Notes under the pieces: model-generated | Database searches by the model: none | Seen by the model: the letters and a program-made list of their open reading frames with translations, nothing else | Told to the model about the DNA's origin: nothing | From: Jiangella alba | GTDB lineage: Bacteria; Actinomycetota; Actinomycetes; Jiangellales; Jiangellaceae | Direction of reading: 5' to 3' | DNA length: 64,000 bases | Assembly: GCF_900106035.1 (NCBI RefSeq) | Contig: NZ_FNUC01000003.1 | Location: 372,001-436,000 of the forward strand | Translations under genes and position numbers: made by a program | Shown: piece by piece, positions 1 to 64,000 of the stretch | Position numbering within the stretch: the stretch's first letter is position 1 | How the letters are laid out: every line of letters begins with the position of its first letter

Positions 1-3000
1 CGCGCAGACCCGGTAGGTGAACGACTCGCCCTTCCGCGGCCGGCCGATCTGGTCGACGTGCGTCCCGGTGTTCGCGACGGTCGCGACGACCAGGCCGTCG
101 CGCTCGACGTCGACCCGGTCGGCGTCGACGCCGGTCCACGTGAGCCGGCCGTACCAGATGCCGCGCTGGTCGAACGTCTCGACCGACAGGTCCGGCTCGC
201 CCGCCTCGCCGACCGTGAGGCGCACCGGCACCGCCGTCACCGGCGCCGCCGGGTCGTCGCCGGTCACGCACAGATGGGTGGCGTGCTCGCCCGCGGTCAG
301 TCCGGCCGAGTCGAGCGTGACCGTCGCCGTCGCGTGCTCGCCCGGCGCGACGGTGCCCGACGCGGGGTCCACCGCCAGCCAGTCGGGCAGCGCGCACGAG
401 ACGGGCTCGCGCGGCGTCCCGTCGACGGCCATCACCAGGTGCGCGTCGGGGAACCCGAGGCTCTCCATCGTGACCGGGTCCGGCGCGCCGCAGTCGTCGG
501 CGGAGATGTAGGACGGCCCGGTCTGCCCGGCGGCGTTGGCGCCCGGCACGACGGCGCCGACGCCCAGCAGGTCCGGCGCGGAGACCTCCAGCACGAGGGT
601 CGCACCGGCCGGGACCTGGGCGGACACCGGCACGCTGAGCACCGTCGCGGCGGCGTCCTCGACGCTGATCGTCTCCGATGCGAGCCGGGTGAGGTTCACG
701 TACTCGAAGGGCCCGTCCAGCGTGTAGAGGTTCACCGTGAGGTCGGCCGACGGCGTCACGAGCTGCAGGCCGAAACTGACCTCGGAGACGTCGAACGCGC
801 CCTCGATGCCGAAGTCGGCCAGCGTGAACGTGCGCAGGAACCGGTTCGCGCGGGTGGTTCCGGTCTGCGTGCTCGAGCACACCGGCACGGCGGTCTCGAC
901 GACGTCCATCGACGCCGAGTGGGTGAGCCGGACGGCGTCGACGGCGGGCGCGTCGGCGACGTCCGTCGCCGCGTCCGGCGCGGGGTCCGGCGCCGGGCTC
1001 GACCAGGAGTCGGTGGAGCCGGCCGGAGCGGTGGCGGCCGGGCTCGACTCGACGACGGTGCCGGTGCCGGCCGGGCGGAGCGGGCCGGACAGCGTGCTCG
1101 TGGTGTCGATCGCCCAGGTCAGGTCGCGGCCGCCGGCGTTGCCGATGCTCAGCTCGAGCTGGGCGGCGTCGCCGGCCGCCACGTCGGCGGTCAGCTCACC
1201 CGGCTCGACGGTGATCGACGGCGGCGCCGGTGCGTCCGCGCCCGGCACGAACACGTAGGCCGCGCCCTGGTCGGCGACGTCGCCGACGTGTGCGTTCGGC
1301 GCGCCCACCAGGACGTCGTCGCCCGACACGGCGACCGCGGTGCCCAGGTGGTCGCCCTGCGCGGTGTCGGACCCGAGCAGGGTGCGCTGTTGCGTCCACC
1401 CCCGGCCGTCGCGGACGAACACGACGGCGGCGCCCTTGTCCAGATCGACGCCGGCGGTGTGGCCGCGGTACGGCGCGCCGGCCACGACGGTGTCGCCGTC
1501 GATCCCGACCGACCAGCCGAACCGGTCGTTGACGTGCGCGCCGGTCGAGGTCAGCTTGGCCCGCTCGGACCACGCGTCGCCGTGGCCCTCGTAGACGTAG
1601 ACCGCGCCGTCGCTCGCGACGTAGTCCAGGTCCGGCCCGCTCGCACCGACCACCGCCGTGCCGCGGTCGACGTCCACCGAGGTGCCGAAGGCCAGCTCGG
1701 GCGCCGCGTCGGACGGCAGCAGCGTCGCGCGCTGCGTCCAGCCGTCCGCGTCGCCGGTGAACACGTACGCCGCGCCCTGCCGGAAGACGCCGCGGGCGGA
1801 CGTGTTCGGCGCGCCGGCCACCAGCGTGGCGCCGTCGAGGGCCACCGAAGTCCCGAAGTTGCCGAACGTCGTGACATCCGAGCCGGCCAGCCGGTGCCCG
1901 GCCGACCACGTGTCGCCGTCGCGGCCGAAGACGTAGACCACGCCGGCCGCGTTGTTCTCACCCACGTGCTCGCCGGGGGCGCCGGCCGCGACGGTGTCGC
2001 CGTCGACCGCCACCGCCTGGCCCAGTTCGGCGCCCCAGCGGACGTCGGCCGTGCCGAGCTTGGCCTGCTGGGTCCAGCCGTCGCCGTCGCGGACGAACAC
2101 GTACGCCGCGCCGGTCCTGGAGTCGCCCAGCCGCGCGCCGGGGGCGCCGACCACGATCGTGTCGCCGTCGACCGCGACGGACCGCCCGAACACCAGGCCC
2201 CAGTCGCGCTCGCCGTCCGGCAGCAGCGTCGCCGTCCGTTCCCACCCGTCGCCGGAGCGGGTGTAGACGTAGGCCGCGCCGGAGGCGCCGAACCCGTCGA
2301 CCGTCGCCTGGGCGGCGCCCACCACGGCGGTGTCGCCGTCGATCGCGACGGTGTTGCCCAGCCGGTCGTCGGGCCCGCCGTCGGCGGTCAGCCGGGTCTG
2401 CTCGGCGTCGCCGGTCAGGCCGCTGTCGCCGACGACGGTGACCGCCAGCGGCACCGTGGTCAGGGTGTTGCGCGGGTCGTTGGTGCGCAGGCAGAGCAGC
2501 CCGCTCAGCTGGTCCGGAGCAAGCCCGGCGGAGTCGACGGTCAGCTCGATCCGGCCGGTCGCGTCCGGCGCGACGGTGCCCGCGGCCGGCGCGACGCCCA
2601 GCCAGGGCAGCTCGCCCGGCGCGGTGCAGGCCGGCGCCTCGGTGGTGCCGACGACGTTCAGCACGAGATGCACGTACGGGAAGCCGAGCGCGCCGAGGTC
2701 GGCCGGCTCGGCGATGTCGCAGCCGGGCGCCGTCAGGTACGTCGGCGCGCTCTGGCCGGCCCGGTTGCTGCCCGGCCAGAAGCCGCCGACGCCGCTCAGG
2801 TCCGGTGCGGACACCTCCGCCACCAGCGTCGCGCCGGCCGGAATCGTCCCGGTGACCGGCACCGTCGCGAGCGTCTGACGCTGCGGCTGCAGGGTCTGCG
2901 TCGCGCTGCCGACCGGTGTCAGGTTGGCCCGGGTCAGCGGCGCGGCCGGGTCGGTCAGCGTGTAGAGGGCGACGGTGAGGTCCTGCGCGACGGTCAGGCT

Positions 3001-5811
3001 CTCGACACCGAACTCCACCTGGGTCACGTCGAACGCGTCACCGACGCCGAAGTCGGCCAGCGTGAACGTGCGCAGGTACGAGTTCGCGCTGGTCGTGACG
3101 CCGTCGTCGGCGGAGCACGCGATGGTGTTGCCGGCCACGATCGCCTGCGACGCCGAGTGCGTCAGCGTCTGGGTGACGGCGTCGTCCGGCTCGCGCTCGG
3201 GGACGACGGCCGCGGCGTCGGTCCCGGCGGCGCCGTCCGTGGCGAGCATGCCGCCCGGGGTGGCCGGCGCCGTCTCGACCGGTGTCACCGGGCCGCGCGG
3301 GCGGCGCAGCTCCTCGTCGGCGTACACCTCCCAGCGCAGGTCGGTGTTGCCTCCGTTGCCGAGCGTCAGGGTGTGCGTGGCCGTCTCGTCCGGCCGCTGC
3401 GTCGCGGTGATGCTGCCCGGCGTCACGCTCAGCGACGGCGGGACCTCCTCGCGCGGCGTGACGACGACGGGATAGTGCGACGGCGCGACGGCGCGGCCGT
3501 TCGCGTGCGTCGCGTCGGTGGTGAACCGGACGTCGGCGAACGACGGGCGGCCCAGGGGCACCGCGGCGAGGTCGGCCGTGACGGTGACCTCGACCTCCTG
3601 GGTGGCGCCCGGCGCCAGGGTGAGCTCGGCCGGCTCGACGGCGACGGCGAACCCGTCGGGCGCGGTCGTGCTCGCGGTGTAGGTGGCGGCGACGTCGGCG
3701 ACGTTGCGCACCGTCCGGGTCCAGGAGCAGGTGCCCACGCAGGTGCCGTCGACGAACGCCGGCAGGTTGAGCGTGGCCGGGTCGCCGCCGGCGGCGGGAT
3801 CGGCGGCGCGGAAGTCCTCGTACGACTCGTCCATGACGAGCCCGGCCCGCCCGGCGGCGTCGAGGTCGATGCGGCCGGAGCCGACGTCGAGCGGGTCGGC
3901 CGGCGTGGCGCCGTTCTCCTCCAGGATCGCCGTGTCCGCGGTCGCGGCCAGCGCGGAGCGGATCTCGGCCGGCGACCACTCGGGGTGCAGGGCGGTCAGC
4001 AACGCGCCGGCGCCCGCGACGTGCGGCGAGGCCATCGAAGTGCCGCTGTTGACCATGTACTGGTCCGGGTCGCCATCGCGTTCCGCGCCCGCGGCGAGGA
4101 TGTCGACGCCCGGCGCGGCGAAGCTCGGCGCCAGCAGGTCGAGCCGGCTCGGCCCGCGGGAGCTGAACCCCTCGACGAGGTCCTGCCAGTCGTGGTTCTC
4201 GATCAGCGTGGTGGCGGCGTTGACGCGGGCGGTGAGCACGGCGCCGGCGGCGCGTAGTGCGGCGGCGGAGCGCTGCTCGACCATCAGCGCCGGGATCGTG
4301 GTGTCCTCCAGCGCGCCCATGGCGGTCGGCGGGCCGGCGACGTTGTTGGCGACCAGCACCGCGACGGCGCCGGCCGAGGCCGCGTTCGTGACCTTGACGG
4401 AGAAGTCGCAGTCGCCGCGGTCGATCAGCGCCAGCGCGCCGTCGAACGTCCCCGCCGCGAACGACGCGCAGCCGGCCGCGTTGCCCGGCGCGACGACGGC
4501 AGCGTCGCGCAGCTCCGCCTCCAGGTCGGCCGCGGGCGCCGGGCCGCTGCCCGGAACGGCGGGCAGCGCGGTCAGCCCGTCCGGGACCGGAACCGGGCCG
4601 ACGACGTCGACGGTGTTCGCGAACGCCCGATAGGTGGTGGTCGCGGCCACGGCGGCGTTCCAGGGGCCGCTGTGCGCGACGGTGCTCTCGCCGGGGCCGT
4701 CGTTGCCGGCCGACGCCGCGACGAAGACGCCGGCGTTGAACGCCTCCAGGAACGCGAGGTCGACGATGTCGTTCCACGGGTCGTCGGAGCCGCTGATGCT
4801 GTAGTTGAGCACGTCGACGCCGTCCGCGATGGCCTGCTCGACGGCGGCGACGCTGCTGGTGCCGGGGCACGACGGCGAACAGACGAGGTAGGAGATGACG
4901 TTCGCGTGCGGCGCGACGCCCTGCACCGTCCGCGTGAAGGTGCCGTTGCCGATGGTGGCGGTCGCCTCGTGCACGTTGCCGGCCGCCGTGCTCGCCGTGT
5001 GACTGCCGTGACCGTCGTCGTCGCGGGCATCGGGCGCGCTGGGGTGGAAGTTCCACGCGCCGACCAGCTTGTCGTTGCAGATGTCCTCGTGGTCGGGGTG
5101 CTCCGGCGCGCAGACGCCCACGTAGTTCCCCGTGCCGAACGGGTTGGCCGGCGTGTAGCCGTCGCCGCCCGTGGCCGCGAACGACGGGTGCCCGGGGTTG
5201 ATGCCGCTGTCGATGACGCCGACCAGGACGCCCTCGCCGCGGGTCCCGGCGTCACTGCCGGTCGCGCCGTCCCAGACGCTCGGGGTGTTGATGAGCTCGT
5301 GGCTGACGTCGGTGAGCGGCTCGCGCTCGACGTCGCGGTAGACGGCGGCGACACCCGGAAGCCGCGTCAGCCGTTCCGCCTCGTCGTCGTCGACCCGTAC
5401 GGCCAGGCCGTTGACCACGGCGCGGTACTCGAAGGCCACCTCGACCTCGCGGTCAAGGGCGTCGTCGATGCCGGCGCGCAGGTCGTCCTGGCCGTCCTCC
5501 AGGTGAGCGAGGTACGCGCGGCTGGCCGGTGCGTCGACGTCCAGCCGCGGCGCTCCGGTGACCTGCGGGCTGGTCGGGGCCAGCCCGGCGGCGTCGCCGG
5601 CGTACGTCGCCAGCGACGGCTCGGCGAGCTCGACCACCCACAGCCCGGTCCCCTCGCCCTCGGTGGCGACGAGCGGGGCGGGCTGCTCCCCGGCCGTGGC
5701 GTCAGCGGGTGGCGGTCCAGCGGTCGGTGACTGGGCGGCAGCCGCCGCGGGCAGCAACGCCGCCACGGTGAACGCGCCGAGCAGGCCGGCCGTGACTCTG
5801 CGTGCGATCAA
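1..5811 (-). CDS. giant secreted S8 subtilase with seven-repeat FG-GAP propeller, C-terminus outside window
   Basis: Extracellular subtilisin-type serine endopeptidase; at least 1937 residues, continuing past the left edge without a stop. The start is TTG at 5811, chosen because GAGGAG lies 7-8 bases upstream and a hydrophobic signal peptide ending in AAA-Q follows directly. An I9-like propeptide comes next. The catalytic triad is visible: Asp201 (GVIDSG), His268 (DGHGSH) and Ser592 (SGTSMASPH). The long His-Ser gap fits an inserted PA domain. After a subtilase beta-sandwich (GSGRIDL), residues about 1131-1521 hold seven repeats of about 56 residues with GDTVVVGAP-like cores, enough for a seven-bladed FG-GAP propeller. 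A module of about 170 residues with APDL.GVG and GFP..HLV motifs occurs on both sides of the propeller. The reading frame stays open throughout. Substrate is unknown; a protein or cell-wall target is inferred. Confidence 0.9.
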   Translation of the reverse strand, partial: MIARRVTAGLLGAFTVAALLPAAAAAQSPTAGPPPADATAGEQPAPLVATEGEGTGLWVVELAEPSLATYAGDAAGLAPTSPQVTGAPRLDVDAPASRAYLAHLEDGQDDLRAGIDDALDREVEVAFEYRAVVNGLAVRVDDDEAERLTRLPGVAAVYRDVEREPLTDVSHELINTPSVWDGATGSDAGTRGEGVLVGVIDSGINPGHPSFAATGGDGYTPANPFGTGNYVGVCAPEHPDHEDICNDKLVGAWNFHPSAPDARDDDGHGSHTASTAAGNVHEATATIGNGTFTRTVQGVAPHANVISYLVCSPSCPGTSSVAAVEQAIADGVDVLNYSISGSDDPWNDIVDLAFLEAFNAGVFVAASAGNDGPGESTVAHSGPWNAAVAATTTYRAFANTVDVVGPVPVPDGLTALPAVPGSGPAPAADLEAELRDAAVVAPGNAAGCASFAAGTFDGALALIDRGDCDFSVKVTNAASAGAVAVLVANNVAGPPTAMGALEDTTIPALMVEQRSAAALRAAGAVLTARVNAATTLIENHDWQDLVEGFSSRGPSRLDLLAPSFAAPGVDILAAGAERDGDPDQYMVNSGTSMASPHVAGAGALLTALHPEWSPAEIRSALAATADTAILEENGATPADPLDVGSGRIDLDAAGRAGLVMDESYEDFRAADPAAGGDPATLNLPAFVDGTCVGTCSWTRTVRNVADVAATYTASTTAPDGFAVAVEPAELTLAPGATQEVEVTVTADLAAVPLGRPSFADVRFTTDATHANGRAVAPSHYPVVVTPREEVPPSLSVTPGSITATQRPDETATHTLTLGNGGNTDLRWEVYADEELRRPRGPVTPVETAPATPGGMLATDGAAGTDAAAVVPEREPDDAVTQTLTHSASQAIVAGNTIACSADDGVTTSANSYLRTFTLADFGVGDAFDVTQVEFGVESLTVAQDLTVALYTLTDPAAPLTRANLTPVGSATQTLQPQRQTLATVPVTGTIPAGATLVAEVSAPDLSGVGGFWPGSNRAGQSAPTYLTAPGCDIAEPADLGALGFPYVHLVLNVVGTTEAPACTAPGELPWLGVAPAAGTVAPDATGRIELTVDSAGLAPDQLSGLLCLRTNDPRNTLTTVPLAVTVVGDSGLTGDAEQTRLTADGGPDDRLGNTVAIDGDTAVVGAAQATVDGFGASGAAYVYTRSGDGWERTATLLPDGERDWGLVFGRSVAVDGDTIVVGAPGARLGDSRTGAAYVFVRDGDGWTQQAKLGTADVRWGAELGQAVAVDGDTVAAGAPGEHVGENNAAGVVYVFGRDGDTWSAGHRLAGSDVTTFGNFGTSVALDGATLVAGAPNTSARGVFRQGAAYVFTGDADGWTQRATLLPSDAAPELAFGTSVDVDRGTAVVGASGPDLDYVASDGAVYVYEGHGDAWSERAKLTSTGAHVNDRFGWSVGIDGDTVVAGAPYRGHTAGVDLDKGAAVVFVRDGRGWTQQRTLLGSDTAQGDHLGTAVAVSGDDVLVGAPNAHVGDVADQGAAYVFVPGADAPAPPSITVEPGELTADVAAGDAAQLELSIGNAGGRDLTWAIDTTSTLSGPLRPAGTGTVVESSPAATAPAGSTDSWSSPAPDPAPDAATDVADAPAVDAVRLTHSASMDVVETAVPVCSSTQTGTTRANRFLRTFTLADFGIEGAFDVSEVSFGLQLVTPSADLTVNLYTLDGPFEYVNLTRLASETISVEDAAATVLSVPVSAQVPAGATLVLEVSAPDLLGVGAVVPGANAAGQTGPSYISADDCGAPDPVTMESLGFPDAHLVMAVDGTPREPVSCALPDWLAVDPASGTVAPGEHATATVTLDSAGLTAGEHATHLCVTGDDPAAPVTAVPVRLTVGEAGEPDLSVETFDQRGIWYGRLTWTGVDADRVDVERDGLVVATVANTGTHVDQIGRPRKGESFTYRVCA

Positions 5812-5931
5812 CGGGGACTCCTCGCATCGGGAACCGGTTCAGGCAGCCTGCCGTCCGGCGCGTGTCGTCACCATTGCGAATTGTGGTGAATTTTGCTCGC
5901 AGACCGAGGTGATCGTGTCCGGGGCTGGGAG

Positions 5932-5937
5932 TAGCGT
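5932..5937 (+). promoter_or_regulatory. -10 box of probable leaderless promoter
   Basis: TAGCGT is followed after six bases by the ATG at 5944, so transcription would begin at or next to the start codon. No convincing ribosome binding site lies between. The 132-base divergent gap also carries the promoter of the subtilase on the other strand, which I could not place. Confidence 0.45.
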
Positions 5938-5943
5938 CGCGTC

Positions 5944-7274
5944 ATGGCGGGCGCGCGGCTGCGGCGACGAACGGTGCTGGCTGGTGCGCCGGCGCTGCTG
6001 GTGGGCTGTACCTCCGGCGAGCACGACCACCCCGGGCAGCCGGCCGCTGCCACCTCGCCGCCGTCGCTCGCGGAGCTCGACCTCACCGACTGGGAGGTGG
6101 TGCGCGGCCAGTTCGCGCTCGACCCCGAGCTGGCCCACTTCGCCGCGTACGTGCTGGCCAGCCACCCGGCGCCGGTGCGGGCCGCCGTCGAGCGGTGGCG
6201 CGACGCGCTCGAGGCGGACCCTGCGGCGGCCGTCGAGGGGAGGTGGAACACGACGACGAGGTGCGGGCGGCCGCCGCGGGGTACCTCGGGGTCGACGCGG
6301 CCGCGATCGCGCTGACCGGCAGCACGACCATGGGGCTCGGCCTCGTCTACCACGGGCTCGCGCTGCGCCCCGGCGACCACGTCCTCACCACCACCCACGA
6401 CTTCTACTCCACGCACGAGGCGCTGCGGCTGGCGGCCGCCCGAGCCGGCGCCGAGGTCGAGCAGGTCGCCCTCTACGACGACCCCGCCGCGGCGTCGGCG
6501 GACGAGGTGACCGGACGGCTGGCGGCGGCCATCCGGCCGGCCACGCGGGTCGTCGCGCTGACGTGGGTGCACTCGAGCACCGGAGTGAAGCTGCCGGTGC
6601 GCGCCATCGCCGACGCCGTCGCCGCGGCCAACGCCGGCCGGGCCGACGCCGACCGCGCGATCCTGGTGCTCGACGCCGTCCACGGGCTGGGCGCCGACGC
6701 CGCGCAGCCCGGCGACCTCGGCTGCGACGTGTTCGTGTCGGGCACGCACAAGTGGCTGTTCGGCCCGCGCGGCACCGGCCTGGTCTGGGCCGCGGCGGGC
6801 GCGGGGGTCGCGGTCGCGCCGACCATCCCGTCGTTCACCGCGCCCAGCTTCGTCAACTGGTTCTCCGGCGACGACCAGCCCAGCCCGTTCGGCGTCGGCA
6901 ACACCCCCGGCGGCTACCAGGCGTTCGAGCACCGCTGGGCCGCCACCGAGGCGTTCGCGTTCCACCAGGCCATCGGGCCCGACCGCGTCGCCGCGCGCAC
7001 GCAGGAACTGGCGACGCGCCTCAAGGACGGCCTGGCCGACGTCGGTGGCGTCCGGCTGGTCACGCCGCGCGACCCCGGGCTGTCGGCCGGGCTGGTCTGT
7101 GTCGAGGTCGCCCGCGGCGACCCGTCCGAGCTGGTCCGGCAGCTGCGCGACGCACGCATCGTCGCCTCCCTGACGCCGTACCGCGAGACCTACGTCCGGT
7201 TCGGCACCAGCATCGTCACGACCCCTGACCAGGTCGACGCCGCCGTCGAGGCGGTCGACGAGCTCACCCGGTAG
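5944..7274 (+). pseudogene. Tat-exported class V aminotransferase family protein, single frameshift
   Basis: PLP-dependent aminotransferase class V (cysteine desulfurase/isopenicillin epimerase-like) fold. The N-terminus has twin arginines (RRRTVLAG) and a lipobox (LLVGC), so it is predicted to be a Tat lipoprotein outside the membrane. The first frame runs 5944 to about 6240 and ends in nonsense. The remaining protein (LTGSTTMGLGL, DAVHGLGA, SGTHKWLFGPRGTG with the PLP lysine) is read one frame over from about 6240 to 7274. Both parts join cleanly if the GGGG run at 6237-6240 had one more G. The break therefore is either a real one-base deletion or a homopolymer sequencing error. If repaired it would be about 443 residues. 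All motifs downstream look intact, which favours a recent event or an error. Confidence 0.75.
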
Positions 7275-7317
7275 CCCGTCCGCACGCCGCCGGACGACCG
7301 CGATGCGGCCGTTCCGG

Positions 7318-7346
7318 TTGACACGGCGCGTCCCTGGTCTGAGAAT
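7318..7346 (+). promoter_or_regulatory. sigma70-like promoter for the SDR gene
   Basis: TTGACA at 7318-7323 and GAGAAT at 7341-7346 are separated by 17 bases. The predicted start lies about 30 bases before the GTG at 7384. Confidence 0.5.
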
Positions 7347-7383
7347 TCGAACCGACCGTTGCATCTGATGAAACAGGTGACGA

Positions 7384-8157
7384 GTGGACGAGGGTCGGCT
7401 GGCCGGACGGGTGGCGCTGGTGACGGGCGCGTCCCGTGGCATCGGCGCGGCGGTGGCCCGAGCGTACGCCGCCGAGGGCGCGTCCGTCGCGCTGGGCTAC
7501 GAGCCGCGTGCCGACATGGCCGCACAGGCCGAGGAGCTCGCGGCCGAGCTGCGCACGGCCGGCACGAAGGCGGTCGCGCTGGCGGCCGACCTCGCCGACC
7601 CCGGCGCCGTCCAGGAGCTGGTCGACGGCGCCCGCGCCCACCTCGGCCCGCTCGACATCGTCGTCGCCAACGCCGCGCTGTCGGCGCAGTCGTCGTGGCG
7701 CGACATCAGCGTCGCCGACTGGGACCGCGTCTTCGCCGTCAACCTGCGCGGCAGCTGGCTGCTGGCCCGCGCCGCGTACCCCGACCTCGTCGCCGGCGGC
7801 CGCGGCTCGATCATCACCGTCAGCAGCGTCATGGCCCGCACCGGACAGGCCGGCGCGCTGCACTACACCGCCAGCAAGGCCGGCATCATCGGGCTCACCC
7901 GGGCGCTGGCGCGCGAGGCCGGCCCCGACGGCGTCCGCGTCAACGCCGTCATGCCCGGCGCCATCCGCACCGAGCACGAGGAGGCGCTCGAGCCCGACCC
8001 CGACGCGGTGTTCGAGCAGATCACCGCCGTGCAGGCACTGAAGCGACGGGGGACCGCGGCCGACGTCGCCGGCGCCTTCGTCTACCTCGCCGGCGACGAG
8101 AGCGCGTTCGTCACCGGCCAGGTCCTCACCGTCGACGGGGGCTGGGTGTTCGGCTGA
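7384..8157 (+). CDS. short-chain dehydrogenase/reductase
   Basis: NAD(P)-dependent classical SDR oxidoreductase of 257 residues, the usual length. TGASRGIG near residue 15 is the nucleotide-binding glycine motif; NAALS and the catalytic YTASK (Tyr-x-x-x-Lys) follow, and the end VDGGW is typical of FabG-like members. The start is GTG at 7384 with AGGTGA five bases upstream; an ATG at 7359 lies in another frame. The substrate cannot be told from sequence. It follows the aminotransferase remnant but has its own promoter. Confidence 0.88.
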   Translation: MDEGRLAGRVALVTGASRGIGAAVARAYAAEGASVALGYEPRADMAAQAEELAAELRTAGTKAVALAADLADPGAVQELVDGARAHLGPLDIVVANAALSAQSSWRDISVADWDRVFAVNLRGSWLLARAAYPDLVAGGRGSIITVSSVMARTGQAGALHYTASKAGIIGLTRALAREAGPDGVRVNAVMPGAIRTEHEEALEPDPDAVFEQITAVQALKRRGTAADVAGAFVYLAGDESAFVTGQVLTVDGGWVFG

Positions 8158-8159
8158 CG

Positions 8160-8165
8160 TAGGCT
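8160..8165 (+). promoter_or_regulatory. -10 box of probable leaderless promoter
   Basis: TAGGCT lies eight bases before the GTG start at 8174. No ribosome binding site is visible. Confidence 0.35.
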
Positions 8166-8173
8166 GGCCGGTC

Positions 8174-8944
8174 GTGTTCACCCCGGACGAGCGCTCGGCG
8201 CTCCGCGACGCCCTGGTCTGCGCCGCCCGCGCCGACGACCGCATCGACGGCGCCGCGCTCACCGGGTCGGCGGCGCGCGGCGCCGAGGACGACTGGTCCG
8301 ACATCGACCTCGCGTTCGGCCTGGCCGACGGCGCCGACCAGGCCGCGGTGATGGCCGACTGGACCGCCGTCATGTGCCAGCGCCACGGCGCGGTCGCGCA
8401 CCTCGACTCCCCGCGCGGCGGCACCATCTACCGGGTGTTCCTGCTGGCCAGCACGTTGCAGGTGGACATCGCGTTCGCGCCGGCCGCGGAGTTCGGCGCC
8501 ATCGCCCCGACCTTCCGGCTGCTGTTCGGCGCCGCCCGCGACGTCCCGGCCGCGACGCCGCCGGCGGCCGGCGGGCTGGTCGGGATGGGCTGGCTGTACG
8601 CGCTGCACGCGCGGTCCAGCATCGAGCGCGGCCGGGCCTGGCAGGCGCTGTACATGATCAACGGCCTGCGCGACCAGGTCGTCGCGCTGGCCTGCCTGCG
8701 CCACGACCTCCCCGCCCACCAGGGCCGCGGCGTCGACGCCCTGCCCGAGTCCGTGACGGCGCCGCTGGCCGGCTCGCTCGTCGGCGCCCTCGACGACCCG
8801 GCGCTGCGCCGCGCGTTCGCCGTCGCGACCGAGGCGCTGCTGGCCGAGGCCCGCCACGTCGACCCCGACCTGGCCGACCGGCTGACGGCGCCGCTGCGGG
8901 CGCTGTCAGGCGGCTCAGTCGCGGCCGGCGACGAACCGCAGTAG
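8174..8944 (+). CDS. nucleotidyltransferase-domain protein
   Basis: Cytoplasmic protein of 256 residues of the DNA polymerase beta-like nucleotidyltransferase superfamily. GSAARG near residue 31 and the metal-binding D-I-D (WSDIDLAF) are the diagnostic pair; a helical C-terminal half follows. Relatives include aminoglycoside nucleotidyltransferases, but the target (small molecule, protein or RNA) is not predictable here. Start GTG at 8174 lies just after a -10-like box. The 3' end overlaps the convergent small gene at 8915-9097 by 30 bases. Confidence 0.75.
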   Translation: MFTPDERSALRDALVCAARADDRIDGAALTGSAARGAEDDWSDIDLAFGLADGADQAAVMADWTAVMCQRHGAVAHLDSPRGGTIYRVFLLASTLQVDIAFAPAAEFGAIAPTFRLLFGAARDVPAATPPAAGGLVGMGWLYALHARSSIERGRAWQALYMINGLRDQVVALACLRHDLPAHQGRGVDALPESVTAPLAGSLVGALDDPALRRAFAVATEALLAEARHVDPDLADRLTAPLRALSGGSVAAGDEPQ

Positions 8945-9097
8945 GGCGGGGTCGGCCGACGTGAAGCGGTCGACCTCTTCGCCGCCGTCGCAGCGGCACA
9001 GGGCGACGGTGACGCCCGCCGCCGTGCGGGCGACGACGCGCCACTCGCCGCCCGCGTTCTCCCAGCGTGTCACCACACCGACCGGGTCGTCGCTCAT
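8915..9097 (-). CDS. small conserved-type hypothetical protein, 60 residues
   Basis: Starts MSDDPVG at 9097 and ends RFVAGRD. It is predicted as a compact all-beta protein with alternating hydrophobics (EWRVVARTAAGVTVALCRC) and two close cysteines. No family is recognised. It is not a shadow: it overlaps the nucleotidyltransferase gene by only 30 bases and has a normal amino-acid mix. Confidence 0.55.
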   Translation of the reverse strand: MSDDPVGVVTRWENAGGEWRVVARTAAGVTVALCRCDGGEEVDRFTSADPALLRFVAGRD

Positions 9098-9122
9098 GGA
9101 ACCCACTCTAAGCGGGCCGTGC

Positions 9123-9539
9123 TCACGCCTGCCGGTTCGGGATGCTCGCGCCCTGTGCCTGGACGACCCGCCACCCGCCGTCGTGGAACAGCCAGGTGCG
9201 CGTGTAGACCATCTCGGCCTCGAACGGCTGGCCGCCCGCGAGGCCCGCGATGCTGACCCACGCCCGCGTGACCCCCGCCGCATCGAACTGACGAGCGCTG
9301 CCCTGGCGCTGTTCCAGCCTCGTCAGCCGCAGCTGCCCGGAGGAGTGCGACTCCAGGTCCTGTGACTTGCTGAAGGTGCCGCCATCGGGGGCGACGTAGA
9401 CGACGTCGGCGTGCAGCAGGGAGTCCAGCGCGACGACGTCGCCTGCCAGTTGGGCCCGCTGCAACTCGGTCTCGGCGGCGGCCAGCGAGCCGGCAGGGGC
9501 GTCCGGGGTGTGTGGCATGAGCCGCATCGTACGCGTCAC
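9123..9539 (-). CDS. NTF2-like / SnoaL-like protein (DUF4440 type)
   Basis: Small alpha+beta-cone protein of up to 138 residues. Features are an N-terminal helix with AAAETELQRAQLAGD, LHADVVYVAPDG in the first strand pair, and the closing strand GGWRVVQAQ. Members act as small-molecule enzymes or unknown binding proteins. Start is uncertain: GTG at 9539 lies immediately after the stop of the upstream gene, while ATG codons at 9527 and 9518 would remove a few residues. It is the third gene of the hydrolase/DHFR-like/NTF2 operon. Confidence 0.72.
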   Translation of the reverse strand: MTRTMRLMPHTPDAPAGSLAAAETELQRAQLAGDVVALDSLLHADVVYVAPDGGTFSKSQDLESHSSGQLRLTRLEQRQGSARQFDAAGVTRAWVSIAGLAGGQPFEAEMVYTRTWLFHDGGWRVVQAQGASIPNRQA

Positions 9540-9540
9540 A

Positions 9541-10110
9541 CTAACCGCGGTTCCGCTCGAACAGGGTGATCAGGACGCCCTCGCCGACGGTCCGCGACTC
9601 GGTGAGCCGCCACCGCGTGCGGTCGGTGGTCTCGCCGAACAGCCGGCGGCCGTGGCCGAGCAGCACCGGGTACGTCATCAGGTGCAGCTCGTCGACGAGG
9701 TCGTGCTCGAGCAGCTCCTGCGCCAGCCGGATGCTGCCGGCCACCTGCAGTTCGCCGTCGACCTCGTCCTTGAGCTTCGCCACCTGGGTGGCGATGTCGC
9801 CGCTGATGACCTGCGTGTTGTTCCACGTCGGCTCGGTCAGCGTCGACGACACGACGTACTTGCGCATGCCGTTGTACTTGTCGGCGAGCTCGCCCTCCTC
9901 CTGCGGCCAGGCGGCGGCGAACCCGTCGTAGGTCACACGGCCGAGCAGCAGCGCCTCGGCGCCGAGCGCCTCGTCGACCTTGAACTGCTCGCCCTCCTCG
10001 CCGCTGTCGAAGTCGAAGCTCCAGGCCTCGTACTTGAAGTCCTCGCCGCCGCCCGGCGACTGCACGACGCCGTCGAGGCTGCTGAACTCCGTCACGACGA
10101 TGCGTCCCAT
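9541..10110 (-). CDS. dihydrofolate reductase family protein (RibD C-terminal type)
   Basis: 189 residues. The opening MGRIVVTEFSSLDGVVQ and the middle LLGRVTYDGFAAAWP match the DHFR-like/RibD C-terminal reductase family common in actinobacteria; LAGS-like GSIRLAQELLEHDLVDELHL and YPVLLGHGRRLF close the nucleotide fold. NAD(P)H-dependent reduction is inferred; it is not a housekeeping DHFR. Its ATG is one base after the stop of the hydrolase gene (TGACATG), so the genes are translationally coupled. Confidence 0.85.
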   Translation of the reverse strand: MGRIVVTEFSSLDGVVQSPGGGEDFKYEAWSFDFDSGEEGEQFKVDEALGAEALLLGRVTYDGFAAAWPQEEGELADKYNGMRKYVVSSTLTEPTWNNTQVISGDIATQVAKLKDEVDGELQVAGSIRLAQELLEHDLVDELHLMTYPVLLGHGRRLFGETTDRTRWRLTESRTVGEGVLITLFERNRG

Positions 10111-10111
10111 G

Positions 10112-10921
10112 TCAGGCCCCCTCGACGAACGCGCGCAGGGCCGGCGCCAGCACCTCGGGGGTGGTGGCGTGGTTCTCGCCCGGCACCGGCTGCAGCGTGG
10201 CCGTCGGCAGCAGCTCGGCCACCGCACGCGGGCCGGGGATCAGCGCCGGCCACGTGTCGATGCCGTGCATGACCAGCACGGGGACGTCGACGGACGTCCA
10301 CCGGTCGGCCGGCAGCGGGTTGCCGGACATTGTCGTGCCCATGATGCGGCCGTCGTAGGCGATGGTCGGCGCGATGCCGAGCATGACCGGCCAGAAGTCG
10401 CTGTGCCGCATACCCTCCACGGCCTCGGGCGGCATGCCGGCGGCGGCTGTCATGAACAGCTCGACGGCGTCGCCGGGCCGGCCGGCCGCGTTGGCGGCGT
10501 CGAGACGCTCGACGTAGTCGGACGGCAGCGGCGGGCGGACGTCGTCGACGACGAACGGCGGTTCGAACGCGGCGACGTGGCTGACCGGCACCAGGCCGGA
10601 CGCGGCTGCGTCGAGCGCCAGCACACCCCCGGACGACCAGCCGAACAGCACGGCCGGGCCGCCGCCGGTGGCGTCGACCAGCGCGGCGAGGTCCTCGATC
10701 TCGCGCTCGATGGCGTACGGGGCGGTGTCGGTGCTGTTGCCGCGGCCGCGGCGGTCGTAGGTGACGGTGCGGAATCCGTCGGCCAGCAGCTTGCCGGTCT
10801 CGGCGTTCAGCGGGTTGATCGCGGGGTAGCCGGTGGCGCCGTCGATCATGATCAGCGTCCGGCCCTCGCCGTAGGTGTCGAACGCGATGGTGGTGCCGTC
10901 CTTGGAAGTGACCGTGCTCAT
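10112..10921 (-). CDS. alpha/beta hydrolase
   Basis: Soluble hydrolase of 269 residues. The nucleophile elbow GWSSG follows strand 5 (AVLFGWSSGG), the DRRGRGNS segment contains the usual lid-side Arg, and the C-terminal GENHATTP has the catalytic His. The nearest families are non-heme haloperoxidase-like and carboxylesterases; the substrate is unknown. It is the first gene of a three-gene operon transcribed away from a TetR gene, with a shared 102-base gap holding a large palindrome. Repression by that TetR protein with relief by a small ligand is the simplest model. Confidence 0.87.
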   Translation of the reverse strand: MSTVTSKDGTTIAFDTYGEGRTLIMIDGATGYPAINPLNAETGKLLADGFRTVTYDRRGRGNSTDTAPYAIEREIEDLAALVDATGGGPAVLFGWSSGGVLALDAAASGLVPVSHVAAFEPPFVVDDVRPPLPSDYVERLDAANAAGRPGDAVELFMTAAAGMPPEAVEGMRHSDFWPVMLGIAPTIAYDGRIMGTTMSGNPLPADRWTSVDVPVLVMHGIDTWPALIPGPRAVAELLPTATLQPVPGENHATTPEVLAPALRAFVEGA

Positions 10922-10954
10922 CTCGTGCTCCCGAATCTCGTGGTGGCTTGGAAC

Positions 10955-10992
10955 TAGACGGTACAGTACTCACACGAGTACGGAACTGTCTA
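10955..10992. promoter_or_regulatory. 38-bp palindromic operator between TetR gene and hydrolase operon
   Basis: Arms TAGACGGTACAGTACTC and GAGTACGGAACTGTCTA flank ACAC; 14 of 17 positions pair. It lies midway between the two divergent starts (10921 and 11024). That position and length fit the double-dimer operators of TetR proteins. Confidence 0.7.
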
Positions 10993-11023
10993 GTACTCTC
11001 TGATGCGGGAGTGAGGAGAAGGC

Positions 11024-11659
11024 ATGGTTCTCGAGGACGTTGAGGAAGGCCGCACGGCACGCAAGCGGCGAGCCATCGTCGAGGCGGCCACGGAGGTGTT
11101 CCTCCAGCACGGCTACATCGGCGCCAGCATGGACCAGGTGGCGGCGAAGGCCGCGGTCTCCAAGCAGACCGTCTACAAGCAGTTCGCCGACAAGGAGCAC
11201 CTGTTCGCCGAGATCATCGCCGGGCGCACCGACACCCTCGGCGACCGGCTGGCCGCCGTGTACGCGACGCTCGACGACGCCACCGACGTGCGCACCGCCG
11301 TGCGCGACGTCGGGCGGCAACTGCTGCGGAGCCTCAGCCGGCCCGAGGTGCTGCAGCTGCGCCGACTGGTCATCGCCGAGGCCGACCGCTTCCCCGACGT
11401 CTCCGGCACCTGGTGGGAGCGCGCCTTCCACCCGTCGCTGGTGCTGCTCGGCGACGCGCTGGAGCGCATGTCCGCGCGCGGCCTGCTGCGCGAGCTCGAC
11501 GACCCCACCCTGGCGGCGTACCACCTCGCCGGACTGGTCATGTACAAGCCGATGAACCGGATGATGTTCGCCGGCACCGCCGCCGTGCCGCCGCCCGACG
11601 AGCTGGACGTGCTGGCCGAGCGCGCCGCCGACGTGTTCGTCGCCGCGTACGGACGGTGA
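11024..11659 (+). CDS. TetR/AcrR family transcriptional regulator
   Basis: 211 residues. An N-terminal helix-turn-helix at about residues 14-60 (ATEVFLQHGYIGASMDQVA..A.VSKQTVYKQF..KEHLF) is a classic TetR domain; the C-terminal part fits the TetR_C (AefR-like) ligand domain. Start ATG at 11024 has AGGAGA upstream. It probably represses itself and the divergent hydrolase/DHFR-like/NTF2 operon through the palindrome between them. The following kinase-like gene overlaps its stop by GTGA. Confidence 0.92.
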   Translation: MVLEDVEEGRTARKRRAIVEAATEVFLQHGYIGASMDQVAAKAAVSKQTVYKQFADKEHLFAEIIAGRTDTLGDRLAAVYATLDDATDVRTAVRDVGRQLLRSLSRPEVLQLRRLVIAEADRFPDVSGTWWERAFHPSLVLLGDALERMSARGLLRELDDPTLAAYHLAGLVMYKPMNRMMFAGTAAVPPPDELDVLAERAADVFVAAYGR

Positions 11660-12186
11660 CGCCGCGGCTGATCGTGCTCAACGGCCCGCCGGCGGCCGGC
11701 AAGTCGACGCTGGCCCTGCGCTACGCCGCCGATCACCCGCTGACCCTGAATCTCGACGTCGACCGGGTCCGCGACCTCATCGGCGGCTGGCGCGACGACC
11801 CCGGCGCCGCGGGGCTGCTGGCTCGCGCGGTCGCCGTCGCCGCGGCGCGCACCCACCTGCGGGCCGGCCACGACGTCGTCGTTCCTCAGCTCGTGGCCCG
11901 GCCCGGGTTCCTGGAGGAGCTCGAGGCGGTGGCGGCGCAGGCCGGGGCGGCGTTCCACGAACTGGTGCTGACCGACGACCGGGCGGCTGTACTACGACGG
12001 TTCGCCGATCGTGCTGGTACGGCTCCCGGCGCACCGCAGGACGAGCCGGACGAGGTCGCGGCCCTGTACGACCGGCTGACGGCCTACGTGGCGCGGCGGC
12101 CACGCGCCGTCGCCGTCCCGGCCCCCACCGGCGCCGTCGACGAGACGTACCGCCGGGTGCTCGCCCTGCTCGGCGCCGAGGTCTGA
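11656..12186 (+). CDS. P-loop AAA/zeta-toxin-like kinase
   Basis: 176 residues. The Walker A motif GPPAAGKST sits at about residues 8-16, then LDVDRVRDLIGGW fits the acidic substrate region of small P-loop kinases (chloramphenicol phosphotransferase-like/zeta-like). A metabolite kinase or detoxifying phosphotransferase is likely; the substrate is unknown. GTG at 11656 is chosen because the frame opens exactly at the P-loop strand and overlaps the TetR stop by four bases, so both are coexpressed. No antitoxin partner is seen. Confidence 0.75.
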   Translation: MTPRLIVLNGPPAAGKSTLALRYAADHPLTLNLDVDRVRDLIGGWRDDPGAAGLLARAVAVAAARTHLRAGHDVVVPQLVARPGFLEELEAVAAQAGAAFHELVLTDDRAAVLRRFADRAGTAPGAPQDEPDEVAALYDRLTAYVARRPRAVAVPAPTGAVDETYRRVLALLGAEV

Positions 12187-12217
12187 CGAGGTCTGACGAG
12201 GCGCGCCTGGTGGGTCG

Positions 12218-12600
12218 GCTGTGCTGGATCGGCTGGCGGGTTGTGCCGGTACGGCTGCCGTGGCTGGGCCGTGGTCTGAGGGGTACCGGTTGGGTCGCCG
12301 CTGTGCTGGATCGGCTGGCGGGCCGTGCCGGTACGGCTCCCGTGGCCGGGCCGTGGTCTGAGGGGTACCGGTTGGGTCGCCGCTGTGCTGGATCGGCTTG
12401 CGGGTCGTGCCGGTACGGCTGCCGCGGCCGGGCCCTGGTTCGAGGGCGCGCCGGTCGGGTCGCCGCTGTGCTGGATCGGCTTGCGGGTCGTGCCGGTACG
12501 GCTCCCGCGGCCGGGCCCTGGTCCGAGGGGTACCGGTCGAGTCGCCGCTGTGCTGGATCGGCTCGCGGGCCGTGCCAGTACCGCTGCCGTGGCCGGGCCC
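12218..12600. repeat. minisatellite, five copies of an 82-bp unit
   Basis: The anchor GCTGTGCTGGATCGGCT recurs at 12218, 12300, 12382, 12465 and 12547, giving periods of 82, 82, 83 and 82; the last copy is cut short. Copies differ by scattered substitutions. The unit is not a multiple of three, and lies between two convergent genes, so I treat it as noncoding. It fills most of the 497-base gap 12187-12683. Confidence 0.85.
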
Positions 12601-12603
12601 GAT

Positions 12604-12648
12604 CGAGGTGCGCCGGCCCGGGCTGCGGTCCCGGGCCGGCGCACCTCG
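12604..12648. terminator. strong bidirectional hairpin terminator
   Basis: A perfect 19-bp stem (12604-12622 with 12630-12648) closes a seven-base loop. It lies between the 3' ends of the kinase-like gene and the GH127 gene and can serve both. Confidence 0.8.
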
Positions 12649-12683
12649 CTGCGGACGGGCCTCTCGGCCCGCGGCGGGCGGCG

Positions 12684-15600
12684 TCAGCCGGCCCGCAGAT
12701 CCTTCTGCGCCTGAGCCGCGGCGACGAGGACGTCCTGGCGCTCGCGGCGGGTGAACCGGCCGGCCGCCTGCCACTGCGACGACACCTCTTCGACGCGGCG
12801 GACGAACAGGCCGTGGCTGGCGAACGGCGCGGCCGCCCAGACCTTGTCGAGGAAGCTGTCGCCGTCGTCGTCGCGGGCCTCGTTCGAGACACCCGAGTCG
12901 ACGGAGCCGAACACGACCTTCGGCTCCACCCGCTTGTAGTACACGTGGTGCGCGTCGTTGATGCCGACGTACAGCGGGCGCAGCGTGTGCTCGTGCGTGG
13001 CGAAGAAGTTCGGCTCGTCCAGCGACTCGACGGCCGCCGCCAGATCGCCGTCGAGCTTGAGCGACGGGTAGAACGTGAACTGCCGCCAGTCCCGCGACCG
13101 GTTCAGCGCCGGCAGCACCAGCGGGCCGTGGAAGATGCTCTCGACCGCCGGGTCGTCCAGTGCGCGCTCGGTGTGCAGGCCGAACGGCATCGCGACGTCG
13201 ATGCGGTCGCCCGGCGCCCACGTCCGGTCCAGCGTCAGGTACGTCCCCGGCTCGGCCGCGGCGTCGACGGCGGCGCCGTTCACCGTCACCGTGAAGCCGC
13301 GCCGCGCCCAGACCGGCACCCGCAGCTTGACCGCGAGCGGGCCGCTGCCGTCGACCGTGATCGAGGTCGACTCCTGCCGCGGGAAGTCCGTCACCTGCGT
13401 GACGGTGAACCCCTTCTCCGCCCAGTCCAGTGTTGACGCGATGTACAGATTGACGTACAGAGTTGAGGCGTCCGCCGACTGCGCGTAGATCGTCTCCTGG
13501 TACTTCGTGTGGTTCTCCATGCCGGTGCCGCCGCAGCAGGTGCCGTTGTTGCCGAAGCCGCGGGTGGCGCCCGGGTGGGCCGGCAGGAAGTACGTCACCT
13601 GCGGGTCGCTGGCGCTGTCGTTGTCGCGACGCGAGCCGAGGATGTGGTTCGTCAGGCCGCGCTCGTAGTAGTCCATGTACGCCGGGTCGGGGTTGTGGAA
13701 GTACAGGTTCCGGGTCAGCTTCAGCAGGTTGTACGACGAGCAGGTCTCGCCGCCGCCGCTGGTCGTCCCCGCCGTCGCGGCCTGGTAGTGCAGCGACTCG
13801 GAGATGTCGCCGCGCGGCTGGAACAGCTCCGGGTTGGTGTTCTCGGGCCGCCCGGGTGCGGCGCCGTACTGGCCGCCGGCCGCGCCGTGACTGAACATCC
13901 GGTGCGGGATGATCATGTGCCAGAAGTTGTCCGCCGCGGTGAAGTACTCGGCGTTGGCCTCGGTGTCCTGCTCGTAGATGCGCAGGTAGCCGGTGAACTG
14001 CGGCACGTGCTGGTTGACGTGGATGCCGGTGAGCACGTCGCGGTCCTCGAGCGCCGCCGGGAACACCGTCCGCCGGTTGTCGAACGCCTTCGCCGCGGCC
14101 AGGTGGTTGGCGCTGCGCTCCGGGTCGGTGTCGATGGCGGCCAGGTGGGCGAGGTTCTCGTTCGAGCCGCCGAACTCGCCGGCGATGTGCAGCGACCACA
14201 TGCGGTTGAGGTTCTCGCGCGGCACCCGCGACAGGCGGCTGTGCACCCAGTCGCCCATCTTCGTGACGATCTCCAGCGCCCGCTCGCTGCCAGCCAGGTG
14301 GTACGCGTCGATGAGGCCGCGCATGATCTTGTGCAGCGTGTAGTACGGCGCCCAGATGCCGGTGCCGCTGTAGGTGGTGAACTCCTCGAGCCGGATGAAC
14401 TGCGCCTCGGTGTACGCCGACAGGAAGCCCGGGTGCCGGCGCCCGTCCGTCGCGCCGAGGAACTCGCCGTGGCGGCCACGTCCGGACGAGTCGGTGACCA
14501 CCGGGCCGGGCGCTTCGTCGAAGCGGTACCAGGCGACGTCGGCGCTCGCCGACGCCGGATCGGCGGCGACGGCCGCCACCTCGGCGGCGTCGAGGCCGCG
14601 GCCGAAGATTTGGAACTCGTCCATCAGGCCGTTCAGGAACTTGATGTTGACCTGCGGGAACTGGGCCCGCCCGAGCCAGTTGGCCGGCGTGCTGCCCAGG
14701 TCGGACGGCGACAGCGTCAGCTCGCCGCTGCCCGCCGCGACCCCGTTGACGTAGAGGGTGCCGGTGCTGCCGGACTTGACGATCGCGACGTGCGCCCACT
14801 GGCCCGCCGTCAGCGCCGTCGTCGCCTGGACGCGCTGCTCCGCCGCCGCGCCGCCGGTCGTGATGGCGAACCGCGGGCCGGTGTCGTTGTGCACCGTCAG
14901 GTACATCCGCGACAGCGAGTCCGACGCGGCGTCGCCCGGGTGGCCGAAGTCGAACACGCGGGCGTTGTCGTCGCGCACGGCCGACTTCACCCACGCGGCG
15001 ACGGTGAAGTCGGTCAGGCCGCTGACGATGCCCTCCGGCAGCCGGATGAAGTCGGCGTCGCCGGTGATGTGGCCGTTCGGGGTGCCGGTGAACCGGATCG
15101 CCGTCCCGTGCCGCCCCTCGACCCTGGGCGTGGGCCGGGCCGCCAGCGCCGCGAACGCGTCCTGGCACTCGCCCAGCGCCTCGACCATGTAGTCGAGCTT
15201 GTCCTTGAAGATCTGCTCACCGGTCGACGCCCACGACTGCGCCAGCAGCGTCAGGAAGTGCCCGCTGAAGTGGCCGCGCAGGTTGCCGTCGGGCGACTCC
15301 CAGCTGCCGATCGGGTTCACGCCCTTGTGGTCCAGTCCGGCCGTGACGCGGAAGCTGCGCAGCATGCGGTCCGGCCCGCGCTGGTCGTCGCGCACGCCGT
15401 TGACGACGCTCGGGCCGTACTCGCGGGCGTAGTTGAGCAGCCGGTTCCGCTTCTCCTTGAAGACGCTGTCGCCGAGGGTCACCTGGCTCAGCGTGAACGG
15501 GCGCACCTGCCAGCTGTCGGCGATCGGGAGGTTTGGCTGGCTGGCCGCCGCGTTGGCCGCGGTTGCCGCGGAGGCGCTGCCGGGCGCGGCACCGGCGCTG

Positions 15601-15686
15601 CCGGCCGCCATGGTGCCGACGGCCGGTGCCGCGGCCGCCAGGGCCCCCAGGCGGATAACGGTGCGCCGGGACAGGTCCTTGTTCAT
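12684..15686 (-). CDS. secreted GH127 beta-L-arabinofuranosidase with inserted LamG-like domain
   Basis: Predicted Tat-exported glycoside hydrolase of 1000 residues (twin arginine SRRTVIRLG, signal end near AGSAGA). Its (alpha/alpha)6-barrel part matches family GH127 (DUF1680). The metal/catalytic residues of the family are seen: Glu647 and Cys649 in GETC and the Cys717-Cys718 pair in TCCGGTGMEN. Known members cleave beta-1,2-L-arabinofuranosyl disaccharide on hydroxyproline-linked sugar of plant extensins. Residues about 184-409 are a concanavalin-A/LamG-like insertion (FTVAAWVKS, GTLYVNGVA, GLMDEFQIF), probably sugar-binding; this makes it longer than the single-domain enzymes. ATG at 15686 has GGAGAA upstream. 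The upstream LacI-type operator suggests sugar control. It lies beside hydroxyproline genes, which strengthens the extensin reading. Confidence 0.85.
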   Translation of the reverse strand: MNKDLSRRTVIRLGALAAAAPAVGTMAAGSAGAAPGSASAATAANAAASQPNLPIADSWQVRPFTLSQVTLGDSVFKEKRNRLLNYAREYGPSVVNGVRDDQRGPDRMLRSFRVTAGLDHKGVNPIGSWESPDGNLRGHFSGHFLTLLAQSWASTGEQIFKDKLDYMVEALGECQDAFAALAARPTPRVEGRHGTAIRFTGTPNGHITGDADFIRLPEGIVSGLTDFTVAAWVKSAVRDDNARVFDFGHPGDAASDSLSRMYLTVHNDTGPRFAITTGGAAAEQRVQATTALTAGQWAHVAIVKSGSTGTLYVNGVAAGSGELTLSPSDLGSTPANWLGRAQFPQVNIKFLNGLMDEFQIFGRGLDAAEVAAVAADPASASADVAWYRFDEAPGPVVTDSSGRGRHGEFLGATDGRRHPGFLSAYTEAQFIRLEEFTTYSGTGIWAPYYTLHKIMRGLIDAYHLAGSERALEIVTKMGDWVHSRLSRVPRENLNRMWSLHIAGEFGGSNENLAHLAAIDTDPERSANHLAAAKAFDNRRTVFPAALEDRDVLTGIHVNQHVPQFTGYLRIYEQDTEANAEYFTAADNFWHMIIPHRMFSHGAAGGQYGAAPGRPENTNPELFQPRGDISESLHYQAATAGTTSGGGETCSSYNLLKLTRNLYFHNPDPAYMDYYERGLTNHILGSRRDNDSASDPQVTYFLPAHPGATRGFGNNGTCCGGTGMENHTKYQETIYAQSADASTLYVNLYIASTLDWAEKGFTVTQVTDFPRQESTSITVDGSGPLAVKLRVPVWARRGFTVTVNGAAVDAAAEPGTYLTLDRTWAPGDRIDVAMPFGLHTERALDDPAVESIFHGPLVLPALNRSRDWRQFTFYPSLKLDGDLAAAVESLDEPNFFATHEHTLRPLYVGINDAHHVYYKRVEPKVVFGSVDSGVSNEARDDDGDSFLDKVWAAAPFASHGLFVRRVEEVSSQWQAAGRFTRRERQDVLVAAAQAQKDLRAG

Positions 15687-15746
15687 GTGGTTCTCCTTGT
15701 CCGGGGAAATGCGGAGTCCGACGGGGTTCGGAGTCGTTCCGAGCGA

Positions 15747-15768
15747 ACGCTGTTAGCGGTAACAGCGT
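15747..15768. promoter_or_regulatory. LacI-family operator upstream of GH127
   Basis: Perfect 9-bp arms ACGCTGTTA and TAACAGCGT flank GCGG. The core TGTTAGCGGTAACA is one base off the TGTTAGCGCTAACA type bound by many actinobacterial LacI regulators of sugar genes. It is 61 bases upstream of the GH127 ATG. No LacI gene is in the window. Confidence 0.7.
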
Positions 15769-15928
15769 GGAAAGATGTGACATGGTACTGACCGGACGAA
15801 ACGGGCGTCAAGGGTGGCCGGCGACTGCCGCGGCGGCGGCGACCTCGGCGGCTCGGGGTTCGCTCGCGTGTCGCCGGCGCACCGAGCCGAGGGGTCGCCG
15901 GTGGTGTGCCGGCTGCTGCGGGTTCGGG

Positions 15929-16168
15929 TGCGGTGCTGGGCGACGGCACGGGCGGGACGGGGCGCGGGGCGGCGACTGGGCAGTGAGGGGTGGGGTGGTG
16001 CCCGAGCGGTGCGGGCGGGAAGGGGCGTCCGGGGTGCGGCCGAGAGCGGCGCGTCGCCAAGGGTGGAGCCGGGCGTGGGGTGGCGGCCGAGAACGGCGCG
16101 GGCGGGACTGGGCGCGGGACTGGGCGCGGGGGGTGGTGACCGAGAGTGGCGGGCGGGTCGGGGCGTCA
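15929..16168 (+). repeat. G-rich degenerate repeat tract
   Basis: Four loose copies of a pattern like GGTGnnGnCCGAG..GGCGGGCGGGACnGGGCG occur near 15929, 15995, 16078 and 16133. Runs of G on the + strand could form G-quadruplexes. No open frame in 15781-16393 has a plausible start, codon bias or domain, so I see no gene in this gap. Confidence 0.5.
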
Positions 16169-16352
16169 CAGCCGGCGCCGAGCGTCAGTGGGAAGCGGCG
16201 CCGGACGCAGCGCGAGGCCTGAGCCGCGGCCGAAGGGGGAGTCGTCCGGTGGCTCGAGGCCTCGTGCTCCGGGAGGGCCCGGGCTCCGGCGGGGTTCGTC
16301 GGCACCGCCGGTGCGGCAGCGAGCCTCTCGCCGCTGTCTGAGCTGCCGATGA

Positions 16353-16382
16353 GCCCTGGATGAGAGCCCTCTCATCCAGGGC
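16353..16382. terminator. hairpin terminator of the GntR gene
   Basis: GCCCTGGATGAG pairs with CTCATCCAGGGC around a short AGCCCT loop. It lies 12 bases past the stop of the GntR gene, at the end of the hydroxyproline block. Confidence 0.7.
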
Positions 16383-16393
16383 CCGCGCCGACG

Positions 16394-17068
16394 CTAGTCC
16401 TCGCGGCCGGCCCATTCGCGCCGGATGTGCCCGATGTGGGTGCGCATGAGCTCCTGCAGCTGCTCCGCCTCGCCGGCCTCGATGAGGTCGCACATCTGCA
16501 GGTGCTCGCGCGCGCTGGCCACGAGCCGCCCGGAGGAGGCCAGCGACGACAGGCCGTAGAGGCGGGTCTGGGCGCGCAGCTCCTGCACGATGCGGACGAG
16601 GCGCTGGTTGCCGCTGGCGGAGAGCAGCCGGACGTGGAACTCGACGTCGGCGCCGATGTAGCTGATGAGGTCGCCCGCGGCGGCGGCGTCGACGATGGCC
16701 GAGGCGAGGTTGCGCAGGTGCGCGAGCTCCTGCGCGGAGATCGACGAGACGGCCTGGGCGGCGATGGGGGGCTCGAGCAGCTCGCGGATCTGGGTGATCT
16801 GGTCGAGGTCGGTCTCCGACATGTCGGTGACCTTGAACCCCTTGTTGCGCACGACCTCGACCAGGCCCTGCTTGACGAGGTCGAGCATCGCCTCGCGGAC
16901 GGGGGTGGCGGAGATGCCGAAGCGCTCGGCCAGCCCGGGGGCGGAGTACAGCTCGCCGGGTTTCATCTCCCCGGACACGATGGCGCCACGCAAGGCGTCG
17001 GCGACCTCTTCTCTGACGCTCATCCGCCGTGCGAAGGACGGCAGAGCCAACTGCCGCAGTTCAGCCAT
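16394..17068 (-). CDS. GntR family regulator, FadR subfamily
   Basis: DNA-binding repressor of 224 residues. The N-terminal winged helix (VADALRGAIVSGEMKPGE, LAERFGISATPVREAM) is followed by an all-helical FCD ligand domain with the metal-type residues around FHVRLLSASGN and HIGHI. The start is ATG at 17068 with GGAGG eight bases upstream; the frame extends further but lacks support there. It is the last gene after the hydroxyproline enzymes on the same strand. It is the best candidate for binding the 21-bp palindromes found at 20664, 29788 and 38520. A half-site like GGTGACAT lies upstream at 17101-17108, which would allow autoregulation. Confidence 0.9.
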   Translation of the reverse strand: MAELRQLALPSFARRMSVREEVADALRGAIVSGEMKPGELYSAPGLAERFGISATPVREAMLDLVKQGLVEVVRNKGFKVTDMSETDLDQITQIRELLEPPIAAQAVSSISAQELAHLRNLASAIVDAAAAGDLISYIGADVEFHVRLLSASGNQRLVRIVQELRAQTRLYGLSSLASSGRLVASAREHLQMCDLIEAGEAEQLQELMRTHIGHIRREWAGRED

Positions 17069-17148
17069 CTGTGGTCCCTCCGGTGTTGCACGGCGGCCGA
17101 ATGTCACCGCGACGTCGCGTTGTAGCGAGATATCCCACCTCTTCAACC

Positions 17149-18150
17149 CTAAAGGAGAAAGCCCTCGGGAAAGGGATCTGCCGGGTCGAGGAAGTATTGT
17201 GCCGTTCCAGTCAGCCAAGCGCGGCCGGTGACTGTAGGTATCACCGCGGGAAGGTCTCCGACGCTCGACTCGCCGACGAGACGGCCGACGAATCGGCTGC
17301 CGATCAAGGATTCGTTGACGAAGTCGGTGTCGAGCGGCAGTTCACCGCGGGTGAAGAGCTGGGCCATACGCGCCGACGTGCCGGTGCCGCAGGGTGAGCG
17401 GTCGAACCAGCCGGGGTGGATCGCCATGGCGTGCCGGGAGTGGCGGGCGTCCGAGCCGGGGTCGACCAGCTGGACGTGGTGGCAGACGTTGATCTCCGGG
17501 TTCTCCGGGTGCACGGGGGCGTCGGCGGCGTTGATGGCGTCCATGACGGCCAGCCCGGCGGCGAGCAGTTGGTCCTTCTGGGCGACGTCGACGCGCAGGC
17601 CGAGCTGGCCGGCGTCGAGGATGGCGTAGAAGTTGCCGCCGTAGGCGAGGTCGTAGGTGACGGCGCCCCAGCCGGGGACGTCGACCTTCGCGTCGAGGCG
17701 GTCGGTGTAGGCGGGGACGTTGCGGATGGTGACGGCCTCGGCGGCGCCGTCGCGGACGGCGACCTCGCAGACCACGAGCCCGGCCGGGGTGTCCAGCCGG
17801 ATCGTCGTGACGGGCTCGGTCACCTCGACCATGCCGGTCTCGACCAGCACGGTGGCGACGCCGATGGTGCCGTGCCCGCACATCGGCAGGCACCCGGACA
17901 CCTCGATGTAGACGACCCCCCAGTCGGCGTCGGACCGGATGGGCGGCTGCAGGATCGCACCGCTCATGGCGGAGTGCCCGCGCGGCTCGAACATCAGCAG
18001 CCGCCGCAGGTGGTCGGAGTGCGTGATGAACCACTGGCGCCGCTCCTCCATGGTGGCGCCCGGGAAGGTGCCGACGCCGCCCGTCACGACGCGCGTCGGC
18101 ATTCCCTCGGTGTGCGATTCCACGGTGTGGAAGATGCGCTTGGATCGCAT
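17149..18150 (-). CDS. 4-hydroxyproline epimerase (proline racemase family)
   Basis: 333 residues, cytoplasmic. It interconverts trans-4-hydroxy-L-proline and cis-4-hydroxy-D-proline without cofactor, the first step of bacterial hydroxyproline catabolism. Both catalytic cysteines are present: MCGHGTIG near residue 90 and SPCGTGTSA near residue 255. Two cysteines argue against the dehydratase branch of this family, which has Thr in place of one Cys. The opening HTVESHTEGMPTRVV is characteristic. It lies 19 bases from the DapA-like gene and 80 bases before the GntR gene, all on one strand. True proline racemase is less likely given the neighbours. Confidence 0.9.
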   Translation of the reverse strand: MRSKRIFHTVESHTEGMPTRVVTGGVGTFPGATMEERRQWFITHSDHLRRLLMFEPRGHSAMSGAILQPPIRSDADWGVVYIEVSGCLPMCGHGTIGVATVLVETGMVEVTEPVTTIRLDTPAGLVVCEVAVRDGAAEAVTIRNVPAYTDRLDAKVDVPGWGAVTYDLAYGGNFYAILDAGQLGLRVDVAQKDQLLAAGLAVMDAINAADAPVHPENPEINVCHHVQLVDPGSDARHSRHAMAIHPGWFDRSPCGTGTSARMAQLFTRGELPLDTDFVNESLIGSRFVGRLVGESSVGDLPAVIPTVTGRAWLTGTAQYFLDPADPFPEGFLL

Positions 18151-18169
18151 CGGCGTGCTCCCTCGACCG

Positions 18170-19063
18170 TCAGGAGTACTTCTCGGCGGCCTTGGCGGTC
18201 AGCTCGCGCACGGTCGCCGCGTCCTCGGCCAGCATAGGCTGGCGCGGCGGCCGCACCGGACCGCCGTTGCGGCCGATGACGTCCATCGACAGCTTGATCG
18301 CCTGGATGAACTCGGTGTTGAAATCCCAGCGCAGCAGCGCGTGCAGGTCGCGGTACATCGGCAGCGCGGTGTCGAGGTCGTGCGCCAGCACCGCGTGGTA
18401 GATCTGCGCGCAGGCCTGCGGGAAGACGCTCGGGTAGCCGGAGATCCAGCCCTTGGCGCCGGCCAGGCCGACCTCGACGATGGAGTCGTCGGTGCCGATG
18501 AGGATGTCGAGGCCGGGCGCCAGTTCGGCGATCTGGTACGAGCGGCGCGACTCGCCCGTGAACTCCTTGACGCCGACGATGAGACCTTCGTTGTACAACT
18601 CGGCGAGTAGCGCCGGCTTCAGGTCGATCTTGGTGTCGATGGGATTGTTGTACGCCGACACCGGAATGCCGACCTTCGCGATCTCGCGGAAATGATCGAT
18701 GACCGAACGGTCGTCGCCACGGTAGGCATTCGGCGGCAGTGCCATGACCACCTGGGCGCCGGCCTCGGCGGCCTGCTCGGCCCAGCCCCGTGCCTCACGG
18801 GAGCCGTAGGCCCCGACGCCGGGCATCACCGTGAAGCCCTCGGGTGCGTTCTCGATGGCGACCTTCACCATGGTGGCCCGCTCTTCCGGGGTCAGCACCT
18901 GGTACTCGCCGAGCGAGCCGTTCGGGCACACGCCGTCGATGCCGTTGTCGGCCAGCCAGCGGACGTGCTCGGCGTACCTGTCGAAGTCGACCGAAAGGTC
19001 GTCACGGAAGAACGTGGGGGTGGCAACCAGAACGCCGTGCCAAGGCTTTTCACGACCGTTCAT
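18170..19063 (-). CDS. DapA-family lyase, probable 1-pyrroline-4-hydroxy-2-carboxylate deaminase
   Basis: 297-residue TIM-barrel aldolase of the dihydrodipicolinate synthase/NAL family. The Schiff-base lysine is in IVGVKEFTGE and the catalytic tyrosine in PVSAYNNP. In hydroxyproline operons this family member converts the pyrroline product of D-hydroxyproline oxidation into alpha-ketoglutarate semialdehyde, releasing ammonia; function is assigned by context. ATG 19063 is chosen because GGAG precedes it by eight bases; ATG at 19075 would add four residues. An AT-rich stretch (TATATAGTATAG on the minus strand) just upstream looks like a promoter. Confidence 0.85.
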   Translation of the reverse strand: MNGREKPWHGVLVATPTFFRDDLSVDFDRYAEHVRWLADNGIDGVCPNGSLGEYQVLTPEERATMVKVAIENAPEGFTVMPGVGAYGSREARGWAEQAAEAGAQVVMALPPNAYRGDDRSVIDHFREIAKVGIPVSAYNNPIDTKIDLKPALLAELYNEGLIVGVKEFTGESRRSYQIAELAPGLDILIGTDDSIVEVGLAGAKGWISGYPSVFPQACAQIYHAVLAHDLDTALPMYRDLHALLRWDFNTEFIQAIKLSMDVIGRNGGPVRPPRQPMLAEDAATVRELTAKAAEKYS

Positions 19064-19078
19064 GTGAGGCTCCATTTC

Positions 19079-19099
19079 TATACTATATAACATTTCACT
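19079..19099. promoter_or_regulatory. partial GntR-type site upstream of DapA-like gene
   Basis: ATTTCACT at 19092-19099 matches seven of eight positions of the half-site ATGTCACT seen at 20677-20684. The other half (TATACTAT) is poor. It overlaps an AT-rich minus-strand promoter region. Confidence 0.4.
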
Positions 19100-19140
19100 C
19101 ATGTGTGGAGAACGGGACGAACAGGACTGAGCGCGAAAAT

Positions 19141-20571
19141 CTAGGTCTTCAGAATGCCGTCCACTCGCCGCGGAATGCCCGGGTCGGCCTCTCGGAGCTC
19201 TTCGGGCAGCACGTGCTCGGGCGCGTTCTGGTACGAGATCGGACGCAGCCAGCGGCGGATCGACGTGGGCCCGACGGAGGTGTGCGTGCTGAGGCTGGCC
19301 GACGGGTACGGCCCGCCGTGCTGCATGGCCCACGTGACGGCGACGCCGGTCGGGAAGCCGCCGAACAGCAGCCGGCCGGCCCGTTGCCTCAGTGCGGTGT
19401 GCAGCTGGCCGACCAGCGCCGTCTCGCCGTCGCCGGCGTGGATGGTGGCGGTCAGCTGGCCCTCGAGGCGCTCCAGCGCGGCCAGCAGCTCGTCGGCGTC
19501 GCGGTACTCGATGACCAGCGCGGTCGGGCCGAAGCACTCCTCGAGCAGCTCGGCGTCGAGGTCGGCGGCGGCGACGGAGAACAGCGCCGGGCGGCCGAGC
19601 GCGGGGTCGTCACCCTGGCCGTCGCCGAGCGTGCGCAGCCGGTCGTCGGCGCGCCGACGCTCGGTCTCGGCCTGGTAGGCGTCGCGGATGGAGTCGTTGA
19701 GCATGCGCCCGGCCGGCACCTCGGCCAGCTTCGCGCCCAGCGCGGCCCGCAGCTCGTCGGCGCCCGCGGGTGCGAACAGCAGCCCCGGCTTGGTGCAGAA
19801 CTGGCCGACGCCCATGGTGATCGAGCCGACGTACCCGGCGGCGAACTCCTGCGCCTGGCCGTGCGCCACCTCGGGCGTGACGACCAGCGGGTTCAGGCTG
19901 CCGAGCTCGCCGTAGAACGGGATCGGCTGCGGCCGCGCGGCGGCGAGGTCGGCCAGCGCCCGGCCGCCCCGGGTCGACCCGGTGAAGCCGACGGCGCGGA
20001 CGTCGGGGTGCTGGACCAGCGCGGTGCCGGCCTCGAGGCCCTCGACCAGGCCGAGCGTGCCCTCGGGCAGCTTGGCCTCGGCCAGCCCGGCCCGCATGGC
20101 GGCGAAGGTGCGCCGGCTGGTCTCGGGGTGCGACGGGTGCGCCTTGACGACGACGGGGCAGCCGGCCGCGAGCGCGGACGCGGTGTCGCCGCCGGGCACG
20201 CTGAACGCGAGCGGGAAGTTGGACGCGCCGAAGACGCCCACGACGCCCACCGGCACGAGCATGCGCCGCAGGTCGGGCTTCGGGCCCATCGGGGTGTCGC
20301 CGGCGTGGTCGATGGTGGCCTCGGCGTACGAGCCCTCGCGCAGCACCTCGCCGAACAGCCGCAGCTGGTACGTGGTGCGGGTGAGCTCGCCGTTCAGGCG
20401 GGTGGCGCCCAGTCCGGTCTCGGTGTCGGCGGTGGAGACGATGGCGTCGCGGTCGTCCTCGAGCGCGGCGGCGACGGCGTCGAGAGCGTCGGCCCGGCGG
20501 ACGCGGCCGGCCTGCTCGAACGGCGCTGCGGCCTCGGCCGCGGCGCCGACGGCGTGATCGACGTCAGACAT
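19141..20571 (-). CDS. alpha-ketoglutarate semialdehyde-type aldehyde dehydrogenase
   Basis: 476 residues, NAD(P)-dependent. Catalytic Glu is in FYGELGSLNP and the nucleophile Cys in GQFCTKPG; VFGASNFPLAFS and GFTGSTRGG form the cofactor site. The N-terminal and C-terminal pattern fits the KGSADH branch that oxidises alpha-ketoglutarate semialdehyde to alpha-ketoglutarate, the last step of hydroxyproline breakdown. ATG 20571 has GGAAGG seven bases upstream. The 153-base gap before it holds a perfect palindromic operator, so this gene heads a second transcript of the pathway block. Confidence 0.88.
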   Translation of the reverse strand: MSDVDHAVGAAAEAAAPFEQAGRVRRADALDAVAAALEDDRDAIVSTADTETGLGATRLNGELTRTTYQLRLFGEVLREGSYAEATIDHAGDTPMGPKPDLRRMLVPVGVVGVFGASNFPLAFSVPGGDTASALAAGCPVVVKAHPSHPETSRRTFAAMRAGLAEAKLPEGTLGLVEGLEAGTALVQHPDVRAVGFTGSTRGGRALADLAAARPQPIPFYGELGSLNPLVVTPEVAHGQAQEFAAGYVGSITMGVGQFCTKPGLLFAPAGADELRAALGAKLAEVPAGRMLNDSIRDAYQAETERRRADDRLRTLGDGQGDDPALGRPALFSVAAADLDAELLEECFGPTALVIEYRDADELLAALERLEGQLTATIHAGDGETALVGQLHTALRQRAGRLLFGGFPTGVAVTWAMQHGGPYPSASLSTHTSVGPTSIRRWLRPISYQNAPEHVLPEELREADPGIPRRVDGILKT

Positions 20572-20663
20572 GCATGAGCCTTCCAGGTTCGGTGCGGAGT
20601 GAGTCACCGACGAGCGGTCCGCCGGGCGCCGGACGTCGTCGTGTGCTTCCTGAAGAATATCTT

Positions 20664-20684
20664 AGTGACATGTGAAATGTCACT
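20664..20684. promoter_or_regulatory. perfect palindromic operator (GntR/FadR-type candidate)
   Basis: AGTGACAT and ATGTCACT flank the five bases GTGAA. On the minus strand TAAGAT lies just downstream and could be the -10 box, placing the operator over the -35 region of the aldehyde dehydrogenase gene, 93 bases before its start. Confidence 0.7.
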
Positions 20685-20724
20685 GTTGTCCAGTGTGACC
20701 GGCATCGCCCGCCGGAGGCGTTCA

Positions 20725-22122
20725 TCAGACGCCCCCGAGCCGGTCGAGCGAGATCGGAACGGCGATCGGCCGTTCGCTCACCCCCTGTAGGTCGAGCGCC
20801 GACACGGAGGCTGATCCCGAGGCCGACGCGGTGAGGCAGGTGGTGGCGTACCCACACACCCGTCCCTGACACCATCCCATGCCGGCTCGGCTCAGCAGTT
20901 TCGCGGTCCGTGGATCGGTCGCGCCGAGGTCGTCGACCGCGGCGCGCACCTCGCCGGCGGTCACCTCCTCGCACCGGCAGACCAGCGTGTCGTCGCCGAG
21001 CCAGCTCTGCCAGCCGTCGCGCACCGGGTGGACGGCGTGCATGGCGGCGGCGAACCGGCGCAGCGCCCGCCGCCGGCGGCGCAGCCGGGACGGCACCGCG
21101 GACACGCCGGACCCGGTCGCGGCCGCGACGGCCGCCGTCCCGGCGATCTCGCCCTCGACGACGGCCAGCGGCGCCCCGCCGACGCCGCAGGCCTCGCCGG
21201 CGACGTAGACGCCGGGCACCGACGTCCGCTGGTGCTCGTCGACCTCGACGACGAGCGAGCCGTCGGCGTCGACGCGGGTGGCGACGCCCAGCGCGAGCGG
21301 CAGCTCCAACTGCGGCGTGAACCCCCAGCCGACCGCGACGGCGTCGCACTCGACGACCCGTTCCGAGCCGGGCACGACGCGCCACTCGCGGTCCAGCTTC
21401 GCGACGGTGACGGCCTCGACGGCGTCGGCACCGTGCGCCGCGACGACGGCCCGGCGGGCGTGGAACGGCACCCGGCGCCGGGCCAGCGCGGCGGCGTACC
21501 CCGCGCCCTCCGTCAGCTTGGCCGCGACCGGCAGCACCGCGCCGGTGTGCCGGGCCCAGCCGGCCGGGCCGTTGGCCTCGTACACGCCGACCACCCGCGC
21601 ACCGCGGGCGGCCAGCCCGGCCGCCACCGGCAGCAGGAACGGCCCGGTGCCGCCGACGACGACGCGCCGGCCGACGAGCACCTCGTTGCCCTTGAGCAGA
21701 GCCTGGGCGCCCCCGGCGGTGTACACGCCCGGCAGGTCCCAGCTGCGGAACGGGACCTGCCGGTCGTACGCGCCGGGGGCGAGTACCAGGCTCCTGGCGG
21801 CCACCTCGTGCTCGGCGTCGCCGGCCAGCGACCGGACGGCGAACCCGTCGGCGGCCGAGCCGGACACCGTCCACACGTGGTGGCCGAAGTGGCGGACGGC
21901 GCCGGACGCCCCGGCGACCAGGCCGCGGAACGTGCCGAGGTCGTGGTGGAGGTCGGCGACCGCACCCAGGTCGCCCGGCCGGTGCCGCCAGTACTGGCCG
22001 CCGGGCTGCCGCCCCGCGTCGATCAGGGCGACGCGGGCCCCGCCCGCGAGCGCCGCCGCGGCGGCGGCCAGCCCGGCCGGGCCGGCGCCCACGACGGCGA
22101 CGTCATACGGCGAGGTGGCCAC
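20725..22122 (-). CDS. D-hydroxyproline dehydrogenase, FAD/NAD(P)-binding subunit with C-terminal BFD-like domain
   Basis: 465 residues. An N-terminal FAD site (VVGAGPAGLAAA) and a second dinucleotide site (VVVGGTGPFLLPVA) form a pyridine-nucleotide-disulfide-type fold like the HcnB/OoxA subunits of amine dehydrogenases. The C-terminus carries a [2Fe-2S] BFD-like cysteine set (VCRCEEVT and WCQGRVCG). With the small ferredoxin-like and DAO-type proteins upstream it makes a three-part membrane-linked or soluble dehydrogenase for cis-4-hydroxy-D-proline. GTG start at 22122 overlaps the ferredoxin-like gene by 20 bases. Confidence 0.85.
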   Translation of the reverse strand: MATSPYDVAVVGAGPAGLAAAAAALAGGARVALIDAGRQPGGQYWRHRPGDLGAVADLHHDLGTFRGLVAGASGAVRHFGHHVWTVSGSAADGFAVRSLAGDAEHEVAARSLVLAPGAYDRQVPFRSWDLPGVYTAGGAQALLKGNEVLVGRRVVVGGTGPFLLPVAAGLAARGARVVGVYEANGPAGWARHTGAVLPVAAKLTEGAGYAAALARRRVPFHARRAVVAAHGADAVEAVTVAKLDREWRVVPGSERVVECDAVAVGWGFTPQLELPLALGVATRVDADGSLVVEVDEHQRTSVPGVYVAGEACGVGGAPLAVVEGEIAGTAAVAAATGSGVSAVPSRLRRRRRALRRFAAAMHAVHPVRDGWQSWLGDDTLVCRCEEVTAGEVRAAVDDLGATDPRTAKLLSRAGMGWCQGRVCGYATTCLTASASGSASVSALDLQGVSERPIAVPISLDRLGGV

Positions 22123-22372
22123 GGCCGTCTCCCTCCTGGCTGCGGACGATCGCGTCCGCGGCGGCCGGCGCCAGGCAGGCCCGCTGGTTGGGGACGTCGT
22201 CGATGGTCACCAGGCAGTCGAAGCAGACGCCGATGCCGCAGAACAGGCCGCGCGGTCGGCCCTCGCGCCGGGTCGTGCGCCAGGACCGCACCCCGGCCGC
22301 GATCAGCGCCGCGCCGACGGTCTGCCCGTCGGTGAACGCGATGTCGCGCCCGTCGAACTCGAACTCGGTCAC
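22103..22372 (-). CDS. D-hydroxyproline dehydrogenase small [2Fe-2S] subunit
   Basis: 89 residues, HcnA/OoxX-like. The four cluster cysteines are in FCGIGVCFDC and RACL. It passes electrons between the flavin subunits. GTG at 22372 is preceded by GAGGAGG at the right distance, which decides the start; the open frame further upstream runs into the inverted-repeat element and is not used. Confidence 0.85.
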   Translation of the reverse strand: MTEFEFDGRDIAFTDGQTVGAALIAAGVRSWRTTRREGRPRGLFCGIGVCFDCLVTIDDVPNQRACLAPAAADAIVRSQEGDGRGHLAV

Positions 22373-22428
22373 CGGCGCCTCCTCGGCTCCGCCGCGGGAA
22401 CGTGCAGGTGGGGCAGGGTACGGCCGGC

Positions 22429-22652
22429 GCTTTGCAATGAGCACCGATACGCACCACCCGCTGCGGCCGGCGGGTGCCCGCGATGGGTGAGTGTTTGGTG
22501 GCGCTCTGGCACCACCAAACGCTCATTCATCGCGGCGGACGGTCGTGTGGGTGAGGGAACCATGCACCCGGGGCGACTCAGAACGCTCACCCATCTGACG
22601 GTCGCCGCCGTGGCCGAGGCCGGGTGGTGCGTATCGGTGCTCATTGCAAAGC
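22429..22652. repeat. 224-bp element with 32-bp perfect inverted ends and nested hairpins
   Basis: Positions 22429-22460 and 22621-22652 are perfect inverted copies of each other. Inside, about 22480-22532 forms a second hairpin (GAGTGTTTGGTGG against CCACCAAACGCTC) and a third imperfect pair spans about 22532-22610 (GTGGGTGAG against CTCACCCAT). No gene fits inside. The element fills most of the 319-base gap between two subunit genes of one enzyme. MITE-like sequence or a structured RNA are both possible. Confidence 0.75.
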
Positions 22653-22691
22653 GGCGCCGCACCGTAGGGCGACCTGGGGCGGGCGGCCGGC

Positions 22692-23846
22692 TCACGCCGC
22701 CTCCGCGGGGTCGAACCGCTCCGGCCGGAACGGCGTCAGGTCGAGGTCCGGCCGGTCGCCGTCGACGAGCTGGGCGATCAGCCGGCCGGTGGCGGCGGCG
22801 AGGCCGATCCCGGCGCCCTCGTGCCCGCACGCGTGGAAGAGGCCGGGCGCGCGCGGGTCCGGGCCGATCACCGGCAGGTGATCGGGGCAGTACGGGCGGA
22901 AGCCGCGGTAGGCGCGGATGACCTGCACGCCGGCCAGGACGGGGAACAGCGCGACCGCCTGCGCGGCCAGCGCCCGCAGCACCCGCACGGACAGCGTGCG
23001 GTCGTAGCCGACCCGCTCGCGACTGGCGCCGATGAGGATCGTCCCGGCTTCGGTGCCCTCGACGACGGGCGACGTCTGCAGGTCGGCGTCGTCGCTGGCG
23101 ACGTCGGCGACGTACTCGGCCGCATAGACCTTGTGCCGGACGAGGCGCGGCAGCGGCTCGGTGACCAGGATGAAGCCGCGGCGCGGCAGCACCGGCACGT
23201 CGACGCCGGCCAGCGAGGCGATGTCGCCGCCCCACGTCCCGGCGGCGTTGACGACGATGCCCGCGGGCAGGTCGCCGGCCGACGTCCGCACGCCGACGAC
23301 GCGGTCGCCGGAGCGCAGGAACCCCGTCACCTCGACGCCGGTGCGCACCGACGCGCCCTTGGCCCGGGCCGCGCGCAGCAGCCGGGCGGCCGCCAGCATC
23401 GGCTGGACCTGCGCGTCGCCGGAGTAGAGCACGCCACCGGTCAGCGACGGCGTCAGGTGCGGCTCGTGCTCGGCCAGCCCACCGGCCGGCACGACCACGG
23501 CCTCGACCCCGGCGTCACGCTGCGACGCCGCCAGCGACACCAGCGCGTCGAACCCGGCCGGCGTCGACGCGACCACCAGGCCGCCCTTGGTGTCGTACTC
23601 GAACCCGCCGACCTCGACCGCCAGGTCGCGCCACAGCCCGGACGACAGCAGCGCGAGGTCCAGTTCGGCGCCCGGAGGCTTGTCCGAGACCAGGATGTTG
23701 CCCTCGCCGGCGCCGGTGGTGCCGCCGGCCACCGAGCCGCGGTCGACGACGGTGACGGAGCGCCCGGACCGTGCGGCGTACCAGGCGGTGGCCGCGCCGA
23801 CGACGCCGGCGCCGATCACCAGGACGTCGGCGGCGTCAGCGGGCAC
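22692..23846 (-). CDS. D-hydroxyproline dehydrogenase, DAO-type FAD subunit
   Basis: 384 residues, D-amino-acid/glycine-oxidase family (HcnC-like). The FAD fingerprint VLVIGAGVVGAATAWYAA opens the protein, GGTTGAGEGN follows, and the C-terminal YRGFRPYCPDHLPVIG and GHEGAGIGLA segments match the family. It is the catalytic oxidising subunit that turns cis-4-hydroxy-D-proline into a pyrroline. GTG start at 23846 overlaps the end of the ABC ATPase gene by 11 bases, linking oxidation and uptake in one transcript. Alternative: sarcosine/glycine oxidase-like activity, less likely in this context. Confidence 0.85.
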   Translation of the reverse strand: MPADAADVLVIGAGVVGAATAWYAARSGRSVTVVDRGSVAGGTTGAGEGNILVSDKPPGAELDLALLSSGLWRDLAVEVGGFEYDTKGGLVVASTPAGFDALVSLAASQRDAGVEAVVVPAGGLAEHEPHLTPSLTGGVLYSGDAQVQPMLAAARLLRAARAKGASVRTGVEVTGFLRSGDRVVGVRTSAGDLPAGIVVNAAGTWGGDIASLAGVDVPVLPRRGFILVTEPLPRLVRHKVYAAEYVADVASDDADLQTSPVVEGTEAGTILIGASRERVGYDRTLSVRVLRALAAQAVALFPVLAGVQVIRAYRGFRPYCPDHLPVIGPDPRAPGLFHACGHEGAGIGLAAATGRLIAQLVDGDRPDLDLTPFRPERFDPAEAA

Positions 23847-24981
23847 CGGGACGTCCTCCGGGGGTGAGCCCGCCGGCGACGTGCGCCTCAGTAGTGTCGA
23901 TGGCGGTCTCGGTTCCGCTGGTGTCGTCGGCCGCGGGCGTGAGCGCGACCTCCTCGGGCTTCACCTCGTGCGGCGCGAGCTTCCCGGACAGGATGTCCTC
24001 GGCGTAGTGGCAGGCCACCTTGTGCCCGGGCGCCACCAGCGGCAGCTCGCGCAGTGCCGGCCGCTCGGTGTCGCACTTCGCCGACTGCTTCCACGGGCAC
24101 CGGGTGTGGAACCGGCAGCCGGCCGGCGGGTTCGCCGGCGACGGCAGGTCGCCCTGCAGCAGGATGCGGTTGCGCGACTCCTCGACGTTCGGGTCGGGCA
24201 CCGGCACCGCGCTCATCAGCGCCCGCGTGTACGGGTGCAGCGGCTGGCGGTAGAGGTCGGCGGCCGGCGCCTGCTCGACGATGCCGCCCAGGTACATGAC
24301 GGCGACCGTCTTGCTGATGTGCCGGACGACGGCGAGGTCGTGCGCGATGACGACGTAGGTGAGCGAGAACCGTTCCTGCAGTTCCTTGAGCAGGTTGATG
24401 ACCTGCGCCTGGATGGACACGTCCAGCGCGGACACCGGCTCGTCGGCGATGATCAGCGACGGGTTCAGGGCCAGCGCGCGGGCGATGCCGAGGCGCTGGC
24501 GCTGCCCGCCGGAGAACTCGTGCGGGTACCGGTTCACCACCGACTCGGGCAGCCCGACGACGTCCAGCAGTTCGCGGATCCGCTTGGCGTGCGCGGCCGA
24601 GCCGCCGGGGAACTTGTGCGCCCGCAGCGGCTCGGTGAGCATCGACTCCACGCTCTGCCGCGGGTCGAGGCTGGCCATCGGGTCCTGGAAGACCATCTGG
24701 AACTGGCGGCGGACGGCGCGCATCTTCCGCTCGCTGAGCGCCAGGATGTCCTGGCCGTCCAGCGTGACCGAGCCGTTCGTCGGCTCGGTCAGCCGCATGA
24801 TCGCGCGGCCGAGCGTCGACTTGCCGCAGCCGGACTCGCCGACCAGCCCGAACGTCGTGCCGGCCTCGACGTCGAGGTCGACGCCGTCGACGGCCTTGAC
24901 GGCGCCGACGGTGCGCTGGAACAGCGTCCCCGCCTTGATGGGGAAGTGGACCTCGAGGTCACGGACTTGGAGCAGGCTCAC
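23836..24981 (-). CDS. peptide ABC transporter ATP-binding protein (DppF/OppF type)
   Basis: 381 residues. Walker A GESGCGKST, signature SGGQRQR and Walker B LIIADEPVSALD are all present, then the oligopeptide C-terminal region with a cysteine set (CRFHTRCPW.....KCDTERP, KVACHY). GTG at 24981 overlaps the preceding ATPase stop by four bases. A tail of about 45 residues rich in Glu and Thr is unlike the family and probably disordered. It powers the two-permease importer. Confidence 0.92.
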   Translation of the reverse strand: MSLLQVRDLEVHFPIKAGTLFQRTVGAVKAVDGVDLDVEAGTTFGLVGESGCGKSTLGRAIMRLTEPTNGSVTLDGQDILALSERKMRAVRRQFQMVFQDPMASLDPRQSVESMLTEPLRAHKFPGGSAAHAKRIRELLDVVGLPESVVNRYPHEFSGGQRQRLGIARALALNPSLIIADEPVSALDVSIQAQVINLLKELQERFSLTYVVIAHDLAVVRHISKTVAVMYLGGIVEQAPAADLYRQPLHPYTRALMSAVPVPDPNVEESRNRILLQGDLPSPANPPAGCRFHTRCPWKQSAKCDTERPALRELPLVAPGHKVACHYAEDILSGKLAPHEVKPEEVALTPAADDTSGTETAIDTTEAHVAGGLTPGGRPGAR

Positions 24982-25994
24982 CGGGCCACGTTCCCTTCGT
25001 GCAGGCTCACGTCCTGGCCGACCGGCCGCAGGCAGCGGACCGGGTGCGGCACGATCGGCGTGCCGAGCTCGGTCACCGGCGGCGGACCGGACAGGCACTC
25101 GGCCACCGCCCGCTCGCAGCGCGGCTGGAAGGCACACCCACGCTCCCACGCGACGGTGTCGCGGGCGGAGCCGGGGATGGTGTGCAGCAGATCGGCCGGA
25201 TCGTCGTCGTCGATGCGCGGGATGGACTGCAGCAGGCCGTCGGTGTACGGGTGCGACGGCCGGGCGAACAGGTCCTTCGTCCCCGCCGACTCCACGATGC
25301 GGCCGGAGTACATGACGTGGACGTCGTCGCAGAGTCCGGCGACGACGCCGAGATCGTGGGTGATCATGATCATCCCGCAGCCGCTCTCGGCGACCAGCGT
25401 GCGCAGCAGGTCGAGGATCTGCGCCTGGATGGTGACGTCGAGCGCCGTCGTCGGCTCGTCCGCGATCAGCAGCTTCGGCCGGCAGGCGATCGCGATGGCG
25501 ATCATGACCCGCTGGCGCATGCCGCCGGAGAGCTGGTGCGGGTACTCGCCGAGGCGGCGCACCGGGTCGGGGATGCCGACGCGGCGCAGCAGCTGTTCCG
25601 CCTCGCCCTTCGCCTCGCCCTTGGTCAGCCCGGCGTGCCGGGTGAGCACCTCGACCAGCTGCTTGCCGTTGGTGACCACCGGGTTCAGCGACGTCATCGG
25701 GTCCTGGAAGATCATTGCGACGTCGCGGCCGCGGACGTCGCGCAGGGCGCGCTGGTCCATGTCGGTCAGCTCGTTGCCGTCGAGGGTGACGGTGCCGCCC
25801 ACCTCGACGCCGCGCGACGGCAGCAGCCCCATGACGGCCAGCGACGTCACCGACTTCCCGGACCCGGACTCGCCGACGATGCCGACGGACTGGCCCGCGG
25901 CGACGTCGAAACTGACGCCGTCGACGGCGCGCACCGGATCGCTGCCGGACCGGGTGAACGTGACGGACAGGTCGCGCACTTCGAGCAGGCTCAT
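24978..25994 (-). CDS. peptide ABC transporter ATP-binding protein (DppD/OppD type)
   Basis: 338 residues. Walker A GESGSGKS, signature LSGGMRQR and Walker B LLIADEPTTALD are seen; the C-terminal CAFQPRC motif is typical of OppD. It starts with ATG at 25994, four bases after the stop of the DppC gene, and pairs with DppF as the ATPase heterodimer. Confidence 0.92.
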   Translation of the reverse strand: MSLLEVRDLSVTFTRSGSDPVRAVDGVSFDVAAGQSVGIVGESGSGKSVTSLAVMGLLPSRGVEVGGTVTLDGNELTDMDQRALRDVRGRDVAMIFQDPMTSLNPVVTNGKQLVEVLTRHAGLTKGEAKGEAEQLLRRVGIPDPVRRLGEYPHQLSGGMRQRVMIAIAIACRPKLLIADEPTTALDVTIQAQILDLLRTLVAESGCGMIMITHDLGVVAGLCDDVHVMYSGRIVESAGTKDLFARPSHPYTDGLLQSIPRIDDDDPADLLHTIPGSARDTVAWERGCAFQPRCERAVAECLSGPPPVTELGTPIVPHPVRCLRPVGQDVSLHEGNVAR

Positions 25995-25998
25995 GCCG

Positions 25999-26934
25999 TC
26001 ACCGCCGGAACTTCGGGTCGAGGGCCTCGCGCAGCGACTCGCCGACCAGCGTGAAGCCGAGCGCGGCGAGGACGATGGCGAGGCCGGGGTAGATCGCCAG
26101 CATCGGCGCCGACGTCAGGGTCTCCTGCGCGTCGGTGAGCATGCGGCCCCACTCGGGCGCCGACGGGTCGCTGCCGGACAGCCCGAGGAAGGCCAGCCCG
26201 GCCGCCTCGACGATGGCCAGCGCCAGCGTCAGCGTGCCCTGCACGATGACCGGGGTGAACGAGTTCGGCAGCACGTGCCGGAACACGATCGCCGAGCGCG
26301 AGATGCCCAGCGACCGCGCCGCCAGCACGTAGTCGGCGCCGCGCTGCCCGAGCATCTCGCCGCGCAGCAGCCGGGCGAAGATCGGCACGTTCACCACGGC
26401 GATCGCGATCATCACCGAGGTGAGGCTCTGGCCGAGCATCGCGGCGACGGCGATGGCGAACAGCAGGCCGGGCACCGACAACATGATGTCGACGAAGCGC
26501 ATGACGACGGTGTCGACCCAGCCGCCGAACGCGCCGGCCAGCACGCCCAGCGCGATGCCGGCGATGGCGCCCAGCGCCAGCGCGACGACGCCGATCAGCA
26601 GCGACTGGCGCGCGCCGTAGATGATGCGGGAGAACACGTCGCGGCCGAGCGGGTCGATGCCCAGCCAGTGCTCGGCGGACGGGCCCGGGTACTGGCCCGG
26701 GCGGACCTGGTCCAGCCAGGAGTTGTCCGTGGGGGAGTACGGCGCGATCAGCGGCGCGAAGATCGCGACCAGGACGAAGACGGCGATGAGCGCCATGCCC
26801 ACGACCGCCATCGGGTTGCGCACCAGCCGGCGCAGGGCCTCGCGGCCCAGGCTGGACGGCGGCCGCGCGGCCGCCTCCGTCGGGGCCGGGGCCGGTCCGC
26901 CCGGCTCGCCGGCGACCACCTCGTTGACGCTCAT
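25999..26934 (-). CDS. peptide ABC transporter permease (DppC/OppC type)
   Basis: 311 residues with an N-terminal cytoplasmic tail, a first membrane helix (MAVVGMALIAVFVLVAIFAP) and five more helices. The EAA-like loop (RGADYVLAARSLGISRSAIVFRH) is present, as is GLAFLGLS near the C-terminus. ATG 26934 overlaps the DppB stop as ATGA. Confidence 0.92.
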   Translation of the reverse strand: MSVNEVVAGEPGGPAPAPTEAAARPPSSLGREALRRLVRNPMAVVGMALIAVFVLVAIFAPLIAPYSPTDNSWLDQVRPGQYPGPSAEHWLGIDPLGRDVFSRIIYGARQSLLIGVVALALGAIAGIALGVLAGAFGGWVDTVVMRFVDIMLSVPGLLFAIAVAAMLGQSLTSVMIAIAVVNVPIFARLLRGEMLGQRGADYVLAARSLGISRSAIVFRHVLPNSFTPVIVQGTLTLALAIVEAAGLAFLGLSGSDPSAPEWGRMLTDAQETLTSAPMLAIYPGLAIVLAALGFTLVGESLREALDPKFRR

Positions 26935-27935
26935 GAGACCCTCACCCGCGGATCGAGCAACCCGTAGACCAGGTCGACGATCATGTTGATGACGACGTAC
27001 ACGACGGCGATGACCAGGATGAACCCCTGAATGGTCGGGAAGTCGCGTTGCACGATCGCGTCGGCCATGAACTTGCCGACGCCGGCGAACGCGAACACGG
27101 TCTCGGTGAGCACCGCACCGGCCAGCAGGACGCCGAGCTGCAGGCCAATGACGGTCGTCACCGGCAGCATCGCGTTCTTCAGCACGTGCCGACGGGTGAT
27201 GGTGCCCGGCAGCAGGCCCTTGGCCTCAGCGGTGCGCACGTAGTCCTCGTTGACGACGTTGAGGACCGACGCCCTGGTGATGCGGACGATCACCGCGAGC
27301 GGGATCGACGCCAGCGCCAGCGCCGGCAGGATCAGGTGCTGGATGGCGTCCCAGCTGGCGTCCAGGTTGCCGGTGACGATGCCGTCGAGGACGTAGAACC
27401 CGGTGGGATGCTCCGCCCGGGCTCTCGGGTCGGCTCGGCCGGCCGTGGGCAGCCAGCCGAGCTCGACCGAGAAGACGTACTTGAGGATGTACGCCAGGAA
27501 GAAGATCGGGATCGTCACGCCGAGCAGCGACCCCGTCACGGCGAGGCTGTCGATCCAGGTGCCGTAGCGCCGGGCCGCCAGGTACCCCAGCGGGATCCCG
27601 ACGGCGACGGCGATCAGCAGCGCCGCGAGCGCGAGCTCGATGGTGGCCGGGAACCGGCGCACCATCTCGTCGATGACCGGCTGCCCGGTCTGCAGCGACG
27701 CGCCGAAGTCGAGCCGGACGGCCCGCCCCAGGAACTGGAGGTACTGCTCCCAGAGCGGGCGGTCCAGGCCCAGCTGCGATTCGATCGCCGCGACGGCCTC
27801 CGGCGTGGCCCGTTCTCCCAGCAGTGCTTGTGCCGGACCGCCGGGAAGGGCGCGGACCCATGCGAACAGCAGGACCGACAGACCCAGCAGGATCGGGACG
27901 AGCAGGAGAAGGCGCCGGACGATGAATCTCAGCAC
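26931..27935 (-). CDS. peptide ABC transporter permease (DppB/OppB type)
   Basis: 334 residues, six membrane helices. The first helix is LLLLVPILLGLSVLLFAWV; the conserved LPGGPAQALLG..AT and LGLDRPL..QYL segments follow and the EAA loop is EDYVRTAEAKGL. GTG 27935 is preferred over the upstream ATG because family homology starts there; it begins eight bases after the binding-protein stop. Confidence 0.92.
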   Translation of the reverse strand: MLRFIVRRLLLLVPILLGLSVLLFAWVRALPGGPAQALLGERATPEAVAAIESQLGLDRPLWEQYLQFLGRAVRLDFGASLQTGQPVIDEMVRRFPATIELALAALLIAVAVGIPLGYLAARRYGTWIDSLAVTGSLLGVTIPIFFLAYILKYVFSVELGWLPTAGRADPRARAEHPTGFYVLDGIVTGNLDASWDAIQHLILPALALASIPLAVIVRITRASVLNVVNEDYVRTAEAKGLLPGTITRRHVLKNAMLPVTTVIGLQLGVLLAGAVLTETVFAFAGVGKFMADAIVQRDFPTIQGFILVIAVVYVVINMIVDLVYGLLDPRVRVS

Positions 27936-27942
27936 GTGTCGA

Positions 27943-29628
27943 TCAGCCCTCGATGTCGACCAGCTTGAAGTACTCGAGGCTGACCGGCGACGGGGTGTAG
28001 CCCGTGATGTCACCGGCGAGCGCGAGCAGCGGCTGGTTGTGGACGAACGGAACGCCAGGGATGTAGTCGTACAGCAGCTGGTTGATCTCCTGGTACAGCG
28101 TTTCGCGCTCGGCCTGGTCGGTCATCCCGAGGGCCTCGTTCAGCTTGCCCTGGATGGTCGGGTCGGTGAAGCCGAACTCCGGCCGGTCCTGGCGGAAGAA
28201 CGTGCCGACGAAGTTGTCCGGGTCGGCGTAGTCGCCGGTCCAGCCGAGCAGGTGCAGCTGGCCGAGGCCGTCGCCCTGGATGTTCTGCAGGTAGTCGGGC
28301 GTCCACGGCACCGTCTTCGGGACGATGGTGAAGCCGACGGCCTGCAGGTCGGCGGCGAACGACTCGTACACGGCCTGCGGGTCCGGCATGTACGGCCGCG
28401 ACACGTCCGACGGGTACCAGAACTCCAGCGTCAGGTTGGTCTCGCCGGACTCCTGGATCAGCTGACGGGCGAGGTCCGGGTCGTACTCGTAGCCCTCGAC
28501 GCTGTCGTTGTAGCCCCACTGGTCCGGCGGGAGGAACTGGTTGGCGACGACGGCGCCCTCCGGGTACGCGGCGTCGAGCAGCCCCTGCCGGTTCAGCGCG
28601 TGCGCGATGGCCTGGCGGATCTTCTCGTTCTGGAAGATCGGCAGCTTGTTGTTGAAGCCGACGTAGCCGACGTTGAACGCCGGGCGCTCGACGACCTGGT
28701 CGCCGTTGCCCTCGATGGCGCCGATGTCGGCGGCGTTGACGCCCTCGTAGGCGTCGATCTCACCGGCCTGCAGCGCCTGGAGGCGGGCGGTCGGGTCGGC
28801 GATCGGCCGGAAGATGATCTCGTCCAGCGCGGGCGCGTCGCCCCAGTAGTCCTCGTTGCGCTCCAGGACCAGGCTCTCGCCGCGGTCCCAGCTGACGAAC
28901 TGGAACGGGCCGGTGCCGGCCACGACCTCGGAGCCGAAGCCGCCGCTGTAGGTGAACGAGTCGCCGGACGCGACGATGTCGGTGCCGCCCTCCTCGATGG
29001 CCTTCGGGCTGGCGATCGAGAACGCCGGGAGCACGAGGCCGGCCAGCAGCGCCGACGACGGCTCCGTCAGCGTCAGCGTGGCGGTGAACTCGTCGGTGGC
29101 CGCGCAGGACTGGTAGCGGCTGGTGTCCGGCGCGGAGTCGACCTCCTTGGTGGCGAAGCCACCGAACACCGTCTGCCAGTAGTAGGTGACGTCGCCGCTC
29201 TGCGCGGGGCCGGTGAAGTTGTACCAGCGGTCGAAGTTGAAGCAGACCGCCTCGGCGTCGAACGGCTCGCCGTCGTGGAACGAGACGCCCTCGCGCAGGT
29301 GGAAGGTGTAGGTGAGGCCGTCGTCGCTGACCTCCCACTCCTCGGCCAGGCCGGGCACGACCTCGGTGGTGCCGGGCTCGAGCTGGACGAGGGTCTCGTA
29401 CACCTGGAAGATCACGCGGAACGACTCGCCGTCGGAGACGTAGGCGGCGTCGAGCGTCTTCGGGTCGTCGGACGCGCCGAAGATGAAGGTCTTCGGGTCG
29501 CCGCCGTCGCCGTTGCCGGAGCCGGAATCACCCGAACCGCCGGAGTCGTCGCCGCCACAGGCTGCGACCAGCAGCCCGACGGCGGCGGTGAGGGCGAGGA
29601 CTCGCCCTGCCTTGCGGTGCACACGCAT
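27943..29628 (-). CDS. peptide ABC transporter substrate-binding lipoprotein
   Basis: 561 residues, SBP family 5 (DppA/OppA). Signal peptide ending in a lipobox (VAACGG), then a Gly/Ser/Asp linker and the family signature region around LAEEWEVSDDGLTYTFHLREGVSFHDG. ATG 29628 has AAGGAGG four bases upstream. It captures peptides outside the membrane; given the enzymes in the same transcript, hydroxyproline-containing peptides are the inferred cargo. A palindromic operator lies 160 bases upstream. Confidence 0.92.
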   Translation of the reverse strand: MRVHRKAGRVLALTAAVGLLVAACGGDDSGGSGDSGSGNGDGGDPKTFIFGASDDPKTLDAAYVSDGESFRVIFQVYETLVQLEPGTTEVVPGLAEEWEVSDDGLTYTFHLREGVSFHDGEPFDAEAVCFNFDRWYNFTGPAQSGDVTYYWQTVFGGFATKEVDSAPDTSRYQSCAATDEFTATLTLTEPSSALLAGLVLPAFSIASPKAIEEGGTDIVASGDSFTYSGGFGSEVVAGTGPFQFVSWDRGESLVLERNEDYWGDAPALDEIIFRPIADPTARLQALQAGEIDAYEGVNAADIGAIEGNGDQVVERPAFNVGYVGFNNKLPIFQNEKIRQAIAHALNRQGLLDAAYPEGAVVANQFLPPDQWGYNDSVEGYEYDPDLARQLIQESGETNLTLEFWYPSDVSRPYMPDPQAVYESFAADLQAVGFTIVPKTVPWTPDYLQNIQGDGLGQLHLLGWTGDYADPDNFVGTFFRQDRPEFGFTDPTIQGKLNEALGMTDQAERETLYQEINQLLYDYIPGVPFVHNQPLLALAGDITGYTPSPVSLEYFKLVDIEG

Positions 29629-29787
29629 TGGTCCTCCTTGGTTCGACATGTGACAGAGCCGAGGGGGGCGGCCGGCTCGCGGATCTGGCGTCGGGACGCT
29701 CAGTACGCTTGTGGCACCTCGGAACCCACGACCGGCACGGGCGTTCCGCGGCACCACAGAGCACAGATCTACCATCAGAGCGGACAC

Positions 29788-29808
29788 AGTGCGATGTGCT
29801 ATTGCACT
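29788..29808. promoter_or_regulatory. palindromic operator upstream of the transporter operon
   Basis: AGTGCGAT and ATTGCACT flank GTGCT; the arms pair at seven of eight positions. Length and spacer match the site at 20664. An outer pair CACAGT/ACTGTG extends the symmetry. Confidence 0.65.
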
Positions 29809-30125
29809 ACTGTGTCCTAATCGTAACGCGGGTGAATGGGCGGGTTTGTCCCGGTCTACCGGCGTGCTAGAGGCGGCGTCCAGGGCGGTTGTTGTGCGCC
29901 GCGGCGGTGACGCCCGGGAGTCCGGCGAACGCCCCGGTGTCCGGCGCTCGTGGGCCGGATCTGGCGGCTGACCGCCGGTATCCGGGGTGTCCGCCGGTTC
30001 AGTCCTTCCCGCCTGGCCGCACTTCTGCGATCGTCACCGCCCACACTCCGCCATCGGAGACCAGCCACCCGTCACCCGGCTGACCAACCTCCCTGGACAT
30101 CACGGCTCGAGGGGATCCGACACCG
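29809..30125. other. intergenic stretch without recognised gene
   Basis: Between the transporter promoter and the cupin 3' end. Short GC-rich inverted pairs such as GCGGCTGACCGCC occur, but I can support no gene or defined terminator. Confidence 0.4.
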
Positions 30126-30566
30126 TCAGGTATCCCCTAAGGGCGGGCCGACGAAGTCGACGCCGCTGGCGTGCGCGACCGTGGCGAGCTGCTCGGCGCT
30201 CACCGGCGCCTGGAGCGCGGCGAACTGCTCGAAGAACCGTTCCAGCCCTGCCGGCGTGGTGACGACCAGTAGCCGGCCCGGCGCGTCGCCGACGTTCTGG
30301 AAGCAGTGCGGCGTGCCGCGCGGCCCGAACGCCAGGCCACCGGCCGAGACCTGCGTCAGCCGCTCGCCGGTCCGGAACCGGAACTCGCCGTCGAGCACGA
30401 ACCACAGCTCGTCGTCGCGCGCGTGGGTGTGCAGCGCCGGTCCGCTCTTCGCCTCGACCAGGAACTCCAGCACGGTCAGCGAACCGCCGGTCGTCTCGGT
30501 GTCCGCTTTGACGACGACGGTGTCTCCGGTCGGCGTCTCGAGCGCGCGGCTGGCGGGAATCGACAT
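30126..30566 (-). CDS. cupin-domain protein
   Basis: 146 residues with one conserved beta-barrel: HTHARDDELWFVLDGEF gives the metal-binding His and Glu residues of motif 1 and PRGTPHCFQN gives motif 2. A small metal-dependent dioxygenase or a ligand-binding protein is possible. ATG 30566 has GAGGTG upstream. It is divergent from the first M6 peptidase gene; a functional link is not shown. Confidence 0.8.
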   Translation of the reverse strand: MSIPASRALETPTGDTVVVKADTETTGGSLTVLEFLVEAKSGPALHTHARDDELWFVLDGEFRFRTGERLTQVSAGGLAFGPRGTPHCFQNVGDAPGRLLVVTTPAGLERFFEQFAALQAPVSAEQLATVAHASGVDFVGPPLGDT

Positions 30567-30645
30567 GGGGCACCTCGCAGTGGAAGCGGCCTGGCTCGCC
30601 CTTCGAGGGTGGCACCGGTGACGCCGCCGCGCCAGCCCTGCACAC

Positions 30646-30674
30646 TTGTTCTACGTGACCGGTGACAGTACAAT
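30646..30674 (+). promoter_or_regulatory. promoter of M6 peptidase 1 with regulatory half-site
   Basis: TTGTTC at 30646-30651 and TACAAT at 30669-30674 are 17 bases apart. ATATTACT at 30673-30680, overlapping the -10 box, resembles the ATGTTACT half-site at 38533. The spacer contains GTGACC and GGTGAC. Confidence 0.55.
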
Positions 30675-30771
30675 ATTACTCTTGTTTCGCCCATACCGGC
30701 ACAGAATCACCGCATCTCGGCGTCGCCGTCCGGTGACGCTTTCCCCGCACCTCTTTGGCCGAGGAGGATCT

Positions 30772-32886
30772 GTGTCCCCGACAGACCGACCGCGAGGTCC
30801 GATGTCAACGCGAGGCGCCCGCCGGGCACGGGCGCTGCTGATCGCCGTGGCCGCGTCCGCGCTGCTGTTCCCGCAGCTCGCCGGCGCCGAGAGCGCCGGC
30901 CCGTCGCAGGCTCCGCCGCTCGCCCCGATCGACCCGCAGGACTGGGACAACCAGTACGACCTCACCTGGGACGACTTCGTCCCGGTGCCGGGCGTCGACT
31001 GGACCGACCCGGACAACGTGCCCACCAAGGACACCTGGCGGGCGGCGCTCGTGCTGGTCGACTACCCGAACATGGACTTCCAGATCAGCCAGCCGGAGGG
31101 CTCCACGATCTTCGGCACCCCGATCGGCGTCGGCGACGTCCCGCGTGACGACGTCCCGGAGTTCTACGCCGACCTGCTCAACACGCCGAGCGACCTCAAC
31201 CACCGGCAGACGCTGAACTCGTACTGGATGGAGGACTCCTACGGCCAGTACGGCGTCGAGGTCGACTCCTTCGGGCCGTTCCGGATGCCGCGCAACCACT
31301 TCGAGTACGGCAACTCGCCGTACGGCAACGCCGCCAGCTGCCCGCCCGGCTTCACCTGCAACGGCAACTACACCCGCGACGCCCGCGCGCTGTACGAGGC
31401 GAACGTGCCGGCCGAGGTGCGCGGCCAGTACGACCTGATCTTCTTCATGGGCGCCGGCCTGGACGAGTCGACCGCCTGGCAGGTGTTCGGCGAGATGATG
31501 TTCGACTCGCCCGAGGACGTGCCGGACGAGTTCGGCCCGCCGGCCGAGTTCGACCCCGACGGCGTCATGACGAACTGGATGCCGACGCGCTACATCCCGT
31601 GGACGTCGTGGGCGGCCGGCTCGTTCACCTGGGCCAGCGCCGGCGGCGGCAGTGGCAACATGTCGGAGTCGTCGGGCACCGCCGGGTTCGCGCACGAGTT
31701 CACCCACATCCTGGGCCTCGGCGACAACTACAACGGCGCCTTCGCGGTGCCGGCCCAGCGCACCTTCACCGGCCAGTGGGACATGATGAGCCAGGGCTCC
31801 TGGAACGGGCCGACCGGCATGCACACCCGCTGGAAGGTCCCGGCCGACGGCGGCTCGACCGTCGGGCCGCACCACAGCATCCGCAACAAGCTCGAACTGG
31901 GCCTCATCGACACCGGCGACATCGTCGACCTCAGCCGCGACGGGCTGGCGTCGTCCGGCGTCGTGGTCGCGAAGGTGCGGGCGCGGGCGGCCGGCCCTGA
32001 CGAGGACGAGCTGCTCGGCGTGCGCGTCCGGCTCGACGGCGCCGCGCCGGTGGACCGTACGCCGTCGTGCCACCCGTCGACCGCCGGGCCCGAGTGCATG
32101 GGCCAGGCCGACTACACCAACTACACGCTCGAGGTGGTGCAGCAGCTCGGCGTCGACTCCTACACGCCCGGCAACGGCGTGCTGCTCTACAAGAACAAGG
32201 ACCGGGGCAGCAACTGCGGCACGGCCACCTGCTTCTCGTGGCTGATCGACCCCAACCCCGACGACATCGGGATGGTCGACTTCTACCAGCCCGACGGCAC
32301 GCCGCGGATGGTCGTGACCGGCGACCCGCGCCAGGTCAACGACGCCACGTTCAACGCCGGCACGCACTCGGGCACGTCCTACGAGTGGGTCGACGAGGAC
32401 AACCGGCTGCACTTCTACGTCATCGACGTCGAGGAGGACGCCGACGGCGTGCGCACCTACACCGTCGCCGTCCGCTCGCTCGACGGTGACGGGCCGCAGC
32501 GGCGGGGCGTCGCGCTGGACGGCGGCGTGCCCGGACGGCACACCCCCGGCAAGGCGGCCACCTGCACGTTCCCGCTGGAGAACACTGGCGAGGCGGCGCC
32601 GGTCGCCGCGGCGGCGCACCCGAGCGACGTCACGGACGAGACGGCGGCCGACGTGTACCGGCTGTCGGTGACGTCGTCCGGCGCCGGCTGGGACGCCGAG
32701 CTGTACAACGAGCTGGCCGCGAGCCCGTTCGGCGGCGCCGTCGAGGTGCCGGTGTACGTCACCCGCACGCCGGGGGCGGTCCGGTCGACCACCGTCACGC
32801 TGACCGCGACCTCGGAGAGCGACCCGTCCGCGACGGCGACGGCCACCTGCGTGGTCGACGTCGCCAGCACGACCGTGCGGCGCTGA
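30772..32886 (+). CDS. secreted M6 metallopeptidase (immune inhibitor A-like), copy 1
   Basis: 704 residues, predicted extracellular zinc endopeptidase. GTG 30772 is the best-supported start (GAGGAGG four bases before); ATG 30802 would still keep the signal peptide, which ends at LAGA. The zinc motif HEFTH is at residues 308-312 with LGDNYN after it (Asp318). A mature N-terminus with PIDPQDWDNQYDLTWDD is shared with the next two genes. The C-terminal region is beta-rich with VTLTATSESDPSATA, as in copies 2 and 3. Several cysteine pairs (CPPGFTC, CGTATC) suggest disulfides. First of three tandem paralogues, separated from the second by a terminator and new promoter. Confidence 0.88.
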   Translation: MSPTDRPRGPMSTRGARRARALLIAVAASALLFPQLAGAESAGPSQAPPLAPIDPQDWDNQYDLTWDDFVPVPGVDWTDPDNVPTKDTWRAALVLVDYPNMDFQISQPEGSTIFGTPIGVGDVPRDDVPEFYADLLNTPSDLNHRQTLNSYWMEDSYGQYGVEVDSFGPFRMPRNHFEYGNSPYGNAASCPPGFTCNGNYTRDARALYEANVPAEVRGQYDLIFFMGAGLDESTAWQVFGEMMFDSPEDVPDEFGPPAEFDPDGVMTNWMPTRYIPWTSWAAGSFTWASAGGGSGNMSESSGTAGFAHEFTHILGLGDNYNGAFAVPAQRTFTGQWDMMSQGSWNGPTGMHTRWKVPADGGSTVGPHHSIRNKLELGLIDTGDIVDLSRDGLASSGVVVAKVRARAAGPDEDELLGVRVRLDGAAPVDRTPSCHPSTAGPECMGQADYTNYTLEVVQQLGVDSYTPGNGVLLYKNKDRGSNCGTATCFSWLIDPNPDDIGMVDFYQPDGTPRMVVTGDPRQVNDATFNAGTHSGTSYEWVDEDNRLHFYVIDVEEDADGVRTYTVAVRSLDGDGPQRRGVALDGGVPGRHTPGKAATCTFPLENTGEAAPVAAAAHPSDVTDETAADVYRLSVTSSGAGWDAELYNELAASPFGGAVEVPVYVTRTPGAVRSTTVTLTATSESDPSATATATCVVDVASTTVRR

Positions 32887-32895
32887 GCTCGAACG

Positions 32896-32938
32896 CCCGC
32901 CGCGCCGCGTGCACCGCCCGGGCACGCGGCGCGGCGGG
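32896..32938 (+). terminator. hairpin terminator after M6 copy 1
   Basis: A perfect 17-bp GC stem (32896-32912 with 32922-32938) closes a nine-base loop ten bases after the stop codon. Confidence 0.75.
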
Positions 32939-33014
32939 GACCCGGTTCGCCCGGACGCTCCTCCGCAGCGCGCCCGGTCGTCCGGACGTGCCGGTCGCTT
33001 CCCGCCATGGGGGA

Positions 33015-33043
33015 GTGACGAGAAGTGTGCAATGTCGTATTTT
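33015..33043 (+). promoter_or_regulatory. promoter of M6 copies 2 and 3 with GntR-type half-site
   Basis: GTGACG at 33015-33020 and TATTTT at 33038-33043 are 17 bases apart. TGTGCAAT at 33026-33033 matches seven of eight positions of the inverted half of the 29788 site and is followed by GTCGT, but the second half is poor. Confidence 0.5.
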
Positions 33044-33078
33044 ATCCATCACCCCCGGGCAGGACGTGAGGAGAGCGC

Positions 33079-35196
33079 ATGCGTATGAGGCTCAGCAGGA
33101 CGAGCGTCGCGAGGCGGTGGCGGCTGGGACTCGCCGCGGCCGCGGTCACGACGCTCGTCGTCGGTGTGGCGAGCGCGGGCCAGGCGGCCCCGCCGGACTT
33201 CGAGGTCCAGCCGATCGATCCGCAGAACTGGAAGAACCAGTACGACATGACCTGGGACGACTGGACGGACATCCCGGGCACCGAGTGGAACGACCCGGAC
33301 GCGAAGCCGAGTGAGCGCGGCCTGCGCATCGCGCTGGTGGCCGTGGACTTCCCCGACCAGCCGTTCGTCATGACGCAGGAGAAGCAGAGCGACCTGTTCG
33401 GGAACCCGCAGATCGACCCGATCTCGCGGGACGAGGTGCCGCAGTTCTACCACGACTTCTACATGGTCCCGAACGAGTACAACCACGGCCGCACCATCCA
33501 GGAGTACTGGATGGAGCAGAGCCGCGGGAAGCTCGGCGTCGAGGAGATGGACGTCTTCGGCGCGTACCAGGTGCCGCGCAACCTGTTCGAGTACGGCCTG
33601 AACGAGTGGGGCCAGCAGTCCGCCTGTCCCGAGGGCTTCACCTGCAACGGGAACCTCGACCGCGACGTCGACACGGTCTGGAAGGCCGACCTCGCCGAGA
33701 AGGGCGTCCCGTGCCCGGACAGCCGCTGCGGCTACGACGTCATCCTGCGGGTCTACGCCGGTTACGACGAGACCAGCATCTGGCAGGAGTACGGCGAGAT
33801 GATGTTCGACACCAAGGAGGACATCCCCGACGAGTGGGGCCCGCCGGCGTCGGTCGACCCGGACAACGAGATGCCGAACTGGGCGCCGACCCGGTACGTC
33901 GAGTGGACCTCGTGGCGGGCCGCGGCCCAGCAGTGGGGGCTCTCGTCGATCCGCCAGGCGGAGAGCTCGGGCACCATCACGCACGAGATGGGTCACTTCT
34001 TCTTCCGCATCGGCGACAACAACAACAACCCGTTCTCGGACCGCGCGAACCCGCCGCAGCCGTTCCACCGGGTCGGCTCGGCGCCGTGGGACATGATGGA
34101 CCGCGGCTCGTTCAACGGCCCCGGTGGTCACCACATGCGCTGGGTCGTGCCGCCGAACATGGGCGGGTGGTCGCCGTCGGGCCTCATGGTCCGCAACAAG
34201 ATCCACGCCGGCATCCTGCCGGAGGAGAACCTGCTCGACATCAGCCGTGAGGCGCTGGCCGGCACCGGCGTCGTCGTCGGCGAGGTGACGGCGCGCGCCG
34301 TCGACCCGGGCGCCGAGGGTACGTCCGGCGTGAAGATCCGGCTGGACGGCGAGGGCCGTCCGGACCGCACCCCGGCCTGCGACATCAACACCGACCCGTT
34401 CTGCCACGGCAACACCGGCTGGGACCACTACACGCTGGAGGTCGTCGACCGGATGGGGTTCGACTCGTTCAACCCCGACAGCGGCGTGATCATCTCCAAG
34501 AACAAGACCAACGAGGACCGCAACAGCACCTGCGGCTACGGCTGCTTCAACTGGGTCATCGACGCCAACCCCGACGACATCGGGCTGGTCGACTTCTACA
34601 AGCCCGACGGCACGCCCATCATGGCGTCGATCGCCGACCACCGGCAGCTCAACGACGCCGCGTTCCACGCCGGCACGAACTCCGGCTCGGAGTACGAGTA
34701 CGTCGACGAGGCCAACCGGCTGCACTTCTACGTCATCGACCTCGATCGCGACGAGAACGGCGTGCTGTCGTACACGCTGGCCGTCCGCTCGCTCGACGGT
34801 GACGGCGAGCAGGCGCGCGGCGTCGAGCTGGGCGACGGCGAGGTGTCCGGGATCCGGGCCAGCCAGGCCGCCCAGTGCACGTTCCCGCTGACCAACACCG
34901 GCGAGGAGGCCGCGACCACGGCCGGCCACGTCAGCGACGTCAGCGGCAAGGCCGACAACGACGTGTACCGGCTCTCGGTGGAGTCCAGCGGCAAGGGCTG
35001 GACGGCCGAGCTCGACAACACCCTCACCACGGCCCGCGCCGGTGAGACCGTCGAGGTTCCGGTCTACGTCACCCGCGAGACGCCGGCCGCGCGCAACACC
35101 ACGGTCACCCTCACGGCGACCTCGGAGAGCGACCCGTCGGCCACGCAGCAGATCAGCTGCACCGTGGCCGTGAAGGACACCAACCCCCGGCGGTGA
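33079..35196 (+). CDS. secreted M6 metallopeptidase (immune inhibitor A-like), copy 2
   Basis: 705 residues. Signal peptide with a twin-arginine-like start (VARRWRLGLAAAAV) ending near GQA-A. Zinc motif HEMGH at residues 302-306, followed by RIGDNNNNPFS instead of the LPDNY type; the extra asparagines are shared only with copy 3. The substrate-side segment DMMDRGSFNGPGGHHMRW is also shared. Cysteine pairs CPEGFTC, CPDSRC and CGYGC suggest three disulfides. ATG 33079 follows GAGGAG. It is much closer to copy 3 than to copies 1 and 4, so the pair arose by recent tandem duplication. Confidence 0.9.
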   Translation: MRMRLSRTSVARRWRLGLAAAAVTTLVVGVASAGQAAPPDFEVQPIDPQNWKNQYDMTWDDWTDIPGTEWNDPDAKPSERGLRIALVAVDFPDQPFVMTQEKQSDLFGNPQIDPISRDEVPQFYHDFYMVPNEYNHGRTIQEYWMEQSRGKLGVEEMDVFGAYQVPRNLFEYGLNEWGQQSACPEGFTCNGNLDRDVDTVWKADLAEKGVPCPDSRCGYDVILRVYAGYDETSIWQEYGEMMFDTKEDIPDEWGPPASVDPDNEMPNWAPTRYVEWTSWRAAAQQWGLSSIRQAESSGTITHEMGHFFFRIGDNNNNPFSDRANPPQPFHRVGSAPWDMMDRGSFNGPGGHHMRWVVPPNMGGWSPSGLMVRNKIHAGILPEENLLDISREALAGTGVVVGEVTARAVDPGAEGTSGVKIRLDGEGRPDRTPACDINTDPFCHGNTGWDHYTLEVVDRMGFDSFNPDSGVIISKNKTNEDRNSTCGYGCFNWVIDANPDDIGLVDFYKPDGTPIMASIADHRQLNDAAFHAGTNSGSEYEYVDEANRLHFYVIDLDRDENGVLSYTLAVRSLDGDGEQARGVELGDGEVSGIRASQAAQCTFPLTNTGEEAATTAGHVSDVSGKADNDVYRLSVESSGKGWTAELDNTLTTARAGETVEVPVYVTRETPAARNTTVTLTATSESDPSATQQISCTVAVKDTNPRR

Positions 35197-35220
35197 CGCC
35201 GGTCGTCCGATCCCCATGAC

Positions 35221-35261
35221 GGCCGGTCCGGGCCCGTCCACGTGACGGGCCCGGACCGGCC
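35221..35261 (+). terminator. hairpin between M6 copies 2 and 3
   Basis: A perfect 18-bp stem (35221-35238 with 35244-35261) closes the loop CACGT. It ends only five bases before the AAGGAG ribosome binding site of copy 3, so it may attenuate or stabilise rather than simply end transcription. Confidence 0.75.
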
Positions 35262-35277
35262 GCGAAGGAGAACGCTC

Positions 35278-37419
35278 ATGAGACTCATGCACCGACCCCG
35301 CCGAACGCTTCGCGCCGCAGGTCTCACGTTCACCGCCGCAGCCCTCGTGCTCGGAATGTCCGCCGCGGCCGTGCAGGCCGATCCGCCGGACTACGTCGTC
35401 CAGCCGATCGACCCGCAGAACTGGATCAACCAGTACGACATGACCTGGGACGACTGGACCGACATCCCGGGCACCGAGTGGAACGACCCCGACGTCAAGC
35501 CGAGCGAGCGCGGCCTGCGCATCGCCCTCGTCGCGGTCGACTTCAAGGACATCCCGTTCGTCATCACGCAGCCGAAGGGGTCGGACCCGTTCGGCAACCC
35601 GCAGATCGACCCGATCCAGCGCGAAGAGGTCCCGGACTTCTACCGCGACTACTACATGGAGCCGAACGAGTACAACCACGGCCGCACCATCCACGAGTAC
35701 TGGATGGAGCAGAGCCGCGGCCGGCTCGGCGTCAACGAGATGGACACGTTCGGGCCGTACACGCTGCCGCGCAACCAGTTCGAGTACGGCCTCAACGAGA
35801 GCTGGATCCGCAACGCGCCGGGCGAGCACTGTCCCGAGGGCTACACCTGCAACGGCAACGTCGAGGGCGACACCGACAACCTGTGGCGGGCCGACCTCGC
35901 CGAGCAGGGCACGCCCTGCGTGGGCAGCCGGTGCGGCTACGACGTCGTGCTGCGCGTCTACGCCGGCTACGACCAGACCTCGGTCTGGCAGGAGTTCGGC
36001 GAGATGATGTTCGACTCCAAGGAGGACGTGCCGGACGAGTGGGGCCCGCCGGAGTGGCTGGACCCCGACGACTCGATGCCGAACTGGGCGCCGACCCGCT
36101 ACGTCGAGTGGACCTCCTGGCTGGCGTCGTCGCAGCGCTGGGGCAGCGCGTCGATCCGCCAGGCGGAGAGCTCGGGCACCATCACGCACGAGATGGGGCA
36201 CTTCTTCTTCAGCATCGGCGACAACAACAACAATCCGTTCTCGGACCGGCAGAGCCCGCCGTCGCCGTTCCATCGGGTGGGATCCGCACCCTGGGACATG
36301 ATGGACCGCGGCTCGTTCAACGGCCCCGGCGGTCACCACATGCGCTGGGTGGTGCCGCCGAACATGGGCGGGTGGTCGCCGGCCGGCCTGATGGTGCGCA
36401 ACAAGATGCTGGCCGGCATCGCCGACAACCTGGTGGAGCTCAGCCGGGAGAACCTGGCGAACACCGGCGTGTACGTCGACCGGGTCACGGCGCGCGCCGT
36501 CGACGCGGGTGAGGACGGCACGTCCGGCGTCCGCATCAGGCTGGACGGGCCGGGCCAGTTCGCCGACCGCACCCCCGCCTGCGACGCCGACACCGACCCG
36601 TTCTGCCACACCGAGCCGGTCACGCAGGGCGGGCAGCTCACCACCGGGTGGGACGACTACACCGTCGAGGTCGTCGACCGCATGGGCTTCGACTCGTTCA
36701 CGCCGGACAGCGGCGTGATGATCGCGAAGAACAAGCCGCGCGGCTCGACCACCTGCGGCTACAGCTGCTTCAACTGGACCATCGACGCCAACCCCGATGA
36801 CATCGGGCTGGTCGACTTCTACCGCCCCGACGGCACCCCCGTCATGGCGTCGATCGCCGACCACCGCCAGCTCAACGACGCCCTCTTCCACGCCGGCACC
36901 AACTCCGGCTCGGAGTACGAGTACGTCGACGAGCACAACCGGCTGCACTTCTACGTCATCGACATGCAGCGCGACGACGACGGCGTGCTGTCGTACGACC
37001 TCGCGGTGCGGTCGCTGGACGGCGACGGCGCGCAGGACCGCGGGGTGGAGCTCGGCGACGGCGACGTCGAGGGCCTGCGGACCAGCCAGGCGGCGCAGTG
37101 CACGTTCCCGCTGACGAACACCGGCTCGGCCGCGACGAACACCGCGGGCCACCCGACCGACGTCGCGTCGAAGCTGGACAACGACGTGTACCGGCTGTCG
37201 GTGGCGTCGAGCGGCAAGGGCTGGACGGCGCAACTGGACAACGCGCTCACCACCGCGCGGGCCGGCGACACCGTCGAGGTGCCGGTGTACGTCACCCGCG
37301 AGACGCCGGCGGCGCGCGAGACCACGGTCACGCTCACCGCGACGTCGGAGAGCGACCCGGCGGCCACCAGGTCCGTCACCTGTACGGTTGCGGTCAAGGA
37401 CACCAACCCGCGCCGCTGA
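35278..37419 (+). CDS. secreted M6 metallopeptidase (immune inhibitor A-like), copy 3
   Basis: 713 residues. Signal peptide ending at VQA-D; zinc motif HEMGH at residues 304-308 with SIGDNNNNPFS. The mature start VVQPIDPQNWINQYDMTWDDWTD differs from copy 2 in few positions, and the C-terminal end AVKDTNPRR is identical. ATG 35278 has AAGGAG eight bases upstream; the frame opens earlier but inside the hairpin. No promoter fits between the hairpin and the start, so expression by read-through from copy 2 is likely. Confidence 0.9.
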   Translation: MRLMHRPRRTLRAAGLTFTAAALVLGMSAAAVQADPPDYVVQPIDPQNWINQYDMTWDDWTDIPGTEWNDPDVKPSERGLRIALVAVDFKDIPFVITQPKGSDPFGNPQIDPIQREEVPDFYRDYYMEPNEYNHGRTIHEYWMEQSRGRLGVNEMDTFGPYTLPRNQFEYGLNESWIRNAPGEHCPEGYTCNGNVEGDTDNLWRADLAEQGTPCVGSRCGYDVVLRVYAGYDQTSVWQEFGEMMFDSKEDVPDEWGPPEWLDPDDSMPNWAPTRYVEWTSWLASSQRWGSASIRQAESSGTITHEMGHFFFSIGDNNNNPFSDRQSPPSPFHRVGSAPWDMMDRGSFNGPGGHHMRWVVPPNMGGWSPAGLMVRNKMLAGIADNLVELSRENLANTGVYVDRVTARAVDAGEDGTSGVRIRLDGPGQFADRTPACDADTDPFCHTEPVTQGGQLTTGWDDYTVEVVDRMGFDSFTPDSGVMIAKNKPRGSTTCGYSCFNWTIDANPDDIGLVDFYRPDGTPVMASIADHRQLNDALFHAGTNSGSEYEYVDEHNRLHFYVIDMQRDDDGVLSYDLAVRSLDGDGAQDRGVELGDGDVEGLRTSQAAQCTFPLTNTGSAATNTAGHPTDVASKLDNDVYRLSVASSGKGWTAQLDNALTTARAGDTVEVPVYVTRETPAARETTVTLTATSESDPAATRSVTCTVAVKDTNPRR

Positions 37420-37432
37420 TCTCGAGTGGGCA

Positions 37433-37465
37433 CCCGGGCGGCGGCGCGTGCCGTCGCCGCCCGGG
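37433..37465 (+). terminator. hairpin after M6 copy 3
   Basis: CCCGGGCGGCG pairs with CGCCGCCCGGG around an 11-base loop, 13 bases after the stop codon. Confidence 0.6.
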
Positions 37466-37488
37466 CTCCCGGTGAGGGGACACATCCC

Positions 37489-37950
37489 GTGCAACGTTTG
37501 CGTGGCCGCGCGGCGCTCGCCGCCGCTGCCGTGATCCCGGTGCTGCTGGCCGGGTGCTCCGGATCGTCCGACGACGCCGAGGCGTCCGGCTCCGGCTCCG
37601 AGGCCGGTGTCGTGCGGGTGCTCATCCCGGACGGCAACCTGCGCCGGCTGGGCGAGCCGTGCAACGGGGCGGGCGCGTTCCGCTCCGTCCACGCCCAGGC
37701 GACCTTCACGGTCGAGGACGGCGACGGCGTCGAGGTGGCGCGCGGCGAGCTGCCGGGCGGCACCGCGGAGCAGATGATGGACGTCAGCTTCCGCGAGGGC
37801 ATGCGGCAGCCGACGATGTGCGTCATGACCGTCGACGTCGAGGGGCTGACCTCGCCGGACGGCCTCGAGTTCGTCGTCGGCGACGGCTTCGCCGTGCCCA
37901 TCGAGCCGGCCGACGACGCGGAACTGATCGGAGAGGTGTTGATCTCGTGA
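37489..37950 (+). CDS. lipoprotein of unknown function
   Basis: 153 residues. Signal peptide with lipobox LLAGC, a Ser/Gly/Asp linker, then a small beta-rich domain with two cysteines (GEPCNG and PTMCVM) that may pair. I recognise no family. GTG 37489 has GAGGGG upstream. It overlaps the thioredoxin-like gene by four bases, so the two are coexpressed at the cell surface directly after the peptidase genes. Confidence 0.7.
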   Translation: MQRLRGRAALAAAAVIPVLLAGCSGSSDDAEASGSGSEAGVVRVLIPDGNLRRLGEPCNGAGAFRSVHAQATFTVEDGDGVEVARGELPGGTAEQMMDVSFREGMRQPTMCVMTVDVEGLTSPDGLEFVVGDGFAVPIEPADDAELIGEVLIS

Positions 37951-38498
37951 GGCGGCTTCTGACCGGTGTGGTCGTGGCGGTGCTGGCGCTGGCCGGGTGC
38001 TCGGGGTCGGACGACCCCGCCGCGGTCTCGTTCGAGCTGCCCGGCGACGTGCCGGCCGACGTGACGTTCATCGACGCTCCGCCGACCGCGCCGCCGGCGC
38101 CGTCGTTCGAGCTGGAGCTGCTCGACGGCAGCACCCTCGACCTCGCGGAGCAGTGGGAGCAGCGGCCGGTCGTGCTGGTGTTCTTCGAGTCGTTCTGCGA
38201 GCTGTGCGCGCAGCAGCAGGCCGACATCACCGCGCTGAGCGAGGAGTACCGCGACACCGTCCTGTTCGTCGGCGTCGGCAGCGCGACCAGCGCGGACGAC
38301 GCCGCCGAGTACCTGCGCGAGCACGACATCGCGTATCCGGTCGGCCTGGACCCCGACGGCGAGGTGTTCCGGCGCTACGGTGTCGACGAGCCGCCGCTGG
38401 TGGCGTTGATCGCGCGCGGCGGGCAGCTGATCCGCGGCTGGCCGGGTGGCGTGGACGATCTCGGCAGCCAGCTGACGGAGTTCGTCGTCGCCGGGTGA
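37947..38498 (+). CDS. thioredoxin-like membrane-anchored lipoprotein
   Basis: 183 residues. Lipobox LALAGC, then a redoxin/TlpA-type domain with active-site ESFCELCAQQ (CxxC) at about residues 86-95 and the cis-Pro region EPPLVALI. It probably handles disulfides of exported proteins. Its position just after three cysteine-rich secreted peptidases suggests them as clients; this is inference. GTG start overlaps the upstream gene by GTGA. Confidence 0.82.
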   Translation: MRRLLTGVVVAVLALAGCSGSDDPAAVSFELPGDVPADVTFIDAPPTAPPAPSFELELLDGSTLDLAEQWEQRPVVLVFFESFCELCAQQQADITALSEEYRDTVLFVGVGSATSADDAAEYLREHDIAYPVGLDPDGEVFRRYGVDEPPLVALIARGGQLIRGWPGGVDDLGSQLTEFVVAG

Positions 38499-38519
38499 CG
38501 GATTCATCCGATTCATCCC

Positions 38520-38540
38520 GGTAGCATGTGATATGTTACT
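38520..38540. promoter_or_regulatory. palindromic operator upstream of the PucR-type gene
   Basis: GGTAGCAT and ATGTTACT flank GTGAT; same 8-5-8 layout and GTG spacer as the sites at 20664 and 29788. It ends 18 bases before the ATG at 38559, so a bound protein would block transcription or early elongation. Confidence 0.6.
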
Positions 38541-38558
38541 GCGCGGGCGGAGGTGACC

Positions 38559-39857
38559 ATGGAACTCTCGATGCAGCAGATCCTGGAGAGCCTGGCGCAG
38601 CGGGTGGCGCGGCCGGCCGTGCTCGAGGACCGGTACATGCGGCTGCTCGCGTTCAGCTCGCACGACCGGCCGATCGACGACGTGCGGGAAGACTCCATCC
38701 TGCGCCGGCACGCCTCGTCCGAGGTGCGCGGCTGGCTGAAGCGGTTCGGGCTGCCGAACCTGCGCCGGCCGCTGCGGCTGCCGGCCAACCCCGAGCTGCA
38801 CATGCTGCCGCGGGTCTGCGTCCCCGTCGTCTACCGCGGCAAGCTGCTCGGCCACCTCTGGTTCGTCGACGCCGACGGCAGCATGAGCGACGCCGACCTC
38901 GACGCGTGCGTGCAGGGTGCGGCCGAGCTGGGCGAGTGGCTGCATCGCGAGAGCGTGGCCAGCCTGTTCTCGTCCGCCCGGCTGGCCGACACCATGCACA
39001 TGCTGCTGAGCAGCTCGCCGATGAGCGCCCAGGCCGCCGGCAGCCTCATCGACGCCGGCTACATGCCCGAGCGCGACGGCGTCGTCGCCGTGGTGCTGCA
39101 GGGCGTGCCGCGCCGCTCGTCCGCCGTCGACATCGAGGACGCCCTCGCCCAGGCCGTCGCCGACTTCCGCCGCGTGGTCCGGCGCGGCCAGGCGCTGGAC
39201 CTGATCAGCCGCGACCACGCCGTCCTGCTGCTGTCCTGCGCCGGCGACCACGACATCTACGTCGACGAACGGGTCGAAGGGCTGGTCGAACTGACCCGGT
39301 CCGCGTTGGGCGGCGCCGGGTCCGACGCCGCCCTCGTCGTCGGCGTCGGCAGCCGCCGCGACGCGCTCGAGCACGCCTACGCGTCCTTCCGCGAGGCCCG
39401 CATGTCCGCCGACGCCGCCCGCCTGCTCCCCGGCCTCGGCGACGTCGTGCACTGGTCCCGGCTCGGCATCCACCAGATCGTCGTCAAGCTGGCGTCGCTC
39501 GGCGAGGAGGTGCCGACCGTCCATCCCGGCCTCGGCCACCTGCTCGACGACCCCGACGCGCTGCCGCTGCTGGAGACCCTCGAGACCTACCTCGACGTCG
39601 CGGGCAACGCCCAGCTCACCGCCGAACGCCTCAACCTGCACCGGACGTCGCTGTACTACCGGCTGCAACGGCTGGAGCAGCTCGCCCACACCAACCTCAA
39701 GAGCGGCGCCGAGCGGCTGGCCCTGCACCTGTCGCTCAAGGTGGCACGCATGACCGGCCAGTACGCGCCCCGCCAGGCCGGCCCGGCCGACGCCGCCGTC
39801 CCCGACGCCACCGGCACCGACAACGTCACGCCCTTCCCCGCGGTGGCCTCTCGCTGA
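38559..39857 (+). CDS. PucR/CdaR-type transcriptional regulator
   Basis: 432 residues. The C-terminal helix-turn-helix (LETYLDVAGNAQLTAERL, LHRTSLYYRLQRLE) is the PucR HTH_30 type; a GGDEF-like middle domain and an N-terminal sensor part precede it. ATG 38559 is favoured by GGAGG six bases upstream; a GTG at 38553 overlaps that site. It may activate amino-acid or peptide use. Location after the peptidases and behind a site shared with the hydroxyproline genes suggests a role in the same network. Confidence 0.85.
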   Translation: MELSMQQILESLAQRVARPAVLEDRYMRLLAFSSHDRPIDDVREDSILRRHASSEVRGWLKRFGLPNLRRPLRLPANPELHMLPRVCVPVVYRGKLLGHLWFVDADGSMSDADLDACVQGAAELGEWLHRESVASLFSSARLADTMHMLLSSSPMSAQAAGSLIDAGYMPERDGVVAVVLQGVPRRSSAVDIEDALAQAVADFRRVVRRGQALDLISRDHAVLLLSCAGDHDIYVDERVEGLVELTRSALGGAGSDAALVVGVGSRRDALEHAYASFREARMSADAARLLPGLGDVVHWSRLGIHQIVVKLASLGEEVPTVHPGLGHLLDDPDALPLLETLETYLDVAGNAQLTAERLNLHRTSLYYRLQRLEQLAHTNLKSGAERLALHLSLKVARMTGQYAPRQAGPADAAVPDATGTDNVTPFPAVASR

Positions 39858-39875
39858 CGCTCCGCCGTCGACCGA

Positions 39876-39931
39876 CCATGATCATCAACCTTTTGGGCTG
39901 CTATGACGACGCAGAAGGTTGATGATCATGG
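39876..39931. terminator. hairpin between PucR gene and convergent M6 copy 4
   Basis: CCATGATCATCAACCTT (39876-39892) and its perfect complement (39915-39931) enclose 22 bases. The stem is unusually AT-rich for this genome, so it could be a dispersed repeat as well as a bidirectional terminator. Confidence 0.65.
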
Positions 39932-40016
39932 AGGGGCGCGGCGGAAGGAACCGGCCACCGGGGCCGCCGCTGCGGTCGGCGGCACCCGGTGGCCGGTGGG
40001 TGGTGGGGCGTGGCGG

Positions 40017-42377
40017 TCAGTCCGTCGGCAGCTCCGCCGCCAGCGACACGAGTGCGGCGCTGACCAGGGTGCGGGCACCCGTGCCGGCGACGTCCTCGGA
40101 CATCGTCGCGAACCGCTCGAGGGCGCGCTCCGCGCCCCGGCCGCTGGCCCGGTCGGCGATGTCCAGCTGGGCCTTCAGCCGCTGGTGCTCGCCCTGGGTC
40201 AGGAACCCGCCGGACCGGTAGTCCGCGAGCAGGCCGCGGGCGTTGTCGTACCCGGCCTCGACCGAGTCCGCGGTCAGCTCGACCTCGACGGTGACGGTCG
40301 CGTCCGGGTCGGTCTCGCTGGTCGCCGTGACGGTCAGCGTCGCCGTGTCCGAAGCGTCGTCACCGGCCGTGGCGTACGCCCAGACCGGCACCGTCTTGCC
40401 GGCCGCGGCCGCCTTGATCTCGTACGGCAGGCTCACGTCCCAGCCCTCGCCGTCGACCGTCGAGGAGATCCGGTACACGTCCGAGCCGTAGATGCCCGCG
40501 CCGGCCTGACCGGTGTTCGTCAGCGGCAGGTTCACCAGGGCGGTCGAGTCGCCGACGGCGTACGCGGCGGCCTCGCCCAGCGCGGCGCCGCGCGCGTACG
40601 GACCGGCCGCGTCGGTGTTGCGCACCGCGACGTCGTAGAACAGCTCGCCCGCCTTGTCGCGGTAGGTGTCCAGGACGTAGAAGTGCAGCTTGTTCGGCGC
40701 GTCGAGGTACTCGTACTCGCTGCCCGACCCGGTGCCGGCGTGGAACGTCGCGTCGTCCAGCTGACGCGGGTCGCCCTTGACGACGGGCACCGGCTCGCCG
40801 CCGGTCTCGGTGGCGTTGCCCGGCCGGTAGAAGTCGATCCGGCCGATGTCGTTCGGGTTCGCGTCGACCAGCCACGCCCGCGGCGAGCCGCTGTTGCGGG
40901 ACTGGCCGATCAGCACGCCGTGCCCGGCGATGAAGGAGTCGTTGCCGACCCGCTCGACCACCTCGAGGTTGAACTGGTTCCAGGCGGTGCTGCTGGGCGT
41001 GCAGAAGAACGGGTCGTCGGTGCGCGCCTGGCAGGTGCCCGGGACGAACGGGCTGTCCAGCGACACGCTGAGGCCGACCATGTCGCCGTCCGGGATGTAC
41101 TCGCGGCCCTTGAGCGGCGTGACGGCGACACCGTCCTGGGCGAGGCCGGCCCGGGTGAGGCTGACGAACTCCTCCGCCTTGACGACGCCGAGACGGCCCT
41201 GGCCCGTGGTCTTGAAGTACAGCGTGTGGTGCGGGCCGAGCGCCGAGCCGCCCGCGTTCGGGACCTGCCAGCGGTTGTGCGTGCCGCCGGGTCCGTTGAA
41301 CGAGCCGCGGCTCATCATCTCCCAGTAGCCGGTGCCGGCCCGGCCGGTACCCGGGTCGAACGGGTTGTTGTAGTTGTCCGGCAGGCCGCGCAGGTGGCTG
41401 AACTCGTGCGCGAACACGCTGAGGCCGGAGTTCTCCGCCTGGGTGGACGTGCCGCCGCCGGCGTTCGGCCAGTGGTTGGCCGCCGACTGCCACGAGGTCC
41501 ACGGGACGTAACGGGTGGGCACGGCGTTGGGGATCGGGTTGCCGGCCGCGTTGAGGACCGGGCCCTCGGTGGCGCCGGGCGGGCCGAACTCCGGCGTGAC
41601 GTCCGCGGGGGTGCGGAACATCATCTCGCCGAACTCCTGCCAGGTCGACGTCTCGTCGTGGCCGGCGGTCACGTAGAAGCCGTTGTCGAAGCCGCAGAGG
41701 CCCGACTCACAGCCGATGTCGGCCCGCCAGAGCGCGCCGCCGTCGCGCCGGACGTCCTTGTTGCAGGTGTCGCCGGCCGGGCAGATCGAGTTCGGGCCGG
41801 TGACCGGTGCGTGCGACTGCGCGCCGTACTCGTGCAGCTTGCCCGGCATCTGGTAGGGCCCGAACACCTCCACGGTGACGCCGATGCGGCCGTGGCTGGT
41901 CTCCATCCAGTAGCCGTGCAGCGTCTGGCCCTGGTTGTACTCGTTCGGGACGGCGTAGTAGTCGTAGTACCACTGGTTCACCTCGTCGGGCGAGACCGGC
42001 TGCCACGGCGGCAGCGGGTTGCCGAACGGGTGCGACTCCGGTTCCTGGCTGATCAGGAACTTCTGGTCGGTGTACTCCAGCAGGATCACCGCGGTGCGGT
42101 ACTGGCTCTCCGAGCCCTGGCTGGTGGTGTCCTGGTTCCACGCGTCCGGGCGGATCTGCTGGTAGTCGTCCCAGGTCATCTCGGCCTGGTCCTCCCAGAC
42201 CTGCTCGTCGACCGGGACGATGGGCCCGGTGCCGGCGTCGTCGGCCGCACCGTCCTCGGCGTTGGCCGTCACCACTCCGGCCGACGCCGAGAGCGCCAGC
42301 GCCGCCACGCCGACGATCGCTCTGGCCCGCCAAGCCCTCCCGTGTCTCGCGGGCCGCCGTTCTGTCCTCGCCGTCAC
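40017..42377 (-). CDS. secreted M6 metallopeptidase (immune inhibitor A-like), copy 4
   Basis: 786 residues, more distant from copies 1-3. Signal peptide ending at TANA-E. Zinc motif HEFSH at residues 324-328 followed by GLPDNYNNPF, the canonical M6 arrangement. It shares YWEMMSRGSFNGPGG and the beta-rich C-terminal module, then adds a helical tail of about 80 residues (QGEHQRLKAQLDIADRAS) absent from the others. GTG 42377 has GGGAGGG upstream. It is transcribed towards the trio from the other side, next to a subtilase. Confidence 0.88.
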   Translation of the reverse strand: MTARTERRPARHGRAWRARAIVGVAALALSASAGVVTANAEDGAADDAGTGPIVPVDEQVWEDQAEMTWDDYQQIRPDAWNQDTTSQGSESQYRTAVILLEYTDQKFLISQEPESHPFGNPLPPWQPVSPDEVNQWYYDYYAVPNEYNQGQTLHGYWMETSHGRIGVTVEVFGPYQMPGKLHEYGAQSHAPVTGPNSICPAGDTCNKDVRRDGGALWRADIGCESGLCGFDNGFYVTAGHDETSTWQEFGEMMFRTPADVTPEFGPPGATEGPVLNAAGNPIPNAVPTRYVPWTSWQSAANHWPNAGGGTSTQAENSGLSVFAHEFSHLRGLPDNYNNPFDPGTGRAGTGYWEMMSRGSFNGPGGTHNRWQVPNAGGSALGPHHTLYFKTTGQGRLGVVKAEEFVSLTRAGLAQDGVAVTPLKGREYIPDGDMVGLSVSLDSPFVPGTCQARTDDPFFCTPSSTAWNQFNLEVVERVGNDSFIAGHGVLIGQSRNSGSPRAWLVDANPNDIGRIDFYRPGNATETGGEPVPVVKGDPRQLDDATFHAGTGSGSEYEYLDAPNKLHFYVLDTYRDKAGELFYDVAVRNTDAAGPYARGAALGEAAAYAVGDSTALVNLPLTNTGQAGAGIYGSDVYRISSTVDGEGWDVSLPYEIKAAAAGKTVPVWAYATAGDDASDTATLTVTATSETDPDATVTVEVELTADSVEAGYDNARGLLADYRSGGFLTQGEHQRLKAQLDIADRASGRGAERALERFATMSEDVAGTGARTLVSAALVSLAAELPTD

Positions 42378-42496
42378 TGCGCCCTCCCATGGGTAGACGC
42401 CGGTCCGCGGGGGTCTGCGGACCGGTCCGGCGACCGTAGGCCGGGGTGTGGCCCACGGTCACCGGACAGGTGCATGGAGATCGGCCGCGTCAGTCG

Positions 42497-42506
42497 GACA
42501 TCTGTC
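42497..42506. promoter_or_regulatory. GACATCTGTC element upstream of M6 copy 4
   Basis: This near-palindrome (GACA-TC-TGTC) lies 120 bases before the M6 start and recurs exactly at 44891-44900 upstream of the neighbouring subtilase gene. Confidence 0.35.
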
Positions 42507-42513
42507 GGGTCCC

Positions 42514-42679
42514 TAGGGTGTGTCTCCCAAGTCCATGGCCTACTGCGCGACGCCCAGGCGGCGCCTCGCGGCGTTCTCGTCAGTCGTCATAGAACCCCGC
42601 TATGACTCCCTCCTCGCACCTTGCGAGGCATCCACCTGGACGCCGCTCGCTACGGCCGAGTCTCGGGAGACGCACCCTA
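42514..42679. mobile_element. MITE-like hairpin element at the 3' end of the subtilase gene
   Basis: 166 bp with terminal inverted repeats TAGGGTGTGTCTCCC (42514-42528) and the inverse of TAGGGTGCGTCTCCC (42665-42679), 14 of 15 matching. The interior folds back on itself around GTCATAG-loop-CTATGAC near 42588-42608, so the whole element is one long imperfect hairpin. It has no transposase. The subtilase stop codon TAG (42677-42679) lies in its right end. Confidence 0.7.
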
Positions 42680-44788
42680 ACCCCGGCCCCGGTTGTCGAT
42701 GGTGATCGACCGGGTCGCCTCGGTGTTGTCGTTGCGGTCGTTGGAGCGGTACTGGAGGGTGTGCACGCCCGGTCCACGGAACCGGAACGGCTCGGTGTAG
42801 GTGTGCCAGGGGCCGGTGCCGTCGACGCGGTACATGACCCGGTTGACGCCCGAGCCCCACGAGTCGTCGGCGGTCAGCGTGATCGTCGGGTTGGTGTACC
42901 GGCCCTCGCGGTCCGGGCGCTGGTTCAGTGTCAGCACCGTCGTCGGCGCGTCGACCTCGATGGAGCGCAGCGCCGCCCGCAGGTCCGGCCGCGGCCCGAT
43001 GTTCTGGTGCGCGTTCGTGGTCTGCGGCGCGCCGGTCGCCCGCAGCAGGTCGTTGATCTGCGCGGTCGTCCACGGGCCGAGACCGACGGACGTGACGTAG
43101 GACTGCACGGCGACGACGGCGTTGGTGACGATCGGGCCGGCGCCGGACGTGCCGCTGAACGAGCGCGAGTAGGCCCGGTTGTGGTCGTTGCCCAGCTCGG
43201 CGCAGAGCACGTTGCAGTAGCCGGTCGTGTAGATGTCCTGACCCCACGCCTGCAGGTCGAAGCGCTGGCCGTAGTTCGAGAAGCTCAGCCGCGCCCGCGC
43301 CGGGTCGTTGGCGCGCAGGCCGCTGCCGCCGGCGCCGGCGAAGATCGCGCCGGAGTGCTGGACGGCGGGGTCGAACCACTTGACCCCGTTGAGCGTGTAC
43401 ATCGGGTCGTCGGTGTCGGTGTTGCCGTTGCCGCCGGTGAGGACGACGTTCGCGCCCATCGCCGTCAGCACCTTGTTGGCCTCGAAGACCGCCGGGATCC
43501 ACTCCAGCGGCGCGTACCGGCTGCCGCCGAGCGGGCTGCCGGTCTGCTGCTCCAGGATCAGCGCGTCGCCGGGACGGACGAACGGCCGGCCGGCCTCGTC
43601 ACGCAGCGTCGCGACGAATGCCAGCGCCGGGCCGGGCCGCCACGACGTCCGGCCGTTGCCGAGGTCCTCGACCGGCGAGATGCCGTAGATGTCGACGTCC
43701 GGCACGCCGCCGGTGACGCCGTAGCCGTTGTCCTTCGCGGCGATCTCGCCGAACACCGCGGTGCCGTGGTCGTCGCCGAAGGTGTCGATGCGGACGAACC
43801 GGCCCTGGCCGATGTCGCTGGACCAGTCCAGCTGCAGGTCCTCGTGGAACGGGTTCCAGTTGTACTCGAGGTCGATCACCCGGATGCCGGCGCCGCGGAC
43901 CCGGGGGTCGCTGCGGACCAGCTCGGCGTCGATGCCGTTGTGGGTGTCGGACGGGCGCAGGTAGCCCTGCAGCGGGGTGAGGTCCGGCGTCGGCTCGGCG
44001 GGCGGCGGGGCCGGCTCCGGCGACGGGTAGGCGTAGACGACCTCGGGCAGCGCCGTCAGCTCGGCCAGGACGGCGTCGACGTCGGCGCCGGCCGGCAGCA
44101 GCGCCGTGTACCAGGACGCGAGGTCCGGCAGCGGCTCCGCGGAGCGGGCCTGCGCCCGGCTGGTGGCGGCCGCGAGGTCGTCGACCTGGCCGGGCTCGAC
44201 GAACGGAATGAGAGCGCTCACATCGTGCCGGTCGAGGATGCCGCGGACGTCGTCCAGGCTCGCGCCCGTGGTGCTGCGCAACGTGGCCTCGCTGCCGCCG
44301 CGGACCCGGTAGCCCTCGGCGAACTTGAGCTCCAGGCTGACCTCGGGCTGGACGGCCGCCGCGCCGCCCACCTCCGCACCGTCAGCGGTGCTGGCGGTGA
44401 CCCGCAGGGCGCCTGTCGACGGCGTCAGGTCGCCGGCCGCGGCCAGCTGCTGCTTGTCGACGTGGACGACGAGGTCGTCGGCGCCGTCGCCGTCGACGTC
44501 GTTGACGGAGCCGATGACGGCGCCGGACTCGGACCGGGCCGCCGCGACCTCGCCGACGGCGACGGTGTCGAGGTCGATCTCCGTGACGTCCACGGCCGGT
44601 GAGCCGTGCACCGTCACCGGGATCAGGCCGGGGCCGGCGAGGTTGACGTGGCCGGACAGCCCGGCCGAGACGTCGACCTCGACGCCTGGGCGGTCGGACG
44701 GCCCGGCCTGTGCGGGCGGGGCGAGGAGGGCGTAGCCCGTCACCGCGAGGGTGCCGAGCGCCACGCCCGCTCGGAAGCGTCGTGTCAT
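42677..44788 (-). CDS. secreted S8 subtilase-family serine peptidase
   Basis: 703 residues. Signal peptide ending at AQA-G, an N-terminal beta/propeptide region of about 280 residues, a Pro-rich linker (PAPPPAEPTPD), then the peptidase. Triad: Asp306 (VIDLEYNW), His341 (DDHGTAV) and Ser548 (SGTSGAGPIV); the DSG motif is replaced by D-L-E, so this is a divergent branch. A C-terminal OmpL47/Ig-like module (TADDSWGSGVNRVMYRVDG) breaks off at ITIDNRGRG. The stop lies within a MITE-like repeat, so the C-terminus may be truncated. ATG 44788 has AAGGAG upstream. Confidence 0.87.
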   Translation of the reverse strand: MTRRFRAGVALGTLAVTGYALLAPPAQAGPSDRPGVEVDVSAGLSGHVNLAGPGLIPVTVHGSPAVDVTEIDLDTVAVGEVAAARSESGAVIGSVNDVDGDGADDLVVHVDKQQLAAAGDLTPSTGALRVTASTADGAEVGGAAAVQPEVSLELKFAEGYRVRGGSEATLRSTTGASLDDVRGILDRHDVSALIPFVEPGQVDDLAAATSRAQARSAEPLPDLASWYTALLPAGADVDAVLAELTALPEVVYAYPSPEPAPPPAEPTPDLTPLQGYLRPSDTHNGIDAELVRSDPRVRGAGIRVIDLEYNWNPFHEDLQLDWSSDIGQGRFVRIDTFGDDHGTAVFGEIAAKDNGYGVTGGVPDVDIYGISPVEDLGNGRTSWRPGPALAFVATLRDEAGRPFVRPGDALILEQQTGSPLGGSRYAPLEWIPAVFEANKVLTAMGANVVLTGGNGNTDTDDPMYTLNGVKWFDPAVQHSGAIFAGAGGSGLRANDPARARLSFSNYGQRFDLQAWGQDIYTTGYCNVLCAELGNDHNRAYSRSFSGTSGAGPIVTNAVVAVQSYVTSVGLGPWTTAQINDLLRATGAPQTTNAHQNIGPRPDLRAALRSIEVDAPTTVLTLNQRPDREGRYTNPTITLTADDSWGSGVNRVMYRVDGTGPWHTYTEPFRFRGPGVHTLQYRSNDRNDNTEATRSITIDNRGRG

Positions 44789-44827
44789 GGGGGTCTCCTT
44801 GTCGCCGGGGGACGGGGATTGCGCCCG

Positions 44828-44856
44828 AACATAGGGAAACCCGGATGAATGGTCAC
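44828..44856 (-). promoter_or_regulatory. promoter of the second subtilase
   Basis: On the minus strand GTGACC (44856-44851) and TATGTT (44833-44828) are 17 bases apart, about 40 bases before the ATG. Confidence 0.5.
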
Positions 44857-44890
44857 CACGCATGTGTCTGAAACCCCGCGGCGGCGGGCC

Positions 44891-44900
44891 GACATCTGTC
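44891..44900. promoter_or_regulatory. GACATCTGTC element upstream of the second subtilase
   Basis: Identical decamer to 42497-42506. It lies 35 bases upstream of the -35 box and touches the left end of the IS. Confidence 0.35.
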
Positions 44901-44904
44901 CTAG

Positions 44905-45899
44905 ATGAGTGAGCCCTATTGATCTTGTGGGTGTGTCGCTGTCGATAGACATGGGTGGAGGGCGTCGAGGATCAGTGTGTGAGCAATGATCTTGACGCCC
45001 TCCTGACCGCACTCTATGTCCATGTCGAGGATCGTGTCTTCCCGGTGTTGGGGTGGTCGCGTGATCACCGGCCGGGCCGCAAGCCGGGGCTGTCCGACGG
45101 TGAACTGATCACCCTGGCGGTGGCGCAGCAGCTGCTCGGCGTGGCGTCGGAACGGCGGTGGGTCCGGTTTGCGCGCGCCCGGCTGGGCGGACTGTTCCCC
45201 TACCTGCCCGGCCAGTCTGGATACGGCAAACGACTCCGGTCCTTGGGAGGGCTGCTCGCCGCGGTCATCACCGAACTGGCCCGGGACACGCCGTCCTGGC
45301 ACGACGATCTGCGGCTGCTGGATTCCACCCCGCTGCCGTGCGCGGCGTCGCGGGAGACGGTGAAGCGCTCGGACCTGGCCGGGCACGCCGGTTACGGCTA
45401 CTGCGCCAGTCACTCGCGGTTCTTCTGGGGATTCCGGCTCTACCTGGTCACCACCGCCGAGGGCATGCCGATCATCTGGGGTCTGGCCAACCCCAAGATC
45501 GGCGAACGCGACGCCGCCCGGGCGCTCCTCGACCACGACCACCACCTCGTCGCGTCCGGGCAGGTCATCCTCGCCGACAAAGGGTTCGCCGGGCGCGACT
45601 TCGACCAGTTCGTCACCAGCCTGGGCGCGCACCTGATCCGGCCCGACCGCAAAGACGAACCGACCAGACGGGGCAAACTGGCCCGGGTCCGCCAATGGAT
45701 CGAAGCCGTCTTCGACACCCTGAAAGGTCAGCTCACCCTCGAGGAACACGGCGCCCGCACCCTGAACGGAGTCCACGCCCGCATCGCCGCACGACTACTC
45801 GCCCTCGCCACCGCGATCTGGCACAACTGGCACACCGGCACCCAAGCCAAACGATCCCTGATCGCCTACGACCACTAACGATCAATCGGACTCACTCAT
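44905..45899 (+). mobile_element. IS982-family insertion sequence
   Basis: About 995 bp. Ends ATGAGTGAGCCCTATTGATC (44905-44924) and the inverse of ATGAGTGAGTCCGATTGATC (45880-45899) agree at 18 of 20 positions. CTAG flanks both sides (44901-44904 and 45900-45903), a possible 4-bp target duplication or part of the ends. The transposase frame is intact, so the element may be active. Confidence 0.8.
44979..45878 (+). CDS. IS982-type transposase
   Basis: 299 residues from the preferred GTG at 44979 (a GTG at 44955 would add eight). Family traits are the N-terminal helical part with LLGVASERRWVRF, then the DDE catalytic region: LLDSTPLPCAAS (first Asp), ILADKGFAG (second Asp) and RQWIEAVFDTLK (Glu). 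No frameshift is seen. It lies upstream of, and divergent from, the subtilase gene. Confidence 0.85.
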   Translation: MSNDLDALLTALYVHVEDRVFPVLGWSRDHRPGRKPGLSDGELITLAVAQQLLGVASERRWVRFARARLGGLFPYLPGQSGYGKRLRSLGGLLAAVITELARDTPSWHDDLRLLDSTPLPCAASRETVKRSDLAGHAGYGYCASHSRFFWGFRLYLVTTAEGMPIIWGLANPKIGERDAARALLDHDHHLVASGQVILADKGFAGRDFDQFVTSLGAHLIRPDRKDEPTRRGKLARVRQWIEAVFDTLKGQLTLEEHGARTLNGVHARIAARLLALATAIWHNWHTGTQAKRSLIAYDH

Positions 45900-46016
45900 C
45901 TAGTGGCGGCGATGAGAGCTGTCTCACCGCCGGCTCACGCTGTGCCGCGGCGTGCTCCGGAACGCTCGGACGCAGAGAGCCGGCGCCCCCGCCGGCCGCT
46001 GCGAAGGGACAGGACC

Positions 46017-46511
46017 ATGAAGCGCACCGCACTCGTGATCGCGGCAGCCCTGTGCGCCACGCTGCTCGGCGCGGTTCCCGCCCAGGCCGAGGAGCGCACC
46101 TGCCGCGGCACCATGGGCGCCGTGACCGTCGACAACCTGCGCGTCCCCAGCAACGCGACATGCACCCTGAAGGGCACCCGCGTCAAGGGCACCATCAAGG
46201 TGGAGCGGGCCGCCACGCTGTACGCCAGCGGCGTGCGGGTGGTCGGCAACGTCCAGGCCGAGAACCACCGGCACGTGTCGCTGACGTCGTCGACGGTCGG
46301 TGGCAGCGTCCAGCTGAAGCAGGGCAAGACGGCCACGGTCACGTCGAACCGCGTCACGGGCGACGTCCAGTCGTTCACCAACCGAGGCAAGCAGACGATC
46401 TCGTCCAACCGGATCGACGGCAACCTGCAGTGCAAGGAGAACGCCCCGGCGCCGACGGGCAGCCGCAACGTCGTCCAGGGCACCAAGGAGGACCAGTGCC
46501 GCCGGCTCTGA
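46017..46511 (+). CDS. small secreted protein with repetitive beta (possible beta-helix) fold
   Basis: 164 residues. Signal peptide ending at AQA-E. The mature part is a series of short beta-type segments with regular hydrophobic/Thr/Val spacing (VTVDNLRVPSN, IKVERAATLYASG, VSLTSSTVGGSVQL, VTGDVQS), as in small right-handed beta-helix or bactofilin-like proteins. Three cysteines near the ends could form disulfides. No function is recognised. ATG 46017 follows GAAGGGACAGG. Confidence 0.7.
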   Translation: MKRTALVIAAALCATLLGAVPAQAEERTCRGTMGAVTVDNLRVPSNATCTLKGTRVKGTIKVERAATLYASGVRVVGNVQAENHRHVSLTSSTVGGSVQLKQGKTATVTSNRVTGDVQSFTNRGKQTISSNRIDGNLQCKENAPAPTGSRNVVQGTKEDQCRRL

Positions 46512-46527
46512 CCCCCTGAGAGCCGGC

Positions 46528-47379
46528 TCAGGCGCCGCGGGCGTCCGCGACCAGCTCGCGGACCCGCGGCGCCGTCTCGCCGGCGAACCGCTGGACGGCC
46601 GCCGGGTCGCCGGTCATCAGGATGAACGTGCTCACGCCGTCGGCCAGCGCCAGCTCGGCGAGCTGGTCGGGCGGCAGGTCGGCGCCGAGGTTGAGCAGCC
46701 GGCGGATCGCCGCCGGATCCCGTCCGGCCTCCTCCGCCGCCGCGTCGACGACGGCGTTCCCGGCGGCCAGCGCCCCGGGCTCCAGCGCGGGCAGCGACGG
46801 CAGCCAGCCGTCGGCCAGCCGCCCCGTGAGCCGCAGCATCCGCGGCCCGTACGCGCCCAGCCAGATCTGCATCGCGTGCGCCGGCCGCGGCCCGCGCGCC
46901 GTCCCGTCGACCCGGTAGTGCCGGCCGCCGGCGCGCACCCCGCCCGGCTCGTCCACCGCCCACGTCGCCCGGACGATCTCGATCGCCTCCGCCAGCGCCT
47001 CGACCGCCTCGCCGGGCGTGCGCGCCGGCCCGCCCATCGCCGCGATCGCGTCCCAGTAGCCGCCCGCGCCCAGTCCCAGCTCGACCCGCCCGCCGCTGAG
47101 CAGGTCCAGCCCGGCCGCCGCCTTCGCCAGCACCGCCGGCGGCCGCAGCGGCACCGGGTGGACGTTGCCGGCCAGCCGCACCCGCGACGTCCGCGCGGCG
47201 ACGAAGCTCAGCAGCGTCCACGTGTCGAGGAAGCCGGGGTGGTACGGGTGGTCCTGGAACGTGACGAGGTCCGCGCCGGCCCGCTCGGCCAGCCGGGCCA
47301 GGTCGACGACGGCGCCGGGGCGGCCCGGCTCTGGCAGCAGGTTGACGCCGAAGCGCAGGTCGTGGCCGTAGTCGGTCAC
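46528..47379 (-). CDS. LLM-class (F420-dependent type) oxidoreductase
   Basis: 283 residues, luciferase-like TIM barrel. FGVNLLPEPG, TFQDHPYHPGFLDTW, GNVHPVPLRPP and LGLGAGGYW are family signatures; actinobacterial members of this length usually use F420, though FMN cannot be excluded. GTG 47379 overlaps the stop of the PPOX-type gene by four bases, so the two form an operon. Confidence 0.85.
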   Translation of the reverse strand: MTDYGHDLRFGVNLLPEPGRPGAVVDLARLAERAGADLVTFQDHPYHPGFLDTWTLLSFVAARTSRVRLAGNVHPVPLRPPAVLAKAAAGLDLLSGGRVELGLGAGGYWDAIAAMGGPARTPGEAVEALAEAIEIVRATWAVDEPGGVRAGGRHYRVDGTARGPRPAHAMQIWLGAYGPRMLRLTGRLADGWLPSLPALEPGALAAGNAVVDAAAEEAGRDPAAIRRLLNLGADLPPDQLAELALADGVSTFILMTGDPAAVQRFAGETAPRVRELVADARGA

Positions 47380-47813
47380 GCGACGTTCCGGGCGGACAGC
47401 TCGAACGCGCCGCCGTCGAGACCCCAGGCGAGGACCCGGCGGGCCCGGATGCGCAGCCAGGCCGGCGCGAACGGCATGACGCCGGTGATGCGGGCGCCGA
47501 GCGCCTCGCCGCCCTCGGCGAACGTCTCGGCGGTGCCGCGGACCTCGATGCCCCGCGGCGTCCACGGATCCGTGCTCGCGAGATCGTCGACGACGTAGGC
47601 GACCTCGGGGTGGGCCAGCGCGTCGCGGAACTTGCGGCTGGCGCCGAAGTCGGTGCCGGCGTGCCCGGCGACGACGATCGCGTCGGCCTCGGGATCGTAG
47701 AAGACCCCGACCGGCGCGACGTGCGGGCGGCCGCCCGGCCCGACCGTGGCCAGCCGGCCCAGCGGCTGGCTCTCCAGGTAGGCGAGCTCGGCCTCGGTGA
47801 AGGTGTTCGACAT
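47376..47813 (-). CDS. PPOX-class (F420-dependent) pyridoxamine 5'-phosphate oxidase-fold protein
   Basis: 145 residues, split-barrel flavin/deazaflavin-binding protein. LGRLATVGPGGRPHVAPVGVFYD is the diagnostic opening and RGIEVRGTAE closes the barrel. It likely reduces or oxidises a small compound with F420. First gene of the operon with the LLM oxidoreductase; divergent from a MmyB-like regulator that may control it. Confidence 0.85.
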   Translation of the reverse strand: MSNTFTEAELAYLESQPLGRLATVGPGGRPHVAPVGVFYDPEADAIVVAGHAGTDFGASRKFRDALAHPEVAYVVDDLASTDPWTPRGIEVRGTAETFAEGGEALGARITGVMPFAPAWLRIRARRVLAWGLDGGAFELSARNVA

Positions 47814-47923
47814 GGCCACGATGCTGGTGCCGGGGCCGGCGCGGAGGGGAGGCCGCGGCAAGGCTGGCACCGTCAGGGCCACCCTCGCGCGGTCGTTCCG
47901 GTGGCCGGTCCGGGCGGCGGCGG

Positions 47924-47929
47924 TAGCCT
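47924..47929 (+). promoter_or_regulatory. -10 box of probable leaderless promoter
   Basis: TAGCCT is followed after seven bases by the GTG at 47937; no ribosome binding site is present. Confidence 0.45.
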
Positions 47930-47936
47930 GGGGACC

Positions 47937-48794
47937 GTGAGCGACAACGAGCTCGGCGCGTTCCTGCGCTCGCGGCGCGATGCCATCACCCCGGCCCAGG
48001 TGGGGTTGCCCGCCGGTCCGCGGCGGCGTGCGCCCGGGCTGCGCCGGGCCGAACTGGCGATCCTCGCCGGCGTCAGCGTCGACTACCTCACCCGGCTCGA
48101 GCAGGGCCGCGACCGCCATCCGTCCGCGCAGGTGCTGGGCTCGCTGGCCGAGGCGCTGCAGCTGTCGGCGGCCGAGCGGGTGCTGCTGCGCAACCTCGCG
48201 AAGACCACCAGCGGCGACTTCTACTGCCCGTCCATCGAGTCGCCGCCGGCGTCGGAGGTGCGGCCCACGGTGCGGGCGCTGTTGACGCGGCTCGAACCGG
48301 CGCCCGCGGTGCTGGTCAACCGCATCGGCGACGTGCTCGCGTGGACCACGGGGTACGAGCTGCTGGCCGAGCCGCTGGGGCTGCTGGCCGGCGACGCGCC
48401 GAACCTGGTCCGCTACCACTTCACCGACCCGCGGGCGCGGGCCACCTACCCCGACTGGAACACCGTCGCCGACGCGCTGGTGGCCAACCTCAAGCTCGAC
48501 TCCGGCCCCGACGACGACCACCTGGCCGCCCTGGCCGACGAGCTGACGGTGCTGGCCGGAGCGGCGTTCGCGACCCGCTGGACGGCGCCCGCGTCGCCGG
48601 GCTCGCGCGCCGGCGTCGACCGCGTCGTGCACCCCGAGGCGGGCGAGCTGCGGCTGGCCTACGAGACGCTCGACCTCTCCGACGGCGAGCACCAGCGCAT
48701 CGTCGTCTACCTTCCCGGCGACGAGCCGACGTCCGGCGCGCTGGACCGGCTGACCGGGCTGCGCCCCGGCTCGCTGCACGCCGTGGCCGGCTGA
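47937..48794 (+). CDS. XRE-type regulator with MmyB-like ligand domain
   Basis: 285 residues. N-terminal helix-turn-helix (LRRAELAILAGVSVDYLTRLEQGRD) and a PAS-like MmyB domain with NRIGDVLAWTTGYELL and HPEAGELRLAYETLDL. Such regulators sit beside oxidoreductases and are thought to bind fatty-acid-like ligands. It is divergent from the PPOX/LLM operon, a likely target. Confidence 0.88.
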   Translation: MSDNELGAFLRSRRDAITPAQVGLPAGPRRRAPGLRRAELAILAGVSVDYLTRLEQGRDRHPSAQVLGSLAEALQLSAAERVLLRNLAKTTSGDFYCPSIESPPASEVRPTVRALLTRLEPAPAVLVNRIGDVLAWTTGYELLAEPLGLLAGDAPNLVRYHFTDPRARATYPDWNTVADALVANLKLDSGPDDDHLAALADELTVLAGAAFATRWTAPASPGSRAGVDRVVHPEAGELRLAYETLDLSDGEHQRIVVYLPGDEPTSGALDRLTGLRPGSLHAVAG

Positions 48795-48912
48795 CCCGGC
48801 CGTCCGCCGGCCGCCGGGCGCGCTCCCACGTCGACGCTTCTCCGTCACGTTGCTGATGGTCGGCGGGCCGTCGGGGTGCGGTGAGGCGGGCGGGGTGCGG
48901 GGCGATGGCGGG

Positions 48913-49128
48913 TCAGCGGCGTTCGTTGCCGTGCTTGTAGTTGCCGGTCGCCTTGGCCAGCAGGAGCTGCCGTTCGCGTTCGTCGGCGGCGCGGTCGAGA
49001 GCGGCGGTGAGGCGGTCGGCGGAACGTCCGCCGATGGTCGCGACGACCCGGCCACCGCGGCTGACGCGGACGGGGCCGGCCTTCGTCACTTGGTAGTCGT
49101 AGGGGTCGTCGTCGAGGGCGTCGGTCAT
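48913..49128 (-). CDS. small conserved-type hypothetical protein, 71 residues
   Basis: Starts MTDALDDDPYDYQVTKAGPVRVSRGGR and ends in a charged helix with a basic tail (NYKHGNERR). The pattern suggests two or three strands and one long helix. A family is not recognised, but composition and the clear start support a real gene. Confidence 0.6.
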   Translation of the reverse strand: MTDALDDDPYDYQVTKAGPVRVSRGGRVVATIGGRSADRLTAALDRAADERERQLLLAKATGNYKHGNERR

Positions 49129-49180
49129 CGGGCCACCGTACGGCGTGGCGCTTGCGTCGCGCTGAACGCGTCGGCGCAGG

Positions 49181-49726
49181 TCAGGTCGTGAGGCCGTCGG
49201 GGCTCCAGTCGAACGTGGGCGGCAGCACTCCTTCGAGCGTGAGCAGCCAGCGCTTCACCTCGAGCCCGTTGCCGCCGGACCCGCCGCTGTAGCCGCCCAG
49301 CCCGTCGCTGGCCAGCACGCGGTGGCAGGGGACGACGATGGGCAGCGGGTTGGCGCCCATGATGCCGCCGATGGCGCGGGCCGGCACCCCGGTGCCGCTG
49401 CGCTCGGCCAGCCCGCCGTAGGTGACGGACGTGCCGTAGCCGACGGTCTCGTGCAGCGTGCGCAGCACCACCGCCGACGCCGACCCGGGGACGTGGCGCC
49501 AGTCGATGACGACGTCGAAGGTGCGCCGCCGCCCGGCGAAGTACTCGCCGAGCTGGGCGAGGACGGGCGCCAGCCGGGCGGGGTCGTCGGCCACCGGGAG
49601 CCGTCCGGACCCCGGGCGGCGGCCCCAGCCGACCGCGGCGAGACCGTCGCGGGTGACGGCCACGCTGATGTGGCCGACGGGGGTGTCGAGCCCGCCGACC
49701 GCCACGTCATCGCTCACGCCGTCCAT
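49181..49726 (-). CDS. ogt: methylated-DNA--protein-cysteine methyltransferase
   Basis: 181 residues. The suicide acceptor motif PCHRV (VVPCHRVLASDGLGGYSGG) and the helix-turn-helix region with RAIGGIMGANP are diagnostic. It repairs O6-methylguanine by moving the methyl group to its cysteine. ATG 49726 is taken as the start; GTG 49717 is an alternative that removes three residues. Confidence 0.93.
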   Translation of the reverse strand: MDGVSDDVAVGGLDTPVGHISVAVTRDGLAAVGWGRRPGSGRLPVADDPARLAPVLAQLGEYFAGRRRTFDVVIDWRHVPGSASAVVLRTLHETVGYGTSVTYGGLAERSGTGVPARAIGGIMGANPLPIVVPCHRVLASDGLGGYSGGSGGNGLEVKRWLLTLEGVLPPTFDWSPDGLTT

Positions 49727-49888
49727 TCTGCCCGCACCCACCGACAGGGTCGCGGTTGTGGAGGCCCACCAACCCGGAGCCGCAGGGCTGGTGCGAATTG
49801 CCGACTATGTGCCGGGGCCGGTCGTCGGCCAGAGTGGAGGGACATCGCCGCGGGTCCCCGCGGCGTACGCACGTCGGAGGAGCACTCC

Positions 49889-50509
49889 ATGGCAGGAAGG
49901 TCGCGGCTGCCGGCCTCCGATCTCGCACGGATCGCCGCGTTCGCCGCGCTGACCGCCGTCCTCGGGCTGCCGGGGTCGTTCCACCTGTTCGGCAACGCCG
50001 TCCCGGTCACCCTGCAGTCGATGGGGCCGCTGCTGGCCGGCGCGATCCTCGGCGCGAGACGGGGCGCGCTGTCGCAGCTGCTGTTGCTCGCGCTGGTCGC
50101 GGCCGGGTTGCCGCTGCTGGCCGGCGGACGCGGCGGGCTGGGCGTGTTCGCCGGGCCGTCGGTGGGCTACCTCGCCGGGTTCGTGGTGTCGGCGTTCGTG
50201 GTCGGGCTGATCGTGGAGCGGTCCGGGCGCCGCCCGGGGATGCACTGGGTGCTGGTCGCCACCCTGCTGGGTGCGGCGACGACGCTGGCCATCGGCATCC
50301 CGGTCCAGTCGGCGGTCACGGGGGTGCCGCTGACGGAGACGTTCCAGCTGTCGCTGGCGTTCGTCCCGGGCGACGCCGCCAAGGCGGTGTTCGCGGCGCT
50401 GGTCGCGTCGGGGGCGCAACGGGCCTACCCGGACGCCGCGCCGGCCGCCCGCCGCGAGCGGGTCGAGGGCCGCACCGGGGGCGACGACACCGGCTCCGGC
50501 CGGGCCTGA
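49889..50509 (+). CDS. bioY: biotin ECF transporter S component
   Basis: 206 residues, six membrane helices. LGSFHLFGNAVPVTLQSMGPLLAGAILGARRGALSQ-type sequence near residues 24-60 and AGPSVGYLAGF are BioY signatures. It binds biotin in the membrane and normally works with an EcfT and an ATPase. ATG 49889 has GGAGGAG upstream. A basic/acidic tail of about 30 residues is extra. The operon continues with an acyl ligase, a thiolase and EcfT. Confidence 0.92.
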   Translation: MAGRSRLPASDLARIAAFAALTAVLGLPGSFHLFGNAVPVTLQSMGPLLAGAILGARRGALSQLLLLALVAAGLPLLAGGRGGLGVFAGPSVGYLAGFVVSAFVVGLIVERSGRRPGMHWVLVATLLGAATTLAIGIPVQSAVTGVPLTETFQLSLAFVPGDAAKAVFAALVASGAQRAYPDAAPAARRERVEGRTGGDDTGSGRA

Positions 50510-50521
50510 GACGCTGCGTCG

Positions 50522-51775
50522 ATGCCGGTCTTCCGCGAGGTCTTGGCACACGCAGCCGCCACACCGCACCGCGCCGCCGTCCGCTACGGCGACACGACGC
50601 GCAGTTACGCCCAGCTGGCGAGGGACGCCGAGCGGGCCCGCCCGGACGTCAAGCCGGGCACGCTGGTCCCGCTGCCGGACGGCGACCCGGTCGCGCAGCT
50701 CACCGGGCTGCTGGCGGCCGACGCCGCCGGGGCGGTGCCGCTGGCCTGCGACCCGTCCTGGCGGCCCGAGCACCGGAGGGCGCTGCTCGAGCCGCTGCCG
50801 GACGTCGTCGACGAGGCGGGGGCGCACGACCTCGCCTGGGCCGGGTTCACCTCCGGCAGCACGGGACGGCCGCGGGTGGTGGTCCGGTCGCGGTCGTCGT
50901 GGACCGGGTCGTTCACCGCGACCAGCCGGCTCACCGGGGTCACCGCCGACGACACCGTGCTGGTGCCGGGCGCGCTGTCGTGGTCGCTGACGGCGTTCGC
51001 GGCGGCGCACGCGCTGGCGGCCGGCGCGACGGTGCGGCTGACGGGCGACTGGTCGGAGCCGTCGCTGCGGGCGGCGCTGCCGTCGTGCGACGTCGTCCAC
51101 CTGGTGCCGCACCGGCTGGCGGCGGTGCTCGACGCCCGGCCGGAGCGGCTGCGGACGGCGGTCGTGGGCGGCGCCGCGCTGGGCACGGCGCTGCGCGGCC
51201 GGGCGGCGGACGCGGGCATCGGCGTCGTCGCCTACTACGGCGCCACCGAGCTGTCCTTCGTCGCCGCCGACCCGGACGGCGCCGGGCTGCGGCCGTTCGA
51301 CCGGGTCGAGATCGAGCTGCGGGCGGGCGAGGTGTGGGTGCGCTCGCCCTGGCTGGCGCACGGCTACCTGGGCGACGGCGGTCCGCTGCGCCGCGACGGC
51401 GACGGGTGGGCGACGGTCGGCGACCTCGCCGAGCCCGGCGAGCCGCTGGTGCTGCGCGGACGCGGCGACGGCGCGATCCTCACCGGCGGCGCGACCGTCG
51501 TGCCGGAGGACGTCGAGGCGGTGCTGGCCGCCGTCCCGGGGGTGGCCGGCGTCGTGGTCGTCGGCGTGCCGCACCCGGGCCTGGGTCAGGTGGTCGCCGC
51601 CGTCGTGCAGGGCGACGGGGTGCGGCGGGCCACGCTGGAGGCGGCCGCGCGCGCCGGGCTGGCGCCGAGCCAGCGGCCGCGACGCTGGTCGGCCGTCGAC
51701 GAGCTGCCCCGGACGTCGTCAGGCAAGCCGGCCCGCGCGCTGGTCGCCGACCTGCCCACCCGGCCGCTGCGGTGA
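50522..51775 (+). CDS. AMP-forming acyl-CoA ligase-like enzyme
   Basis: 417 residues, shorter than the usual 500 or more. ATP motif TSGSTGRPR, YYGATE, GDLAEPG and the C-terminal catalytic lysine in RTSSGKPAR are present, so it should activate a carboxylic acid as the acyl-AMP/CoA. The N-terminal domain is compact. In this operon a pimelate-like or fatty acid for biotin synthesis is a possible substrate; this is inference. Confidence 0.85.
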   Translation: MPVFREVLAHAAATPHRAAVRYGDTTRSYAQLARDAERARPDVKPGTLVPLPDGDPVAQLTGLLAADAAGAVPLACDPSWRPEHRRALLEPLPDVVDEAGAHDLAWAGFTSGSTGRPRVVVRSRSSWTGSFTATSRLTGVTADDTVLVPGALSWSLTAFAAAHALAAGATVRLTGDWSEPSLRAALPSCDVVHLVPHRLAAVLDARPERLRTAVVGGAALGTALRGRAADAGIGVVAYYGATELSFVAADPDGAGLRPFDRVEIELRAGEVWVRSPWLAHGYLGDGGPLRRDGDGWATVGDLAEPGEPLVLRGRGDGAILTGGATVVPEDVEAVLAAVPGVAGVVVVGVPHPGLGQVVAAVVQGDGVRRATLEAAARAGLAPSQRPRRWSAVDELPRTSSGKPARALVADLPTRPLR

Positions 51776-52908
51776 GCGCGCCGGTCGTCGTCGCGGCGCG
51801 GCGCACGCCCATCGGGACCGCCGGCAAGGCACTGCGCGAGCTGACTGTCGACCAGTTGGCCGCGCCGGTGCTGTCGGCGGTCGTCGACGACGTGTGGCCG
51901 CTCACCGCGATGCGTCCGGTCGACGACGTCGTGCTCGGCAACTGCATGGGCCCGGGCGGGAACGTCGCGCGGGTCGCGGCGCTGGCCGCCGGGTTCGACG
52001 TCGCCGTGCCGGGCGTCACCGTCGACCGTCAGTGCGGCAGCGGGCTGGCCGCGATCCTGCAGGCCGGGCAGGCGATCCGGTCCGGCGAGGCGCGGCTGGT
52101 GCTGGCCGGCGGCGCCGAGAGCGCGTCGACGGCGCCGCGGCGGATCGGCGCGGCCGGGCCGTACGACCGCGCCCCGTTCACCCCGCCCGAGTTCGGCGAC
52201 CCGGACATGGGCCCCGCAGCCGACGACCTCGCCCGCCGCCGCGGCGTCACCCGCGGCCGGCAGGACGCCTACGCCGCCGCCAGCCACCGCAAGGCGCTGC
52301 TCGCCCGCGACGACGGGCGGTTCGACGCCGAACTGGTGCCGGTCGGCGGGCTGGTCCGCGACGACCGCCCCCGGCCGCTCGACCCCGCCGTCCTGGCCCG
52401 GATGCCGCCAGCGTTCGTCCCGCGCGGCACCGTCACCGCCGGCAACTCGTGCGCCAACAGCGACGGCGCCGCCGTCGTCGCCCTGACCGGTGACGACCTG
52501 CGAGCCGGACGGCCGGGGCTGCGGCTGGTGGCCGGCGCCGTCGTCGGCTGCGACCCGCGGCTGCCCGGTTGGGGGCCGGTGCCGGCGGTGCACCGCGTGC
52601 TGGCGTCCGCGCGGGTGGCGCTGGGCGACGTCGCCGCCGTCGAGATCGTCGAGGCGTTCGCCGGCCAGGTGCTCGCGGTGACCGACGCGCTCGGGCTGGA
52701 CCCGCTGGCGCGCGACGCGGGCCTCGTCTGCGCCGACGGTGGCGCGCTGGCCCTGGGACACCCGTGGGGCGCGTCGGGCGCCGTCGTCGTGGTGCGGCTG
52801 TTCGCGCGGCTGGTCCGGGGCGGCGCGCCGGCGGGGACGCTCGGCCTCGCGACCGCGGCGATCGGCGGCGGGATGGGCGTGGCCGGGCTGTTCGAGGTGG
52901 TCCGGTGA
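51772..52908 (+). CDS. thiolase-family protein lacking the second catalytic cysteine
   Basis: 378 residues. The acyl-accepting Cys is in DRQCGSGLAA and the catalytic His in GHPWGASGA. At the C-terminal CxG-type site, where thiolases have C-I-G-G-G, this protein has A-I-G-G-G (Ala363), so the usual proton-transfer cysteine is missing. The function may differ from acetyl-CoA acetyltransferase, for example one-way acyl transfer. GTG 51772 overlaps the ligase stop by four bases. Confidence 0.85.
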   Translation: MSAPVVVAARRTPIGTAGKALRELTVDQLAAPVLSAVVDDVWPLTAMRPVDDVVLGNCMGPGGNVARVAALAAGFDVAVPGVTVDRQCGSGLAAILQAGQAIRSGEARLVLAGGAESASTAPRRIGAAGPYDRAPFTPPEFGDPDMGPAADDLARRRGVTRGRQDAYAAASHRKALLARDDGRFDAELVPVGGLVRDDRPRPLDPAVLARMPPAFVPRGTVTAGNSCANSDGAAVVALTGDDLRAGRPGLRLVAGAVVGCDPRLPGWGPVPAVHRVLASARVALGDVAAVEIVEAFAGQVLAVTDALGLDPLARDAGLVCADGGALALGHPWGASGAVVVVRLFARLVRGGAPAGTLGLATAAIGGGMGVAGLFEVVR

Positions 52909-53510
52909 CGCTGCTGACCGGCGCGTACGTGGCGGGGACGTCGCCGGTGCACCGGGCGCCGGCCGGGCTGAAGCTGGCGCTGCTGGCGGTGGGCTGCACG
53001 GCGCTGGTGTTCGCGCGGTCGCTGCCGCTGGTCGGGCTGGCCGCCGTCGTCGTGGTGGGGTTGTACGCGCTGGCGCGGATCGGCGTCCGGGCCGCGTGGG
53101 GACAGCTGCGGCCGCTGCGCTGGCTGGTGGTCGTGCTGCTGGTGGTGCAGGTCCTGATCGCGGACCTGCCGACGGCGGTCGCGCTGACGGGCCGGCTGGT
53201 GCTCGCGGTCGCGCTGGCCGCGCTGGTGACGTTGACGACGCGGACGACGGCCCTCATGGCCGCGCTGGAACGAGGGCTGCGGCCGCTGCGCCGGTTCGGC
53301 GTCGACCCGGCCCGCGTCTCGCTGCTGATGTCGCTGGCTCTGCGCAGCGTCCCGGTCGTCGCCGGGATCGCCGGGCGCATCCGCGAGGCTCGCTGGGCCC
53401 GCGGCCGCGAGCGCAGCGTCCGCGCGTTCGCCGTACCCCTCGTCGTCGGCGTGCTGCGGCACGCCGACGCGATGGGTGAGGCGCTGCAGGCTCGCGGCCT
53501 GGAGGACTAG
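52905..53510 (+). CDS. ecfT: energy-coupling factor transporter transmembrane protein
   Basis: 201 residues, about five membrane helices (LLAVGCTALVFARSL, LRWLVVVLLVVQVLI, RLVLAVALAALVTL). The two Ala-Arg-Gly coupling motifs are in ARWARGRER and LQARGLED. It links S components such as BioY to the ATPase. GTG 52905 overlaps the thiolase stop by GTGA. No EcfA ATPase gene follows on this strand. Confidence 0.88.
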   Translation: MTLLTGAYVAGTSPVHRAPAGLKLALLAVGCTALVFARSLPLVGLAAVVVVGLYALARIGVRAAWGQLRPLRWLVVVLLVVQVLIADLPTAVALTGRLVLAVALAALVTLTTRTTALMAALERGLRPLRRFGVDPARVSLLMSLALRSVPVVAGIAGRIREARWARGRERSVRAFAVPLVVGVLRHADAMGEALQARGLED

Positions 53511-53609
53511 GACGCGGTCAGGCCGCACGTCGGGGACCCGGCCGGCCCGTCGTCGGCTGGGAGTACTGTTCCGGCGCGGTGACCTCAGCGCCAACTGTTG
53601 GCACGGGTG

Positions 53610-54245
53610 TCACCCCGCCGCACACCACCACCCCAGGGGGACCCGCAGCTGATCTGCACCGCCGAGGGCATGCCCACCATCTGGGGTCATCCAGGCGGAG
53701 ACCTCGGCGATGCCCGGCACACCTGCCTCGACGGCGCCGACGGTGGCCGAGCCGGGGTCGTCGAAGTTCGCCTTGAGGTCCGCGGCCACGCTGCGGTGGT
53801 CCCAGGTGTCCATGCCGAATGCCTGCACCGGGCCCGGCTCGTGGTCGGCCTGCATCATGAAGATCTGGTTCGCCATCACCTTCCACGTCGCCCGCCGGCC
53901 GTCGCCGCAGGCCTGGTCGTCGCGTACTGGCGGGTGTCGACGACGTTGAAGTCGGCCAGCGTGCCGTAGCGCAGCCGCCGGTACAGCTGGAGGTCCGGGC
54001 GGGCCCGGAAGACCTCGCCGCCCACGCCGCCGCCGTCGTAGATGTAGTCGCCCAACTGCACCACGAGATCGACGTCCTCGTCGGCGAGGCGGTAGGCGGT
54101 GAAGTAGCCGTCGGCGTAGTTCTGGCAGCTGGCGTAGGCGAAGCGGACCTGGTCCGGGCTGGTGTCGGCTGCCGGCGCCGTGCGGGTGCGTCCGACGGGG
54201 CTCAGCTCGCTGCCGGCGCGGAACCGGTACCAGTAGTCGCGGCCC
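53610..54245 (-). pseudogene. degraded alkaline phosphatase D (PhoD-like) remnant
   Basis: Two pieces of PhoD in different frames. The first (about 54245-53876) has [20 protein letters not shown], then [14 protein letters not shown] and QLGDYIYD, and stops. The second (about 53900-53610) has MANQIFMMQADHEPGPVQAFGMDTWD. The middle of the enzyme and its N-terminus are gone. The remains join directly to the 3' end of the PHP gene, so a deletion or fusion created this arrangement. Confidence 0.75.
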
Positions 54246-55539
54246 GGGCGGGGTCGAGCCACCAGGGGCTGGAGTAGGCGACCCCGAAGTCGTTGCAGGG
54301 GTGGCCGTCCGGGCCGGGGGTCGCGTTGGGCCGGGACGGGTCCGAGACGCGCAGCACGACCCAGTCGCCGTCGTCGGTGTCGAGGGGGACGGTGAAGCGG
54401 GTGACGCGGCCGGCGGCGGCCTCGACGACGTCGGCGACGAGCGGGACGTCGCTGCCGGGGCGGAGGACCTGGACGTCGAGCCGGCGGCCGGACCAGTCGG
54501 CGCCGCGGTCGAGGTCGACGGCGAAGTGGACGTCGCCGCGGGCGCGCCGGATCGAGCCGCCCATCGGCACGCCGTCGGCCGTGGCGTCGAGGCGCAGGCC
54601 GGAGACGCAGGTGGCGAAGAACCGCCGCTCCGTCATCGCCTGGAACACCGCCTCGCGGGTGTTCTCGGTGACCCACATGCCGGTGCGGCCCTTGCCCTCC
54701 GGGTAGCCCCAGTCGGTGCCGTGCTCGTCGGTGACGCCGGACAGCCCGGGCCGCCAGCCGGCGTTCAGGCAGGTCACCAGCGGTGAGCTGACGCCCTTGG
54801 CCCAGCCCTCGAAGAGGTAGTCGTCGTACCGGTTGAACATCTCCAGGCTGACCAGCTGGTCGTGCGCCGCCGGCTCGTACCGGAAGTCGTTGAACCGGCC
54901 CGGCTCGCGGCCCGGGTGGTTGAACCCGGCCAGCCCGTCGGCGCCGCCGTCGCCGAGGCCGAGGAAGCCGTCCTCGCGGGTCAGCCAGCGGTAGAAGCCG
55001 CCCATCAGCGTGGCGTCGAGCACGTCGGTGTAGGCGTCGGTGAACCACACGTTGACGTGGCCGAGCAGCGGGTTCGTCCACTCGAAGCCGCGGATGGCGG
55101 TGAACACGCCCGGCTCGTCGGCGGCGTCGGCGAGGTCGCGGGTGCGGCGCCAGCCGCTGCGGCTCAGCCCGGTGATGCGGTTGACGCCGTCGGGCAGCAG
55201 CGGGTCGAGGATGCTCAGCACGCCGTCGGACAGCGTCGCGTGGTCGGTGAGCGCCGCGACGTCGAGGCCGGCCGAGCGCATGGACTCGTAGGCCAGCGCG
55301 GGGTCGCCGGCGCCGTCGGAGAGCATGGTGTGGTTGTGGAGGTCGGCGTGGACGAGCGTGCGGCCGCGGGTGAGCCGGGACGCGCGGGCGGCGCCCGGCT
55401 GGCCGGTCGCGGTGCGGGTGACGGCGTCGGCGTCGGCATCGGCGCCCGCGGCGGCCACGATCAGGCCGCCGGCCCCGGCGAGCATGCCGCGGCGGCCCGG
55501 CCCGGTGGCGTGCTGGTGCTCGTGCTCCGAGTCGCTCAT
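54202..55539 (-). CDS. PHP-domain metallohydrolase (CehA/McbA family)
   Basis: 445 residues. The N-terminus has a Tat-like region ([11 protein letters not shown]), then the metal site [23 protein letters not shown] and NHPGREPG of PHP phosphoesterases. The last about 12 residues are read out of frame into PhoD sequence (after WWLDPARA), so the native C-terminus is lost. A phosphoesterase or related hydrolase on the outside is inferred. Start ATG 55539. Confidence 0.8.
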
Positions 55540-55634
55540 GGCTGCGTTCCCAACCCTCCGTCGTCACCAGCAGGGAAGCCGAGGTGTGCGACGTCGGAAC
55601 ACCGGGCCCTCCCGCCACCCTAGCCCGGAGCCGT

Positions 55635-55640
55635 TAGCCT
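55635..55640 (+). promoter_or_regulatory. -10 box of probable leaderless promoter
   Basis: TAGCCT lies six bases before GTG 55647, the start of the membrane protein gene. Confidence 0.4.
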
Positions 55641-55646
55641 CCTCTC

Positions 55647-56975
55647 GTGCTGGTGTTGGCGGTCGCGGCGTTCGCCGTCGCATGGTGGCTGGGGCTGTAC
55701 CTCGCCGGCCGCGACCCCGCCGACCCCGCGATGCGCCGCGCCGGGCTGGGCCTGGTGTCGTACGCGCTCGCCCTGGCGACGGCGCCGTTCGACGGCTCCG
55801 TCGTCGACGCGTTCGGGTACGTGTTCGCCGGGCTGCCGGCGCTGATCTGGACCGGCGTGCTGCTCGCGCTGCTGCCCGACGGCGCGCCGTGGCGGGCGCC
55901 GGCCGAGCGGGCCTGGCGGTTCGTCGTGCTGCCGCTGGGCCTGGTCGAACTGGTGGCGGCCGCGGTCGCCGGCGGCGGCTGGGAGCCGGTGACGGCGGTG
56001 CTGGTGCTGCTGCCGCTGGGGGCGGCGCTCTGGCTGGTGCTGCGCGCGCGGACCGGCCCGCTGGAGCTGCGTCAGGGCGTCGTCGTGCTGGCGACGCTGC
56101 TGTTCGGGCTCGGCGCGGTGGCGGTGCTGGTGCCGATGGGCGGGCTGCCCGACTGGCTGGTGCTCGCGGCGGTCGGGGTGGACCTCGTCGTGCTCGGCGT
56201 CGTCGTCGCGGTGACGAACGCGCTGGAGTCGGGCGAGGCGCTCGGCGCGGACCTGCGCCGATCCGCCGTCGGGGCGCTGCTCGCGGCCGTGGTGTTCGGC
56301 GGGCAGGTCGGGCTGGTCACGCTGGCGTCGGGCGACGGTCCGGGCGACGTGGACGACGCGCTGCGGGCGCTCGCCTTCGGCGTCGTCGGCGCCGCGATCG
56401 CCGTCGTGACGCTGGCCAGCGCCGTCCAGGCGGCCGTCGACCGGCTGGCGTTCGCGGGGACGCCGGCGCTGCGGGCGTCGCGGACCGAGCTGCGCGACGC
56501 CTCCGACGCGCTGCCCCGCCGCGACGCGCACCACCACCTCGACGACCTCGACGACGACGCGTTCGTCCGGCTGGTCCGCGACGCGCTGCGCAACTACGGC
56601 GACCTCGGCAAGCTGGTGTCCAGCCCGCTGCTCGCCCTCCCCGCGGTCGACGCCCGCCTGGGCGACCGGCACGCGCACGCCCTGGACCGCGCGACCGAGC
56701 TGAAGGCGCTGCTGCTGGAGAGCATCGAGCGGCTGCGCCCCCGCGACGCCGACTTCGGCACCAGCGAGGAGTGGCGGTACTTCAACGCGCTCTACTTCCC
56801 GTACGTCGCCGGCATCCGCCCGTACCGCCGCCAGCCCGACCTCAGCGGCCTCGACGACACGTCGCGGCGCGCGTTCGACTGGCTGCGCCGCTACGTCCCC
56901 GAACGGACGCTCTACAACTGGCAGAACGCCGCCGCCCGCGTCGTCGCGCACGATCTGCGCACCCGGACCGGCTGA
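55647..56975 (+). CDS. multi-pass membrane protein of unknown function with cytoplasmic helical domain
   Basis: 442 residues. About eight N-terminal membrane helices (residues 1-270, e.g. VLVLAVAAFAVAWWLGLYLAG) resemble sensor 7TM regions. The C-terminal 170 residues are soluble and helical, with DLDDDAFVRLVRDALRNYGDLGKL and SEEWRYFNALYFPYV; they lack kinase or cyclase motifs. A signalling role is possible but not shown. GTG 55647 follows a -10 box directly. Confidence 0.7.
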   Translation: MLVLAVAAFAVAWWLGLYLAGRDPADPAMRRAGLGLVSYALALATAPFDGSVVDAFGYVFAGLPALIWTGVLLALLPDGAPWRAPAERAWRFVVLPLGLVELVAAAVAGGGWEPVTAVLVLLPLGAALWLVLRARTGPLELRQGVVVLATLLFGLGAVAVLVPMGGLPDWLVLAAVGVDLVVLGVVVAVTNALESGEALGADLRRSAVGALLAAVVFGGQVGLVTLASGDGPGDVDDALRALAFGVVGAAIAVVTLASAVQAAVDRLAFAGTPALRASRTELRDASDALPRRDAHHHLDDLDDDAFVRLVRDALRNYGDLGKLVSSPLLALPAVDARLGDRHAHALDRATELKALLLESIERLRPRDADFGTSEEWRYFNALYFPYVAGIRPYRRQPDLSGLDDTSRRAFDWLRRYVPERTLYNWQNAAARVVAHDLRTRTG

Positions 56976-56977
56976 AC

Positions 56978-57015
56978 TGGCAGTACTTGGCAGTGCCGGG
57001 TCTGTGCTTGGCAGT
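56978..57015 (+). repeat. three helically phased TGGCAGT direct repeats
   Basis: TGGCAGT starts at 56978, 56988 and 57009, spaced 10 and 21 bases, that is one and two helical turns. They lie just before the gene at 57071 and could bind a regulator. Confidence 0.45.
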
Positions 57016-57070
57016 GCCGTCCGGGCGACGGTCGTGGTGTCCGAACGACATCACGAAGGAGCTGGTCACC

Positions 57071-57496
57071 ATGGCCGCAGGCACCGCCGCTCGTACCCCC
57101 GCCGTCGCCCGCATCCGGGACACGCCGCTGCTGCGCTGGGCCCTGGAACTGGACGGCATCACCATCGCGCTGAACGGCCTGGTGTACCTGCTCGCGGCGG
57201 GTTGGGTGGGCGGCCAGCTGGGGCTGCCGACGTCGCTGCTGTACGCGGCGGGCGCGTTCCTGGTCGTCATGGGGCCGATCGTCTTCGCCGTGTCGCTGCG
57301 GCGGGAGGCGCCGGTGCTGTGGGTGGGCGCGATCATCGTCCTCAACGCGGTCTGGGCGATCGACAGCGTCATCGTCGTCGCGGCCGGCTGGTTCGACCTG
57401 ACCACCGCCGGGACGGTGTGGATCCTGCTGCAGGCCGCGGTCGTCGTCGTCTTCGCCGAGCTGGAGTGGGTGGGCCTGAAGCGGGCCCGCCGCTGA
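57071..57496 (+). CDS. small four-helix membrane protein
   Basis: 141 residues with four predicted membrane helices (ITIALNGLVYLLAAGWV, LLYAAGAFLVVMGPIVFAV, VLWVGAIIVLNAVWAID, TVWILLQAAVVVVFAEL). No family is recognised. ATG 57071 has AAGGAG upstream. Phased direct repeats in front suggest regulated expression. Confidence 0.75.
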   Translation: MAAGTAARTPAVARIRDTPLLRWALELDGITIALNGLVYLLAAGWVGGQLGLPTSLLYAAGAFLVVMGPIVFAVSLRREAPVLWVGAIIVLNAVWAIDSVIVVAAGWFDLTTAGTVWILLQAAVVVVFAELEWVGLKRARR

Positions 57497-57568
57497 CGCC
57501 GTCACCCCTCGAGGCCCCCGGCCCCGGCGCGTGTGAGCCCGCGCCGGGGCCGGTCCACGCCCGGCCGC

Positions 57569-58324
57569 CTACGAGACGACGGTGACCAGGCCGCCGTCGA
57601 CGACGAGGTCCTGGCCGTTGACGTAGGACGCGTCGTCGGAGGCGAGGAACGCCACCGCCGCGGCCACCTCGTCGGCGCGGCCGACGCGGCCGGCGGCGAT
57701 CCGGCCGACGACCTCGGCCTGCGCCTCGGCGCTGACGTTGTCGTGGAACATCGGCGTCTCGATGTAGCCCGGGCTCACGGAGTTGACGCGGACGCCCCGG
57801 GGCGCCAGCTCGGCGGCGAATGTCTGCGTCAGGCTGTGCACCGCTGCCTTGGTGGCCGCGTAGACACCGGCGCCGGGCAGGCCGCGGTGCCGCGTCCACG
57901 AGGCGTTGATCACGATCGACGCCCGCTCGGACAGCAGCGGAGCCGTCGTCTGGACCGAGAAGAACACCCCCTTGAGGTTGATGCCGACGACGCGGTCGAA
58001 CTCGGCCTCGGTGGCGTCGGCGGCCGGCTGGAACGTGGCCACGCCCGCGTTGGCGAAGAGCACGTCGAGCCGGCCGTGCCGGTCGCCGATCGCGTCCGCC
58101 AGCACGGCGAGGTCGGCGCGGCTCGCGACGTCGGCGCGCACCGCGAGCACCCGCCGCGAGCCGCCGAGGTCGTCGAGCGCGGCGTCGAGCCGGCTCTGGT
58201 CGCGGCCGGTGATGACCACGTGAGCGCCCTCGGCGAGGAACCGGCGCGCGGTGGCCAGACCCATGCCGCTGGTGCCGCCGGTGACGAGGGCGATCCTGCC
58301 GTCGAATCGGGAGTGCTGCGTCAT
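57569..58324 (-). CDS. short-chain dehydrogenase/reductase
   Basis: 251 residues. TGGTSGMG cofactor motif, NAGV, active-site YAATK and a PGYIETPM loop; classical SDR. The substrate is unknown. ATG 58324. It is 44 bases downstream of a MmyB-like regulator gene on the same strand, the arrangement often seen when such a regulator controls an oxidoreductase. Confidence 0.9.
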   Translation of the reverse strand: MTQHSRFDGRIALVTGGTSGMGLATARRFLAEGAHVVITGRDQSRLDAALDDLGGSRRVLAVRADVASRADLAVLADAIGDRHGRLDVLFANAGVATFQPAADATEAEFDRVVGINLKGVFFSVQTTAPLLSERASIVINASWTRHRGLPGAGVYAATKAAVHSLTQTFAAELAPRGVRVNSVSPGYIETPMFHDNVSAEAQAEVVGRIAAGRVGRADEVAAAVAFLASDDASYVNGQDLVVDGGLVTVVS

Positions 58325-58368
58325 GTCACCCAGCGTCGTGGCCACGGCGGGCCGCGACCAGTGCGCAG

Positions 58369-59190
58369 CTATCCGGGGTCCGGCACCACCAGGCTGCCGG
58401 CCCGCGGGTGGTACAGCTCGAGGTACCAGTGCGGGTGGTCGGTCACGGCCAGGGTCGTCAGGTCGAAGAACAGGTCGCCGGCCTCGGGATGGCGCACCGC
58501 CTTCACCGCCTGGAGGGGGACGCCCACGTCGTGCCGGGCCCACAGTTCGGTGAACTCGGGGCTGACGGCGCTGAGGTCGCCGATCAGCCGGGCGAACTCC
58601 GGGTCGCCGGGAGCGCGGGCCGCGTCGGCCCGGAAGGCCGCCACGACCGACTGCGCGACCGACGCCCAGTGCACGTGCAGGTCGCGGTAGCGGGCACTGG
58701 TGAAGAACGTGACGAGGCAGTTGTGGCCGGTGTCGTCGTAGCCGAGGAGCGCCCGGGCGGCGTCGTTGACCGCCAGCTGGTTCCAGTACCGGTCGCGCAG
58801 CAACGCCGGCCGTGGCGCCCACGCGTCGAGCAGTTGCCGCAGCTCGGGCGGGACCGCGGTGTCGCGGCTCGCGCCGGACGGCGGCGGATTGAGACCGGCC
58901 AGCAGGTACAGGTGGGCACGCTCGGGATCGGTCAGCCGCAGCGCGCGGCCGATGGCGTCGAGTACCTCGGCGGAGACGTTGATGTCGCGGCCCTGCTCGA
59001 GCCAGGTGTACCAGGAGACCCCTACGCCGGCCAGCACGGCGACCTCCTCGCGCCGCAGCCCCGGAGTGCGGCGTCGGCCCGCCGCGACCAGACCGACGTC
59101 GCCGGGCGTGAGCCTGGCCCGGCGCGTGCGCAGGAAGTCGCGCAACTGGTCACGGCGGTTGTGCGTCACCGCCGAGGACTCGCTGGACAT
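58369..59190 (-). CDS. XRE-type regulator with MmyB-like ligand domain
   Basis: 273 residues. Helix-turn-helix at LRREEVAVLAGVGVSWYTWLEQGRD and MmyB domain with NQLAVNDAARALLGYD and HPEAGDLFFDLTTLAV. ATG 59190 has GGAG five bases upstream; TACCGT seven bases before the start could also drive a near-leaderless transcript. Probable controller of the following SDR gene. Confidence 0.88.
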   Translation of the reverse strand: MSSESSAVTHNRRDQLRDFLRTRRARLTPGDVGLVAAGRRRTPGLRREEVAVLAGVGVSWYTWLEQGRDINVSAEVLDAIGRALRLTDPERAHLYLLAGLNPPPSGASRDTAVPPELRQLLDAWAPRPALLRDRYWNQLAVNDAARALLGYDDTGHNCLVTFFTSARYRDLHVHWASVAQSVVAAFRADAARAPGDPEFARLIGDLSAVSPEFTELWARHDVGVPLQAVKAVRHPEAGDLFFDLTTLAVTDHPHWYLELYHPRAGSLVVPDPG

Positions 59191-59249
59191 GGTCTCCACG
59201 GTAGGCCCGGCCGCGTCCGCGAGTTAAGGCCACACTCAGGGAACGCCGC

Positions 59250-59255
59250 TACGCT
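59250..59255 (+). promoter_or_regulatory. -10 box of probable leaderless promoter
   Basis: TACGCT lies six bases before the GTG at 59262. Confidence 0.4.
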
Positions 59256-59261
59256 CGAACG

Positions 59262-60044
59262 GTGGTGACCCAGGACCTGCCCGCTGCGGGCGTCGAGACG
59301 ACGTCCAGGCGGCGGCTGACCGCGGAGATCTGGATCGTGCTCGGGCTGTCGCTCGGGCAGTCCGCCGTCTACGCCGTCGTCAGCCTCATCGCGCGGCTGA
59401 CCCGGCCGGAGCGGCTGAGCGAGCAGACCGCCACGCTGAACGCGTCCCGCAGCGTGCGCGAGTACCTCGACCTCACCTACCAGCTGCTGTCCATCGGGTT
59501 CGCGCTGGTGCCGGTCGCGCTGGCGCTCTACCTGTTGTCCGGACCGGGCCGGTCGGCGCTGAAGCGCATCGGCTTCGACCTCGCTCAGCCGCGCCGCGAC
59601 CTGCTGTTCGGCGCCGGGCTGTCGGCCGTCATCGGGCTGCCGGGGCTGGGCATCTACTTCCTCGGGCACGCCCTGGACATGAACGTGTCGATCCAGGCGA
59701 GCACGCTGAACGCATACTGGTGGACGGTGCCGGTGCTGGTGCTCTCGGCGCTGCAGAACGCGGTGGTCGAGGAGGTCATCGTCGTCGGGTTCCTGATGAC
59801 GCGGCTCAAGCAGCTGGGCTGGGAGCTGCCGGCGATCATCGCGACGAGCGCGGTGCTGCGCGGCTCGTACCACCTGTACCAGGGGTACGGCATGGCCATC
59901 GGGAACATGCTGATGGGCGTCGTGTTCGGGTACTTCTACCACCGGACGAGACGGGTGATGCCGCTGGTGGTGGCGCACTCGATCCTCGACATCGTCTCGT
60001 TCGTCGGGTACGACCTGTTCGCCGACGAACTGGGGTTGCCGTGA
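59262..60044 (+). CDS. CPBP-family intramembrane metalloprotease
   Basis: 260 residues, about eight membrane helices. The CPBP motifs are seen in order: AVVEEVIVVGFL (Glu-Glu), RGSYHLYQG (His) and VVAHSILDI (His). It probably cleaves or modifies membrane proteins, as in prenyl-protease-like and bacteriocin-related members. The next gene overlaps it by four bases. Confidence 0.88.
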   Translation: MVTQDLPAAGVETTSRRRLTAEIWIVLGLSLGQSAVYAVVSLIARLTRPERLSEQTATLNASRSVREYLDLTYQLLSIGFALVPVALALYLLSGPGRSALKRIGFDLAQPRRDLLFGAGLSAVIGLPGLGIYFLGHALDMNVSIQASTLNAYWWTVPVLVLSALQNAVVEEVIVVGFLMTRLKQLGWELPAIIATSAVLRGSYHLYQGYGMAIGNMLMGVVFGYFYHRTRRVMPLVVAHSILDIVSFVGYDLFADELGLP

Positions 60045-60433
60045 CGACCGGGTACTCGGGCACGCCGCTGGTGCGCAAGCTCGGCATCGAGCCGGGGCAC
60101 CGCGTCCTCTTCGACGGCGCGCCCGGCGGGTTCGCGCTCGACGGCGTCCGGCCCGACCACCACCCGGGACCCGGCCCGTACGACGTCGTGCTCACGTTCG
60201 TCCGCGACCGCGCCACGCTCGACCGCGACCTCCCCGCCCACCAGGACCGCATCGAGCGCGCCGGCATGGTGTGGGTGGCCTGGCCGAAGCGGGCCAGCAA
60301 GGTCCCCACGGACATGACGGAGGACGTCGTGCGCGAGGTGGCGCTGCCGCTCGGCCTGGTCGACGTCAAGGTGTGCGCCATCGACGCGGTGTGGTCCGGC
60401 CTGAAGCTGGTGATCCGCAAGGAGAACCGCTGA
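60041..60433 (+). CDS. DUF3052 family protein
   Basis: 130 residues. GYSGTPLVRKLGIEPGHRV opens the protein and VWVAWPKRASKVPTDMTEDVVRE is its signature; these are typical of the actinobacterial DUF3052 family, of unknown function. GTG 60041 is coupled (GTGA) to the CPBP protease gene. Confidence 0.88.
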   Translation: MTTGYSGTPLVRKLGIEPGHRVLFDGAPGGFALDGVRPDHHPGPGPYDVVLTFVRDRATLDRDLPAHQDRIERAGMVWVAWPKRASKVPTDMTEDVVREVALPLGLVDVKVCAIDAVWSGLKLVIRKENR

Positions 60434-60456
60434 CGCCGTCACCACGTCCAACCAGC

Positions 60457-61530
60457 ATGAAGGGGGCACTTCTGGTGGCCGCGGCGGGGCTGGCCCTGCT
60501 GGCGGCGGGATGTGGTGAGACGGCGGGCGGCCCGGGTGCGGACGGCGAGCCGATTCGCGACGGTGACGGCGGGGCGTGGCGGCCGGTCGCGCAGTCGCCG
60601 CTGACGCCGCGTGAGGCGCCGCTGACGGTCGCCGTCGGCGGGAGGATCCTGGTCGCCGGCGGCAGCGACGGCCCGCCCTGCCCGCCGAACGCCGACTGCG
60701 TCGCACCGCCGCCACCGCTGCGCGACGGCGCGCTGTACGACCCGGCGGCCGACGCGTGGACGCCCATCGCCGACGCCCCGGCGCCGGTCGGAGGGGGCGT
60801 GGACACGTCGGTGGTCATCGGCGACACCGTCTACGTGACCACCGTGATCTTCGACGAGGACGGCACGACCACGACGTTCCAGTCGTACGACGCGGCCGCG
60901 GACGCCTGGGCCGAGCTGACCCCGCCCGACGACAGCGAATTCCGCGCCCTGACGGCGGTCGGCGGCCGGGTCGTCGCCTACCGCGGCTCGCACGAGGACT
61001 ACGACGGAGGGACGCTGGCGCCGCTGGACCCGCTGCCGCCCGACCTCGGCTACGATCCCGCCACGGACACCTGGGCGCCGCTGCCGGCCGATCCGCTCGG
61101 CCCGTCCTACGACCGCCGCCTCGTCGGCATCGGCGGCGGCGAGACGAACCCGTGGGGCCGTGAGATCCCGTACGGCGGCGTCCTCGATCCCGCCACCGGG
61201 ACGTGGTCGACGCTGCCCGAGCGGGCGCATCGCGATCCCCTCGACGGGTTCATGATCCCGGTCGGCGACCTCACCGGCGAGCGGACCATCGTCTCGGGCG
61301 CCTGGGCCCTCGACGTCCCCACCGGGACGTGGGCGCGGCTGCCGGACCTCCCGGTCGAGGGCCACGTCCAGGGCCGGTCGGCCGCCTTCGCCGACACCCC
61401 CGACGGCGGCCTGGTCCTCCTCTGGGGCGGCTCGCACTGGCCGGACGCCGACGCCATGGGCATGGGCGACGTGGGCGACGGCGAGCTGATCGCCGACGGA
61501 TGGGTGTGGACCATCCCCGCGCCGGACTGA
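60457..61530 (+). CDS. kelch-repeat-like lipoprotein
   Basis: 357 residues. Lipobox LLAAGC, then kelch-type repeats with the pattern ..YDPAADAWTPI, SYDAAADAWAEL, GYDPATDTWAPL, VLDPATGTWSTL, ALDVPTGTWARL, which would give a beta-propeller at the cell surface. A binding role is inferred. ATG 60457; a weak GGAG sits in the end of the upstream gene. Confidence 0.8.
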   Translation: MKGALLVAAAGLALLAAGCGETAGGPGADGEPIRDGDGGAWRPVAQSPLTPREAPLTVAVGGRILVAGGSDGPPCPPNADCVAPPPPLRDGALYDPAADAWTPIADAPAPVGGGVDTSVVIGDTVYVTTVIFDEDGTTTTFQSYDAAADAWAELTPPDDSEFRALTAVGGRVVAYRGSHEDYDGGTLAPLDPLPPDLGYDPATDTWAPLPADPLGPSYDRRLVGIGGGETNPWGREIPYGGVLDPATGTWSTLPERAHRDPLDGFMIPVGDLTGERTIVSGAWALDVPTGTWARLPDLPVEGHVQGRSAAFADTPDGGLVLLWGGSHWPDADAMGMGDVGDGELIADGWVWTIPAPD

Positions 61531-61723
61531 CGTGGGGGACGGCCGGGTGTCGCGCGGCCTGTTGCCGCACGCTCTGTTGTCGCACGGTCTGCCGGTGCGC
61601 GTTGTCGGTGCGCGCCGATAGGTTCGGCCCACCCGGCCGGGAGGGGTGCGGCCGCCACCGACGTTCACCAGCGGCGAGGTGCTGGGCGACCCGACGCCGC
61701 GCTGCGGACGGGCCGTTGGTGTC

Positions 61724-61752
61724 TTGTCCCCGAAACATCGCCGTCCTACGCT
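61724..61752 (+). promoter_or_regulatory. promoter of the ATP-grasp operon
   Basis: TTGTCC at 61724-61729 and TACGCT at 61747-61752 are 17 bases apart; the -10 box ends eight bases before the ATG at 61761, so the mRNA may be leaderless. Confidence 0.55.
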
Positions 61753-61760
61753 GCCGAGGT

Positions 61761-63419
61761 ATGACGGACATGCTGGCCGGATACCGATTCGGGGCGGCAT
61801 GGGACGAGGTCTACACGTCCGGTGGCGCGCCGCGGCCCACGTACGGCGGCCTGCACGAGGCGCTGACCGCGGCCGGCCCCGAGGTGTTGTCGAACCTCGC
61901 CGCGTTCCTCGGCACGGTCTTCCGCGACCAGGGCATCACGTTCGACCACGAGGGCGTGGAGCGGCCGTTCCCGCTGGACATCGTCCCGCGCATCATCACC
62001 GCCGCCGAGTGGGACGCTGTGGAGCGGGGGGTCGCCCAGCGGGTCCGCGCGCTGGAGGCGTTCCTCGACGACGTGTACGGGTCGGGGCTGGTGTTCCGCG
62101 ACGGCGTGGTGCCGCGGCAGGTGGTGGTGTCGTCGCAGCACTTCCACCGGCAGGCGTTCGGCATCCGGCCGCCGAACGGGGTGCGGGTGCACGTGTCCGG
62201 CATCGACCTCGTCCGCGACGAGCAGGGCGAGTTCCGCGTCCTCGAGGACAACCTGCGCACGCCGTCCGGGGTGTCGTACGTCGTCGAGAACCGGCGGGCG
62301 CTGGCGCGGGTGCTGCCCGACCTGTTCGCCGGGCACCTGGTGCGCCCGGTCGCCGGCTACCCGGCCCGGCTACTGGCGGCGCTGCGTGCGGCCGCGCCGC
62401 CCGGCGTCGAGGACCCGACGATCGTCGTGCTGACGCCCGGTGTCTACAACGCCGCCTACTCCGAGCACACGCTGCTGGCCCGGCAGATGGGCGTGCAGTT
62501 GGTCGAGGGCCGCGACCTCTCCGTCGTCGGCAACGAGGTGCGCATCCGGACGACGCGCGGGCACCAGCGGGTCGACGTCATCTACCGGCGGGTCGACGAC
62601 GACTTCCTCGACCCCGTGCAGTTCCGCGCCGACTCCATGGTCGGCAGCCCCGGCCTGCTCAACGCCGCCCGGGCCGGCAACGTGACGCTGGCCAACGCGG
62701 TCGGCAACGGCGTCGCCGACGACAAGCTCATCTACACCTACGTGCCCGACCTCATCCGGTACTACCTCAGCGAGGAGCCGGTGCTGCGCAACGTCGAGAC
62801 CTGGCGGCTGGACACGCCGGAGAACATCGCGCAGGTGCTGTCGAACCTCGGCGACCTCGTGCTCAAGCCGGTCGACGGGTCCGGTGGCAAGGGCATCGTC
62901 ATCGGGCCGCAGGCGACGGACGACGAGCTGGCGGCGCTGCGCGCGGCGGTCGAGGCGAACCCGCGCGGCTACGTCGCGCAGCGGCCGGTCCGGCTGTCGA
63001 CGGTGCCGACGCTGATCGGCGACCAGCTCGCGCCCCGTCACGTCGACCTGCGTCCGTTCGCCGTCAACGACGGCCGCGAGGTGTGGGTGCTGCCCGGCGG
63101 CCTGACCCGGGTCGCGCTGCCCGAGGGCAGCCTGATCGTCAATTCCAGCCAGGGCGGCGGCTCGAAGGACACCTGGGTGCTGGCGTCGCCCGCCGGCCCC
63201 GCCGAACCGGTCGCCGGGGCGACGAGCGAGACCAGCGCCGTCCTCGCCGGGTCCGGGCTCACCGAGCCCGAGGCCGACCTCCCCGCCGGCGCCGGCGCGC
63301 CCGGCCTGGGCGACCACGTCGACGGACGCCGCCCGCTCGCCGTCCCGCCCGACCTCGGCCCGTCCGAACCACCCCGTGAGCAGCAGCAACAGCAACAACA
63401 GGGGAGGGGCGCATGCTGA
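61761..63419 (+). CDS. circularly permuted ATP-grasp type 2 family protein
   Basis: 552 residues. YGGLHEAL, VLEDNLRTPSGVSYVVENR, LTPGVYNAAYSEHTLLAR, YRRVDDDFLDP and KPVDGSGGKGIVIGP are hallmark stretches; the family is thought to form an amide bond on an unknown peptide. The Asp/Pro/Gly-rich C-terminal tail ends in a run of glutamines encoded by CAG/CAA. It overlaps the alpha-E gene by seven bases, the usual operon partner. Confidence 0.9.
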   Translation: MTDMLAGYRFGAAWDEVYTSGGAPRPTYGGLHEALTAAGPEVLSNLAAFLGTVFRDQGITFDHEGVERPFPLDIVPRIITAAEWDAVERGVAQRVRALEAFLDDVYGSGLVFRDGVVPRQVVVSSQHFHRQAFGIRPPNGVRVHVSGIDLVRDEQGEFRVLEDNLRTPSGVSYVVENRRALARVLPDLFAGHLVRPVAGYPARLLAALRAAAPPGVEDPTIVVLTPGVYNAAYSEHTLLARQMGVQLVEGRDLSVVGNEVRIRTTRGHQRVDVIYRRVDDDFLDPVQFRADSMVGSPGLLNAARAGNVTLANAVGNGVADDKLIYTYVPDLIRYYLSEEPVLRNVETWRLDTPENIAQVLSNLGDLVLKPVDGSGGKGIVIGPQATDDELAALRAAVEANPRGYVAQRPVRLSTVPTLIGDQLAPRHVDLRPFAVNDGREVWVLPGGLTRVALPEGSLIVNSSQGGGSKDTWVLASPAGPAEPVAGATSETSAVLAGSGLTEPEADLPAGAGAPGLGDHVDGRRPLAVPPDLGPSEPPREQQQQQQQGRGAC

Positions 63420-64000
63420 GCCGCATCGCGGAGTCGCTGTACTGGATCGGCCGCTACCTGGAGCGGGCCGACGCGAAGGCGCGCGTCCTCGACGTCCACC
63501 TGACCCGCATCCAGGACGAGCCGGGCACCGACCAGGAGCGGCAGCTGCGCACGCTGCTCGCCGCGATGGGCGTCGACCCCGGCGACGGCCCGGTGACGCC
63601 GTCGTCGGTGGTGGGGCTGCTGGCCTTCGACCAGGAGTCGCCGGCGTCGATCACGGCGGCTCTGACGGCGGCCCGCGAGAACGCCCGCGGCGCCCGCGAG
63701 ATCCTCTCCAGCGAGCTGTGGGAGGCGCTCAACGTCACCTGGCACGGCCTCGCCGAACGCCGCATGGCCGCGGCGGTGCTCGGGCCGCAGGTGTTCTGCC
63801 ACTACGTCCGCGAGCGCACCGCCATGACCACCGGGCTGATCTCCACGACGATGGTCCGCGACGACGGCTGGCGGTTCCTGTCGCTCGGGGTCGCGCTGGA
63901 GCGCATCGACATGGCCGCGCGCATGCTGTCGACCCCGGCGCTGGCCGAGGGCCGCCCGTCGGTGCTGGCCGGGCTGCTGCGCAGCGTCGGCGGCCACGAC
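63413..64000 (+). CDS. alpha-E domain-containing protein, C-terminus outside window
   Basis: At least 196 residues, open to the right edge. MLSRIAESLYWIGRYLERADAKARVLDVHL and the helical LSSELWEALN segment identify the alpha-E family, which accompanies the circularly permuted ATP-grasp protein and often a transglutaminase-like protein. ATG 63413 has GGGGAGGG upstream. Confidence 0.9.
   Translation, partial: MLSRIAESLYWIGRYLERADAKARVLDVHLTRIQDEPGTDQERQLRTLLAAMGVDPGDGPVTPSSVVGLLAFDQESPASITAALTAARENARGAREILSSELWEALNVTWHGLAERRMAAAVLGPQVFCHYVRERTAMTTGLISTTMVRDDGWRFLSLGVALERIDMAARMLSTPALAEGRPSVLAGLLRSVGGHD

Follow-up and report, generated by a model that had tools for sequence, protein, structure and literature searches.

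A genus-wide family of palindromic MITEs in Jiangella whose ends form TAG stop codons at many insertion sites

The fold-back element at the 3' end of a secreted subtilase gene in the window (the whole stretch of 64,000 nucleotides of Jiangella alba DNA analysed here) probably belongs to a genus-wide family of MITEs that is moved in trans by an IS5-family, IS427-like transposase, duplicates a 2-bp TA within CTAG-like targets and rebuilds TAG stop codons with its ends. This reading draws on copies of the element, on the positions of stop codons at their junctions, on empty sites in related genomes and on insertion sequences (ISs) whose ends have nearly the same sequence. In the proposed mechanism, the family would consist of non-autonomous DNA transposons of ~162 bp, almost all palindrome. 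These would behave as selfish elements whose target word, CTAG, is very rare, lies mostly outside gene bodies and forms a TAG stop about a quarter of the time, and whose first base restores the stop. Because G begins the element in both directions, an outer TA and this G would give an in-frame TAG on the side of the gene, or on both sides between convergent genes; with TAG thus rebuilt at the junction, insertion into a stop codon would leave the protein unchanged or nearly so.

The element, its copies and the subtilase gene

The initial annotation described a 166-bp fold-back element with 15-bp terminal inverted repeats at 42514-42679, and this description held: the ends, TAGGGTGTGTCTCCC and TAGGGTGCGTCTCCC, match at 14 of 15 positions when the first 15 nt are compared with the reverse complement of the last 15. 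Folding of the minus strand as RNA gave a single long hairpin of -106.4 kcal/mol (z -8.9; none of 200 shuffles equalled it), and folding of the plus strand as DNA gave a z of -4.8, again unmatched by any of 200 shuffles. The arms were missed by a first inverted-repeat search of 42300-42900, and Rfam yielded two matches only, with E values of 4 and 6.7, both far under their gathering scores. The TA at either extremity is most plausibly a target duplication, so that the element proper would be 162 bp long (Table 1).

Table 1. Features at the fold-back element and in the adjoining genes of the window
Feature	Position	Strand	Basis or remark
MITE proper, GGGTGTGTCTCCC...GGGAGACGCACCC	42516..42677	.	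Palindrome over nearly the whole length; copies, folds and end comparison
TA, left copy of presumed 2-bp target duplication	42514..42515	+	Presumed for this copy; empty sites of four other copies in relatives read CTAG
TA, right copy of presumed target duplication	42678..42679	+	Letters 1-2 of the subtilase stop codon (minus strand); presumed for this copy
TAG, subtilase stop codon	42677..42679	-	Outer TA plus terminal G of the element
Left terminal inverted repeat region	42516..42530	+	Resembles ends of IS5/IS427-like ISs (GGGCGTGTCTCYTAAGTC)
Right terminal inverted repeat region	42663..42677	-	End comparison
Secreted subtilase (Peptidase_S8) with C-terminal Ig-like module	42677..44863	-	ORF; true start likely at residue 26 (MTRRFRAG...)
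M6 (immune inhibitor A-like) metalloprotease	40017..42377	-	Next gene downstream, same strand; ORF and Pfam match

In the genome of the window (G000), 24 matches to the element were found, and it is therefore a member of a dispersed repeat family rather than a single hairpin. Sixteen of the matches cover at least 140 of the 166 nt at 90-100% identity. The search for other copies proposed in the annotation was thus successful, and these 16 full-length copies, with their near-identical inverted ends, bear out its description of the element as MITE-like. The element is short, non-coding, multicopy and dispersed, has terminal inverted repeats and empty sites in relatives, and shares its ends with an autonomous element, as MITEs do.

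Among the matches listed in a search of 12 Jiangella genomes, in which up to 40 candidates were scored per genome and counts are lower bounds, the element was matched in at least 10 genomes and was near full length in at least seven; G003 and G009 had no match, and G004, G006 and G007 had short or weak matches only. An order-wide search gave matches in 15 of 22 genomes, the extra five all belonging to one sister genus and being diverged. Variants with a similar core and other ends were also recovered (L020, L022, L097, L104, L199, L200); L199 and L200, the two from the sister genus, are flanked by CTAG despite their different ends, as though families had swapped ends. Short versions of ~38-91 bp, at least 15 in number, contain hardly anything besides the two ends (L108-L114, L116, L119, L120, L122-L124, L135, L136) and therefore suggest frequent internal deletion of the palindrome. 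Four versions in G008 (L126, L127, L141, L147) contain a second palindrome (GATCAGGTGAC...GTCACCTGATC) nested in the loop. At L128 (G000 C4:166000-175000), two MITE copies lie 1.8 kb apart; the flank of one starts with the end sequence of an IS that is also present in the window (described below), and the MITE and this IS appear to share a CTAG junction.

As annotated, the TAG of the subtilase lies inside the right end of the element. It had further been proposed that the insertion cut off a C-terminal domain, and it is indeed with an Ig-like module that the protein terminates at the element. Ten of 11 further Jiangella genomes encode an orthologous subtilase with 77-94% identity (G003 has a weak domain match only), and the element is absent from the subtilase site at all 10 orthologous loci. 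All 10 orthologues end in ...NRGR(G/D/N)(D/E) followed by TGA, one residue past the ...NRGRG TAG of the window; the nearest relative, G010, reads GGC GAC TGA and the window GGT TAG. Loss of a domain is thus refuted within the genus and is extremely improbable, the comparison with homologues suggested in the annotation having shown that proteins encoded without the element end at the same place, give or take one residue. For the C-terminal module itself, the protein of the window and its G010 orthologue share one weak, below-cut-off Pfam match, to Big_7. Judged from these alignments, the insertion, together with any changes before or after it, appears to have altered one residue and the type of stop codon. 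For annotation, the case warns against taking a transposon-borne stop codon as a sign of a truncated protein.

The sequence of the subtilase site before insertion, including an ancestral TAG, is a presumption: a TA target would predict TTAGGG, against CGACTG or CGAGTG in relatives whose flanks are close. In the orthologues from G001 and G006, an in-frame stop near the start of the aligned stretch precedes the methionine at residue 26, which therefore fits as the true start. The hairpin sits between the subtilase gene and the M6 metalloprotease gene and could lower their co-transcription. An IS at 44901-45903, ~40 bp upstream of the listed subtilase ATG, has a DDE_Tnp_1 transposase ORF (44955-45878) and 13-bp ends (CTAGATGAGTGAG) and is absent from the four relatives compared; with the MITE at the 3' end, mobile elements therefore flank the subtilase on both ends. 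Elsewhere in the window, a short inverted repeat (ATGATCATCAACCTT...AAGGTTGATGATCAT) at 39879-39931, just past an ORF ending at 39857, is possibly a terminator.

Target sites and stop codons at insertion junctions

Genes at the junctions were predicted with a codon-score gene finder trained on 304 kb of the own genome (65,381 codons) and are not curated annotation. The analysis took in 70 of the 74 near-full-length matches listed (G002:C59:1181, G005:C12:323831, G008:C39:65 and G008:C7:47 were left out); three copies with unrecognised ends (L247, L274, L297) were dropped, and the remaining 67 copies were reduced to 62 distinct sites in seven genomes by merging of orthologous pairs. At 37 of these sites a predicted gene terminates in frame at the junction TAG (36 before the register of L245 was moved by one base; 35 to 38 across score cut-offs), and at six of the 37 there is a stop on both sides, i.e., the element lies between convergent genes. 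Reading from outside into each end, 43 read-ins were in the TAG frame, versus 4 and 3 in the other frames, and 8 further read-ins were in the TAG frame at ends where TA has decayed.

CTAG is scarce in these genomes. In 304 kb of the own genome, the G+C content of which is 73%, it was observed 60 times versus 729 expected from base composition, with 14 occurrences forming predicted stops and 3 lying inside genes; in 400 kb of G011, the corresponding numbers were 81 (stretch ends left out) versus 1006, with 20 stops and 8 inside genes. As controls for the junctions, CTAG sites were stops in 14 of 59 cases in the own genome, the window's own element being excluded, and in 20 of 81 in G011, where sites less than 600 bases from stretch ends were excluded. 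The share of stops at element sites exceeds that of both controls pooled (Fisher p = 2e-6). Two of eight ISs with both ends readable (14 loci scanned) lie at stops, a difference from the MITE with p = 0.13 that rests on few loci, and two of the four variant MITEs with readable ends (L020, L022, L097, L104) do so, one with TAG and one with TAA.

The consequences for proteins were assessed at 17 junction genes (10 in G011 and 7 in the own genome) by comparison with two or three relatives per gene, TAG, TGA or TAA being counted as the same codon. In 13 of the 17, one or more element-free relatives stop at precisely that codon, and insertion therefore seldom changes the protein much; at the other four (L248, L252, L254, L255), the offset between the ends is 2 to 12 residues. 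At L249, L288, L292, L295 and the subtilase, some relatives have TGA in place of the TAG of the filled gene; such sites may once have been TAG stops, or else targets without TA in which TAG arose later. Since most copies form the stop of a neighbouring gene, the element can spread with little harm to proteins. The family thus illustrates low-cost spread in a compact, gene-dense genome, through a rare target that lies mostly outside gene bodies and ends that restore the signal that is hit.

Empty sites in relatives were used to characterize the target. For all 16 own-genome copies L002-L017, the left flank was located in G010, at 94-98% identity in 14 cases, 88% for L008 and 85% for L010. In the comparison of empty sites, for which the rows of L001, L012 and L014 were read by eye, CTAG stands in at least one relative for L003, L004, L007 and L015, although one of three relatives reads CGAG at L015. 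At L012, G010 and G008 retain a remnant of ~12 bases of the right end, which therefore marks an old insertion that has decayed there. A 2-bp duplication may be the rule, and 32 of the 62 sites have TA at both ends. Counting against it, TA is missing from one or both ends at the other 30, and several empty sites are not CTAG: they read CTCG (L002, L010), CTGG (L013), CTGA (L006, L011), GCAG (L008) or GTCAG (L016). At several sites, such as L013 and L016, the flanks are inverted rather than direct copies, for which template switching between the arms of the element may account.

The origin of the excess of stops was considered with regard to the age of copies. Over 161 bases, seven copies in G011 have the same sequence and another has a single difference; all eight lie at stops. 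The site of one of them, L250, is also occupied in G001, so this copy is not clearly recent as an insertion; without it, seven of seven lie at stops, with p = 1e-4 against the 20 of 81 control CTAG sites. Copies with three or fewer differences from a sibling in the same genome lie at stops in 15 of 19 cases, or 7 of 11 outside G011, and other copies in 26 of 48. Recent copies, above all those of G011, thus exceed the stop share of CTAG, which may stem from a targeting bias, from very fast loss of other insertions, or from a benefit of the hairpin at gene ends.

That the bias arises only after insertion, with landings in promoters and at other intergenic CTAG sites being purged and TA being conserved where it is part of a stop, has somewhat less than an even chance of being correct. 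It would account for the scarcity of sites flanked by divergent genes (6 of 59 classified, versus 14 of 53 controls, p = 0.03), for the association of TA on both ends with stops (27 of 32 such sites, versus 10 of the remaining 30) and for the share among recent copies outside G011, which is less extreme than in that genome. It does not readily account for the near-identical, apparently recent G011 copies, which are at stops in all eight cases, the shared one included, versus 20 of 81 controls. The converse proposal, that the family seeks stop codons, its targeting or delivery favouring TAG stops more than the availability of CTAG would explain and its ends, which start with G, rebuilding TAG on both sides, is advanced tentatively and is open to considerable doubt. 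If it were true, the stop codon would be a safe harbour, even between overlapping convergent stops. Counting against the stop-rebuilding mechanism as a whole, the share of copies at stops varies among genomes: 9 of 15 in G000, 8 of 16 in G010, 10 of 10 in G011, 8 of 11 in G001, 2 of 2 in G002, 1 of 3 in G005 and 3 of 10 in G008.

The hairpin arms and the partner transposase

The two arms of the palindrome co-vary. Among 64 distinct copies and 60 stem pairs, 71 cells contain compensatory double changes, versus a shuffled mean of 22 (maximum 32 in 500) and 0 to 27 when the pairing was slid by 1 to 3 columns, while 143 cells change on one side only and 28 on both sides without pairing; kinship among copies inflates all of these counts. 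L256 and L257 of G011 are otherwise the same element, in which a stretch of one arm has been replaced by the complement of the other. Template switching at quasi-palindromes is described as copying one arm to the other in the parts consulted of three reports (PMC7202029, PMC8604942, PMC8794818). Because this process also yields arm copying, co-variation is not by itself evidence of a functional RNA, and the arms apparently co-vary by arm-to-arm copying.

This evidence bears on the possibility that the hairpin persists at the ends of genes because it terminates transcription or protects mRNA 3' ends, its position at stops being due to functional selection. The great stability of the RNA hairpin and the co-variation would be expected of such a role, as would the location of 29 of 62 sites between gene 3' ends and only 6 between 5' ends, compared with 14 and 14 of 58 CTAG controls in the own genome and 19 and 17 of 81 in G011. 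However, the stem lacks a following run of U, few sites are common to species (5 orthologous pairs among 67 copies), many copies have shrunk to short remnants, and the template switching seen at L256 and L257 predicts the co-variation as well, so that a function of this kind is unlikely to explain the distribution.

The reading of the family as MITEs moved in trans is based on ISs with matching ends. G007 has a ~1-kb IS5-family IS with two overlapping ORFs (PF13340 and PF01609); at L194, these domains were found in ORFs 909-1322 and 386-1171, which indicates an IS4/5-type DDE transposase in two overlapping ORFs. The IS5-family ISs of G007 end in CTAGGGCGTGTCTCYTAAGTC; read inwards, the IS ends are CTAGGGCGTGTCTCTTAAGTC and CTAGGGCGTGTCTCCTAAGTC, and the MITE reads TAGGGTGTGTCTCCCAAGTC. 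Near-identical ends occur in G007 on the IS5-type ISs L201 and L213 and at one end of L222, and a second IS lineage there has one end reading CTAGGGTGTGTCTCCCATAT. A five-copy IS in G010 (L208) ends in CTAGGGAGTGTCTGACGGATC, like the variant MITE L020 (CTAGGGGGTGTCTGACGGAT). Finally, G011 contains a 91-bp hybrid in which the left 55 nt of the G007 IS (54 of 55 identical) are followed by the right end of the MITE (34 of 36), and the left side of this hybrid also reads in the stop frame. The partner IS probably belongs to the IS427 group, in keeping with the published description of the group (PMC3281130).

Counting against an IS5-family partner, G007, the genome with the matching ISs, has one weak MITE match among the matches listed. 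A 116-residue query found no IS5-type transposase match in the own genome or in G011, a draft, and end pairs spaced at 0.6-4.5 kb in the own genome comprised only a pair of adjacent MITE copies (2.1 kb) and a single hit, with two mismatches, at a distance of 4 kb from a MITE; the own-genome copies therefore look orphaned. Two other candidates were rejected. An IS630 partner was suggested by the TA ends, but PF13358 had no match in the own genome and eight of its 10 matches lay in G007; scanning of these G007 loci revealed the neighbouring IS5-type IS with matching ends. The IS upstream of the subtilase in the window was set aside because its ends differ beyond CTAG. A single-strand hairpin element (IS200/IS605, PATE- or REP-like) would also have a hairpin structure and would fit the lack of a clean TA duplication at about half of the sites. 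Such an origin is very unlikely, given the matched inverted ends, the TA at both ends of 32 of 62 sites, the CTAG targets and the DDE-type IS5 elements that bear nearly the same ends.

Comparison with known systems

Small repeats inserted at the junctions of stop and start codons are familiar in actinobacteria from the MIRU of mycobacteria. MIRU differ from the present family in sequence and target (DTGA, at sites of translational coupling) and have no palindrome with IS5 ends. A close parallel is with ISs of the IS5-family IS427 group and their MITEs, which likewise have terminal inverted repeats and, in the IS, two overlapping ORFs; 10 of 11 IS427-group ISs are given with 2-bp repeats in the parts of Table 2 consulted (PMC3281130). 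Unlike those MITEs, the Jiangella element is palindromic as a whole, its ends rebuild a TAG stop, and no partner transposase was detected in its own genome.

In the portion of the literature covered by a search that left out most subscription journals, no earlier report was found of a MITE that systematically rebuilds stop codons, and the terms 'stop codon' and 'CTAG' have 0 occurrences in a review of prokaryotic MITEs (PMC10969869). Excerpts of individual reports nevertheless offer partial likenesses. ISMysh01 of Mycobacterium shottsii is an actinobacterial IS5-family element with CTAG direct repeats, and related IS427-type elements are present in other actinobacteria; it differs in being an autonomous IS with a single ORF and a 4-bp CTAG repeat, and stop codons go unmentioned in the sections consulted (PMC9241763). 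MITEAba12 of Acinetobacter is moved in trans by ISAba12, which has the same ends, and one copy is fused to the 3' end of a gene; it differs in its 9-bp duplication and in that the fusion shortens the protein by 398 residues and the stop is not kept, according to the part of the report available (PMC6382973). QMITE2 of Coxiella, as described in extracts of PMC5896051, is a MITE at the 3' end of a gene that affects the stop, and differs in that it adds 33 residues to EnhC in one strain and is a single case.
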